Shown: in pieces, positions 1 through 64,000 of the stretch
Position numbering within the stretch: the stretch's first letter is position 1
Layout: each line of letters begins with the position of its first letter
NCBI GenBank assembly: GCA_022835595.1
Contig: BQUP01000003.1
Coordinates: 316,629-380,628 of the forward strand
DNA length: 64,000 nucleotides
DNA from: Cystobasidium ongulense
Taxonomy: Eukaryota; Basidiomycota; Cystobasidiomycetes; Cystobasidiales; Cystobasidiaceae
Reading direction: 5' to 3'
The notes under the pieces: model-generated
What the model was told of the DNA's origin: nothing
What the model saw: only the letters and a program-made list of their open reading frames with translations
Databases searched by the model: none
Translations under genes and position numbers: made by a program

Positions 1-3000
1 GAATATAGTTTCACTTTATCAAGCTTCTGATAATATTTATGAACTGTTCGACAAGGTTTGCGTCATTGATGAAGGAAGAATGATTTACTTTGGTCCTGCT
101 CAGGCTGCTAGGGGATATTTCGAGGACTTGGGTTATGCTTACCCACCGAGAAGCACAGTACCAGAGTAAGCTCTGTTCTCCTATTGGCTTACAATGTAAC
201 AACGCTGATGTTCACATGCTCTTAAGCTTCCTCACGGGAATTACCGACCCAGCAGAGCGCAAAGTCAAGCCAGGTTTCGAAAATAAAGCACCTAGAACTC
301 CTGAAGATCGTGAACGCGCATTCCGGGAATCCGAAGCATACAAACATCTCCGTTTAGACATTCAGAAATTAAAGCAACGATTCCACGAAGACGATGCTGG
401 CAAAGGTATTAAGCAAGCTGTCAAACAACAAAAATCCGGCGGCTCAAGCGTTTATAATCGATCTTTATGGCAAATGACAAAAACACTTACCAAGCGACAG
501 GTCTTAATCAAGAAGGGTGATATGGGCGCTCTATACGTCAAGACTGCTACCAATGTAGTTATTGCACTTATCGTCGGCTCTATGTTCTTCAACGTTGGTT
601 TGTATTCGACACAAGGGTCCTTCCCTAAGGGGGGTGCTCTCTTCTTCTCCCTTCTTCTGCTCGGTTGGCTGAATCTGAGCGAAATCTTCGAAGCTACAAG
701 CGGACGACCCGTCATTGCAAGACAGCATTCTTTCGCCTTTTATCGGCCAAGCGCGCAAATCCTCAGTACAATCGCAGTCGACATACCCATCAATCTATTC
801 CAAGCTATACTATGGAGTATATGCTTCTATTTCTTAGCTCAACTCCACCGATCAGCATCTGCTTTCTTCATCTACCTACTCTTCGTTTTCATCACTACCA
901 TTTCTTTAACGTCATTCTTCCGTGCAGTAGCGGCTCTGTCACCTAATTTCGACACCGCGAATCGATACTGTATAATCGGATTGAATATCGCTATTGTCTT
1001 CGTTGGATATGTCATTCCCCGGCAGTTGATGCCGTCTTGGTTCAAATGGATATCCTATGTGCAACCACTCTCGTTCTCCTTCGAGGCCCTCATGGCGAAT
1101 GAGTTTTCCCGATACAATATGGACTGTTCGCCTGCAAGTATCATCCCTCAAGGAGCAGGTACCTCCGAAGCCTTCCAGACATGTGCTCTGGCTGGATCTA
1201 CACCGGGATCATTACTTGTCAATGGGTCAGCGTACATTTCTCAGTCCTTTGGTTACCAGTATAGTCACGTATGGAGGAATTTCGGTATCGTTATCGCTTA
1301 TACATTAGCATATATAGCCGCAGCGGCTTTCTTTAGTGAATTCTTCAACTACGCCGAACCAGGTGGAAACACAATGACTTTCATCAAGACCAAAGAAGCG
1401 AAACGTGCTCAAAAGGAAATGAGAAAATCATCAGATGAAGAGCAAAATGTCGTTCCGCCTGTCTTGAACGAGAAGGACGCTCAAGCTGCCGGTGTCAATG
1501 GAACGGATGAGAAGGTTGAAGGTATCGCCAAATCGGAAACTGTGCTTACTTTCAAGGATGTTTGTGTTACTGTACAAACTACTGATGGCCCGAGAATGCT
1601 TCTTGATCACGGTGAGCCTCTACAATGTTGGCATATCTCTCTACTCCATGACTTACGAACTTTCTATGCATAGTATCTGGCTATCTTAAGCCTGGAGAGT
1701 CTGTTGCCCTCATGGGCGCTTCCGGAGCTGGTAAAACAACCCTCTTGAACACAATCACAAAGCGTATTCCTGCTCAGGTCGAGGGAGACATTCTGCTTGA
1801 CGGTCGGCCCACTCAACCCGATTATCAACGACGAATTGGATTCGCTGAGCAAGCCGACATACATGATACGACCCAGACTATCCGTGAAGCGCTTGAATTC
1901 TCGGCTTTGTTAAGGCAACCCATGAAATTCAGCAAAGAGGAGAAGCTCAAGTATTGCAACAAGATTATGGAACTCCTTGATTTTGATAAGCCCGATGCGC
2001 TCATCGGTAGTCCTGAAGCTGGTCTGTCTATCGAAGAGAGGAAACGTCTTACTATTGGTGTCGAGCTTGCTGCTCGCCCTACTATCTATACTGCATTCGA
2101 CGAACCAACATCCGGACTCGATTCAAACGGAGCTATGTCTATCGGTCGCTTCATTCGCAAGCTTGCAAACAGCGGTCAAGGATGCTTGTCAACGATTCAC
2201 CAGCCTTCAAGTCAACTGCTCACCAGCTGCTTCGACAAGATGCTTCTCCTGTCTCCAGGTGGTAAGACGGCCTACTTTGGTCCAGTCTCTGAATGCACAA
2301 AATACTTTGAGACCCATGGTGCACGCCAGTGTGGCGATGACGAAAATATTGCCGAGTACGCACTTGAAGTAGTCGGACAACCAAGCGAAAGCAAAAAACC
2401 CTGGGGCGATATCTGGAAGGAGTCAGAAGAATTTAGTCAGGTTCAGAAGGAGATTGAAAAGATTGTACAAGAAAGGAGCAGCCAGACTAGTTCTGACTCC
2501 GACCCCGACGTCAACAGAGTCTACGCTGCTTCCATATTCGAACAAACCAAGCTCTTGACAGTTCGTATCGCAAAGAATTTCTACAGAGATAGTGCATATG
2601 GCTTGTCAAAATTGGTCAATGTTTTCCTCGTCGGTATCTTCAACGGGTGAGTCCAGAGCACTTACAATGTCAATGAGACAGAGGGCCACACTGACATGGT
2701 TGATATGGCTCAGCTTCACATTTTATCAGCTTGGAAACTCTGTTAACGAGACTCAACAGATCATGTTCTCCGTTTTCTTGGCCATCTTGATCCTACCCGC
2801 ACTGCTCAACGCATCTATTCCTAAGCACTTCATCCTCAAGTCGATCTGGCAAGCTCGTGAAAGCCACAGCACTTATAGCTGGGTAGCATGGATGACGGCT
2901 GTTTTGATTAATGAAGTGCCCTACGCTATCTTGATGAGTCTTATCTACTGGCCTCTCGCGTACTGGCCCGTTGGTCTTCCCTTTGGACAGCCTGCCGGTG

Positions 3001-4004
3001 CGTCCTCTTATTTGCGTACTCCGAGACAAATCTGACGCTTTGCCCGCCAGGTCTATACTTCTTTAACGTCATCCTTCTCAACTTATTCACGGTCACCTTC
3101 GCGCACTGGATGTGCGCTTTGTCTCGTAGGTTGATGATACCACCCTTGGTTTTGCCTTGAATCTGACGAGGCACTTGAACAGCTTCTCCATCGTTGGTTG
3201 CGAATCTTCTGCCTTTCTTCCTGGTGTCTTTGAATATATATACCGGTATTTTGGTGCCTTGGGAGTTAATGACGGCTCGTGAGTCAGCTACCATCTCTTA
3301 AAAAGACTGTCTTCCGCTGACAGATGACACGCCTAGCTTGGAGATGGTTCCTCTACTACGCCGATCCGATTGTTTATTTCTTGCGGAGTCAATTGGCTGT
3401 TATCCTGTGAGTAACTGCTTTGCCTGTCTCTGAGGCCAGAGGCTGATTTCAATGTCCCTGTAGGCACAACCGACCTGTGCAATGTGCACCATCGGAGCTC
3501 TTCTTCTTCGATCCGCCCGCTGGTCAAACGTAAGTTTTGTTGTCCATGGACATTGCACACATACTAATTTGCCTTGTAGATGTGCCGCATATGCTGGGGC
3601 ATACGCAACTAGTGCAATGGCCAGTCTCAGCAACCCGGATGCCACAAGTAACTGTGGCTTCTGTCAGTATACCGTTGCCGACCAATATCTGGCCGGCATC
3701 AACATCGAGTATGGCACTAGATGGTGAGCAAGCTTTCCGTATCACTGTTTCCATGAATTGCAGCTAATTCCTTCTCTTCAGGCGCGACACTGGCATTTTC
3801 ATTGCTTTCAACATTTCTAACCTTGCCCTCTGTTATGGACTCTTTTACTTGTAAGTGCTTACCTGCAGCGCGATCCAACTAGTATTCACGCTGATATGAT
3901 GCTTCGTGCTTCTTAGTATGCAAATTAAGGGTGGTTCTACGATCTTAACAAGTTTCCCTTCAATCATTAAGAAGAAGCTTTTGTCCCGTAAAGCCAAGAA
4001 ATAG
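1..4004 (+). CDS. PDR-type ABC multidrug transporter, 3' part
   Basis: This is a full-size pleiotropic drug resistance (PDR/CDR, ABCG) exporter of the plasma membrane. Its 5' end lies outside the window. The visible part begins just after the first nucleotide-binding domain H-loop ([17 protein letters not shown], then FGP). It continues through transmembrane domain 1 and the second nucleotide-binding domain, with Walker [12 protein letters not shown] near 1718, signature-like [15 protein letters not shown] and Walker [11 protein letters not shown] near 2095. Transmembrane domain 2 then ends with [17 protein letters not shown], a typical PDR C-terminus, and a basic tail ending RKAKK. There are about ten visible exons, for example joins at 165/226, 1612/1675 and 2647/2715. 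Every join keeps frame, so the gene looks intact. The substrate cannot be told from sequence; drugs, lipids or weak acids are all possible. Confidence 0.93.
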
Positions 4005-4484
4005 GTGGCTTTGCGACATCACGCCGTATTTACTTGGGCACCCTTAGCTCGGTCAATCTTGAGACAGCCTTAATAACACGCAGCTTCATTTACCTAATTA
4101 CGTATAAATTTGTGAATACCCCGTACTTCTAATTCGTTTCCTTTGTAGCGAGCTCTTCTAGTTTGCTGGCATCGGTTAATGCCCGATTTGCCTTCTGCAA
4201 GAATCAATAGGACTCTCTAAAAATGACTCCGCTTCCTAGTCTAACGGATGTATACAAGCTGTTCGCTCACTATGATTCTACGTCGGGATCATCCGCATTC
4301 GGTGTGCTCCAATCGCTTTGACTGCACCAGTACAGGTGCAAGGTCGGGAGAGCGAGCGAGAATCAAACGGAGTTACACAACCGAAAGTGGTTAACCAGGC
4401 GTTCATTCGTAAATCGGCCACTCTAGATTAAGCTGATATTGCGTAATTACACCAACGTTGAAAGCCATAGTTACCAAGATTAAA
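4005..4484. other. Intergenic, convergent 3' ends
   Basis: This is the shared 3' region of the ABC transporter (+) and URB2 (-). I see no coding frame, RNA gene or repeat. The stretch around 4300-4380 has a weak tRNA B-box look but no matching arms. Confidence 0.6.
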
Positions 4485-7400
4485 CTAATCACCCTTGTAT
4501 CGTACAGCGTCAAACTCCTTCCACATGACTCTGAGTAGCACTCGCTCTGCCTCCTGATCGGCTTGTAGATATGCCTTCATGAGCGCTTCTCGTTCCGATT
4601 TGCCCATACTGCTTAATATTTCCAGTATTCCAGCATTGATCTCCTTCCTGACTGTTGGCGTGAGAGGGGATCGGGAGTCTGTTGCGGCAGTGAGATAGTT
4701 CACCATTATAAAGGGCGCGTGTTTGCTGAGCGGCCCAGTGAGAGCCATTACAGCTGACGACGAGGCCGCCCCGCGACTGCGGACTGACGATCGTTGAAGA
4801 ACGGTAGTGCGTGTACCTAAGCTGAGGAGTAGCCGGGCTACTGACTTGCTGCATTTGGCTTCCTGCATCCATCGACCGTGGTCAACTACAGCCCATGAAG
4901 GGAAGGCAGCTCGGCATGCAGCTATACTTGTTGTCGGTGACATTCCAGAGATTCGAAGAAGCTGAAGGATATCGCTCAAGATGCGCGAAAACTGCGCAAA
5001 CGTCGGAATGACGTGATCTCTTCTGTGCGTAGCGAGCAGTGAAACGATATCAACGGAGTTGAGGAATATGATAGAAGCAGTGGGGCTTGAGGTAGCTGAT
5101 GTGAGAGATCCTTCGGCATTTGGAGTAAGGATGTCGTGCAAGATCGTCCAAACAACTGCCACATCTTGTAGCTCAGGGACTCCGATCTAAGGGGAAAAGG
5201 CTAATTAGCGTTATGCTGGATCTACAGTACAGTATTCGCGCACCCTTTGCTCCAGGAAAGCCTTGATGTACGATGTGATGGAGCGAAGGACTGCAGGCGA
5301 GGACGCGCCCAGTGAGTGGCCGTTATTGAGCAAGCTGATTCGTCTCAAAGACTCAGAGAACGCTTGAGAAGCAACTCTAGTCGCGTTTTCTGGCGAGTTG
5401 CACACTAGTATGGCTAGGACCTGTAGAGCTGCCGCGAAGGCATCATCCGTGAGGTCTGACGAGACGGCTTGGGAGATTGTCGACACTGCCGCCTTATAGG
5501 TCTCTTCAGGCTGAGCAGAGCAGGTCTTGGCCAATAAACTGGAGAAACGAGAATCTATAAAGCAATGTTTAGACCATGCGGATACCATTAAGATAGCGAA
5601 TGACCCACCGGTCAAATCGAATTTCTGTGCGAGTAGCCAAAACGAAACTACGAAAGCTTCGAAGCCCACCGAGGTAGATGAGATATTCATGCTCGCCAAC
5701 TGGAGAGCTAGATACGTTGTTCCTGCCAACTGCTGGTCTGCTTCTTGACTATCCTGCTGTAATAACATAGAGATTGCTTTCTTCGCAAGCTCCGTATATT
5801 CACCATCTCCGGATGTGGATGTCTTTGAGTTCGTCCACTCTGTCACCAGCTGTGCAGTGGTACATGCTTCAAGCTGACCGTTCAGCTGGGCTGTTGTGGT
5901 GGCATCGTTTGTCACCGATTGCTTTAGGAGGGTAGCTTGCGATTCGAGTTGGCTGAGGACTGCTGCAGGTATGCTGGTGATCTTTGTCTCGCCAGCAAGA
6001 ACGCGCCAAGTAAGCAAATACAAGCTCCTGCTATTGGTAGAGGTAGAAGTCGATAAGTTTTCGAGGAAAGCAGGCAGCGCATTGTAGCTGTCGGGAGAAG
6101 CAGACCAATTCTGCACCATCAGACGCCATAGCTGTTCATAAAGGTGAGTGATCAAGGGGAAGATTGACCCAGAGCGCTCGTTTGCCAATGTCTGTAGGAA
6201 GGTTGTGTCTTTGATCTAGATAAAATCGAATTAGCCTCTGGTTGATTTTCTTGTGCATGCATGGCTCGTATGCTGCACACTTACCAGAGATTGACCAGGG
6301 TCATCTTTGCTGAATTTGAGCAGTGCGAGCAGTGTCTTGCGTCCGGCAAGTGCTTCCTTTTGCGCTGCTAACGTAGCTACAACTTTGCGCTTGAAGCTTC
6401 TGTCCAGATACTCCTTGGGTAGCAGGAGCAGGATATCCAGGTGATTTTGCGGCAGGCTCGCCGAGTCGCATAACCTCCCAACGGAAGTAGAGACGGATTC
6501 TGTTTCATTGAAAGGAGAATCTCAGACAAGACCTACATGGACAAATCAAAAGTAGCAAAGCAAACATACCTCGTAACCGGAGCAGCTCGAAGAAGTCAGC
6601 AGAATGGAGTAGACGCCTTGTAATGGCAGGAATGGATATTTGGCCATCTTGCGATTCATCGTTTACGGAATGTAAGAAGATGAACTCGACCAAGCTGGTG
6701 AGCTGTTGTTCTGTTGCAGCTTGCCTGAACGCGACAAAGGATGGATCAGTCCAGTCAACTTACATATTCAATCTTATGCAAGCTGACTCACTCGAAGATA
6801 TCCATGTATTTCGTTGAGACGATCCACCAGATCGCAATTGGCAAATCTTCAGCTGAAAGGTCATGCGAGTGACCATCCCATAGACTTTCGGTACGACTTT
6901 CAGAAGATTCCAAGATCGCAATGATGCTGCCGATAAGCTGACTGCAGGCAGTAGCGTCGATACCGGCTGTGGCGGCCTGAGATAGTAGGTTACGTATCTG
7001 CGAGCGGAAACGATGATCAGCACGGTCTTATCGCTTTAGGGTTGGATAGAGGAAACGACACACAATTTCAAATCTTAATACAGGCAATACAGAGCCACTG
7101 ATTTGGAGGGCTGTCAACATCGAGCGGGTCACGGTGTCCTGGAGTTTGTCCTCTTTCTCCCTGAAAGTCGACCATGCGCTTTGTAGCTGAAGCACACTGA
7201 CAGCGACTCGCTGAGTGGCAGAGCTGGCGCTTGAGATCGCATCGAAGTCGACTGCTTGACTAGTTAAAGCTGAGACTATCACTTCCAACCCTTCGATATC
7301 TTCCACATTGGACTGGAATAGATTCGTTGCTGTGGTTCCCAATAAGACAGATTGCACAATTTGTACCATGGCGTATATCGTCCATGCAGCCTTCTCTTGC

Positions 7401-9840
7401 TGAATTGAGGACGCTGCAGAATTAGCAAGCGATGCTCGACCAGACTTGGACTTCTTCTTCGGTGGCTGAAGGACAGATTCCGCTTCTCCTTCTTTCAACT
7501 CCACGAGTTGATTCTGAATGTTGGCGAACAAACTCTTGAAAAGCGGTACGAACTGGGTGACTGGTAAAGAAGTTCTGCATTCTTTGCTGATTCTAGCGCT
7601 TGTGCGTCTTGACATCAAGGGCGCTGTGAAAACGGAGTCCATGCTCTGAGTGAAGGCCGAAGAGTTTTCGCTAGTGGCAGCTGATGTGTCAATGATTGAT
7701 GCCACAGCAGTCTTAATACCATCTATGATGCTGTCCAGCTGCCTGGTCTTACCCTTATAAGACACAGCGGCGTCGAGCAACTCTTCGCATGCAGAGCTGA
7801 ACAATCCTTGCTTTGGTGGTATCGGTGTGCCCATGATACGCAGTATAGAAGGTAATACGTCTTCCAGAGCCGTATAATCCATCTTTGCAATTGATGTAAC
7901 AGCCTGCATAGCAGCAACGAGGACATTGGCATCGTTCTCGTCTTGATCTTCTGGAGTCGAGAGGAGTTCTTCGATAGCTAGGCGCGCTGCATCTTTGAGT
8001 AATCTAAGCCATTCCCGATTCATCTCTCCACCTCCTGAGATGTAAATGTTCTTCTCTTGAACTTGCGAAAGTATAAGTTTGAGGGATTCAGCAATAGCCC
8101 ATTTGGCGTTTGAATTGGTTCCGGCAGCTGACTGTTCGCGTTGTCTCTTTCGCGGACTTGTGCTTTTGTCCGCGGAAGAGGTGGAAGAGACGGATAGTGC
8201 TTCGCGCAGAAGCTGAGTCACTCCTTGTAGCATGCCAAAGACGGCATTTCGGAAGCATGTTTGTACTTGATACTCGACTGCTGATCTGGATCCAGCGCCT
8301 GAAGAAGCAGCACCAGTACTCAGGGCTTCCCCAGCGGCGCGATTGCGTCTAGACGGAGCGAAGAGATCGTGTGCGTGCGAGGATAGCGTCTCAATATAGT
8401 CTGCGACGAGGCGAGGCATGATGAGGACCGTGGATGTTGACACATCGAAGGAGTCGGGTGTTTTGGGCGAGCGCATAGTCTCTTTGAGGGTATTCAACAG
8501 CTCAGAAAGCGCTTCTCGTGCTTGTTTGGGTGTGTCCAGGGCTGAGCCAGACGATGTGGAGAAATACCTCGCAAGATTAGCTTGCGAAAAGATCGATGTT
8601 GTGATGAAGCCATTGAGTAGTGTTTGTAGAGCTTCAAGGTTGTCTTGGGTTGCTGATCTACCTGAAGTCGAACCGACAACATCGGAAGAAGTGGAAGAAG
8701 CCAAGCATGCAATAACAGCACTGGGGCTGTTGCCCTTTGCTTCGAAAGTTATGTCTCTCGCTTTCCCCTTTCCTTTCTTCCCTTCGCTAGAAGGGTCTAT
8801 CGACACGCTTAGAGCTTGCAAGATTGATGTATAACTGCCGGTATACGCTTTCCAATTGGCATGTCCACCAGCTTGATCGAGAAATGATCCCGCTACTTTT
8901 CGCAAAAGAAGTTTATCGTTTGCAGAGGCAGTTTGAACATTACTCGGGGTCTTTACTAGGCTTGAGAGGGTGTGTAAGAGCAGATTGCCCAACTGGTTCC
9001 AAGCTGGAAGAATGTCGCTAGCTCTTTGACCCGACGAAGCTAGTGTTCCGGAGGAACGGATGAAAGCGTGTATACAGGGTAGTAGACCGTCCAATGTCGT
9101 AGTGGGAGAAGAAAGCGAGAGGGGAAATAACGTTTCGAAGACTGCATGGATGGACTCGAGCAGCTTTTGACTTCCAGTGATCTCGGCGACGTTGGTGGAA
9201 CTAGAGGCAGCGACACCGGCGGATCTTTCCGCTAAGAGAGACGGGAGGCTCTCCAGACATGCTGTTAATGCATGTAGAAGGGATATTCCCCTACTGAGCA
9301 GCACTATCTGTCTAATGTCGCTTTTAGACAGCAGATTGGAAGCCTCTGAAGAGAAAGTGGAAGAATTCGACGCAGACGGTGAAGCATCGTCTTTTAATGC
9401 CAGAATTTGGGAGAATAAGCTCCAGTACTCGGGATCCAAGATGCATGAGGGTGTATTAGGCCTTTAGATTGTCAGCCAGAGGTATAATTAGTGCATATAG
9501 GATTTGGCGTTAGTATAGTTGCCGTTCAGGAAGACGACGAGAAGCGTTAGTGTAGACGACGAGGAGATAGCAAAGGGAGTAACAAGGAGATACATAGGAT
9601 GATAGTTAGCATAATAGACACCTAATGAATGAATAAAGACTTCACCCACCCTTCCTTGACCGCACACCTTCCCGCCGCCCACTCTAGAAGAGCTCTGGAC
9701 CGAGCCTTCCTCGGGAGATGGAGCTCGAGTTGGCCCGCGACGAGCCGACGGACGAGGGCGAGCTGGGCGGCGTGGGCAGCAGCGTCCGCTGGGGCAGCGC
9801 GGAGCTGTCTGAACACTGCGCTGGCAGTCGTCTCGTCCAT
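4485..9840 (-). CDS. URB2: Nucleolar 27S pre-rRNA processing factor Urb2/Npa2
   Basis: Urb2 (Npa2) acts in early 60S ribosome assembly in the nucleolus, with Npa1/Urb1, Dbp6 and partners. The C-terminal exon (about 5162-4485) matches the Urb2/Npa2 C-terminal domain: a helix with KHAPFIMVNYL, then TPTVRKEINAGILEIL, then an Ala-rich helix ending VRYKGD at the stop. The rest is a long, helical, Ser/Ala-rich solenoid-like protein of roughly 1,450-1,500 residues, longer than the yeast protein. The ATG at 9840 opens a GC-rich exon (9840-9668) joined to 9461-7064 across an intron with a TGCTAAC branch site. The join gives AAGRPNTPSCILDPEYW in frame. Later joins at 7064/6997 and 6792/about 6726 also keep frame. 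The start at 9840 is inferred, because the in-frame extension upstream has no ATG. Confidence 0.85.
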
Positions 9841-10146
9841 GTTGCTGTGGTCTTTCCTAATCACTTGCAGTACACCATCCACGCTTTTCGCCGAATTCAG
9901 GTTGTCACGATTTTCTCTGCTTTGCCCAAACGGAAGGAATTTGTCGACGCATTACCCCTTCTTTCGCCGAGTCTACAAATTCTGTAATCTCGATTTATTT
10001 CAATTTCCGAAGACTACGAAAAGTTCGATCACCTTGAAGCCCCCCCTATTCTCGCAGGCTGGAGCTCTTTGTCGAAGAGCGTCGACATCAGCAGCAGCGA
10101 GCACCGCGATTCCTGCTTCCACCACGACATCGTATATTCCATCAAG
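9841..10146. promoter_or_regulatory. Divergent promoter of URB2 and RPL26
   Basis: About 306 bp separate the two start codons, so both promoters and 5' leaders must share this stretch. It is pyrimidine-rich toward RPL26, as is common for ribosomal protein genes. I cannot name a specific factor site with confidence. Confidence 0.6.
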
Positions 10147-10855
10147 ATGAAGTTCTCAAAAGGTGCGTGGAGAGACTGCATGCCGGGCTGCTCGGCTGTG
10201 TGATGCCTCGCTGACCGCCGTGCTGCTTCACCAGATGTCTCGTCTGCACCACGCAAGAACCGAAAGGCGCACTTCGATGCACCTTCATCCGTCAGAAGGA
10301 CAATCATGTCCTCTGCCTTGAGCAAGGAGCTCCGAGGAGAGCACTCTGTGCGTGGATATATGCTACAGTGAAGCAGCCAGCCAGGCGTCGCTGCTGTCGT
10401 TGGGGGTGGTTGTGCTGTTGGGAAACGATTGGCTATGCAACGCACAATTCGACGATGGCAGCGGCTAGGGTTGGTTGTAGAGATGGAGAAAGCATTGCTG
10501 ACCGAGTCCTCGCTTCATTCATGCACGCTCCTCAACCCATCAACCACCTCGCACGCCCACTTCGCTGCAACAGGCCCGCTCAATCCCAATCCGAAAAGAC
10601 GACGAAGTTCTCGTAGTCCGAGGTTCATACAAGGGACGTGAAGGAAAGGTCGTCCAAGTGTACCGCAAGAAATGGGTCATTCACATTGAGAGAGTCCACC
10701 GCGAGAAGGTCAACGGTGCTACCGTACCCATCGGCATCCACCCTTCAAACGTTGTCATCACAAAAGTAAAGCTAGACAAGGACCGCAAGGCACTACTTTC
10801 ACGAAAGAACGCCGCCAAGGAGGCTCAGGATGTTAAGATGCAAGAGGTGCGTTAG
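10147..10855 (+). CDS. RPL26: 60S ribosomal protein L26 (uL24)
   Basis: This is a structural protein of the large ribosomal subunit that binds 23S/25S rRNA near the exit tunnel. There are three exons: about 10147-10162 (MKFSK), 10234-10347 ([26 protein letters not shown]) and 10574-10855. The last carries the KOW motif region ([21 protein letters not shown]) and the family block [36 protein letters not shown]-like. Both joins keep frame and give a protein of the usual size, about 136 residues. The 226-bp second intron was inspected for a box C/D or H/ACA snoRNA, and none was convincing. It is transcribed away from URB2, so two ribosome genes share one intergenic region. Confidence 0.97.
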
Positions 10856-11636
10856 ATTGCGTCTATAGAGGGGATGTGCACCTGTTGTTAGCCGGGTTCG
10901 CTTGCTGACTCGAGTTGCCTCCTTGTTCTAATCAACAGTAAACGGTTCGTTTTCAAATCGAAATCGCAAACCTCTTTTTATATTCGCATCCAATCCATCA
11001 ATTGCAAGGAAGAATGTCTAGTCGACGGATGAGAATCAGTCCGCCCGAATCCGAAAGCTAGCTTTCTATTTCCCTTCCATTTTACTCGAACGACTCTTGT
11101 AGAGCATCGCCTACTAGTCTTTTTGGTTCTTCTTCCCGCTGCGTGCTATTGTCGTTTTCGGAAGCAATGCAATGCAGACTCTTTTTGGACATCCAGCAAT
11201 ATTCCTCTGAGGAAGTCTGAGAAGCCGTATCTCAGCTGAGAACGGCAGATTCACTGATTCTCCGGTCGGCGGAAGTGGCCAGCACCCGGCAGCTCTATGC
11301 TCGTTGCGAGGATACCGCGGAAGCGCTATCGCTTCCCCAATCCAGCTCGTCGTGCACACCGTCATCATTACTGATGCCGGCACCCCTTTATCTACACGAC
11401 ACTTGCCCAAAAACAGTGATTTGCAACTGACTGATCGCATCGATATAGCAGTACTTGAACTATTTATTTTACATCCTCCTTCCTCAGTCAAGGTTAAACT
11501 CTAGCTCGCAAACACGGTTCTATCAGGTCGATCTGCACAGAAAGCTATTCCACAGAAGAAGCTAGCATGAATTCCTTAAGAAGAAATCTTCCTAGTAGCA
11601 TGTATGTAAAGAAAGGCGAAAGCGAGGATAGGTAAA
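10856..11636. other. Intergenic, convergent 3' ends
   Basis: This is 3' flank of RPL26 (+) and of the unidentified gene on the minus strand. Open frames of 66 and 125 codons lie here, but neither has family-like composition or a plausible splice context. Nothing else was seen. Confidence 0.5.
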
Positions 11637-14600
11637 TTACCACTTCACAGCACGTAGGGCTCTTGTGAGGACTCGCCCAGCCTTTAAGATAGTTACGCAA
11701 TTATTAACAAACTCTTTCTTTTCTCTCTCTTGCAAATCTTCAAGATCTTGTTCATCTCCATCATCACCAATCGTGTTATCCGGTCCGTTTCGCCTGTTGA
11801 AGTCATATTGGAATCCAATATTGCCCCTAGCGTAGTGGTGTACCTTCGTTTCCATGAAGGACAAGAAATCCTCGACCGGTACGTCGGTTCCGTCTCGAAA
11901 GAATCCGTCATCTCCCTTAAGAGCACTTCGCAAGTCTGCGAGAGTACGGATCGACAATTCCTCAAGTAGCTTGTCCACTGAAGCAGGAAGATTAAGGTCT
12001 ACCAGCAGAGTGTCGGGTCCTAAGTCATACTCATCTTGAGAACGGCGGGGAGCAGCGGGTTGAGTCGTCCTTTCGGCGCGTCCTTTACCCTTTGCAGCTT
12101 GGGCTTGGGAGGGACCTGGCGCAGATTGTGAACGTCGCCGCTTTGCATTTGCAGAAGACGTGCCTACATCGGAAGGAGCGAAGCGAGCTTTCTTCGCAGG
12201 CGAAGGGGTTTCGCCGTATAGCTCGGGGGAGTTGCGGCCATCAATTTCATGATCGTCGACATGAAATATCCTGGGGGCTTGCGCCTTTCGCTTAGATTTT
12301 CGTCTAGCAGGAGAAGAAGGGGGGATTGATTGCGCTCCTGATTCTCCGTTCTCATCATCGACACCTTGACCATTGGCTGCAGCATCACCATCGTCGTCAT
12401 CGAAATTGAAACCGTTCCCAAGAAAAGGTTCACCGTCGTCCTGTCGATTTTCAGCTCGCGCTTGGTGGTTTGGAAGAGCCTGCAAAACTCGTTTGGGGAG
12501 GGTGGGTTGTTTCATAAAGTTTTGAGTCTTCTTCAGAACAGCCTGCGTAAAGCGTAAGAAGACGTGACAACCAAAGTCAACCACAGCAAAAGCGTCAGGG
12601 CGAGGGAGACTTCTTTACGCCTGACAGCCTGACAGCAAAAACCTACCTTGACTTGATTGTCCCAGTGACCAGACCAATAGGCAAAGTACTAGCACACAGA
12701 GGTGAGGAGTCAGTATCGCACGCTAAGCATTTCCTTCGTCACGGGGAGCAGAAGAAAACCCATCCCTGAAGCTTACCTCTTTTCGAGCTTCAATCTGATC
12801 TTCCATTCCTTTTCCAATATCCATGTCCATTGTCATGCATTCCAGACAGTGATTGGTTACCTGATCGATCTTCCTATATCGTTGGAGAAGCCCATCGTGA
12901 AGTGCACATCCCGATCAGTATATAATGAAGTCAAGAAGGCGAGCCAAACCCACCAGAACGACCTCCCATACGTATGAGGGTCGATCTCAATATAAGCTGA
13001 GATTTGGCCTGGGCAATTGCCGTCTTTGGCGTGCCTGTAGATGTCATCTGGAGGCATCTCAAGCGGTGGGAAGGGGAGATCTGCTTCTGCAGGTACATTA
13101 TTGCTGGTATTGGAAGAAGAAGGCGAGGGAAGATCGTTTGATGAACCTGAGACTCTAGAGCCTGCATTATTCCTGGATTTAGAAGGACCGGCAATGGCAT
13201 TGCTGCCACGTCCATTTGAATGTGGGCTGCTTGGCTCGCGGTTTAGGGCTTTCTTGGAACTGAGGGACTTGATTCCAATCTTTCTGTTACGGCAGTAAAT
13301 GAACATCTGCCATGTTCTAACAGCAGCTTCAGGGTCTTTCTCGAGTCTTGCCTCTGCCTTTTGCGTTTCTTCAAAATTATTATCTTCATTGAGATACATC
13401 TCGGCCAAGGTGAGGTTGGCTACGTGTTCTCCTTGTTCGATGAACGACTTTGCTGAATCCAGAAGTTTTTTATAATACTTGAGAGGATAAACATCCCCTT
13501 AGCAAAGCCAACGACAAAAGATATTAGCGAGCGATTAGCTACAGATATGGACTCGACTCGGTTGGCAGTGGGATTAAAAGGGGAGTAGAATTGAAACCAA
13601 AACTCACCAACTTTTAGCTTAGGTACAGTAGCATGAATTGATGATCTTCCAGATCTACGAGGTGCGACATCATGAGTGGATGCATTCGAAGTTCTACCAC
13701 TCCTTCTGGTAGTGACTGTGATTTGTATTGTAGCGGCTCTAGTTCGAAGCAATCCATTACTTTTCTCTCTATTTGACGATGTTTTGGCAGATGAAGTAAG
13801 AGGCGGAGGTAGCTCATCATCATCTTCATCTACTTCTTCTACAGTTCCATTTGATTCTTGTGGCTCAGCCATTCTACTCTCTTTGACAGGTTTCCCTTGT
13901 CTTCGAGCCATCGGTCTGCTAGGCACTTTGAAGACCTCTACTCCTCTGACGTCGTAGGTAATTCCATTGCTGAACAAATTTCGTTCACTTGCTTTACCTC
14001 GGCGGCTGCTAGTGACCTTTCCTCCTTGGTCTGTTTCGAAAGATGGATCTTGATCCTGATAAGCAGAATGTTCTACTCGAGTTGCATCCACATCTGAAGA
14101 TCTATTTCTGCCATTCTGATACACTCGAGTTCTATCATTCTCTTCATCGTCGTCATCTTCATCTTCACTACTCTCAGCAGTATCGCTGTCAACTCGATCT
14201 TTCTGATGAGGAAATCGATTTGCAGTCTTCTTGATAAGGTAAGATGAAGTCAGGACAGAAATGTAAGCCAGGATTGTGAGACGATAAGAAGCAGGCCGGA
14301 GAACCAGAGTAGAAAAATCAAGATGGAGAAAAGGAATGGGACATCGAGACACTATCAGATTCCAACTTCCACATGAAAAGGAGACGCTGATAAGAAAAGA
14401 TAACACACCTTTGACTTGGGAGCAGTAATCGTTCTCGCAGTGGGACTTTTATCAGACGGAGGTAATCTACTAGATGCTTGACTAAAAGCAGCAACTGTGG
14501 ATGTAGAGTATCCAGATCTGCCATGGTTGACAGGGCGCATGTTTACTCCCTCGATGAAGTGTAGCTGACTTGAGGGTAGAGATGGACGAGATTGAGAATG

Positions 14601-15621
14601 TCCTTGGGACTTTTCGAGGTGTTTTTGTGTTTCGGTCTCAAGTTCGAAATTTTCTTCTTCAGGTGTACCGAAAAGGAGAAGGAGTAGTAGTAGTTCGGGA
14701 AATACAGAAAGAGATTTGGAAGACATACAAGGAAAGGGTGCAAGAAGAGTCAAATGAGTCAAACATATCAAAACGAGAGACGAGACAAGATAAGATCAGA
14801 GAGAGAGGCTCACCTGGCCGATCCTCTTCATCCGAAATATTGGGACCCTCACTGGGCTGAGATTCGAGGCCCGCAATATCTGAGAGTTTCTGACGGGCAG
14901 CAGCTGGGACAGCCTTGTTCTGAATTGAAATAGAAGGGGCTGGCCTGGTAAGGCTCTGTTGTAGTTCTTCAATTTCTCTGGAGTTATCTGCAGATGCTTC
15001 TGACTGAGGAGACGATGAGCGAGTGATGCTTTGTCTCTGGAGTACCTGTTTCTGAGAGGCTGCAGGGCGGCTCGAATTGGCCATGGACAAGAGGGTGGAC
15101 AGACCGCCTGTACCAGATACAGGCTGTGACTCGTATTGTCTCGAGTGTGATCTGTTTGTGGAGGTGTTGTAGGTGTCGGAGGTGGTGTGCATGGTAGAAT
15201 CAACCTCGACCGATGGACCGAGACTGCGAGGGCGTTGTCGTGAGGAAGTAAAGGAGGAGGAAGAGTGGGATGGCTGGGTGGCAGAGAAGTGATGTGGATT
15301 TAGGCTGCTGCTTGGAAGGTTGTCGTCACGCAGTGCCATGCTGGGTAGTGCTAACGGCGCTCCGTTGAAGTCGAGGAAAGGATACGCCTCTTTCAGACGA
15401 GGTGGATCATGGTCATCCAGGTCGGCATGGGGCGGGGGCAGCTGGGGGACTGGGATGTCCTCGTCGATGTTTTGGTGGTGGTGATTGTTGCCTCTTCTCT
15501 GCTTGTGCATGGAGCGTGAAGGTAGCTGTTGACGAGGAGCAGGAGGAGCGTCTTCATCCACGGCCAGCTCGTCGTCCTCTTGCGTTTGAGACTGCTGAGG
15601 ATGGATGGTAGTGACGTCCAT
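11637..15621 (-). CDS. Unidentified long nuclear-type protein
   Basis: I do not recognise this protein. The seven exons inferred keep frame from the ATG at 15621 to the stop at 11637 and give roughly 1,100 residues. The N-terminal third is disordered and rich in Ser, Gln and Pro. An acidic stretch (SSEDEDDDDEEND) and repeated RRSGR basic motifs follow. Next comes a folded-looking helical segment (VYPLKYYKKLLDSAKSF, then TWQMFIYCRNRK). Further on are C-x-x-C (NHCLECM) and Trp-rich (YFAYWSGHWDNQVK) segments, basic NLS-like runs (RRKSKRKAQ, AKRRRS), and a C-terminal helical region ending ALRAVKW. The arrangement suggests a chromatin, kinetochore or DNA-repair scaffold, but that is only inference. 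The alternative that 12542-11637 is a separate gene is disfavoured, because two small in-frame exons (about 12907-12779 and 12708-12667) bridge it to the upstream part. Confidence 0.55.
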
Positions 15622-16486
15622 GATAAATGGATACAAAGTACTGCTCAGTAGTCAATAGTCAGTAACCAAGAGGCAGTCCTCGCTCGTCTCTGCTGTTGTT
15701 CTGCTCGTCAGTCATGAGCGTCGTTCTTCACAGGATCGGATCGGAAGTTGTAAGCTACAAGCCGGCGAGCTTTCCGAACATAGTCAACAAGCTTTGAGGA
15801 AGAAGAGGAAGAAATAGTGATTAGATATAGGTGAAAACACTTCCACTCAGCACTGAAATGGAAGAGTTGGGAACAGGAAAAGCTTCGAAGAAAATCTCAA
15901 GTTACGGGAAAGAGTCTCGATTGAATGTATGCAGGAAAGTCTGCACATACAAATCGCGACAAATCATTATATGAAGAGGAGCTGACTATGTACAGACATT
16001 TCAACTTGGTTGATAAGAGAAGATAAACTAAACAAAGCAGATTTCTTCCCCCCCCCCTCTTCAAAACCGGCACATATAGTTCTCAAAAGCTGATAACAAG
16101 ATGTTTGGGACCTAACAAGCAGCTTCCCGAGAAAGAGACGAGCAGTACATCTACACTGTAGACCGTAGCTACCTTGTGCCATGCGCTAGATTAAGACGAG
16201 CTTCAATCTGATTAGCCCAGAAATGTTCGGGCTAAGAATTTACAATATCTTGCAACGCTAATGTATGGGCAGACGAACTGGGAGGAAAACAAACTCATGA
16301 ACCACACCTTACGAGTTTCAAGTCCACACTCCAGATGATCAAATGCACACCAGGGAAGTACGTCCGACATGTAAGCGATGAGGACAGATAATATTGCCAT
16401 TGTCCACCGCGCGGGGGATTACTTTTTCTACATGATGACAATGCCTAATAGAGCACGACGAGTATAAAATTGATTGAAGTATGCAT
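15622..16486. other. Intergenic, upstream of the unidentified gene
   Basis: This holds the promoter and 5' leader of the minus-strand gene starting at 15621 and the 3' flank of NDUFB8. There is a C-run at about 16050-16058. No gene was supported. Confidence 0.5.
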
Positions 16487-17461
16487 TTACTCCTCCTCTT
16501 CTTCGTCTTCCGATGATCCTGCTTTCGCGTCGGTGGGAATGGCCTGCAGAAGCAATGTGAAACAAGTAAGGCAAAGCATTGGTTCAGTGAAGGTCGATGG
16601 GAAACACATTGAGGAGTGAGGTCTCCACGGTGTAAAGATCAACTTACAGCGAATTGCTGGTCTTCTGTGCCGGACAGTTCCTTGACTAGTCCGTCGTATG
16701 GGTACGACCGGCGTTTCTATCCAGCAAGAAAGAAGCAGCAGAGTCATCAGCATACTGCATAGTTCACTTCGGTTACCCATTGACTAGCTTCCACCGATGG
16801 AAGGAAGGTGGGAAGGCCTCTACTCACCGCTGGCATTTGAGGGTAAGTAAGGTAGACGAATCCCGCAAAAGTGGCGATAACACCAGACATTAAAGCGAGT
16901 TGTGCGAATGCTTTGCTAGCTGGCATGGCGTGGACGTCGGGTGCCCACATTGAGAGGGCATCGTCGCCTTCTGGTAGCTGAAATACATAAAATGATGCAG
17001 ATCAGTAGCTGTGTCGGTCGTCTGCCAGCTCGACGTGCGGAGCTCGGGAGAGCGATTAGGATGCAGAGCTGAACGCACTGTCTCGTTGTAATTGATTCTA
17101 GTGACGGGAACAGCATGTCAGCTCAAGCTACAGACAGTGCTGATAGTGAAAGATGCGCTGCACACCTCTCCTGTCTGTCCCACCAATTGCCCAGCGCGGG
17201 TCTCTTCTGCCTGCTTTCTTGAGGGAGTATGGGATATCCCAGTCCAGCCAATTGAGGGTCCTTCTCCATATCCTCAGCTGTGGGAACGATCTGAGGTGGT
17301 TCGTCTGCTACTTCTACATTCTCGAGCGTTGTAGCTTGCGATGAGGCTGCTCGGCGGGTGCTGAGGAGCTGCACCTTGCTGCTGCTTGGACGGCTGCTCG
17401 CGAGAGGGGAGCGCAGAGTCCGCGTGGCTGAGAGTGCAAGGTGTCTGAACGAGGATGCCAT
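16487..17461 (-). CDS. NADH:ubiquinone oxidoreductase subunit NDUFB8 (ASHI)
   Basis: This is an accessory subunit of the membrane arm of mitochondrial complex I. The ATG at 17461 opens an Arg/Ser-rich presequence (SSFRHLALSATRTLRS) that looks like a mitochondrial targeting peptide. It is followed by the family block DPQLAGLGYPILPQESRQKR, NWWDRQERRNYNE, and a MWAPD motif. One transmembrane helix (FAQLALMSGVIATFAGFVYL) and the matrix/IMS tail KRRSYPYDGLVKELSG complete the fold. The C-terminus is an acidic run of Glu. About four exons are needed, and the last runs to the stop at 16487. It diverges from CWC2, with only 192 bp between starts. The identification rests on the order of these blocks. 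Confidence 0.82.
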
Positions 17462-17653
17462 GCTTGGAGTGGGTGTCGACTGTTGGCTGTAGTGAAAGCG
17501 AGGCAAGAAGCGTGTCGACTGAGTTGCATTCGCCTTGAAGCCAGCTCGATCAGCGCGGACGGCGCTGGACTATCCAGCTGCAAACCCACCTCTCTTCACT
17601 CCAATACAAGCGAGTGCACCTTACACCTGCACTCAGCTAGAAACATCGACACA
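17462..17653. promoter_or_regulatory. Divergent promoter of NDUFB8 and CWC2
   Basis: The 192 bp between the two start codons must hold both promoters and leaders. No TATA box stands out. It contains short pyrimidine tracts (CTCTCTTCACTCC) before the CWC2 start. Confidence 0.5.
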
Positions 17654-18951
17654 ATGAACAAAGACGTCGCAGACAAGGCGACCAAGGCTTCTCGCCTGCC
17701 AACGAATCTCCCAACAGAGACTGAATTAATACGCAAAGTGATCAAACGTCGACCAGCAAGAAAACAAGTAGAAGAAGATGAAGTAGAAAAGAAAGCACCT
17801 GAACAATCAGGTCAAACTTATAATGTTTGGTATCATAAATGGGCTGGTGGTGATAAATATGATTCTTATAATGCTAAAACAAAGAGTCAGACGAGATGTA
17901 ATGTCGAACTTGATATGGGATACACGAGAGCAGACACGAATGGGAACCCTTATTGCTGCCTGTTCTTCGCAAGAGGGTGCTGTCCGAAGGGGTGAGTCTT
18001 CTACACTTTGCTTTGGTTGTGTCCTGTCCAAGCTGACTCGCTGGTCATCCTCTAGATCCGACTGCACATACCTGCATCGTTTACCTCCCTCCGACCTCGT
18101 ATTGCCAGATGCCTCACTAGACGTCTTCGGTCGTGAGAAATGGTCAGATTACAGAGATGATATGGTTAGTCCCTTGTGTACTCGTGCAAGTCGCGCTGCT
18201 TTTATACTGACTTGGTTTATTCGCCTCGATAGGGTGGCGTAGGCTCCTTCGGACGACAGAATCGCACGCTATACGTAGGCAAAATGCACGTAGGAAGCAA
18301 CATGGAAGGCATTCTACTGCGTCACTTCGACGAATGGGGTGATATCGAACGTATCAAGCTTTTACATAGCAGAGGAGTCGGCTTCGTAACGTACTTTTCG
18401 GAACTGTCAGCTCAATTCGCAAAGGAGGCCATGATGAATCAGTCTTTAGATGATGATGAAGTGTTGAATGTCCGGTAGGTCGCGATCTTTCGACTATCAC
18501 CATTTTCTGAGATCAAGCTGACGTTACCGACACGTATAACCACAGATGGGCGACAGAAGATCCAAATCCAAAAGCCAAAGTATACGAATATGAAAGACTA
18601 GTCGAACTAGGCAAGAAAGGAATCGGTTCGAAATTAACACCAGAATTTATTGATGCTGTGAGAAAAATGGATGAATTAGAAGGACTGATTGAACCTCAAG
18701 GGTATGATCCAGAAGATGTCCGAGCGATTGAAGGATCAAATAAGCGAGCTGCGATAGAGGATGGTTCAGCAGATACATCGGAACAATCGAATAAAAAGAC
18801 AAAGACGATTACACCAGCTCCAACACCTGCTGCACAAGCGAAAGGAATATTATCAGGCTCTGCTCTAGATAGTCTTAAAAAAGCAGCTGCATTACGAAAG
18901 TTGAAACAGCAAAAGGCGGCAGCTTCTACTCCAGTTGCGGCTGCGAAATGA
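17654..18951 (+). CDS. CWC2: Pre-mRNA-splicing factor Cwc2 (Cwf2, RBM22-like)
   Basis: Cwc2 is an RNA-binding member of the Prp19 (NTC) complex that contacts U6 snRNA in the catalytic spliceosome. The N-terminal Torus region (YNVWYHKWAGGDKYD, TRCNVELDMGYT) is followed by a CCCH zinc finger (CLFFARGCCPKG joined to SDCTYLHRLP across an intron). Next is an RRM: RTLYVGKMHVG as RNP2 region and GVGFVTYFSELSAQFA as RNP1 region. The sequence then reads WATEDPNPKAK, typical of the family. The C-terminus is an Ala/Lys-rich helix. Four introns are inferred, at about 17992, 18163, 18476 and adjacent sites, and all joins keep frame. A second NTC factor gene, CLF1, lies 5 kb downstream. Confidence 0.93.
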
Positions 18952-19473
18952 TGTTCTCTTCTCCCATATGGATGTGCGTCTGTCATAGCTTGTGCCAGAG
19001 AGTAGGCTCTCTGTCGTGTTGTAAAATGTAGCGTTGCAATATGAGTCGGAATAGTGCGCACGTTCTCCCAATCTATCCTGAGTACCGTGTTTTCACTGGC
19101 TATCTAGAGGCGTCATGCTCGCGTGACTTGCAGGACCTTCCAAGCTCGTAGACTATATGTGCGTTTGTCAACGTTCGCAGAGTCCAGTAGAATTGTCGAT
19201 CAAGCTCCAGCCAAGCTGTCAAGGTCGACGTAGATGGCTTCAGAGCAGCACGACAGGACAATTCCAGTTCAACATTTCACGTCAATTCAGCACGCTTGCT
19301 AGGACTTGCACGAGGTTTACTTCTCGACAGGTCAGCATACACAAGACATCCATCAAACCCTTGAGCTGGAGGAAGACTAGTGGCTAAATCATGCATCTCC
19401 ACCACAGCCCGTCTCGAGACTTTACAGCTTGAAAGCACATTTATCTAGCCATACTCCAAGCAGACAAGCTACG
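18952..19473. other. Intergenic between CWC2 and the aldo/keto reductase
   Basis: This is 3' flank of CWC2 and the promoter of the next gene, both on the plus strand. I see no gene or repeat. Confidence 0.5.
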
Positions 19474-20815
19474 ATGACATCTTTGACAGATTCCATCTCG
19501 CTGCCTGTCGCTCCTGGCGTTCCTGAGACAAGAATTCCGAGATTTGGTTTGGGTGTATACGAGAGCGAGGGTGAAGACTGCTACAACTCGGTACTTTGGG
19601 CATTGGAGGTACGTCTATTCACGTCTGTGGCCCCATCAAAGCGCGCTTGCTAAGTTGAGGGTGTATTGCTTCCTACTCAGGCGGGGTATCGGTTGATCGA
19701 GTACGCTTGCGTCAATCTATCTCATTCTTCCTATCCCATTACTGACTAGAGCTTTCTACGCACACAGTTCAGCAGAATGGTACGAAAATGAGGAGGAATC
19801 CGGACGAGCCATTCGAGGTATGTCTAGCTACTTTCAGTGTTATGACTCCATATGCTAAGTATACTGTATACTCTTCTTGGTAGACTTCATGAAGAAGAGC
19901 GGAACTCCTAGATCTGAAATCTTCTACACTACCAAACTCATGAAGAATCTTGGGTACGAGCATGTAAAGAAGAGTATCAAGGAATCCTTGAGACTGGCGG
20001 GTATGGACTACATGTAAGGAAGCTGTAGGTACAACATCCCGACTTGGCTGATTCGTTCATATACAGTGATCTATACCTGATCCATGGACCTCATCCTAGT
20101 AAGCTGACAGTCGTGTAACAATGCATCGTTACTGACAAAACAATCTAGACGAGAAGATGCGTCTCGAATCATGGCGAGCTATCGAGGATGCCGTCTCAGA
20201 AGGTGAAGCTTACTGACGAGCCTCATACTGTCATCGTACGGCGCTGATGTGTACAATAGGCGTCATCCGAGCTGCTGGTGTGTCAAACCTGGGTGTTCGT
20301 CACCTAGAAAAGCTTTACAGTGCCGGCTTGAAGGTGCCCATTGCGGTCAACCAGATGGACTTGCATCCATTCATGAGGCGGAAAGAGCTGGTCGATTACT
20401 GCAAGTCCAAGGGCATATACATGGAGGTCAGCGTTCTCGTACTTGCTTTTTATCGTGTTGCCAGGCTGAGGTGTCATTGTACCTCTAGGCTTGGGCTCCC
20501 CTCGTCCGAGGCTATCGCTTCGACCATCCCGCAATCAAAGCTCTAGCAGACAAACACAAGAAATCACCCGCTCAAGTTCTTATTAGATGGGGATTACAAC
20601 AAGGCTATATCGTTATTCCCAAATCTATCAAGAAACAACGAGTTCAAGAAAATGCTCAAGTCTTTGATTTTAAGTTGACTGATGAGGATATGGAATCGCT
20701 CGAGAACTTGGATGAACATCTCGTTACTGAGTGAGTAGACCTTTATTTCGCTTAGAAGCTCAAATTGGCTGACTTAACGATCTCTTGCAGCTGGGATCCA
20801 TCCGAGGATCCGTAG
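19474..20815 (+). CDS. Aldo/keto reductase
   Basis: This is an NADPH-dependent oxidoreductase of the (beta/alpha)8 aldo/keto reductase superfamily, probably cytosolic. Short exons give [15 protein letters not shown], then [50 protein letters not shown] and [10 protein letters not shown]. These contain the catalytic Asp-Tyr-Lys-His tetrad: D in RLID, Y in EWYEN, K in TTKL, H in LIHGP. The C-terminal block has the cofactor-binding [19 protein letters not shown], and the protein ends WDPSEDP. Seven introns, several under 80 bp, all keep frame. At about 280 residues it is the usual length. The closest types are GCY1/YPR1-like or plant-type 2,5-diketogluconate reductases. The substrate cannot be predicted. 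Confidence 0.88.
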
Positions 20816-21101
20816 ATGATTTGCAATGCAATGAATCGTAGGCATTCGATATTTCTGATACATTGGGAGTAAAAGGATAGGGCATTATACGAATAGACCG
20901 TCAGAAATGCCACTTCTTTGTACAAATGCGCTTTCATCGCTTGACGCGCTTCGAGTCTTTGCCACGCATTTTGAAATGATGCTTGTTGGCTTCTCATCTA
21001 TTTGATTGCTTCCCCGGCAAGACGAAACCTGATGGAGGAGCGGCAGAACCACACAAACTACTTATAGCATATCGCAGTGCAGTGCAAGCCTGTTTCACAA
21101 G

Positions 21102-23569
21102 ATGATACGGGCGCCCTCGCAGCCTCACCGGCATGACCGAAACAAGTCTGGTGCATTCGGTCGACGGAGAGGCGGAGGTGGACAGCAAGCGGACGGATTC
21201 AACAAGCTACTTACAGGCCTACAGATCTGCTGGTGTCTCGTCGTATTATATGGAGAGCTGTGGGCATTCAGTCGGCAAGTGCACAACTGCAAATGGCCAA
21301 CCGAGTTCCGATACGAAGTGCGTAAAGGGCAAAAGGCACAAAACGATGCACACCTTGAAAAGCATTGGCTATTACATACAGCAGCACAGTCTGCTGACGA
21401 CCTATTTCTGCTCTTTCTGCAACGTACAGCTCACGCGCACAGGCTCAAAGCCTTTCAAACTGCTTCTAATTGCCGATCCTGTGAGCTCTTCGCCGCTGTA
21501 CATCTTTCGCGATGCATGTTCTTACAAAATACCTTTACAATTGCAGCAAATCCTCGATTTGAGATCATATCCAGACAAGAACCTCTTTCTTAGATATCTA
21601 GGGATCTGGTTCTCAGATAATTACGCTCGCAAGGCGTGGCGCTTGGTGATGAAACAGCATAAGCCGGACGCTGTCTTTTTTCTGGGAGATCTCCTAGATT
21701 CTGGTGTCGAAGGTACGTTCGCCTTCATATTACAGTTCAAGCAGCGAGCAAGTGTTGATGTTACATTGTCTGAACTACAGTCACGGACCGGGACGAGTAA
21801 GCTTTCAATGTGCCTGACTTTCGGCTTGGCGAAGCCTGACTAGTATTCTCCTGCGTACAGACACTCTCATTACGTTCATCGATTCCAAAAGTGAATCAAG
21901 CATGTCGACTGTTTGTCCTTGGCATGAGCTGACCGTCCTTTGTTTGACAGCATCTTTAAGCCAATCCCAAATGCCCTTCCATTGTATCACATTGCAGGCA
22001 ACCACGATCTTGGGCGTACGTCAGATATCAGTCGTCCCTCTAAATGCACAAATCTGATTCTTGTTGTCCTATCTCTCCAGTCCATCTCTCCCCAGGAGGT
22101 TCGGCGTATGCTCGCGAACGATTCACTGAGACTTTTGGATCGCTCAATGGAGCCATGGATCTGGGAAACCATACTCTTGTCTGGATAGATGCCCCAGGAC
22201 TGCTAGAAGAGCGCACTATTGCTGCAGATAAATTTGGCACCCCAGGCTTTAGCCCGGCGACTGGCGGAGTCGCAGATTTCCTGCAAACCTTCAGTACTCG
22301 TAAGCCATATGATCCTGCATACTCTACGACCACCTAACCATTGCCACAGAATCGCACGTGCTCCCAAGGATACTCTTTTCGCATATTCCTCTTTATAGAA
22401 GCGAGGAAATCCCATGCGGACCACTGCGCGAAGCTCGCAGCAACCTGCACCAAGGGCGCGGGAGTAAGTTCAGAACACCTGAACCGAGCACGGCCCTAGC
22501 TAATGTTTCGCAAATTGTAGAAAACTACCAGAACGAGCTGGACCAAGTGGCTTCCCGTTATTTACTCGATGCGACAACCCCGACCGCAGTATATAGCGGT
22601 AATGATCACGACTATTGCGAAGTGGTTCACCACACAGCCGAATCATCCGTACGTGAGGTTACTTGCAAAACTTTCAGCATGTCCATGGGTGTTCGGAGAC
22701 CAGGGTACCAATTGGTATCTATGCTCAACCCACAAGGACAGCCAGAGACCAAAGCTGCAACTCAGCAAAGTCGCCTTTGCGTTCTTCCCAATCAAGTCGG
22801 GATCTATACTCACTTCTGTAAGCTGTTTAGATTCGAGCTACCAAGGCTTGCCGGCTAACGAGGAAACTACATGTAGACTTTCCATGCATAATGATGACTA
22901 TCATAGCCTTGCTGTTACCCCGCATTATGCAAAACCTTCGGGCTAGACAAACAGCGTCGGCGAAGTCGAATGGGTTGCCAATGCACTCTTCCTCGCGGTC
23001 GCGGAATATACTACGACGCTCACACGTAAAGGCAGCCGAGGAAGAGGCTGAGGAAGATCAATCTGCTATACTCTCAGACAACGAGCATGACGACTTCAGT
23101 ACCTCGTACGCTTCAGGCTACCCTATCTCGTCTGCACAGTCAAATTATGCGTACCATACACCAATGGACGATGAATATACCGGCATCGCCACGCCATTCG
23201 AAGTAGTGCCGCGTCAGGGAAAGAACCGCGTCAGGCGCGTTAGCAGAGGTAGGCCTAGTTCCACATTCTTACTTTCGTAATTGCAAGCTAATACCTATTC
23301 GTTTCGCAGTTTGGCTATGGGATCCACAACCGGAAGATGACTACCTTAAGTTCTTGAAACAGCTTGGACCTGTGTACAGGTATGCCATCAGGCCTGTCGA
23401 GCGCAGTCTCCGACGGGTATTTCATAGAATATACCGGGGAAGGCTGCAGGCTGCATTCGCCAAGGTAAACTCTGGTAACCTGATAGGCGGGACTTTGCGT
23501 GACACGCTTCAGATTGCATGGGTAGCTTTACTCGTGCATGCCTTTATCTGGTTTTGGTTCACTTGGTAG
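21102..23569 (+). CDS. CDC1: CDC1/PGAP5-type metallophosphoesterase
   Basis: Members of this family are Mn-dependent ER/Golgi membrane enzymes that remove ethanolamine phosphate from GPI-anchor glycans. The start at 21102 gives a basic N-terminus and a first transmembrane helix (LQICWCLVVLYGELWAF) followed by CKWP, as in Cdc1. Metal-site motifs come in order: IADPQILD (across an intron), GDLLDSG, GNHDLG, SHIPLYR and SGNDHDYCEV. A second hydrophobic segment (MMTIIALLLPRIM) follows an LCVLPNQVGIYTH block. After a disordered acidic region, the C-terminal helix WVALLVHAFIWFWFTW ends the protein. Seven or eight exons are inferred and all joins keep frame. Yeast Cdc1 and Ted1 are the known relatives, and which one this is cannot be settled here. 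Confidence 0.87.
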
Positions 23570-23872
23570 TAATGGGGGGTTGTCCAGTATGTGTGCAATG
23601 TATAAACTAGGAATATGCTGTTGTAGCTGATAAGAAAAGCAAGCAAACGGACGAGGGAGTCGTTCAGAAGAACACAGCAAAAGGCAATCGACTTTGCCAG
23701 CTGATGCTTTGCTAGAGAACAATTGACAGCGGAAGCAGATTACGGGAGAAGGTGCGAACAGCAGCGGTAGTACCTCGAACACAGCCTTCTTGAGGCTTGT
23801 GTGTCGTGTCCCTCACCTTTGAGACCGGCAAGAAAGCAGCAAGCATCAACGCTCGAGTGAAATCAAGTCAAA
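23570..23872. other. Short intergenic, CDC1 to CLF1
   Basis: Roughly 300 bp of 3' flank and promoter between two plus-strand genes. Nothing distinctive was seen. Confidence 0.5.
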
Positions 23873-26507
23873 ATGGACGGCAGATCCACCTCGCGAGTGA
23901 AGAACAAGGCGCCGTAAGGTTCACCACTAAACCTGTAATGCACAGCCTATACTGAAAATACGTGCTGTCATCTGTCTCTAGCGCGCCCGTTCAGATCACA
24001 GCTGAACAGCTCCTCCGAGAAGCGCAAGAGCGTCAGGAAGCACCTTCGAAAGGACCCAAGCAGCGAGTCGAGGACTATGAAGAGCTCAGCGAGTTCAGAG
24101 GGAGGAAGCGCAAGGAGTTCGAAGAGACGATCCGACGTACAAGAAGGTAAGCTCAGCAGGCGCTCCGTTGTAACGACGACTCAACTCATGTGCATGTTTC
24201 CAGCAATATTACAGCATGGACGAAATATGCCAACTGGGAGGCTGGTCAGAATGAATTCGCAAGGTAGGTATTGAGGTCACCATTCTGCTATGCTGTAGCT
24301 GAACTTGGTCTCTCGTCCCAGATCCCGAAGTGTCTTCGAGCGAGCGTTGGATGTTGACCCGACAGACGTAAAGCTATGGCTCTCATACACAGAGATGGAG
24401 TTGAAGGCCCGTAACGTACAACATGCGCGGAATCTCTTCGACCGCGCTGTCACGCTTCTACCACGAATCAACCAGATCTGGTACAAATACGTCTTCCTAG
24501 AGGAGCTTCTCGGCAATGTGCCTGGTGCCCGCCAGGTATTCGAGCGATGGATGTCGTGGGAACCAGATGAGAAAGCTTGGAGCGCATACATTAAGGTTCG
24601 TTCTCCTTTGCTTTCGTTCAGTAAAACGGTCTGCTCGTGTCTTGCGGAACGCGCTGACATGGTTTGCTCTGTGTGATTCTTAGATGGAGATCCGGTATCA
24701 CGAATACGAAAGGGCTTCCAATGTATACGAGCGCCTGGTAGCATGCCATCCAGAGCCAAAGATCTGGATTAAGTGGGCTAAGTACGAAGAGGATATCCGC
24801 AACAATGTCATCAGAGCAAGAGAAGTATACCAGATGTCGCTAGAATACTTTGGTGCTGGTGAAGGAGGAGTGGAAGAAGAGGAACAGCTAGAGAAGGCAC
24901 AATCGCTCTATAATGCATTTGCAAAATTGGAAATCAGACAAAAAGAATACGAACGTGCCCGTGTGATTTACAAGTACGCCTTAGATCGATTGCCGCGCAG
25001 CAAGAGCGCTGGTCTGTACAGCGCATACACACAATTCGAAAAGCAATTCGGTGACCGAAGTGGTATCGAATCAACTGTGCTTGGAAAACGACGCATCGAG
25101 TACGAAGAAGAGTTGAAGCACACTCCGTACAATTACGATATCTGGATCGACTATTGCAGGCTGGAAGAAGATGCTTTCAGGTCGGAAAGCACGAGTGCTG
25201 CAGAGGGAGGAGCCGACCGTGTGAGAGACACGTATGAAAGAGCTATTGCTCAGCGGCCGCCTAGTAGCGAGAAGCGGCACTGGCGCCGTTACATCTTCCT
25301 ATGGCTCAATGTGAGTATTCAGACCTGATACTTTGGCTATCGATGCTGACTTGCCCTCCTCCCTTCCAGTATGCCCTCTTTGAGGAGCTCGATACGACAG
25401 ATGTTGAACGAGCAAGACAAATATATGAAGCTTGCATCAAGCTCATCCCCCATCAAGAATTCACATTCGCCAAAGTCTGGAGCTTGTACGCTGAATTCGA
25501 AGTCCGCCAACTCAATGTCGATAAGGCAAGGAAACTCCTTGGCCGGGCTATCGGCATGTGTCCCAAGGAGAAACTATTCAAGGACTATATTACACTCGAA
25601 CTGCAATTGCGAGAGTTTGATCGGTGTCGCCAACTTTATCAGAAGTACATCGAAGTAGGTCGCATTCCCCCTCCATCCGACTATCTATATGAAGTTGACT
25701 TGCCTCTCTAGTATGATCCAACCAACGGTACAGCATTCATGAAGTTCGCCGAACTAGAGAAGGAGCTGGGCGACCTGGATCGTGCACGTGCCATCTTCGA
25801 GCTCGCCATCACACAGCCATTGGACATGCCAGAAGTCGTCTGGAAGGCATACATTGACTTTGAATACGACGAAGAAGAATGGGATCGAACACGTGCACTT
25901 TACAAGCGACTATTGGAGCGTACATCACATGTCAAGGTCTGGATATCGTGGGCACAGTTCGAGAGCAATGCAGGAAAGACGATTGCACGAGCGTATAGAG
26001 ATCAAGATGATGATGAAGAAGAGGAGGATGGCGACGACCAAGCTGAGAAGCCAGAGAAGGTCGTCTCGCCGGAAGCAGAAGAGGCTGCTCAACAAGCAGA
26101 GAAGGATGGATTGGCTGCAGCCCGCAAGGTGTTCGAGGACGGCTACAAAGACCTCAAAGCACGCGCTCTCAAACAGGAGCGATTGATCTTGCTGGAAGCC
26201 TGGAAGGCATTAGAGACTGCAGATGGCGACGCCGAATCATTAGCGAAGGTAGAGGCTATGATGCCGAGAGTGGTCAAGAAGCGAAGAGCTGTCGGCGGAG
26301 ATGGCTCGCAGCAGGAAGAGTACTTCGACATGATGTTCCCAGTGAGTTCACTCGTACGCAAATGTAACCGAACTTGGCTTACGATCTGTGCGCAATCAGG
26401 ACGACGAAACCGCCACGCCGGGCGCATCAAAGCTGTTGGCAATGGCTCATCAATGGGCAGCAAAACGTGCTGCTCAAGGAAGCTCGGCGACCAATGGCTC
26501 GAGTTAA
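23873..26507 (+). CDS. CLF1: Pre-mRNA-splicing factor Clf1 (Syf3, Crooked neck)
   Basis: Clf1 is a HAT-repeat scaffold of the Prp19-associated (NTC) complex, needed for spliceosome activation. The N-terminus reads [20 protein letters not shown], the family signature, followed by [13 protein letters not shown] and [12 protein letters not shown]. Repeats of the HAT type (W-x2-Y/W...ARxxFERAL) then run through the protein, for example [26 protein letters not shown] and [15 protein letters not shown]. An acidic insert ([11 protein letters not shown]) sits near residue 560, and a [10 protein letters not shown] motif near the end matches the family. Exons begin at 23873 with a 34-bp first exon and end at 26507. 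About seven introns keep frame, giving roughly 730 residues. Confidence 0.95.
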
Positions 26508-26714
26508 CAAGCTTCTATGTAATTACTGTACTGCTCAGGCAATTTTTGTGTAGGCGTCTAGTTTCAATCGGATGCCGGATATCTGTGCCGAGTGATCACG
26601 GCCGAGCTCCCATGAGCTGGAGCTCCATATGAAGTTGGCTCTTTGTTGCATTTCCTACGCTCAAAACCACGCCTTATGAGTTGACGAGTGTCCTGCACAG
26701 CCTAACTCGTCGTG

Positions 26715-28464
26715 ATGGCTCGCGATGATCTGTCTGTTGATCCTGCACCGAATGTTGCTGTCGAATTGACCGGGGAAGAAGGCAAGGCCAGCGAAGAAGC
26801 CGGTATAGACGAATGTCCCGAGGTGAGTCGGGATGGGAGCTAAAAGAAGCTGAACCGGACTAATTCTTCTTGTTGAAATGCTCAGGGCGGATATGGATGG
26901 TAAGCCATTCTCTACCTTGATTGAATGAAGCTTGCTAATTGCTGAGCCGATCACTCCGATACATAGGGTCGTGGTCGCCTGCATTGCTGCTGTTAATGCT
27001 ACTACCTGGGGCCTCAACACGACGTGAATACTACCCAAACATATGAACCAAGTTGAATTAGCGCTGATGGTACAGCTTTTCTGGTCAGATACGGAGTCTA
27101 CCAGTCTTTCTATCTCCAGCATAATTACTTCACTGGTGGCTCACCTCTAAGGTATGCCTTCGTTGGCGGGCTATCGGTAGGGACGGCTTTCATACTGGCT
27201 CCGATTGCGAATTACATGTCCAAAAGGTTCACATTTCGGGTTCCTATGCTTCTAGGTACGCTGCATATCGAAAATTATAGAAGTCACATGACCTTAGGCT
27301 AACTGCTTCAAGCAGGTATTGTTTGCGCTACACTCGGCCAAGCCCTTGCCGGTATCAGTACAGACTATGGAATGCTCGTTGGCTTCCAAGGTGTGGTCTT
27401 TGGTCTAGGCTTGGGCCTTGTAAGGAAACCTCGGAGAATGCTGGACTTCTCGTTTGGCTAATTTCCTTGTTGAATTGATTCAGACTTTAGTTCCCTGCCA
27501 GCCTCTACTAGCACATTGGTTTGACAAACGCTTAGCACTCGCTCAAGGTCTATCCAATGCCGGAAGTGGTGTCGGAGGATTGGTATTCTCTAATACCACC
27601 CGTTTGGCCATTGAAACCGTGGGCTTGAAATACTCCCTCGTCATCAATGGGTTGATTTCCCTTTGTGTGCTGACGCCCGCCGTCATATTGATGCGAGGTA
27701 CGTGGCTTACTGTAATGTACGCAGTCTGTCGCTGACGGTCTCAGCAGGGAGGGTAAAGAAACTCAACGCGAAATCGGAACCATTGCAAACTCACTATCTG
27801 TGGCATCCAGGCTTCCTATGGGTTTGGCTGCAAGGCATGTTCGCGAGTAAGTCCTTTATAAACCATCACCAGAACTCTGCTCATTCTCTACTCTTCAGTG
27901 ATGGGCTTCTTCATCACAGTCTTTTCTCTCGCCTCTTACGCTAGTGACGCGCTAGGGCTGTCACAAACGAAAGCAGCTGCTTTGCAGTCCATACTCAGCG
28001 CAGGGCAGATGTTTGGGAGACCAATGGTGGGCCTTGGACTCGACTACGCAGGCCGCATCAACACAACAATCATCATCCACTTCTTATCCGGTCTGAGTTG
28101 CTTCGCATTCTGGCTGCCGTCCCGATCTTTTGGCCTCTTGGCTGTCTTTGCCATTACCATCGGAGGTCTTGGGGGTACGGTCTGGGGTGCAACACCTCCA
28201 ATAGCTCAGAGCGTCATAGGAACGCAGCATTTGGCATCGGCTTTAGGTGTATACTGGGTCATAGTAGCTGCCCCAGCTTGTATGGCGAGCCCTATCGCTA
28301 TCTCGCTACTGGACAGACTACAGGGCGATGCGCCCACAAGGACGGCAGAGACCTATCAAGCATCCATAGCGCTGTGTGGAGTGTTCTACATCATGGCCGG
28401 ACTGGTAGCTATTGGTGCTAAGCATTATGTGCAGGGAAATTGGCGCATCATGCAAAAGGCTTAG
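26715..28464 (+). CDS. Monocarboxylate-type MFS transporter, copy 1
   Basis: This is a 12-helix major facilitator of the monocarboxylate permease (MCT) family. The start at 26715 gives an acidic N-terminal tail, then the MCT signature D-G-G-x-G-W split by an intron (PEGGYGW, then VVVACIAAVNATTWG). Helices follow: FVGGLSVGTAFILAPIANYM, LVGFQGVVFGLGLGL and LAQGLSNAGSGVGGLVF, and then a central loop. The second half carries MGFFITVFSLASYASDALGL, GQMFGRPMVGLGLDYAGR and FGLLAVFAITIGGLGGTVWG. The last helix is IALCGVFYIMAGLVAIGA. Seven short introns keep frame, and the gene looks intact. Fungal members range from pyruvate/lactate transporters to plasma-membrane orphan carriers such as Mch proteins, so the substrate is open. 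A paralogue lies 227 bp downstream. Confidence 0.87.
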
Positions 28465-28691
28465 CAAGTAACATCGAAACAGTGCATCACACTCCAATTG
28501 TAAATGTAGCAACGCAACACATCAGCATAGTGAAAATATTGGATTGGTACTTGCCTGCGAAGGTGGCAATTAGTGTCTCGTGACTTACGAAATGAGTGGG
28601 GGTGTAACCGTAATAGAAGTGATTTCTGTCAAAAAATCAGAGGACGAGTCTTGCAGCTTCCGTCTTCACCAGACCGGCAGTATAGAGCATC

Positions 28692-30671
28692 ATGTCGACG
28701 CGCTCTGAAGATCGTCACGAAGACAAGCTGTCATGCGAAGAACCTTCTTATCCTCCTTTTGCGCGAGCTCTCACATCGTCGGGGCCGCTGGAGTTACCGA
28801 CAGGCTTCTCTTCGCCTTCAACACCGAGAGCATTGACGCCATTTTCTCGAGATGACCAAGAAGTCATCTTTGCCCTGCCACCAGTTGACACTGGCTACGC
28901 CTGGGTCTTTCTGACTGCAGCTTTCTTTATCGGTAAGTGTCGTGATCGAGGAAGCTGTCGGTAGCCACAAGCTTGAGGAATTCGTACTGACGCTGCTTCA
29001 CAGAAATGCTGGCTTTTGGGTACGGATTACATGCCTCACCGACGTATATCCAGCTGAACAGTCCTAATTGTCCAGCTATACCTTTTCAATCGGTATCTTT
29101 ACGGAATACTGGCGCTCCACACTATTTCCTGGACCCGAAAATGCGTTGATACTCACCCTAGCCGCAACCGTACAAAGCGGGCTCATGTATGACTCTTTTT
29201 CTCTATCATGACTCATCCACTGATATGCAAGTACCAGGTACATATCGGCAATTTTGATAACGCCCTCAATTACGAGATATCCAGAATACAGAGCAGCTGT
29301 CCAGCATGTGGGGTGCTTAATTTCGGCTGTGGGTATCCTATTATCGGGTTATGTCACTAAGCCATGGCATCTAGTCGTGACGAGCGGGTTCCTGTACCCA
29401 GTGGGAGGTGCTATGGTCTACCTTCCTGCGGCAACGTTGCTTTTCGGTATGCCTTGTTCGCTATCCAGCTGCTGTCACATAGCTGATTCATGTAGGGAGA
29501 AAAGAATGGTTCCAGCTCAAAAGAGGCATGAGTAACGGTATTATGTATTGTAAGAAGAGCTTGCACGCGTGCACCCGGAATACAGGCTGATACGGTTAGA
29601 TCCTCGCAGCCGGCGCTGGTGAGCAGCCAAAAATCTGGTTGAGAAGGGACCAGGCTGAGAGATGCCATCAATACTAGGCCTAGGAGGGGTGGTGTTCCCC
29701 TTCATTATGCAGGCGCTCCTGCAACGTTTTAGCTATAAAGCCGCTACCACAGCTCTGGTAGGCGTTTGTCGACATTTGGGTGCACCGGTTATGGTGACTT
29801 GACACCTTCCGCTTTCTACTAGGCAATCGGGTACGGTGTACTTACAACGATCGCAGTGCATTACATTCGCCCGCGTGTGCCAGTTGGAAGACGCGCTCAC
29901 AGACCAGAAGGAATCGTTGCAAATCGACGTAATAGAATCCCTCTGACGTTCTTCAAGCAGAGCTCATTTTGGGCATTTGGGGCGACAGTTGTCTTGACCA
30001 GCTTGGGATCATTCCTACCTTCCATTTACCTACCATCATATGCAGTGGACATTGGGCTGTCGAAAAATACGGGCACCATCCTCCTAGTGGTAATGAACAG
30101 TGAGTTCACACTAAAGAGCTTTCAGCCCAACAACATCAGCTTAAGAGCTTCATGTTGCAGTGGCTTCTGTCGTTGGCACTCTCCTCATAGGTTATTTGAG
30201 CGACAGATTGCCGCTCAAGCTCGTAGTCTTCATGACTTGCATGGGAGCGTCACTTTCCGCTTTCTTATTATTCGGCTTCGCACACAATCTCCCAGTGTTG
30301 TGCTTGTTCGCCATCACATGGGGCTTCTTCGGGCTCGGATTCACTAGCTTGTGGACCCGCATAATCACCGTCATCGCAAAAGGTGACCCGATCTCACCTC
30401 CCACGATTTTTGGAGTACTCTTTATGGTTCGCGGAATCTGTAACGTTCTATCTGGACCCATATCGAGCTTCTTACTACAGGGAGCTGCGCTACCTGATGC
30501 GCGTTTTGGGTATGGCGTGAAGGACTACGTAAGTGTCTGGGCGTCTTGGTTTTTGCTTTCTTCTGGAAATGCTGATTCTTCTGGACTTCCACATCACAGG
30601 GAGGTCTTATCCTTTTTATTGGCGCTACCAATGTGGCTGGCAGCATTGCTGGTATCCTGTATAAAGACTAG
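28692..30671 (+). CDS. Monocarboxylate-type MFS transporter, copy 2
   Basis: This is a second MCT-family permease in tandem with the one upstream. A Ser/Pro-rich cytosolic N-terminus leads to PPVDTGYAWVFLTAAFFI, an atypical form of the family signature with the first Gly replaced by Thr. The inferred exons give FSIGIFTEYWRSTLFPG, ISAILITPSITRYPE, GYVTKPWHLVVTSGFLYPVGGAM and FQLKRGMSNGI, then LGGVVFPFIMQALLQRF. The C-terminal half has FWAFGATVVLTSLGSFLP, SVVGTLLIGYLSDRLPLK, FGFAHNLPVLCLFAITWGFF and MVRGICNVLSGPISSFLL, and ends GSIAGILYKD. Exons are short, at least nine, and several introns are under 70 bp. The copy is clearly diverged from its neighbour, so duplication is old or they were recruited separately. 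Confidence 0.8.
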
Positions 30672-31167
30672 AATATATGAACGGACAGTAAAATGTGTGC
30701 GAGACCCTGTTCATGGCTGCGGCACATTTCAGTTCGCATCTTTCGCGGCAAAGTGGGCTGGTAGTCGTAGTTCTCCACTGAGGGGCATTTGATATTGTCA
30801 CCTTGTCTGTGTCTTTGCATATGTCAGGTTTTGATTGGTAGGATCGAAAGCGACATACACGTATGTTGTCAAAGGACTTGGGACTTCAAAGCTTCGATCG
30901 CCTGTTAGTCTTGCATGAATACCCAAGGGACGCGTCCTCACTCCACTCCTTCAAGATCATCTGTACTTTGTGACCAGATAGATCTCATTCGTACCGTTCT
31001 CAGTGTCTCCAACGTTTCCCGCTCATCCATATACTCAATTGTCCTGAGGTCGCTCAATTACGACGCTTGGATGCTGCTGCGACCCGACCATTAACACCCG
31101 GTAGCAACGGTATTTGGATATATCCCAGCGAATACCAGAACCATCTCCTCGCGTATAGATAGTTCAG
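30672..31167. other. Intergenic, MFS transporter to DUF3684 gene
   Basis: This is 3' flank and promoter between plus-strand genes. No coding potential or repeat was found. Confidence 0.5.
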
Positions 31168-34100
31168 ATGGACGCCAACGATGAAGTACAACGAGCTCTC
31201 GCCTCGGGCTACGAGGAGGCTGTGGAAGTGAACCAGCGTGGCCTGATAGAGAAGATCCTTGCCCGGTATTCTGGAGATTACACAGTCTTCAGAGAACTCC
31301 TTCAGAATGCAGACGATGCACAGGCATCAGTGAGTGCCATCAAAGTATAATACTCGCCGCCAAATCTCAACTAGTCTGACGCCACTATCAATGCTGGCCA
31401 CGTAGCTTCTCTCTGAAGGTCTATATTGATCTGGCATTGATCGCTTTCGCCTCACTGGCGAGAATAATGGTCGCTTATACTCGCAGTTTCAGCAATAGCG
31501 ACCATCCTTCTTGCAGTGGAGGGGTCGGTCAAGCCAGATCAATATAGACTTTGAGAGAGCGGCCACGTTTGCCAGCGCGATTGTTAAACAGACTGTACAA
31601 ATTCATTTCATATCCAGTGTTCCTTCAAGTTCCCTGCAGGCTTTGAAAACCACGCCAATTTCGCGCATCATTGTCAAGAACGATGGAATCGTTTTCCGTG
31701 AAGAGGATTGGCGGCGGTTAAAGACTGTAGCGGACGGCCAGCCTGACTCGGAGAAGATTGGGGCGTTTGGCGTGGGCTTCTACTCCATTTGGTCACTCTC
31801 CGACGAGCCACTTGTTGTCTCTGGCGATCAGATGATGCTGTTCTTCTGGAAAGGTCAACAGCTGGCAGTCAAAAGAGCCAAGAATCCCCGTAGTGAAGAT
31901 GGAGTTGCTTCTAATGGCAGGCCATGGTCGTCCATTACCATGCCATGCAGATCTCCTGAACCCATGCCAGACCCAGCAACTTTCAGCAAATTTCTAGCAA
32001 CAGCTCTTCCTTTCACCAGTAGCATAACCTCAATGTCGCTGCATTTTGATAGTGTCGAACTCTGCCGTATTGAGAAACGGCCAGCTCCGGCGCGACCACT
32101 CTCCATACCTCATCACACGAACGTCAGAACCCCTGGCAGGATGATGCAACTGACAAGTCTCGAGGAAGCTCCACTTCAACTTACGTGTACTGCAAAGCGA
32201 ATCACCCTGAACTCGACTGTCGCGAAGGCGAAGTCTATCACTCAAGTAGTCAAGCAAAGCTTCGCTACGAAATTCTTGAGTTTCGCCACGTCCAGTGTCA
32301 AAACACCCGAGCCAGTGCAGACGCCTGAGCCTAGCTCTACAGAAAAGGATCCAAACGAAGAGCTATCGGCTTCGCTTTTCCTTCGTATAGTGACAAGTCA
32401 AGCGAAACTTACAGCGAGTCCAACAATTGTAGCAGAAATTGAACGAAGTACCAAGAAGCCTCCACCTCCAACATGCCGTTTGCGCGTATTGTACTCATCT
32501 AAAGAAGAAGCAGACGCGAGTCAGTCTGAAAGCGGAACAGACACTTCCGTACAGACTCTTTTTAGTCAATTGACTTCAGATTTAAAGACACAGGGGAGGG
32601 TGAGAGAAAGAAGGCCCACCAGCTACTAGCTAAACGGACTGCTAACTGATGCACTTCCTCTAGATATACATAGGTTTCCCACTGTTCCAGACGACAGGAT
32701 GCGCTTCAGCCATCTCTGGGCGTTTCATACCAACTGTCGAAAGAGAGCAGATAGATTTACAAGCCAAAGGCATTGCAGATTATAACCGCGAACTCTTGGC
32801 TATTTCGGGGATCACTTGTCGCATAATCTACGACAATGAGATGCAGGACCTCGCCCGCCGCTGGAAAGCAATTACTGGCGACGATAACGACGCAAAAGCT
32901 GTCGTATATGCCGCCTCATCGCACCTTATGCAAAACTTTACTTTCTATCAATCTACTCCGATTGCGGAAGTTGGCCGGCTCGTCCAAAACAGTTTCTTCG
33001 CAAGCAACACGCGCGAATTCCTGCTCATCAGTACTCAGGGAGTACACTCGTCTTCCAAAGTCCGACTTCCGGTATCGGAACTCTCATTCCTGTCGGGCTT
33101 GGCTACAATCCCAGACTCTATCGCCAAGAATACCGGTCTCCTGTTGGATCAGCTACAAGACAGGAATTTGCTGCAGACCGTGACTATCGACGACGTCATT
33201 TCACAGCTCAATGCAAAGCCTTTGGGCATTCCGGAAGCAACGTCAGCCATACAATGGTGGATAGGGTTAGCTGGTAACTTGCAATATGATGCTCGCCTAA
33301 TGCCGAGATTCAGGGATGCTTTGGTCATTACTGTCCCAGCGGAGGGTGCAAATGGTATAGATCAGGTGGTGCCAATGTCAACCGTCAAGTCCTACCTGAA
33401 CCCAAAGACCGTCCCTCCCGATCTGCCACTTCCCCCTCAAATGCTACCGGTATGTTCTCTCATGAAGTTGCTGGTACAATATGCTAACTAGACTCTTTTA
33501 GTACGCTATCTCGAAAACCAGTCCGTGGCAGGATCTGCAGCGAGTCTTTGGTATAGCCGAGCTCACTGTGCAAGACTGGATGCGCTATCTCACTTCTGCT
33601 AGTATACTGAGCACAGTGGAAACGAGCATAACACTGTGTCCTGCCTTTGCGGAGCGCGTCCTGGGCGTTCTGAGCAAGATTTGGATGAATTTGCGGACAG
33701 ACCAATCTTCGCAAATTGTCTCCATGCTGAAAAGTCTTGCTTGTGTACCTACGAAAAAGGGCATGGTGACTCCGACTGAGGCATATTTGCCTAAAGTCAC
33801 GCTATTTGAAGATTGTATGTCGAAGCGGAATTCAAATAGTCCTTTCAACGCTAACTATGTCTTCAGTACCTATCACGATTATACAGGCTAAGGGCAGTAT
33901 GGAGAAGCTTCTAAAGGCTCTAGGTGTGCGAGATCACGTCGATCTTCAGCTCGTCTTCTCGCGCTTGCTTGGCGCCGGGAGCTGGGATCAGGAACAAGTA
34001 GTAAGTGTCGCTTCACGCGGACTTTATACGCTGACTGACGCCTTTTATAGACCAAATACCTAGTGGCTGTTGCGGATACTTTGTCGGCAGAAGAGATGGA

Positions 34101-37100
34101 CAAATTGAAGAAGACTGCTTGGCTGACAAAGGAGGAGCCAGCTGACACTCCGAAAGTTGAGCATGGACAACGTCCCACTCGCTTCAAAGCTAGCGCTTTA
34201 TACGAACCCAATGAGGCTCACCGACGATTGAGTGTCCCGATAGTCGCCTGGACAGCCGGAAAATGGCGTCCTCATTCCGACGAAGCCAAGCTCTTGTTTC
34301 GTATGGGTCTCAAACGCTACCCGGCAGTTGAAGACATCCTGATCATGGCTTCTGATCACACGGTCCCTGAACGCAAGGCTTACGCTCTAAGCTACTTCCT
34401 AGAGCATTTCGATGCACAGTATGCGTTGTCCTACTCTCCTGCAAAGCAAAATCTACCATTCGTGCCTGTTATCAAAGGCGGCCAGAAAGATTCAGCAAAG
34501 CCTACAGAGTCGTATAGTTCAGCTGGGGCCGGCATTATGGGCTTTGCAGTACTGGATCCTCAATACCAGATGCAGGCTAGCAAATTTAAGCTCGCGGCCG
34601 ACCCACCTACAAGCGCTTTGATAAAAAAGCTCCTGAGTTCGCCCCCTGGAACCTACAATGATGCTTGTCCCATGTTCGCTTATCTGGCCAGTCAGGCATC
34701 CAGTAAGTGCATGATGATAAAGTTGTTCAGCAAATTGCTGGACTGTCGCGAAGCTGCCAAAGAGCCTGTTGCTGATAGATCACCACTCAGAATTTACAGC
34801 TGCGGATCACAATGCACTCGCCTTTGCGACAATTATTCCCGTTCAGCAACCCGGCACCAACATCTGGAGTTTAGCCTTCCCTCAATCGGTATACTTCCAG
34901 ACAAGTGACAGCAGCATACCAGAAGAATTTCGAAGCTTGTTCACCTACGTAGACTATGGCAGCACTGCGAATATGTTCCTTCTTCAAATAGGCGTGCGCA
35001 ACGAGCCCACTACTGTGGAACTGTCCGTTCTTCGTTTATCTTTGTATACCACAATTTACTGACGGAATTCTACTCTCATGTCCAGAACTCAAATGCTGCT
35101 TAATGACCCAAGACGCTTCCTTACTCTGTCGGGCTCTGCCGATCGCTACATCACTTTGCTACGCCAAGTTGCGGCGCAATCTGGCACTTTCCCGAACAAT
35201 CTCCGTAAGAAGCTGCAAGACACTCCCTTCCTGCTAGGTTACGAGCGCGTGCGCTCGGCCGAAGCCAGTCGTAAAATCTCTGCTTCAGTAAGCACAGACG
35301 AAGACGAAGAGGAGGAAGAAGGACTTCTGCAGTATAGGCTCTCAGTCGCAAGCGATATAGTTATAGTGGACGACACAACACTCGTCAACGACTTTCGAGA
35401 GCATATACTCACATGTCCTCAAGACGATATGATCGAAGCTTTCGTCGAGGTGCGTGAAGTCCAGGCAGACTGGCTTGATTCTACCATGCTAAAATCTTAA
35501 TTATAGAGCCTTGGCGGCAAGCGGATCAGTAGGCTAGTCTCCACTACATACTCATCTACTACAATTCCGGAAACCGCAAACGCTCGAGCCAAGAGCCTTA
35601 GTAAGCTCATCTTAGAGGTAAACTTGATTCGACCAGGTTCGGTCGATAACAATCTAACGCTTTTTCTTTCAGCGTGTCGTGCTGTTCTTACACGAACGTC
35701 CCGAGGCTAGCAAGGATGTTCGCCTTTCCGAATCTTGGCTCAAAAAGAACCTACAGGTCCGCGAAGTGTCTCGCATAGAGCGCCAGCGGAGCTTAGTCTT
35801 TGGCCCCAGCCGCTTCGTGAGAAGCAGTCCTGCATCTGCCGCAGCGACGATGGAGAAGTCGATTCTCCTTCTGCGAGTATCAGCTGCTTTCCAAGACCTC
35901 GATTACTACGAAGTTGCTGCTGCTCTCACAAGGCTCATTCTCGCCAAGCAGAAAATTCACGATACACTGTTGTTTATGACCCTCCTTCAAACATCTCTGC
36001 GGGACCTGAAAAGACGAGGATTTAATGTAGACAAAATCATGAACGCTAGGAAGGCCGAACTGGAACAATTCGAGCGGAAGGAACGAGAAGCGCGGATGGA
36101 AGCTGAAAGACAAAGAATCGCCGGTATTCATGATCGCAAGCCGCTGCCACCAGGTAGGTCTCAGCATTTCGTGGATTATGCATCGCATTGCCTGACATCT
36201 CAATCCAGCATACGAAGAAAAGCACAATGTGATTGACCCACAATCAAGTGGCACTGTCCCCCAACCATCCAGCCCACCGCCAGCGCTGCCGCCGACCACT
36301 TCGAAGGGGTTGTTCAATACTTTCAGACAAAAAATGCGGGGGCATCCGATGATGCCTACAACACCTACCGGGGCCGGCGAAAAGCACGGCACTCAAGCTA
36401 TAGAGTCCACACCTCTGCTCAAGGATGGGCATCTGCGTACCGGGTCGGCTCAGAGCGAGCGTCTGGACCAAGACGGTGAGGTAACGCGTTACTTGGTTAT
36501 ATAGAGCGAGCCTGACAGATCGGTCTCCGTAGTCACCCCTCAAGCTAACATCAGCACCAATGTCATTCGAGCCATTGCTGCTTCGCGACCGGATCGGTCA
36601 GGCAACATAACAAGTCAAGTTGACACGAAGGAGGTCAAGGAGTCCGGTTCCTACTGTGACAGTACTCCAGCAAACGAGCTAGATTATGTCACGGACGTGG
36701 CTGGCTTGCGCTTCTACATTAGCCGCAACGTCGAGCCAGATGAGAACATTCTGCAAAATCACGGCGAGGCTCTGAAGCAGTACGCTACATCTGTAGTGAA
36801 GCCAGTCGGAAAGTGAGTCTTTCTTGAATCTGACTTTCTGCCTGGCTCGCTCGCCAGCAGGCTCGGGCCTTGTATGTTTTTGCCGTAGCTAATGATGATC
36901 TATTGTAGCATTTTCAATATCGACCCCAAAGCTCTACACATCTTTTACGACGGGTCGGGTCCTTTGATCGCCTTCAATAGATCTGGCAGCATCTTCTTCA
37001 ACTTCAGATTCCACCTTGCTTGGCACGGAGAAGAGGTCAATCAGGGCAATTACGAAGGTGCTCTTATATCAACCTATTTCTCAATGGCCCACGAAGTAGG

Positions 37101-37286
37101 TTTGCTTCAGCTTAACGTTCTCTTGTGTCATGCTGAGCTTACTCGACGTTGTTCCCTCAGCTTGCTCACAACCTAGTTCTTCCTCATAATTCGGAGCACT
37201 CGTTCTATACCTCCCAAATAGCGCAGACATTTTTCATCCGCATGGCTTCTCACATCGCATCCCTTCACCCAAACTCAGAAGTTTAG
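31168..37286 (+). CDS. Sacsin/HSP90-like ATPase with DUF3684
   Basis: This is a very long fungal protein with an N-terminal Bergerat-fold ATP-binding domain of the Sacsin/HSP90 type, followed by the DUF3684 region. Its role is not established. The N-box ELLQNADDA lies in exon 1 (31168-31329). In exon 2, SRIIVKNDGIVFREEDW is followed by the G-box EKIGAFGVGFYSIWSLSDE, close to HSP90. Downstream come family-like blocks: YIGFPLFQTTGC, FIPTVEREQIDL, and at the C-terminus GLRFYISRNVEPDENI, FNIDPKALHIFYDGSG and LAHNLVLPHNSEHSFY. About a dozen exons run to the stop at 37284-37286, and all keep frame. The total is about 1,750 residues. The first intron contains a near-perfect inverted repeat (listed separately). 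Whether it acts as a chaperone, as Sacsin is thought to, is inference. Confidence 0.8.
31409..31559. repeat. Foldback inverted repeat in intron 1
   Basis: A 17-bp perfect inverted repeat, 31419-31435 (GTCTATATTGATCTGGC) against 31533-31549, is flanked outward by a matching CTCTCT/AGAGAG. An inner perfect 9-bp pair (31467-31475 against 31497-31505, ATGGTCGCT) has almost the same centre, and the stretches between also pair loosely. The whole is therefore one imperfect hairpin of about 150 bp centred near 31485. The right arm contains the inferred 3' splice acceptor (CCAG, ending 31537) and the first codons of exon 2. No target-site duplication or transposase is evident. Confidence 0.8.
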
Positions 37287-37639
37287 AAATTGGTCGCATC
37301 TGTCATACATTGTGTGAATTATAACTTGAGCGAAGTCCTGGAATAGTTATAACTTGAGCGAAGTCCTGGAATAGTTATAACTTGAGCGAAGTCCTGGAAT
37401 AGTTCATGAATACAATATCAGCAAATTATGTAGCACACACAACTTGGGGCATTGAAGAGCAATTTGTCAGAACGGAAGTACAATATATTGAGTATTGAAT
37501 TGCGTGTATCGTGATTTTGATAAGATGCTGGGGAGCTATGGACAGATAATTACAAATCTGTGCGGCGTGAGCTCCGGGTATATTGAAACAGATTATCAAA
37601 TGCTATCAAACAAGCAAGCGATGCCAGCTAGCTGATAAA
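37287..37639. other. Convergent intergenic stretch
   Basis: The 353 bp between the DUF3684 stop (+) and hydrophobin stop (-) hold the 28-bp repeats and A/T-rich sequence with a TTGTGTG(A) run. No other feature was seen. Confidence 0.6.
37321..37404. repeat. Three perfect 28-bp tandem repeats
   Basis: Three identical 28-bp units (starting ATAACTTGAGCGAAGTCCTG) lie at 37321-37348, 37349-37376 and 37377-37404. They lie 35 bp after the DUF3684 stop codon, in the convergent region shared with the hydrophobin gene. They probably sit in the DUF3684 3' UTR. Confidence 0.97.
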
Positions 37640-38141
37640 TTACAAAGCTGAAATGGGCGAGCATCCAAGATTGATGAGTCCCTTCTGATAGCTGTGAGGT
37701 CGCAACATGGATTGGTATTAGCGCTAATAGAAAGAATGACCAAATCTAATCAGGACTTACACTTCGCTGCAAATGACTGGAGTACTCTTGCATTGACTTC
37801 CAAGACTGAGACCGATTGGCTGTGTGCACGACGATGAGAGACATTCAAGGAACGCTTGCCACGATCTAGAGACTCACAGTGCATCCAAGACCTAGGTTGC
37901 CCACTACATCTGGGATTGCTAAAATGCCACCGAAAGCTTTTGAGGCTTCATTGTTTGATAAGAGTTGTTGACTACCAGAGTTCTCAAGTCAGCTATGGTA
38001 TGAAATGCATGGTCTATGGCGACTAGCGTACCAGCACTGGATGTCTTTGACGCTGGCAGACCCATTTCTTTCTTTGAGAATTGGCTGGGCTGTAGCGAGG
38101 GAAACTCCTGCAACGATGAGAGCAACAATGGTGAACCGCAT
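37640..38141 (-). CDS. Class I-like hydrophobin with six cysteines
   Basis: Four exons (38141-38032, 37971-37878, 37819-37761, 37691-37640) join in frame to 104 residues. A signal peptide (MRFTIVALIVAGVSLATA) is followed by a short charged segment. The cysteines are CC at 36-37 and single residues at 67, 78, 85 and 97: CC-x29-C-x10-C-x6-C-x11-C. The blocks GLGCTPI, SQCKSTPVIC and NLGCSPISAL match class I hydrophobins, which coat hyphae and spores with amphipathic films. The usual C1, six or so residues before CC, is missing. At the usual C6 position, just before C7, there is Ile (VIC instead of VCC). A second acceptor choice for intron 1 would create a stop, so this model is the only one I found open. 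Confidence 0.75.
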
Positions 38142-38860
38142 GTTGAATGTGATGATAGGTGCGAGTGGAGCGAGATAGTAATGTATGTGTAGATTGTGAA
38201 AGGTGGTAGTGAAGCTGAGAAGTGCTAATGGGGAAGAGAAGAAAGAACGTCGAGGCAGCCGCCAGCTTAAAACATCTTTGAACTGCAATGGACGAAGAAA
38301 ACAAGCCGATATATTGAGAACATTCCAGGCCCAGTATACAGCGAGTGCTGGCTGAAGGCCAGTCCTGGTATGTTCAATGCCGAAACAGTTTGCCGCCAGC
38401 ATTGTTTACATTCTTCAGGTGGATGCAGTTCGTCAGAGTAGTCAATGCGGTTCTGGCATATTGACGAAGACTTACAAACCTGTCAGTATTCGCTTCTCGT
38501 TGCACTTGCGTAGCCTGTATCACCAAGCAGAGCTTTGCTGATAGGCGCGATTTTATCCTTCTATCAGGAATAATGGTGGCGCCGGAGACGAGATACATTA
38601 CATCGTGCGCGCAAGCAACAGACAACTTGACTTTCTGTGCGAAAAACAAAGGATGTCCTATGCAGAGGAAATTAACGATACATTCCTATCGAATCAGCAA
38701 ACCCAAACCATGCATTGCGAACAGCTTGTGTGGCGTGGGACCTGCGTCAGCTTGTAATGCTTCATCCCTGTGGCTGTGTAGGACTCACTTTGTACAAAGA
38801 CATTTCACAAAACGAAAGAAGCAGGCTAGGCCGTTTGTCGGTGGCACTTCCTCGCAGCTG
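38142..38860. other. Intergenic, hydrophobin promoter and RAD6 3' flank
   Basis: This holds about 0.7 kb of promoter for the minus-strand hydrophobin and 3' sequence of minus-strand RAD6. Open frames here have no support. Confidence 0.5.
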
Positions 38861-39665
38861 CTATGCTGCAGGCTCGGAGTCATCAAGCCACGAGGCTTCG
38901 ACAGTCGCTCTAACACGCTTGCAGTATTCCTTGAGGTTCTCTCGATATAGATTGGCCGCCTCGGCATTTGCAGGACTGTTGCAGAACAAAGTGAGAAGAA
39001 TCAGTAAGATGGCTATACAGCTTGCTGGGTGCATGGAAAGCATGTCTCGACCCCATTGCCGTGATCGAACGCACCTGTTCGGATTCGGGTCGTGCAGCAG
39101 ACTCTGTATGCTAGTGAGGATGGCAGCGACATCATAGGTAGGCGACCAGCGGTTCTGCAAAATGTCTAGGCAGAGCTCGCCGTTTGCATAGACGTTGGGA
39201 TGGAACATTTTAGAGCTGTTGTGTGCCAACACACTCAGTCAGCGGCGTCATTCTCGAAGCGAGTGTCGGAGCAGGCTGCATACGACTTACAGGAATTTGA
39301 CGGTAGGTGGACGGTTAGGATACGTCTCCTCGAAGGTCAACACTAATCTGAATGTGCCATCCTCGAAAGGCGTTTCGGCTGCAGCGTCACCAGTGGCCGG
39401 AGAATCAAGATGTGTGATCAGCAAAGGCGCGCTCAAGCAGGCTGATGGCGAGCAGGGCAATAGCTTACGAGGTCCAAATATGACTGCATTCCATATGAGG
39501 ATGTTGTCTGGACAAGGCGCTCCAGACACGCCGCTGGGCGGGTCGCTCGAGAGCGCCTTGAAATCGCGGATGAGACGACGTCGAGCTGTTCCAGACTGAG
39601 CAGGGTAGATGGGAAGACCTTAGCAGGCATAGGATAGTTAGACTGGCTTCAGAACATCTTACCAT
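38861..39665 (-). CDS. RAD6: Ubiquitin-conjugating enzyme E2 Rad6
   Basis: Rad6 is the E2 that mono-ubiquitinates histone H2B (with Bre1) and PCNA (with Rad18). Exons give [63 protein letters not shown], then [20 protein letters not shown] with the catalytic Cys in GELCLD, and [20 protein letters not shown]. The C-terminus is [20 protein letters not shown] plus a short Asp/Glu/Ala tail, close to the family. An in-frame intron inside FGP|ETPFEDG would read through as 28 unlike residues, so splicing was preferred. The first coding exon is the single codon ATG at 39665-39663, followed at once by a GTAAGA donor; the next exon starts SGTARRR. Length after splicing is about 160 residues. Confidence 0.96.
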
Positions 39666-39928
39666 GCAAGGCTCAGACTCGTGGATGTATGTGAGGTTGA
39701 GTCAGAGAAGAGAGGTGAGCTTGCAGGCACGAGGTGTGCATACGGTGCAGCCGGTACGTCAGACAGTCCAGATTATTGGGCATAGCGCACAGAAGTTAGA
39801 GATGTACATGTTTGTTTCGTACATGAAGTTATATTGCTACATAATGTTAATTTCCTTGACCTTCAACTCCAGTTACTTCCACCGTCGAATCGCCACCACG
39901 TGAATTACAGCTTACAATGGGCGCCCGC

Positions 39929-41217
39929 TCACTGCCCGAAGTGTGAATCCAAATCGTCCATTGTTACATTACTGACAGAGTATTCTCCTCTTAGAGACGG
40001 GTTTCTAATATGTCCTCGCACTGCAGTCGTGCCGGGGTGTGGGTGCCGAGAGCCATAAGCTGACTTATTGGATTGTGCCGAGCCAAAGGTAGCCGCAGAT
40101 ACGTCAGGACGAGGCGTAATTGCTGGAGGAGGTGCCATAGGATATTGTTGCTGTGCGTTTTGATTAGGAAAATACTGCGCTGCTGCTGCGCCTATTGGCG
40201 CCTGCACACCGGGCGTTCCCAGACCCGCCTGATAAGAGCCATCTTGGATGGAGAGGCCAGGTGGAGGAGGGAACGTCGTGTTGTGTATAGAAGCTTCTCT
40301 AGGTGGATGAGACCCTGCGTCTGAAGCTTGCACTGGTCTCAATGCAGTAGTGTTGGCAGTATAAGAAGGACTAGCGAATTGCGCAACTGAGCCGGCTACA
40401 GGCGACGCGAGATATGTGTACATGCTATGACTCGGCTGATGTGACGAAGGGGTTGCTCCGGAGGTATGAAGACCAGAACCCCAGCTATCCGTGTGTGAAT
40501 GTAGATAGCCTTGCTGGGCTGTCGCCGGGCGATGAGGATCCGTAGGTGGGTAGACGGAGATGCCTTGGTCATAGGAGGGATATAGACTAGGTGTATAACC
40601 TAGGTAGTGGTTGCTGTGCGGGACAGGAGGTATCGAGTCTGCGCTATCCTCGGCGTCGTCCGCGAAAGGCCGTCTCGGTGGCACATCTGAGCGAGTGGCC
40701 GGGGCTGCCATATGTAGGCTCTCTGTACCATTGATAGGCTCTGCGAAGGGCGGGAGGAAAGCCTTGAGTGCTCTTCCCGACTCTGCAGCTCGACCATTGA
40801 ATGGTCCCCGCTGTTCGGCCTGAGTTCTGAAACGGGACGAGTAGAGATGCTCGACCTCGTCAATGTTCTGCTGTATCCAGCCTTGATTTACTTTGAGACT
40901 CGCATAGGAGAGCCTTGCCAGCAACACTTGTGCCAACTTGAATAATTAGAATATGTAGTGAGGATGATTATCGACAAGTCGGCATGGCCATTGATCAATT
41001 ATTGTAATGTCAGAACTATTCAGACCGGTCAAAAGCAGCAGGTTTGGATAGGAAACAGTCAGCTCACCCTGGATGCCTTGTTTGAGCGTTCATCTTTCGC
41101 TGGTCGCATTCTGTGCCGTTTCGCATGCCCTCGCCGTCCTAGGCTCGATGCTACGCTCGTGCTTCTTGGTCTCGGCAAGGCGCCTTCTCTCGCGGACACG
41201 GCCGCAACAGCAGCCAT
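39929..41217 (-). CDS. Possible Whi5/Nrm1-like G1/S regulator
   Basis: Two exons: 41217-about 41068 (50 residues, basic) and about 40939-39929 (335 residues), joined in phase 0. Just after the join is LAQVLLARLSYASLKVNQGW, then NIDEVEHLY. This resembles the GTB motif of Whi5/Nrm1-type repressors, which bind SBF/MBF transcription factors at G1/S, in its L-x2-RL-x-YA-x-LKV pattern. The rest is disordered and rich in Ser, Pro, His and Tyr (for example HSNHYLGYTPSLYPSYDQ), with no other domain. It could equally be another helical co-regulator with the same short motif. The ATG at 41217 was chosen as the first in the open exon. Confidence 0.5.
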
Positions 41218-43559
41218 GAGTCTACGTTTGTAGACCTGCAGGACCCTCCCTATTGAGTCTGGCTGCCTCCATCTGCCATCGTTTGCTCGCAGGTGGTAGC
41301 TCCTGAAGAGAGTATGCAGGCTCTTGCAGCGATGAGAGAAGACAGCAAGCCGCATGATCAGAAGCACGAAGCATGAAGCGATGCAGGAGCAGGAATAGGT
41401 GTTATTCAAACAACGACCCAACGAGAACACCGCTACTTCATTACCAGGTCAATCTATACATGCAGAGGTTGGGAATGGCCATATGCTTGGACCTGGTCGG
41501 CGTTTTTCGACCTTCGTGCTGCATTGCGGGCGAGACCAACTTGGAGGATGTTGACAAGAAGTGGACACCGCAAAGCAACTGCAGTACATCTATCGGTGCG
41601 TTCTATACACATCCCTTACTACGAGGGTCCTGAGTATATGCTGGATCTTTTCACATCCTTTCCCAAATGCGAAATAGGGTTCACTTTCTCGCCTGGAGGC
41701 TATGGCCCGCCAACGACATCGAACAAAACCAGGCCATTTCATGGATTGACCCGCGGAAGCGTTTCCCAGCTACTGTTCATGAACAATCATGTCAGGACCT
41801 GTGTATACTCTACATTCCCCGAATTCTGGGCTATATAGAAGATGGAAGCTACATCCTACCGGTATTTGAAAATCAGCCCGTCAAACTTCGGCGATAAGCA
41901 TCTTGTGGCGCGGTGTCTTCCTGACTCTTGAGTACACTACCTAGTTAGCGAGCGCACCTCTAAACCTGGTGCGAGGAGCGGTCATCTAATAGGACAAATT
42001 TGGCTTCAGACTGCCACACAAGACAGAAGACAGAAGAAGGAAGACCGAAACCCTTTACGTGCAACCACCACATTTGCTTCTGCCTGAGGGATCGCTTATC
42101 AGCAAATAAGATTCAGGGGATGTCAAGATGCGCTTTAATACAAAGAGGTCTTTCTGCAATAATCAACAACAATAATGATACAACAGATGAGCCTAATAAC
42201 AATAATGAGGTTCCAAGACATCGTGCGCTGCATGCGTACAAATTACGCAGATCAAGAGGCTCAGGGAGGATATCACTTGCAGTGTGACTGTGGAGAGTGG
42301 CTTCACGCGTTAATAGCCAAGTGCGGCGCAAGCGGCGGACTTTCCACTTTCCACTTTGCGCATGGGTTTCATGCCAACATGGGTAACTTAGCCCGCGTTA
42401 GCCCAGTCGATCGCGCTTGCGTTGTAAGGAAATTTCTGGCTGTCAGCAGGATTGGCAGGCGCCAGCGTCTTGCCCTGCCGAATGACTTGATTAAAGCCAG
42501 GATCTGCACACGCAAAGGTGCGTTGTTTGAGACCGGGAATAAATTATACAAATGTACAGTATAATATGCATAAGAGAAAGCAAGTAGTACGGTAAGGTAA
42601 CTGACCGCTGGCTGCCAGATTTCGAGGGCTTGACTCTGAATCGGTGATTTGGACAGAGCGCCAGCCGTAAAAGCTGGATCTAAAACAAGCTCAAAAGACC
42701 CACTTTTGTCACGTTTTCGCCACGCGGTAGGTGCAGGTGGGCTTTATGACAAGCGGGGGCTCAGATAAACACCGTAGCCTTTATGCGGGGGGGGGTTTAC
42801 TTAGAAAGCAATAAAAGACATAAGGCCGAGCGATAACCTGGGAGGTTCGCGACAGAACGGTTAATAAACTCTGGATAAAACGACAAGAAAGAGCTGTGAT
42901 CCCAGAAGGACTTCCCGCCACTCGACCTGTCAAGCCCAAAGAGCTGATAATTACTGGCACAACCGACAGCTGGTGAGTGCGAAGTTATGCGAGGCACTAC
43001 GCTGCTAAGGATTTGGCCGAGCTACTCATGCTATTTTATCAAGCCACGACTAATTCATCAATGCCTGCCGTGGATCCTTCATACAGTGCACGACAAATTT
43101 GAATCGTCCTTCTCTACACATACACACCTCCGAACACTTCTAGTCGCAAGAAGCCGAGTTGAGAACAGCGACATAACATAATCTCCTGGGGGGGCCGAAG
43201 GGTAGTCTCTTCGCTTCAGCTTGTCGGCTCGGACATAGCTGCGGTACACCATCCAGCTGCTGTTGCGCGCTTGACTGCAAGACCTTACCAAGCACGGCAT
43301 CGTCTGTGGCAAGTAAAGAGCTCCTACACCGCTCCTGCTTCCTTGTGGTACTCTCTCAGGTCGACCGTTTGGGTTCAGACAAACATCTCATCCTGCCTCG
43401 TCGGCCTGCATAACTTGCGAGCTTTTTGGTTCACAAGACATACCCAATCGACCACGCAGGCATATCTAGCGAAGTACTTCCAGCCTTTACACCACCATAC
43501 CCTCGAGAGCAACTTAGTGTTCCAGCTCGTCCAGCATCGTGCTGAAAGCGTGAAACGGA
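41218..43559. other. Long gene-free divergent region
   Basis: Over 2.3 kb separate the two divergent start codons. Open frames up to 129 codons lie at 41373-41897 and 42000-42564, but they have no recognisable domain. Two G-tracts are visible, nine G at about 42785 and eight at about 43190. There are several ACGCGT-like sites (about 42307). The region may hold long leaders and regulatory DNA for both regulators. Confidence 0.45.
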
Positions 43560-45287
43560 ATGGTGAGTATTCTCCTATACGTCTGCAACTAGGCTTGGCC
43601 CGACCAATTCTAATACGTGCCATATCCTTCCTAACAGATACTGAAGGACGGAACAAAACACGCTTGTCGTTCCTGCATCACTGGCCACCGCAGTAGCAAA
43701 TGTGTCCACCATGACCGCGAGCTCTTTCCGATCGCCAAAAAAGGTCGGCCCAGCACTCAGTGCAAGGCGTGCAAGCAGCGAGGGGGTGCACAAGCAGGAC
43801 AGTGCGAGTGTCAGAACAAACGCAAAACAAAGTCACAAGCAACTGTGTTTGCCAGTGCGAGCGGTTCAGGATCAGGAAGCTACGGCGAAGGGTCGACTTC
43901 GCGCAAGGACAGTGGTACCTCACAATTTTCCAGCATACCTGCCTCTGAGCACGGGGCATATTCTCACATGCTAGGATACCACACAGGTGAGCACACCAAC
44001 ACTCGGTGCCTGGCTCTTTATGCCAATCTGCTCAGAAGTGTCAGAGCGGGGTTACCCCGCCTTGCTTCTGAAAAGTCTAGTAGACTAACAATGATCTTCT
44101 AACCCTTGTTTGTAGGTGGTGTCGATGGTTCTTCGACGCACGCTACCAATTCATCGGCTTCTTCGCCCTCCTACGCTCAACAAACCTTCGCGCTCAACCA
44201 TCCAACAGACTACCATCATATGCCGGGCGATCTTCCTTTCCCACAGCCTGACTCACATTTCGCTTACAGTATGCAAGCGCCTGGGCAAAGCGAACCTCAC
44301 TTGGACCTTCCACCGCCGCGGAACATGGCAGCTGGTGTAGTTCGTTCCCGACCAGGGACATCGGGTGAAGAAGAGACGCCCTGGTGGCTATATCGAGCGG
44401 GCTACTCGCCGCACGCGGGCCATCCCTATGAGCCTCCGCCTCCTTCCGGTCAGCCCATCGACGGCCACAGTCACCAGTCTGGCACACCAGGCATATATTC
44501 AGACTACGCACAATACATGGCGCAGCCCTCACCTTTGACTCTCGGCACCCCGGGCAACAGTGCTTCAAATCCTGCCGCTTTCGTTTGGCACAACAATGCC
44601 ACCTCCTACCGTGACTACATGGCCTCGCAGCAGCAGCAGAGCAACTATCACGCTCCGTCGACCGGCCATCCTCCAAACCAGCCCCTACGCATGCACGAGT
44701 ATCATCACACACACGCTCCGACTCTGCAACATCACCACAGTGTGCCCTACACACACACGCCAGCACCGCCGGCCACAATGGACCCGGCACCGCATTCCGC
44801 ACCACTCCCAGCTTCTTCCCAAACTCACTCTCATCATCAGCAGAGAGACAACGAGCGGAACTGGCATGCCACCAACTCGGATTATATTCCCTATGACATG
44901 TCATCAGGAGGAAACGATCGCCGACACGACGTTGGCAGTTTACACGAAGACGTGCATCGGACCAGGATCGATTCGCAAAATGAGCGTTTACCGGCGCTAA
45001 ACTATGATAGTGGTTCGTCCCGAATGACCTCGACCGAGAGCATAACAAGCGTCAATCATTTACCAACTCCGATCTCTCTAGGTTCAATGCCGGCAGCGAC
45101 AGCTAGTGGCGGGCAGCAGCGCTATGACAGTAGAGAGTACAGTCAGTCATTCCTTCCGTCCGGGAACGCATCGCTTCGTGAGCGTCGGTCGACGAGTTTT
45201 GACCAAATTGTGTTATCTAGAGCTTCGCCCATCAACTTGAAACTGCCCGAAGATCGCAAGAAAAGGAAATTTGAGTCCGATACCTAG
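43560..45287 (+). CDS. Copper-fist transcription factor (CUF1/MAC1/AMT1 type)
   Basis: This is a copper-responsive DNA-binding regulator. After an initiator-only exon (ATG at 43560-43562, then a GTGAGT donor), exon 2 (43638-43986) starts ILKDGTKHACRSCITGHRSS. Counting from that ATG, the zinc ligands fall at C11, C14, C23 and H25, the same positions as in AMT1/ACE1, and KGRP lies at 36-39. The copper-cluster Cys region reads STQCKACKQR, then QCECQNKR. Exon 3 (44116-45287) is a disordered tail rich in His, Pro, Ser and Gln, with dense His such as EYHHTHAPTLQHHHSV. It ends in a basic run (PEDRKKRKFE). Total length is 507 residues. No Cys-rich C-terminal regulatory motif is present, unlike Mac1 or Cuf1. 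Whether it senses copper excess or scarcity is not evident. Confidence 0.85.
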
Positions 45288-45623
45288 GCTCTACACCATA
45301 CTTCATATCATCATTTCACGAAAAATGTGTATCTCTAGAACGCTTTTGTTCTGCAGCCTTGTCATACCCTCACGTCTTCCACATTTCAACAATCTGTTCG
45401 TTCTTTAGCGTAGCATCATGGGCATTATCATCTGCATTAGGGCATTAGAGTAATCAACAGGGGTTCAAACAAATATTGTCATGCAGTATGAAGCGGATTC
45501 GCTTCCTTCTATGAAGTGCAGGTTGCTGACGGCACGGATTGTTCTTCTTGCATGAGAATTATGGTCACAACAGTAGTATGATGTATGTCTAGTCTACAAT
45601 GTGTATGCTTGGCTTGGAACACC
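45288..45623. other. Convergent intergenic stretch
   Basis: This is 3' flank of the copper-fist gene (+) and GT90 gene (-). No feature was seen. Confidence 0.5.
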
Positions 45624-48459
45624 TTAAGGCTGTTCGTAATAGTCAGCTCTAGCAGGCTCCGCCTCGGTTCTTTGAAGCAACCGTGAGTATTCCAGAAAGA
45701 GTCGGAAAAGATAGGCTGGAAAGAAGCATTTTGCGTTAGCTCTGGTCGTCTGGATTGGAAAGCAAAAAAAAGGTGCAGGCGTAACGAGACGCACCTTGCA
45801 TGTCGACTTCTCTCCAGTGGTGCTTTGCCCACTCTTGCCCTTGTTTTCCAATTTTCTTTCCCAATGCATCATGTCCGTTTCGTCCATCAGGTCCTCCAAT
45901 AAAAAAGGCCAAAATATCGTAGAGGTCCGTGTAGTCTACTTTCACGGGGATGTAACTATTGCGTTCGAATTAGCACGGCCGAGGCGAGGCATGAGTGTAG
46001 CGTGACTTACTGAACCCAAGGCATAATCCTTTGCTGATACCATTCTGGCATGATCTGCATTGGAAAAAAGGAAGTCATCCTGTAAGTCGCAAGACCATCT
46101 TGGACGTTGACAGGATGATATCTTACGGTGCTCTTCAGAATAGCGGAATTGGACATTAAAAGACGATGAAAGCGCCCGGACCAACCATTACCATCTAGAA
46201 GAGTCGGATATGTCAAATCAGGTCGCACAAAAAGGTTTGAGAGAAAGTCGTGACGACTTACCCATGTCAAATATGTAACGGTACTGGTTTGCTTCTTCCT
46301 GGTCCATTCCACGTTTGAAGTCGAACACTCTCGCCATTGCATCGCAAGTGCCATCATCCTTCTGCCAAGCCGAACCAAATACATTCAGTATGAGCACTAG
46401 CATTTTCTTGCTAAAGAGGCTCACATTGCATTGTGCTGGACGACCCGTGAAGCCCACATCTAGAAACCTTTCATTGAGATCTGCTAAAGGCTCTTCCGTA
46501 GCGCGAAGGACACCGTCCTGGTCGGACCAGTGGACCGTTCGGTTACCTTCCTTCTCATTGGCCACTGATACGTAAGAAACCACTGTAAGCTGGACTATAC
46601 TTGATCTAACGAATGGAGGCGATCCGGAAACTCACACAGGACGAGTCTACTTCTTTGAGAACTCCTCCAGTGGGAATCGCGATTGAAAGCAGCTCCAGTA
46701 GTAGAACCTCTCCAGAGAAGTTTGTTATAGAATTTATCTTCCCATTTTGGATCTGGTCCTACTTGGAGGTGGTATTGCTCAAGGGGAGTGACCAGTATAT
46801 CCGAATGCACTGCCGTCTTAGCCCATGTGAAGAGGGGATAAAGCAATGATGGGAACGGCCCAGTCCTACACAGCGAAGTTTTCGAGATCAGTCAGCGCGC
46901 TGATCAGGAGATTGCAGAGTTGCATGTAAGCAAAGCAGAATGGACTCACCAGCCAAAGAAGCCATGCTGAGTGGTTACATCTGGATGTTTGCATACATCG
47001 CAAGACTCATCCACATCCGAGATGAAAGAGCTGAACGATTCATCCGTTAGACAGTCACGTCACGGGATATATACACGTTGAACTCACTGAGTAGACGGCT
47101 TGACCAAGTCGGTTCCGTACAGTGACTTTCTCCAATTGGACCCAGGAGGACATGCACCAGACCATCCATGATGTTCAGCCTGGTCACCTGTTTCCTCAGC
47201 TTCTGCTTCAGTAAAGTATCTTCCAGATCTAGCGTATTCTATGTATTTCTGTTTCTTTTCGCCTGAAAGGAAGATGCCTGGCCCGTCGTGACCGGTGAAA
47301 GTAGCTCTGAGAACCCAAAGAACTAGCATCAGCCAAACCTCTTGCAGATGAGGTACGTAGTTTTCAGCTTACTGCATATCAGGCAAGTATTCCGCAATGC
47401 CCTCCAGTAAAGCTCTCGTCTCTTCCGCTCTGCCAGACTGCGCTAGAGGGCCCGTCATTTCGAGTTGACCATCTTTGATGTTCATAGTGAAAGACTGTTT
47501 CGAGACATGAAAGTTTGGGTCGTGTGCCATCTGATACGCTCTAGCGTTGAGGAGTCGAGGTGGCAAAGCGAAGAAAGGCTCAATGTCGGTCATTATAGCA
47601 TCATATTCGTCTACTAGCTGGATATTATTGGATGTCGCAAACTTGAACCTTGATAAGGCGTGTCAGCTTACTAGGGTTTGTTTTTCAGCACATGCAAAGC
47701 TTACCATGCATCAAAGCCTTTCGGAGGTGCCCTGTTATATCGGCGCTTATACTCCGCAACAGCTTCTGTCAAAGTGGAACTCTGCCGTTCCAAAAGCTCT
47801 TCCCAATCTTGCTCGGCTAATAGAAGAGCACGTCAGCCGATGTTGTAGAGTACAGATTCTAGTCTTTCTCCACCCGACTCACCTTTCTCGATAAGATGAA
47901 GTATCGGGTGTCTTTGAGGTGGGAGAGCAGAGTACGCGAGCTCCACACCCTCTGTGGCTCGCTCTGGAGACGCGGGCGGAAAGTATAGAAGACCATCTTT
48001 GTCTGTGAAATGCTCTTCCGGCTCTCCATGGAAGGCATTTGTTGTTCTTGGAGATGGATATATGAACTTCTGAGCCCATTCTTTCCCTTGCTGATACGAT
48101 ATCAGCCGATTTTGAGGTGACTCTGGTGCTGCTCGTCCAGTTGTAGAGGGGGTAGCTGATGCATGTGCTTGTTCAGGGTCAAAATGCTGCACTGGCGCAA
48201 ATAGGTATCCCAGCATGAAGAATGGTAGAACTGCGATCAACGGGATTCTCGTTCTGAACAGGCCTGGGATGCGAAGATGGAGAGGGACACGATGAGTTGA
48301 CGAAGGTCCAGTGCTGGCGTACTTTGGATAGGCCTTCTCTTGCACCGGTGAGAGGACGCTTGGAGAAAGATGTGGAGCCGACTGGCCGATCATGTTCAAT
48401 CTTGACGGTCTTCGCGAAGGAGCCGTCAAGCCAGCTCCTCCAGGAGTGAGGGTGCTCAT
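45624..48459 (-). CDS. GT90 (CAP10-family) glycosyltransferase, copy 1
   Basis: This is a type II Golgi membrane protein of CAZy family GT90, which includes cryptococcal Cap10 and the beta-1,2-xylosyltransferase Cxt1. From the ATG at 48459 come a Ser/Pro-rich cytosolic tail and one hydrophobic anchor (IPLIAVLPFFMLGYLFAP). The lumenal domain has KFYNKLLWRGSTTGAAFNRD, the family's WRG..TG block, and RFLDVGFTGRPAQCN. The acidic lid DMGKSS and the helical C-terminus with KIGKQGQEWAKHHWREVDMQ and AYLFRLFLEYSRLL then follow. About ten exons are inferred, and the last runs to the stop at 45624. It diverges from a second GT90 gene, with 957 bp between starts. Which sugar it adds is unknown; xylose is suggested only by Cxt1. 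Confidence 0.82.
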
Positions 48460-49416
48460 GATGGAGGCCTTGGGGACGCTGGATTACGTGTGCTGTACTG
48501 TGAGCGGCGGTCGCTGCGCTGGGTGGATTAGAAGTCGCACTGGAGAGACTGAGACTGTAGTCGATTGGTGTCAGTCTCGTAGAAGTCGGTCGGTGCTCTC
48601 GGTTGGCAGATGACGGCTGCTACGCTGGAGACAGCTTGTTGATTGTCCTGCAGCGGGCGGTTGGACGTTCGGGCGTAGGCTGTGGGAGTCTTGCCAACCT
48701 CTGAGCAACAGAACTTCCTGCAGCTATAGCTCTACTCGATACCTGCCAGCGCATGTAAAGATATAGCTCCCGCCCGATCACTGTGCTGCAGGAGGCTTTC
48801 TTTGCCTTTTCAGTCGCAAAAGGCTGGCGGAACAATGGTCGGTTGCATGTCTGTCTATGATAGTTCCATAGGGTGGTCGTATCACCATCGTCTATCCAGC
48901 TGCATACTCTGCGCGACTGGACATGGCCTGATGGACAGACTTCGGAGCTCTGTCGGCTCAAAGCCCGGCACTCATGCGAAGTGGCAACAGACGAGCTGTC
49001 ACTATGCTCTAATCCATGGACCGACGACAAGAGCCTGTCCCATGTACTCCCAGCATCCACGAAATCCAGCAGTCTACCTCTCTCGCTAGCATTGGCCCAT
49101 CGTCGATGCTGGGCGAGACCGTGCACTTCAATTGCTTTGACTTCTTGCTAGTCTACTTGGGCCCGCCTAGTAAGCGCGTCGTTTGGCGCGTGGAAATGGG
49201 TATACTTGGACAATTGTTTGGACGTTGATGAGTTGTTCGATAGAGCAAGCAAGCGATAGGTGTGACTTGACTACCGCGTACGACTTCTGAACCTGTGCAA
49301 TTGGGCTCGACTCCCAGCTCATCCATCTGCAGCTTCATCACGTTTCTCTCAAGTCAGAACCTCCAGGGCTGCTTTCGACCATCCATCAATCGCATCGCAT
49401 CGCATCGCTGGGAGGG
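48460..49416. promoter_or_regulatory. Divergent promoter region of two GT90 genes
   Basis: The 957 bp between two divergent GT90 starts must contain both promoters. A run of about four GCATC repeats (49393-49409) lies just before the copy 2 start. A GGGCTCGACTCCC segment near 49306 resembles a tRNA T-arm, but no tRNA body fits. Confidence 0.5.
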
Positions 49417-52400
49417 ATGGACTATCAGGCGATAGAGAAGCCTCCAACGCCGCCAGACACACCCAGCTGCTCGGAAGAGGACAGGACGCTGGTGGATGCT
49501 TCGCCGTCCAGCAGCAGCGGCAGTGCTCCCAGCTCGCCCTACCTTGATGGCCACTCTGGCTATCATGGCAGCAATGGAGTGGAAAATGATGGCAGCCCAA
49601 CGCTGCTGAACGTGTATTCGGCATTCTCACACACAGATAGCAGCAAGAAGCGCCATTCCTCGTCGTCGTCGCCGCGCAAATCTCCTCGGGGCCTGACTGT
49701 CGACTCTTCGAAAAGGCCTTCAACATCTTCGTCGTCGTCGTCTCAAGCCTATCCTGTTCCCGAGAGTCTCTCAGATCAGATACACTACAGCAGCAGGGCA
49801 ATAGCACATCGCGCGAGGTTGTTTCTCGGACTAGCTAGCCAGACGGTCATCAACATCCTTCCTTCGACTCCATTGACTGCTCATCCGCCGTCGCCCTCTG
49901 CATCTCAATCGACATTTCCACCACCTCCAACACGACACTCGCCCTCGCGTTCCCCTTCCCCTGGGCCTTCCACCACATCTCCATCTCTCTCATCTACATC
50001 CAGACTGCTGACTGGCTATGCGCGCAGCGCCAAGGGCAAAGACCGCGCAGAGGACGACGAAGGCCCTCCTCCTCCAGCATGGCTGCAGATTGTACAAACC
50101 CTCAAAGCACTCGTCCCAATGGCGAGCGGGCCAAAGAGAATACGAACAAGAGCGCGTAGATACCTCATATTTATAGCATGCCTGAGTCTGCTATGCTACA
50201 TCTTCTCAAATACGCTACAAGAAGCATACTATTCAGCTGCGATCGTAAGACGGCAACATTATCTCGATGTGCTGGAGAAACAGAGACTAGGTCCGCACTT
50301 GACAGAATTCAAAAAGCATCCCATCGAGGAGCTCATGGCGAATGCAAAGAAAGAATGGGACGAAAAAGTAGCGAGACAGTCGAAAACGGCGGAAGAAGCT
50401 ATCGACGAATACAAGAGGAGATACAAGCGTGATCCACCGTATGGTTTCACGGAATGGTTCGCATATGCAAAGTGTGAGTCGTGTACAATGGCCACCTTAT
50501 CTCAGACGCACGTACTGACGCATTTATCTTGTACTGTCAACAGCCGTCGGAAGTGTGCTGGTCGATGAATACGATTCTTTGATGGCTTCACTCGAACCAT
50601 ACTGGGCGATAGAAGCCGCCGAAATACGACGGCGAACGTTCCAAATAGGCATGCAACCATCTTTTGCCCTTGTTCACGTGGAAGAAGGCCAAGGGAAAGA
50701 CGGAGGTGGCACATTCTGGGATGCAAATGAAGATGAAGAACTCATCAAGTATTATGGCGTCGAACGTGCAAGAGGATTTGAGAGAATGGTTAGACCCTTT
50801 GTTGGGAGACCGGGCATTGTCAATATGGTCTTTGCTGTCAACGAGCTCGCAGAACCCAGAGTGTTGGTGCCATGGGAGGAGAAGCAGATTATCGAAGAGG
50901 CGTTGAAGGAGAATACAAGTGAGCACATCCTTCTCGAATCTGGATTGCGCTTTGCGAGCTTGGCAGCTAAGTATGACCACTCCCAAACTCTCTTTGTCTG
51001 ACGCATAGCCGTGAATCTACGTCAACTGAATACGATACCCAGCAAAGCAAAGAAGTTCTTCCCGGACCCAGTCTGGAAAGGTGATGGTACAACGTGGGAT
51101 GTTTTCATCCGTACATGTCCGCCAAGCTCAGCAGTCCGAAAGCAGCTCACAAGCATGACGAATCAGGTCGTTCATCTAGCCGATGTTATGCATGTAGCTT
51201 ACAATGGTACTGCACCCAATGCAAAGAGCAAGAGAAGAGGTCGCAAGATATCCGATACGGTAAATGAAAGTGATCAGGTGGAAGTGCAGATCAACATGAA
51301 ACCGCCATCAAAACGCAGAAAATCTGTACAGCAAGTTCAGGAGCAGCGGAAACCGTCGCCTCCTGCTGTCTACGATGGAGGGCAGACAATCAATCATGAC
51401 AAAAGGGACTTCTCAACGCATGCAGGGGAAGGCCGACCTACACGTGATGTACATCTTGGAACGCAAGAGTTTCACTTCATGAGCAACATGACTTCCCTTT
51501 CCCATGATCAGCTCTGCAACGATTCAAGATCGCACGATATGCAAGGTCAATTCTGCTCAGATTTCAGATCACTCGATTCTCTCTATCCTGTTTTCTCACC
51601 TTCTACGATGCCTGGTTTTGCCGATGTGGTTATACCAAGTCGTAAGTCAGCCCGGCATATTTTCATATTCTCGAATCGCTCACTGTTCTGACCTGTGTAT
51701 ATTATAGACTATTATGCGGCTACTGGACCAAAGTATCATCTTGAAGCACATCGAAAGAGGGTGAAGAAAGCAGTCAAGGATCCCAAAACCGGAAAATGGG
51801 CGCAGATTCTTGTTTTAGAAGATTTTCCAGCATGGAGTGAACGCCGTAACAAGATATTCTGGCGAGGTTCGACGACAGGAGGAGGAAATAATCCCGCAGG
51901 GCGCCAACTCAATTATCAGCGACATCGCTTTATACGTATGACTTCGGACAATTCCACGGATCCAGTAGGAATCGTACTACCACCACAAAACGGCACGAAC
52001 GACCTGTCGTATGTTGAGCTTACAAATCAGCGCGTCAATCAAGAGACTATGGATGCAGCTTTCACCTCGCTCGATGGTTGCGGACATGAGAAAGTCTGTG
52101 ATGCGGTGCGAAACGGAGAGTACAGAATTGGCGATAAGGTACCGCTCATTGATGTAACCAAGTATAAAATGCTGATAGATATAGACGGTAGGTCACTTTA
52201 GCGCAAACATGGATTTATGCATAGCTGACATTGCAATGTCTGTTACAGGTATGGCCTACTCTGCTCGTCTGATGGCACTCTTCGAAAGCGGTGCAGCTGT
52301 ATTGAAATCCACTATCTATACTGAGTATTATTCGGATCAAATACAGCGTAAGACATTTTCATCAATTATAATTTGAAAAACCGGCTGATATAAATGTTGC

Positions 52401-52759
52401 TTCCCCCAGCCTGGTATCATTTCATTCCAATTTCATCGATGTATTCAGAGATTTACAACGTCTACAGCTACTTTCTGGGCTCTCCGGCTATCGAAGCAAC
52501 ACCGGAGACTCTAGTGGACGGTCCCGGGAAGCCTATAGCCAAAAGTGGCAAACAGAAGACAGTGTATGATTCTCATCCACACATCAGTGCACCCAATAAT
52601 GAAGGGGCACACGAAACAGAATTACAAGCAATAGGTGAAAGAGGTCAAGATTGGCAAATGCAATTTGGTAAAACTAGAGATATGGAAGTTTACGTCTATA
52701 GACTTGCTTTGGAATGGGGAAGATTATGGCAAAAGGATGGACCTGTTGGAACCTTCTAA
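49417..52759 (+). CDS. GT90 (CAP10-family) glycosyltransferase, copy 2
   Basis: This is a second GT90 type II membrane enzyme, about 990 residues. A Ser/Pro-rich cytosolic tail (poly-Ser from trinucleotide repeats) precedes one anchor (YLIFIACLSLLCYIFSNTL). The lumenal region reads DPPYGFTEWFAYAK, then WAIEAAEIRRRTFQIGM. The catalytic block is KIFWRGSTTGGGNNPAGRQL, HRFIRMTSDN, then DVTKYKMLIDIDG, MAYSARLMALFESGAAVLKS and PWYHFIPIS. Between the N-terminal and catalytic parts is a basic stretch at about 51225-51350 (KSKRRGRK, PPSKRRKSVQQ) that is unusual for a lumenal enzyme. Six exons keep frame, and the stop is at 52757-52759. It and copy 1 share the same overall plan, so they are likely old paralogues. 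Confidence 0.85.
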
Positions 52760-53493
52760 GGTTTGTGCCACTGTGCAACTTGTGAACGTTTCATCGGAAG
52801 CACGACAAGGGCACGTGTTGTTCATCAAAGCAGCGCAAAATAGTATCATAGGTAGTCTAATGAACTTGGTCTCTGTTTCTCAATCGTTAAAGTCTACATA
52901 CCCGTATTGAATTGTATGTTGGGTTGTTTACTCAGATACCCGTTGCATGTCCCTTTTTTTTTTCAGTTCTAGCAGAGCATCTCGGTGAATAAGGCAGCAA
53001 GTTTCACGACCTAGAGCAATAGAGTAAGTAGTGGGAGGATGATGTATGAATAGCTAGTTTTTCGCTCTGCAATGCATGCACCTTTGCTACTTGTCCTTTG
53101 TGGCGCAACATCAAACATTACAAAGCAGAACGAGGGAATGCAAGAGAATTTTCCTCGTGAATTGCAAGTAATTAAGTTAAATCTAAATAAAGAGTGACAA
53201 CGTTGACAAAACAGGGTACCGATATGTGGGAAGTGTAATAAGCTGAACTGCGACTTCTGCGATTGAGTAGATGTTTTCGATGCGCCCGGGAGTGAAAAAG
53301 GGGGGAAACGGTCTAATTTCTGAATAGGACCAATAGGTGAGAGAGAGCCTCTAATCGGCTTTGCTAACGCGCTTTACGTACCGTCCACATAGTGAGACGT
53401 GTAGATCGCGGAGAAATAGGTAAAAGACAGATTCTCTAATAATAGTCTAACTTTGATAATTGATGTCAAGAGTGTCTTGGAATGAGATACAGC
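52760..53493. other. Convergent intergenic stretch, GT90 to UGM
   Basis: About 0.7 kb with a T-run near 52955-52964. It is 3' flank of both GT90 copy 2 (+) and UGM (-). Nothing else was seen. Confidence 0.5.
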
Positions 53494-55912
<2,419 letters not shown>

Positions 55913-56700
55913 GATGGGACGCGGTGAATGAGAGAGCTAAATGATTGTGAGCGCACTTGCTGGCGTTGCTTGCAGTTGGTTGAGAGTGTGGATGCGAAGA
56001 AGAAAGAGGCGCGATGGCAGAGAAGACAGAAACGTGAGCTTTTGGGTCGAATCGAGGCGGCAATTGGGATCAAGGCAAGAGGCGAGCAGCAGCCACCTCG
56101 CTGTGCAGTGGAACGCAGTACAGGGCAACAAGCTGGACTGCAGTGCCATCCAGCTTCCGGCGCAATTACTCTACTGCTCGCCACTTGCCTGATCCGGAAG
56201 GCACAGCGAGCTCTGTCAGAGGCTGTCAAGCATTTGCGACTGACTAGTCTGGCTGGCTCGACTGGGAAGGCCTTCCCATGATTCATTGTCCTCATGCTCG
56301 ACCTGTGTCCTGGCCACACCTTTCCGCGCACAACAACGTAGCCACAACTTTGCTGTACAGTCCGAGATCCCTCCCCAGCTTTTACGCTTGTGGAGCCTTC
56401 AAATTGCTCAGATCTTCTGGCTCGAGTCGTCAAGAGAGAGTAATACATGCACACTTCTCTATGTTTATCGGTTTACAGCACAGATACGGTCCATGTGACG
56501 ACAGCCTGCCGTTCATTATGAGGGGGTATAATTGACTACATGTCTAAAAGAACTATCACTTCAAAAAGCTACAAGTAGTCCATTGTGGTAATGGGAACAA
56601 AGGTAATGTGTGTAATGTGCCCTCCCTTTTCCTTCATCCTCATCCTCGCTCTGCGGCGGGCCTCTTACCTACAAGGATCACATTGTGCCTAAAGACGAGT
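55913..56700. other. Intergenic, UGM promoter
   Basis: The 788 bp upstream of the minus-strand UGM start and after the stop of the next minus-strand gene. Open frames here run antisense to nothing known. I see no further gene. Confidence 0.5.
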
Positions 56701-58332
56701 CTAATCCGGGTCGTCGGCTGGCGCGGACATCGACATTCCCCCACTTGTCTCCTCGTCGCCATCTTGTGAACAGGTCTCGTCGTCGGCGTCAGCACAGTTG
56801 TCCCCGTCGCCAGTTGGTGGACAGGGCTCGCCGTCGGCGTCAGCACAGTTGTCCCCGTCGCCAGTTGGTGGACAGGGCTCGCCGTCGGCGTCAACACAGG
56901 TGTCCCCGTCGCCAGTTGGTGGACAGGGCTCGCCGTCGGCGTCAACACAGGTGTCCCCGTTGTTATCCTGTGTAGAGGTCTCGTCGTCGGCGTCAGGAGA
57001 CGAGTCTGCGTTTTCTTCGTCCGCATCGCACACTTCTTCTTCAGCCTCGTTAGAATCACTTTCTTCGCTTGACTCTGTAGAGCTCGCGTCCGCACCTGTA
57101 GCCGCCGGTGTCGTTTCTTCGTCCACTGAAGCAATAGATGTCTCCGCCCATTTGGGACGTCCTATTACCGGCCAACCATCTGGTCCAAAAGGATAGACTG
57201 TGACAAGCGGGCCATCGGCTGCCTGTGCCCCTCCTTGGTTTCCTGCATTCTCCTCAGAATCATCGCCTTCTTCGTCAGATGTACCTGAAGGTGAAGGACC
57301 TCCGCCAACCGACGGCATTCCGTCTGCGCCGGGACTAGCGGTTGTTGTCATAGCAGGGGTAGGAGCCGCAACTGTAGCTGCCGGTGAGGGTTCCTGCTCT
57401 CCTCCTCCTGCGCCTCCTCCTCCTGGTTCATCACCTACTCCTCCTGCGTCGGCATCCCCGTCTGATTCGTCGTCTGATTCTGCTGCGCTCTTTACGTACT
57501 TGCCGGGCAATGCACCCGGGCCAACCTTTGCGAGCGGAGCATCTACCCCCGCGTCAGGATCGACAGTTATGGTAACATCTATATAGACGGTGGTAACAGA
57601 AGGTGTAGGCACTGCGGCTAGTGGTGCAGGAGTTGGCCCAGGCGGCGTTTCGTCTTCTCCCTCTTGTCCAGCGGCCTCTTGCTGTCCTCCTGTCCCAGCC
57701 CCCCCTACGCCTGCACCTGTTCCGGTTGCTTGTGGTGAGGCTACTATATTCATTCCGTGATCCATGCCATGATCCATGCCATCTACGCCAGATCCTGCAT
57801 CTCCTGTTGGTATTTCTCCGTCTTCCCCTGCTGCCACAGTGACAGTCGTTTTAGCAAGTTTTGTGGTAACTTGCGTGACAACGGCAGTCTCAGTGACAGT
57901 TTGCTTAACGATGATAGTTTCACCCCCCGCGTTCTCAACTGGAAAGCGTGTTTTCGTCAAGGTGACCGGGCCGGAACGTGTTCCTTCTCCTAATCTACGA
58001 ATTTCCGTTACGACGTATGTCTCTCCCGCGAGGGGTGATGGCATCGTATCCTCTGCATACTTGGAGTCACCAGCTATCCGCTTGCCAGTAGCAGCGACGG
58101 TCCGGGTACGAGTGACAGTACGTCGAGTAGGGCAAGCCTGGGCGAAGTCAGTGACGGTTCGAGTGCGAGTAACAGTGCGTCGAGGTGGGCATCCGTGGGC
58201 GGAGATATACGGAAGCATTGTGGCTATCAGGACAGCCATGATTGCGAGCCGGTAGATTGTAGGTGTTCGTTTGTGTAAGGGTGGTATCTTGCTACCGTGG
58301 CGAGATGGCCCGCCAGTCTTCGGACACGACAT
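56701..58332 (-). CDS. Secreted Thr/Val-rich protein A with acidic Cys repeats
   Basis: I know no family for this protein. It is one uninterrupted frame of 543 residues from the ATG at 58332, or 512 from 58239, where MAVLIATMLPYISAHG forms a clean signal peptide. The latter start is preferred because proteins B and C also begin close to their signal peptides. Mature protein starts with two tandem copies of C-P-x-R-R-T-V-T-R-T-R-T-V (CPPRRTVTRTRTVT, then CPTRRTVTRTRTV). It continues with Thr/Val beta-prone stretches, a Met/His segment GMDHGMDHGM, Gly/Pro/acidic linkers, and four 17-residue repeats of the type GDTCVDADGEPCPPTGD, the last degenerate. It ends GGMSMSAPADDPD. Wall-associated or secreted is the likely fate. 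The shared AHG and CPPR motif tie it to the next gene. Confidence 0.72.
   Translation of the reverse strand: MSCPKTGGPSRHGSKIPPLHKRTPTIYRLAIMAVLIATMLPYISAHGCPPRRTVTRTRTVTDFAQACPTRRTVTRTRTVAATGKRIAGDSKYAEDTMPSPLAGETYVVTEIRRLGEGTRSGPVTLTKTRFPVENAGGETIIVKQTVTETAVVTQVTTKLAKTTVTVAAGEDGEIPTGDAGSGVDGMDHGMDHGMNIVASPQATGTGAGVGGAGTGGQQEAAGQEGEDETPPGPTPAPLAAVPTPSVTTVYIDVTITVDPDAGVDAPLAKVGPGALPGKYVKSAAESDDESDGDADAGGVGDEPGGGGAGGGEQEPSPAATVAAPTPAMTTTASPGADGMPSVGGGPSPSGTSDEEGDDSEENAGNQGGAQAADGPLVTVYPFGPDGWPVIGRPKWAETSIASVDEETTPAATGADASSTESSEESDSNEAEEEVCDADEENADSSPDADDETSTQDNNGDTCVDADGEPCPPTGDGDTCVDADGEPCPPTGDGDNCADADGEPCPPTGDGDNCADADDETCSQDGDEETSGGMSMSAPADDPD
56752..56975. repeat. 51-bp coding minisatellite in gene A
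   Basis: Four tandem units of 51 bp (17 codons) on the minus-strand reading frame encode GDTCVDADGEPCPPTGD-type repeats. Two copies have NCA in place of TCV, and the last is degenerate (ADDETCSQDG). Units are nearly identical at the DNA level, so copy number is probably unstable. Confidence 0.9.
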
Positions 58333-59692
58333 AATTATGACTTGATTTGTTTGAGAGATTGTGTTGTTGGTTGCGTGATTGCTTAGACCTTTGATTGTGT
58401 AAAGGGTATGCGTTGATGGTGTGCTGTTGGCTATGCGGAGCTGCTAATGATGTAGTCTAAGCAGCCCACCTGCGCGTATGGGTGCGGGCTTATCAGTCCA
58501 GCCGAATGAGCAGTAGAGGGTGCAGCATAAGCCTAGTGAGCGTGTGGTGGTGGTGACAAGAGCCAAGTTGGCTAGCTCAGTGTGCAGGCCCTATATACTC
58601 CAGCTGACTGCGTTGCAGCGCCCTGCAGCGGGACCGGCTGCGACGAGAGAGAAAGGTGGCGCTCCCAGCAAGGCTCGCATGTCCAGCTGGAGGTCATCTG
58701 CGAGTGGTGAGCTGATCTTGCGTCCGCATCTCTTTCTTGCCTCGGGACATGGTTTCGCATAGATCGCAATGAACTGTCGCTTCCGTCTCCCCTGCAGCCT
58801 GATTTGAGAGTTTCTGCGTTCACTCTTGCTTCTGGCCGATAAATAATGTTTGCGAGCCTGCGGTCGGACTCAAGAGGAGCATGCATTCGCCTGCCTTCCT
58901 GTCGCACTCCGCAAGTCGTATGCAATCAGTACGGAGCAGAGCGACCTACAAGTCTTAATGGGCCGAAATGTCTCAATCGGCTTCTTAGGGCGAAAGTGAA
59001 GTACACTGGCAGAGCGCGCAAGACCTGCTATGGAACGGGTGATACAGTCTCTCAACGAAAACGCAAGCTGCGGGCTAAGCAAAGGAGCAGATGCAATGTC
59101 CTCAACATCAGTCACGAAGAAACGTCCAGGATGTTATTGAGAATTTCTATGAAGGAAAGCAGGTACTTGTATGGAATGTGTGCTAAGGTTCCAACAGGGT
59201 ATCAAGCTCAAACACTCTAGAAACAGTCGCATGAGACTGACATACATCTATCGTAAGTTGGTATTTTGGGGTATCATACAAAGTCTTCGCCGTCAGGATG
59301 GTATTGCAACGACAATGCGACGAATATCGTTTCACGAGATCCCTGGTACTTCAACAAGACACTTCTGCTTGTACAATTTGGTGTCAAATGAGGTGTCGAG
59401 GTCGGCGTCCGAGTTCCCGGCAATCGTACATCAGACGATGTTCTGGCATACGCATAGTCCGTCAATGTCTTGCTGTTTTCACATCCGCACCACCCTATAT
59501 CGCGGTCTCAGTTCGCTTGTATGCGAAGACAGCCAACTGACAAGGTAGGTTGCTTGAAGCATGTGAGGCGTAGCATCGCGAAAGTGATCACGTCTCCGAT
59601 TCCAGTATGAATTTGACGGGCTTGACCTGTACACATCGCACACAACATACCGTCAGTCGCTATAACAATCTTCCCTGGAGTACTGTAATCGG
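58333..59692. other. Intergenic between genes A and B
   Basis: 1.36 kb between the start of A and the stop of B, both minus-strand. A 124-codon plus-strand frame at 58846-59220 has no family-like features. No other gene was supported. Confidence 0.45.
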
Positions 59693-60964
59693 CTAGATCA
59701 TCGAACGTACACTCTTATCTTCTTTGTAGCCAAACTTCTCCCATATGTTGAGACACATGTCAAAATTGTTGTCGTCCATATGGTCGGCAGCCATAAGTTT
59801 GATTTCCTTATTGTTCGATTTGAAGGTGAGAATTCCTGTTGGGTAGGAGCAAAAATTCAGCAACGCAGCTGAAAGACATGAACTCCTTTGACCAGGCGTC
59901 ATAAAAGAATAAGCAACTCACTGCCACATATACCTGGTTCGGTAGGAGTAATAGCGCCACCTGCAGGGAAGAATTGAGTCCAAAGATATTTTGGCACCGA
60001 TACACGGTCGAGGGGATTATCCAGTAAGTCAGGCATGTTGATAATTTTACACGCTCCTCTGGAGTCATAGACACCACCCGGAGCAGAACATTCTGCTCCA
60101 TGCTCGGTTTCATGGAAATAAGACATTTCATCCTCGTACTCTTGACCAGCAACGACTTTGGGAAAATCAGATGAAGAGGTCGAAGTCTGAATAGTACCAC
60201 TAGTGGCTGTAGGGGCTGTCACTCCTGGGTCAGTATTGCTAGGAGAGGGATCATGACGGTTTTTTGAGCCATATGCGTCCGACTAACCAGCTTTCCCAGC
60301 AGCGACAGACGGCATTCCCATATCCATGTCCATATCCATATCGTCATCGGCTTCCGCTTTTGCAAATGACCCGCCCGATGAACCTCCGATTTCATTTGGC
60401 CCGGCAGTAGGTAAATAAAGTACAGAAGCATCATCTACGAAAGTCTCCCCATTAGCATCAGTATAAACGTATTCATACTCGACGGCGGCTTCATCGCTTG
60501 AACCAGAAGGGGAATCATTGATTGGATCGGACTGGGCTTTTTGGCCAGATTGGAAAATATCTGAGTTTGGTATTTTTCCACAACATGGGGCAGTCGTACA
60601 AAGCAAAAAGCGGAAGATGCATAGTCAGCTCAAGCACGGGTTCTATGTGCTTTACATGGGAACTATAGACTGCTAGCTCACCTCCCTTGCCCGGGGTTCC
60701 GCCTCCACCTGTCGAGCCACGGGTTACCGTGTGGAATCTAGTAACTACCACAGTTCTCATTGCTCCTTTCTGGAATGCAGCGTCCGGCGCTGGAGTTATT
60801 CCACCTACGGTAACGGTCTTCGTTCTAGTGACGGTAGAACGAGGAGGACAGGGAGTACAGGCCTCCTCTTCATCTTCTTCTTCCCCTCCATGAGCATTGA
60901 TTCCCTGCAGAGCAGCTGCCAGCAGTACTACCCGAGCAAAAACTGACGTGAAGGGAAGTATCAT
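59693..60964 (-). CDS. Secreted protein B with CPPR motif and DPBB-like C-terminus
   Basis: Four exons (60964-about 60680, about 60568-60290, about 60232-59925, about 59841-59693) give roughly 340 residues. The signal peptide (ARVVLLAAALQGINAHG) is followed by an acidic run, then CPPRSTVTRTKTVTVGG, the motif shared with protein A. A Met/Asp stretch (DDDMDMDMDMGMPS) precedes a C-terminal domain: ECSAPGGVYDSRGACKI, then LDRVSVPKYLWTQFFPAGGA, GICGRILTFKSNNKEI, LMAADHMDDNNFDMCLNIWE and FGYKEDKS, ending VRSMI. The spacing of Cys and the A-D motif before a helix resemble double-psi beta-barrel proteins of the RlpA/barwin-like type. That group includes many fungal secreted proteins. Its relation to enzymes is not implied; some bind glycans. 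Confidence 0.65.
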
Positions 60965-61806
60965 GATATCTGAGGCCTGTGGTTGTGAAAGAGACAGTAC
61001 GCTGTGTCTATGAGGATGGCTGTGAGTGAGTAGATCGGAGGGCTGTGTGAAATTGCAAATGCTACCACGCCACCGATGATAACAGGGTTGTATTGGTGTC
61101 GGAGTCTGACGGAACGAGAACTCTGCTGGCCTGCAGCTGTCTAAGTCTACCAAAGAGACGGTGTAGGCAGTCGAGCGAAGTTTGACTTAGATCGGGAGCC
61201 CAGCGCAGAGTGTTGGCGATTGTGGGATGTAGTCAAAGTGCTGATGATGCCCAGTCGGGTCTGCTTCGTCTCTTGATACGACGCGAGAACAGCAATTCTC
61301 CTGTATCCGAATCGTTTGCTTCTAGTATCCAGCGTGCGTGTCGTATCAGTGCAGTTCCAAGAGTAGAGATGGCGACTCCAGCCGGAGATGAACCCATTTC
61401 GCCAGGATGCAAGGCTCGTTTCCGAGTTTGTAGTTGCTGTGTCTGTAAGCGGCGAATTCGATGCTTGCTAGTGGTATACTTTCCTTGTGAATCAGGTCGA
61501 GTGTTTGTGCTGAGCGAAAGGAATTGATTTGGGTAATACCCATGCGCTTGGAGGGAGGTAGCAGCGGATTTAGCAGAGGCCAGGGAAAGTTGTGACATAT
61601 ATGTGATGGTGGACTATTGACTCTGTGGCTGTGCAAACTAGCGGTGAGTCACACGAGGGTCACACGCATCAACGAAGTACAGCCGCGGCAACCACTTGGA
61701 TCGTGCTCGTCACCTTCAAATCATAGAGTCTGCACATTGTAACTACTTCACTGGGTATCATATCGAAGGGGAATACCAACGCGGGAATCATCAAAGCTCG
61801 TCTCAA
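60965..61806. other. Intergenic between genes B and C
   Basis: About 0.84 kb of B promoter and C 3' flank. Open frames on both strands lack support. No repeat was seen. Confidence 0.45.
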
Positions 61807-63031
61807 TCAAACGTATACTCTGCCTGAAATCGCTATTAGAAGGGAGAGACGATTCAAAAACGGAGAAAGGGGTAGTGGGATATATAAGAGAGAGTAAGTA
61901 TACGTATGTGTGAGTGTGTGTGTGTTTAGGAGAAAAGGAAAACTCACACCTCCACCGTTATCATATCCAAATTCAACCCATAAATCCATACATAAATCAA
62001 AAGAAGTACCTAAATTTCTGTCTGCTATTATCGCTTTACCTATTTTACCATTTGCAGCTTTGATAGTTACAGTTTCTTTTGTTTTTTTGCACATTTCACA
62101 GGATGTGTTTTGTTTGTTTTTTTGAGTATATTGTGAGTTTCAATCAGGGTTTTTGTGGTTTTCGGGTTTTTTCATGGTGAGAGATGAAGAGCATTGAAAA
62201 TGACTTAGTCACTGCAATGCATCTATGCATTCGCGGAAACGGGTAGGAAAAATTAAACGTAAAGATTGACTCACTTCCGCATAGAGTATTATGTTGACTT
62301 GCACCAAATCCATCAAAGATAGAATTCGGTACCGCTAATCTCGGTAATTGGATACCTAGCGTATCCGGGAAGTAGGTCGATAGACCACAAGCACCACCTG
62401 TATTATATGTATTCGAACATACTTCAGGTGAATCATAACTGTATACCGATAATTCACATGGTTTGAAACCTGCAACTTCTGCTTTAGACTCGAATGATGC
62501 GGCGCGATTTACAGGAGCAGCGGGGACTTTAGGTATAACCGGAACTTCAGGGACAACAGGAGCCGGAGTAGTAGTACGAGTTACTGGTTGTGTTGAAGTG
62601 GAGGGAAGAGGTAGAACAGAGGAGGTTGGGGATGCTGCAGGAGCAGAAGAATCTACTAGAGCAGAAGCAAGATAGGAAGTCGAGAGAATCGAAGAGGTAG
62701 AGGTAGAAGGAGAAAGTTTTTGTGAATCATAGTCTTGTGGCAGTTCGAGGGCATCTGCTATCTTATATTCATGTACCGGTTTCTTGACATGTTTTTCGAT
62801 TCTTTTTGTAGCAGTTATAGTTACCAAGGTAGTTGTGATAGTGGTGACTGTATGCTCGACCGTCCTTGTAGGGGCGGGATATACCGAAATTGTACTCGTT
62901 ATGGTCCTCCGAGGCACACAATACCCCCCTCTATGCACTACGTAAGACTTTGCTGTGCTTGGAAGTGGCGCTAACAAGGAGGTGAGGAGGGCGAGGATTG
63001 CAACGACACGAGTCGTAGACGATAGAACCAT
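61807..63031 (-). CDS. Secreted protein C with PRRT motif and DPBB-like C-terminus
   Basis: Three exons (63031-62275, 62075-61950, 61823-61807) give 299 residues. The signal peptide (VVAILALLTSLLAPLPSTA) is followed by CVPRRTITSTISV, a degenerate form of the motif in A and B, then Thr/Val-rich stretches and a Ser/Thr/Pro linker. The C-terminal domain reads CELSVYSYDSPEVC, YNTGGACGLSTYFPDTLGI, NTLCGKTVTIKAANGK, IIADRNLGTSFDLCMDLWVE and FGYDNGGG, and ends RVYV. The CGKTVTI and I-A-D segments are typical of double-psi beta-barrel secreted proteins. The exon 2 acceptor at 62076 was chosen because it restores CGKTVTI. Reading on from exon 1 instead gives an unlike tail to a stop at 62144. Confidence 0.7.
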
Positions 63032-64000
63032 GGTTTAAACGTTGAACGATGATATTATGTATTGCTTATGCTTTGATTGTTCTGATGCAGCTGGGCTTGT
63101 TTCGAGGTGGTCCTAGAGAGCGTGCGGCGGGCGGAGTAGCCTTGTGTGGACAGCTGCCTGCAAGAAAGAGGTGAGGCCGGATGAGGGAGGTTCGTCGTGC
63201 TGTTACCACTGGGTGAGTTAGTGATTCAGTGAGCGTGATGGTATGTACCTCGTCCTGCGAGTCAAGGTGTATGAAGACTGTCCAAGCGCCTCGCCTTGAG
63301 AAGAGGACAGCAGCAACGAAGCCAGCCTGCAGAATAAAAGCTGAGATGCGTTGAGCGAGCTGATGAAACGCCAGCGTGCCCCTGCTATGCTATGCTACCC
63401 AGTACAAACAACCAAACGCGAGTGTCTGCGCATGCTGCCCCGTGGCCTGCTGGTCATTCGTCTGTCTTGCTCGCCTTGCTCGCTTGGATGGCGCTCTGAC
63501 GGCGGTCCTTTGGCTTGTATGCGATGCAAAGTAGGCGACGGGCCATGCTGCCGGTGCCGTCTGCGTTTAGTCGGATGTTGTCGAGCATGTGAAGTGTCGA
63601 GTGGCTGCTGTCTGTCTGTCAGTTGGTACTGCTGCAGTCGTCCACAGCAAAGCCAGCGAGTTGAATCAAAGGCCGGCCAGCAAGATCCGCTGTGCTGGAT
63701 ACGGCCATAATACTAATGGCAAGGATAGGTGCATGCTGTATGATGCGCTTCTTGCTCCACTGCTCCTCTACCCCACTTACTATCATTCCCGCTTACCGCT
63801 TTGCCTGCTGCCGTGGTGAGCATCCGACTTGCTCCACTCGAGGTCCGGCGAACTGAATGGGGCACCATCTTCAGCTTGATTTCATTCCACTTCCAACCAA
63901 CATCAACCAGTATTCCACCAATGTCACACTCACACCCACACCCCACCTGCTGAGTGCCCGTCTCGGCACGATGCACACACGCCCTCTCTCGGTCATGGAG
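63032..64000. other. Upstream flank of gene C, no gene seen
   Basis: The last 0.97 kb holds the gene C promoter and possibly the 5' end of something beyond the window. A Cys-rich plus-strand frame at 63351-63710 was considered and rejected as a zinc-cluster gene. Confidence 0.45.

What the first reader, a model, noticed from the sequence alone, without database searches (positions are those of the whole stretch)
56701..63031. Three-gene secreted family with a C-x-P-R-x-T-[VI]-T motif
Genes A, B and C lie in a row on one strand. Each encodes a signal peptide followed by a Cys-Pro-Arg-Thr/Val motif (CPPRRTVTRTRTVT, CPPRSTVTRTKTVT, CVPRRTITSTISV). A and B also share AHG just after the signal peptide. 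B and C share a double-psi beta-barrel-like C-terminus with similar ends (KSVRSMI, GGRVYV). The N-terminal motif does not belong to any family I know. The arrangement looks like local duplication followed by domain exchange, which suits a variable surface or secreted protein group.
Basis: partly seen in the sequence, partly recalled or inferred. Interest (0 to 1): 0.72.

Follow-up and report, generated by a model that had tools for sequence, protein, structure and literature searches.

The report
Clustered secreted stalk-and-barrel fungal proteins
Three neighbouring fungal genes encode probably secreted proteins that share a short threonine-rich stalk, and two of them carry a divergent barrel domain related to plant-defence and cell-wall-loosening proteins, so this is a modest new variant of a known kind of protein.

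Summary
Three adjacent minus-strand genes are really there: A (58332-56701, one exon, 543 aa), B (60964-59588, five exons, 340 aa) and C (63031-61803, three exons, 301 aa). Each has a signal-peptide-like start and a C-x-P-R-x-T-[VI]-T stalk. The back-translated motif has 7 sites in the 19.8-Mb genome (reversed control 4). Three are these genes, within 4.75 kb; a fourth is in a CAP/PR-1-type gene on another contig, so the stalk recurs with different domains. B and C are true paralogues in their C-terminal domain (BLASTP E 9e-12; two matching introns). That domain is probably a divergent double-psi beta-barrel without D-x-C-x-x-C, reached only through a stepping-stone gene and a profile comparison; Pfam and PDB give no hit. 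No barrel is seen in A. A and B also share a predicted His-Gly mature start and a rare Met-rich block, noticed after the fact. Best reading: locally duplicated Thr-rich secreted proteins whose barrel binds polysaccharide without cutting it. Copper binding by A and B is possible but unproven. No related genomes were held, so conservation is untested.

The parts
56701..58332 (-). Gene A, single exon, 543 aa: signal-peptide-like stretch, doubled CxPRxTVT stalk, Met/His block, acidic Gly-rich region, Cys-containing tandem repeats; no barrel seen. An alternative start lies at 58239.
   Evidence: open frame and translation; no Pfam family at E<=5
58093..58191 (-). A: doubled stalk unit CPPRRTVTRTRTVT-DFAQA-CPTRRTVTRTRTVA; a 57-bp tandem duplication
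   Evidence: 58092-58201, period 57, 1.9 copies, 79% matches
57739..57777 (-). A: Met/His block MDHGMDHGMNIVA, 8 of 13 residues as in B
56770..56955 (-). A: C-terminal tandem repeats of DTCVDADGEPCPPTGDG (51-bp unit, 4.1 copies over 56750-56960)
59588..60964 (-). Gene B, exons 60964-60682, 60560-60288, 60224-59922, 59835-59711, 59626-59588; 340 aa
   Evidence: my splice-site reading
60809..60850 (-). B: stalk motif CPPRSTVTRTKTVT; mature N-terminus HGGEEE inferred at 60892
60301..60339 (-). B: Met block MDMDMDMGMPSVA
59591..60069 (-). B: divergent double-psi beta-barrel-like domain (spliced), YDSRGAC...CGR...AADH...FDMC...FGY...VKFIL
61803..63031 (-). Gene C, exons 63031-62275, 62075-61948, 61823-61803; 301 aa
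   Evidence: my splice-site reading
62882..62920 (-). C: stalk motif CVPRRTITSTISV
61806..62407 (-). C: divergent double-psi beta-barrel-like domain (spliced), YNTGGACG...CGK...IADR...FDLC...FGY

Best explanation
A, B and C are a small local family of secreted fungal proteins of the wall or the medium. A signal peptide sends them out. A short Cys-Pro-Arg plus alternating Thr/Val-Arg stalk follows, which is probably O-mannosylated and extended, and its Cys may form a disulfide. In B and C this stalk and a variable linker carry a single C-terminal double-psi beta-barrel related to barwin and to the expansin/loosenin barrel. The barrel probably binds wall or substrate polysaccharide without cutting it. 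It keeps the expansin-type Asp but lacks the D-x-C-x-x-C cysteines and has a Cys two residues after that Asp instead, so its disulfides are probably rewired. A has the stalk and a Met/His block but no visible barrel; it ends in acidic Cys-containing repeats. Shown: B-C homology, rarity and clustering of the stalk motif, its recurrence in a CAP-type gene. Read from the sequence by me: exon structure. Inferred: secretion, glycosylation, barrel fold, polysaccharide binding.
For: Motif clustering and rarity; stalk similarity above shuffles; B-C domain BLASTP E 8.9e-12 and two matching intron positions and phases; profile-profile match of B+C to known double-psi barrels, E 0.0011, probability 20%, 0 of 100 column shuffles as good, reversed profile score 12.3 against 23.85; own-genome stepping stone L044: C scores 65 (best of 3000 shuffles 59), B 48 (best 47); L044 itself is weakly barwin-like in Pfam (E 0.0025, below the cut-off) and PDB (sugarwin 0.0018, barwin 0.0071); invariant C-G, Asp and second Asp columns in a five-sequence alignment; hydrophobic N-terminal stretches and no hydrophobic C-terminal tail; similar stalk in a gene with a CAP domain (PF00188, E 6.1e-18).
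Against: No Pfam family for A, B or C even at E<=5; no PDB match of C's domain, and the three weak PDB profile hits of B+C bear names of unrelated proteins. PF03330 in the own genome rings on five other loci, not on B or C. Against the classical barrel L011, B and C do no better than shuffles (2299 and 644 of 3000 as good). B beats the L044 shuffles by one point only, and L044's exon join is my own. B has Val where expansins have the Thr that pairs with the conserved Asp. A-B and A-C similarity vanishes under low-complexity filtering.
Confidence: 0.6

Rival explanations
1. A and B are extracellular copper-binding proteins: cleavage leaves an N-terminal His-Gly, and the Met-rich blocks (MDHGMDHGM, MDMDMDMGM) bind Cu(I) as the Mets motifs of copper transporters do; they buffer or deliver copper at the wall.
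For: ISA|HG and INA|HG cleavage sites (sequence; the -3/-1 rule is recalled); a pattern for such Met blocks has 3 sites in the genome (control 1): A, B and one in a frame of under 40 aa that overlaps a 176-aa frame; the one Ctr transporter detected has the upstream exon MDHGSSGMDMGGMDMGG (exon link is my reading); the copper-binding and release protein Cbi1/Bim1 of Cryptococcus works in uptake through Ctr1 (abstract start of PMC9258870 in the listing; its N-terminal His is recalled).
Against: The pattern was made after seeing A and B. The A-B middle regions do not beat shuffles (514 of 1000 as good ungapped; 15 of 500 gapped). C has neither feature. No copper family was found by Pfam. Met-Asp runs also occur in acidic low-complexity sequence.
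Confidence: 0.15
2. The stalk motif is convergent low-complexity sequence of Thr-rich secreted proteins, and only the B-C domain is a real family; A is an unrelated neighbour.
For: A-B and A-C hits vanish with SEG and composition correction; B-C stalks alone are weak (35 of 3000); of the 12 residues shared by the A and B motifs only 3 use the same codon.
Against: Genome-wide rarity with three of seven sites in three neighbouring genes; TVTxTxTVT-type sequence is no commoner than the reversed control (7 against 17).
Confidence: 0.2
3. B and C are secreted inhibitors, toxins or host-directed effectors built on a barwin-like barrel rather than wall-modifying proteins.
For: Nearest weak hits of the stepping stone are barwin-type proteins; a barrel-domain effector of a wheat rust is in print (PMC11820871, title and abstract start in the listing).
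Against: No host or expression information; a Thr-rich stalk suits wall retention (inference).
Confidence: 0.1

Closest known systems
Barwin-type double-psi beta-barrels (Pfam PF00967; sugarwin, barwin)
   Same: Reached through the own-genome stepping stone L044: C-G strand start and the Asp that follows.
   Different: B and C themselves give no Pfam match and C no PDB match; different Cys pattern; long Thr-rich N-terminal stalk.
Loosenins and expansin domain 1 (PF03330, PF22514)
   Same: Single barrel without expansin domain 2; GAC, C-G and the Asp residues that align with LOOS1 Asp93 and Asp105 (alignment; LOOS1 residues from passages of PMC9888185 and PMC3050684; LOOS1 itself was not aligned).
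   Different: Cys95 and Cys98 equivalents absent, a new Cys two residues after the second Asp; Thr31 equivalent is Val in B; stalk and linker added.
CAP/PR-1-type protein of the same genome (L015)
   Same: Similar stalk CSPRETVTITRTAYVT...THTVTR.
   Different: C-terminal CAP domain; stalk at about residue 177; another contig.
Cbi1/Bim1 and other histidine-brace proteins
   Same: Inferred N-terminal His after signal cleavage (A, B).
   Different: No such family found by Pfam; no second brace residue identified.

Membership tests
Double-psi beta-barrel superfamily (barwin/RlpA/expansin D1) | Match to a curated family model (DPBB_1, Barwin, EXPB1_D1) | tested here: not met
   B and C: 0 families at E<=5; PF03330 own-genome search does not ring on them
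Double-psi beta-barrel superfamily (barwin/RlpA/expansin D1) | Sequence-profile relationship to known members | tested here: met
   weak: hhalign E 0.0011, 43 columns, probability 20%, 0 of 100 shuffles; C and B against L044 0 of 3000 shuffles as good, B by one point; L044 barwin-like below cut-off; direct comparison with L011 fails
Double-psi beta-barrel superfamily (barwin/RlpA/expansin D1) | C-G strand start, Asp93-type and Asp105-type residues | tested here: met
   invariant in the five-sequence alignment
Double-psi beta-barrel superfamily (barwin/RlpA/expansin D1) | The fold itself | not testable with these tools
Loosenin | Conserved Cys40, Cys74, Cys95, Cys98 and Thr31-Asp105 pair | tested here: not met
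   Cys40 and Cys74 equivalents present, Cys95 and Cys98 absent in B and C; Thr31 equivalent T in C, V in B (definitions from passages)
Loosenin | Non-lytic loosening of cellulose or chitin | not testable with these tools
   needs purified protein
Expansin | Second domain D2 behind the barrel | tested here: not met
   B and C end directly after the barrel region in my models
Histidine-brace copper protein (LPMO, Bim1) | Mature N-terminal His | tested here: inconclusive
   cleavage before HG inferred for A and B by eye (sequence); no signal-peptide program was run
Histidine-brace copper protein (LPMO, Bim1) | Known LPMO or Bim1-type domain | tested here: not met
   no Pfam family for A or B
GPI-anchored surface protein | Hydrophobic C-terminal tail | tested here: not met
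   best 13-residue hydropathy in the last 40: A -0.39, B 0.1, C 1.0

The most novel reading that the evidence does not exclude
A and B are the two arms of an unrecognised extracellular copper-handling module: a secreted N-terminal-His, Cys-stalk, Met-block glycoprotein that in B is fused to a disulfide-rewired polysaccharide-binding barrel, so that copper is held on the cell wall by a wall-binding carrier, with A as the soluble form.
Probability: 0.08. Interest if true: 0.65.

Novelty: new variant of a known kind. Interest (0 to 1): 0.32.

Why it matters
It suggests a short stalk module recurring in one genome in front of two different secreted domains (barrel and CAP), and a barrel branch that family libraries miss because it lacks the D-x-C-x-x-C signature. 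If the disulfide is rewired as inferred, current searches under-count fungal barrel proteins. If the copper reading held, it would link copper handling to wall-binding proteins.

Tried and rejected
Pfam (A, B, C), PDB sequence (C's domain) and PDB profile (B+C) searches gave nothing usable. A scan of prokaryote contigs with the B+C profile confirmed 1 of 42 matched stretches, in a Bdellovibrio contig, out of frame with the 622-aa frame that lies there; judged spurious. Viral contigs: 121 stretches, none confirmed. The four motif sites outside the cluster: one is the CAP-type gene, one lies out of frame in a long Gln-rich frame, two are in frames of 65 and 152 aa with no Thr-rich stalk seen. 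A looser pattern gave 14 sites (control 21), 5 of them in A (two), B, C and the CAP-type gene; of the other 9 one falls in the barrel strand of L044, which is how L044 was found, and the rest showed no stalk. TVTxTxTVT: 7 sites, control 17; two are A and B, the other five were judged from the matched letters alone. The idea that A and B middles are homologous beyond the Met block failed against shuffles (15 of 500 as good gapped; 514 of 1000 ungapped). In one search I first read L012-L014 in the wrong orientation; read rightly they are barrel genes. Literature searches; only passages of two papers were seen; no listed title or abstract start described such a cluster.
Full report
Setting. The window lies in a genome of 19,773,046 bases in 19 contigs, G000:C3:316629-380628. 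Short introns, a neighbour whose PDB matches at E<=1e-5 are UDP-galactopyranose mutases (14 of 14 listed) and a crooked-neck splicing factor fit a fungus. The species was not identified and no relatives are held. That it is a basidiomycete yeast is my guess from recall.

Gene models. All three genes are on the minus strand. A is one open frame, 58332-56701, 543 aa, with a second possible start at 58239. B needs four introns and C two, read by me from donor and acceptor sites. Its C ending GGRVYV needs a GTGTGA donor; GTGAGT, two bases further 3', gives GGGAEYTFD. RNA is needed to settle both.

Is the motif real? The quoted motifs are exact. Back-translated (TGYNNNCCNMGNNNNACNRTNAC), the motif has 7 sites in the genome, against 4 for the reversed control. 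Three are A, B and C, spanning about 4.75 kb; random placement of 7 sites does this in 12 of 2,000,000 draws. For the mature N-terminal 60 residues, 0 of 3000 shuffles are as good for A-B, 2 of 3000 for A-C and 35 of 3000 for B-C. Against: BLASTP with low-complexity filter and composition correction shows no A-B or A-C relation. The alignments also place a second, looser Thr-rich strand behind the first; in A it is a 57-bp tandem duplication (79% matches). Of the 12 residues shared by the A and B motifs only 3 use the same codon, so any common origin is not recent.

A fourth user of the stalk. One other motif site (L015, contig C1) lies in a gene whose N-terminus reads like a signal peptide, with the stretch CSPRETVTITRTAYVTSTATQISTKYITSTHTVTR from residue 177, a Pro-rich linker and a CAP domain (PF00188, E 6.1e-18 on my exon join). 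Against this stretch 1 (A), 1 (B) and 11 (C) of 3000 shuffles are as good; this is optimistic, as the stretch was picked for the motif. So the stalk probably sits in front of different secreted domains.

The C-terminal domain of B and C. B and C match each other over 88 columns at E 8.9e-12. Protein searches of the genome at E<=10 list only B and C, but they missed L044 (below), so they are not exhaustive. Pfam gives nothing for either, PDB nothing for C's domain and no barrel for the B+C profile. Two lines support a double-psi barrel. First, the B+C profile against a profile of L011 and four PDB barrels gives E 0.0011 over 43 columns, probability 20%, and 0 of 100 column shuffles score as high. 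Second, L044 (contig C3, 2.08 Mb), found by accident, is intermediate: C scores 65 (best of 3000 shuffles 59) and B 48 (best 47) against it, while L044 is weakly barwin-like, below Pfam's cut-off. Against the classical barrel L011 neither beats shuffles. The alignment keeps the first Cys, C-G, an Asp and a second Asp. By the loosenin literature (passages of PMC9888185 and PMC3050684) the second Asp is the one essential in the bacterial expansin BsEXLX1, and a Thr near the start of the barrel pairs with it. C has T there, B has V. The D-x-C-x-x-C cysteines are missing in both, and F-D-(L/M)-C has a new one. L044 also lacks D-x-C, so this loss is not private to B and C. The genome holds at least five more barrel genes, the PF03330 loci L010-L014 (none over the family's cut-off; readings); the stalk pattern has no site at any of them.

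A and B share more. Both would start with His-Gly after cleavage (inferred). Both have a Met block, MDHGMDHGMNIVA and MDMDMDMGMPSVA, 8 of 13 identical. A pattern for such blocks has 3 sites genome-wide (control 1): A, B and one in a short frame overlapping a longer one. The one Ctr copper transporter found has an upstream exon MDHGSSGMDMGGMDMGG. This is suggestive of copper, but the pattern was drawn after seeing A and B, and the A-B middle regions as a whole do not beat shuffles (15 of 500 as good gapped; 514 of 1000 ungapped).

Function. The most likely reading is a secreted, Thr-glycosylated group in the wall or medium in which the barrel of B and C binds polysaccharide without hydrolysis. 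No hydrophobic C-terminal tail speaks for a GPI anchor. Secretion, glycosylation, fold and binding are inferred, not shown. What the acidic repeat tail of A does is open; cation binding or a spacer are guesses.

Novelty. Barrel proteins with Thr-rich stalks are an ordinary kind of fungal secreted protein (recalled). The combination here, a stalk shared with a CAP-type protein and a barrel branch below the reach of family models, is a new variant of a known kind. Literature searches listed nothing whose title or abstract start describes it; that library lacks most subscription journals.

Noticed in passing
L015 (G000:C1, around 311,500-313,100): CAP/PR-1-type gene with a similar CxPRxTVT stalk at about residue 177, followed by a Pro/Lys/Glu-rich linker.
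   Followed up: yes
L044 (G000:C3, around 2,081,500): Barwin-like single-barrel gene with a signal-peptide-like start that also lacks the D-x-C motif and links B and C to classical barrels.
   Followed up: partly
L010-L014 (G000:C7:876386, C4:1362567, C8:864170, C1:1697535, C8:1019179): Five more barrel genes by PF03330, none over the family's cut-off; the stalk pattern has no site at any of them. L012 has a Ser/Thr/Pro-rich stretch before its barrel.
   Followed up: partly
window about 53522-55920, minus strand: UDP-galactopyranose mutase gene next to A, by PDB matches of one exon frame.
   Followed up: no
window 56750-56960, minus strand: Nearly identical 51-bp repeats at the end of A, coding for DTCVDADGEPCPPTGDG; they might vary in copy number between strains (inference).
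   Followed up: no
L030 2847-4074 (just beyond the window): Frames that read like a secreted Ser/Thr-rich protein of a type common in basidiomycetes (recalled), with a hydrophobic C-terminal end.
   Followed up: no
L029 (G000:C7:124761-125333): Only one Ctr-type copper transporter was detected at E<=0.01; an upstream exon reads MDHGSSGMDMGGMDMGG.
   Followed up: partly
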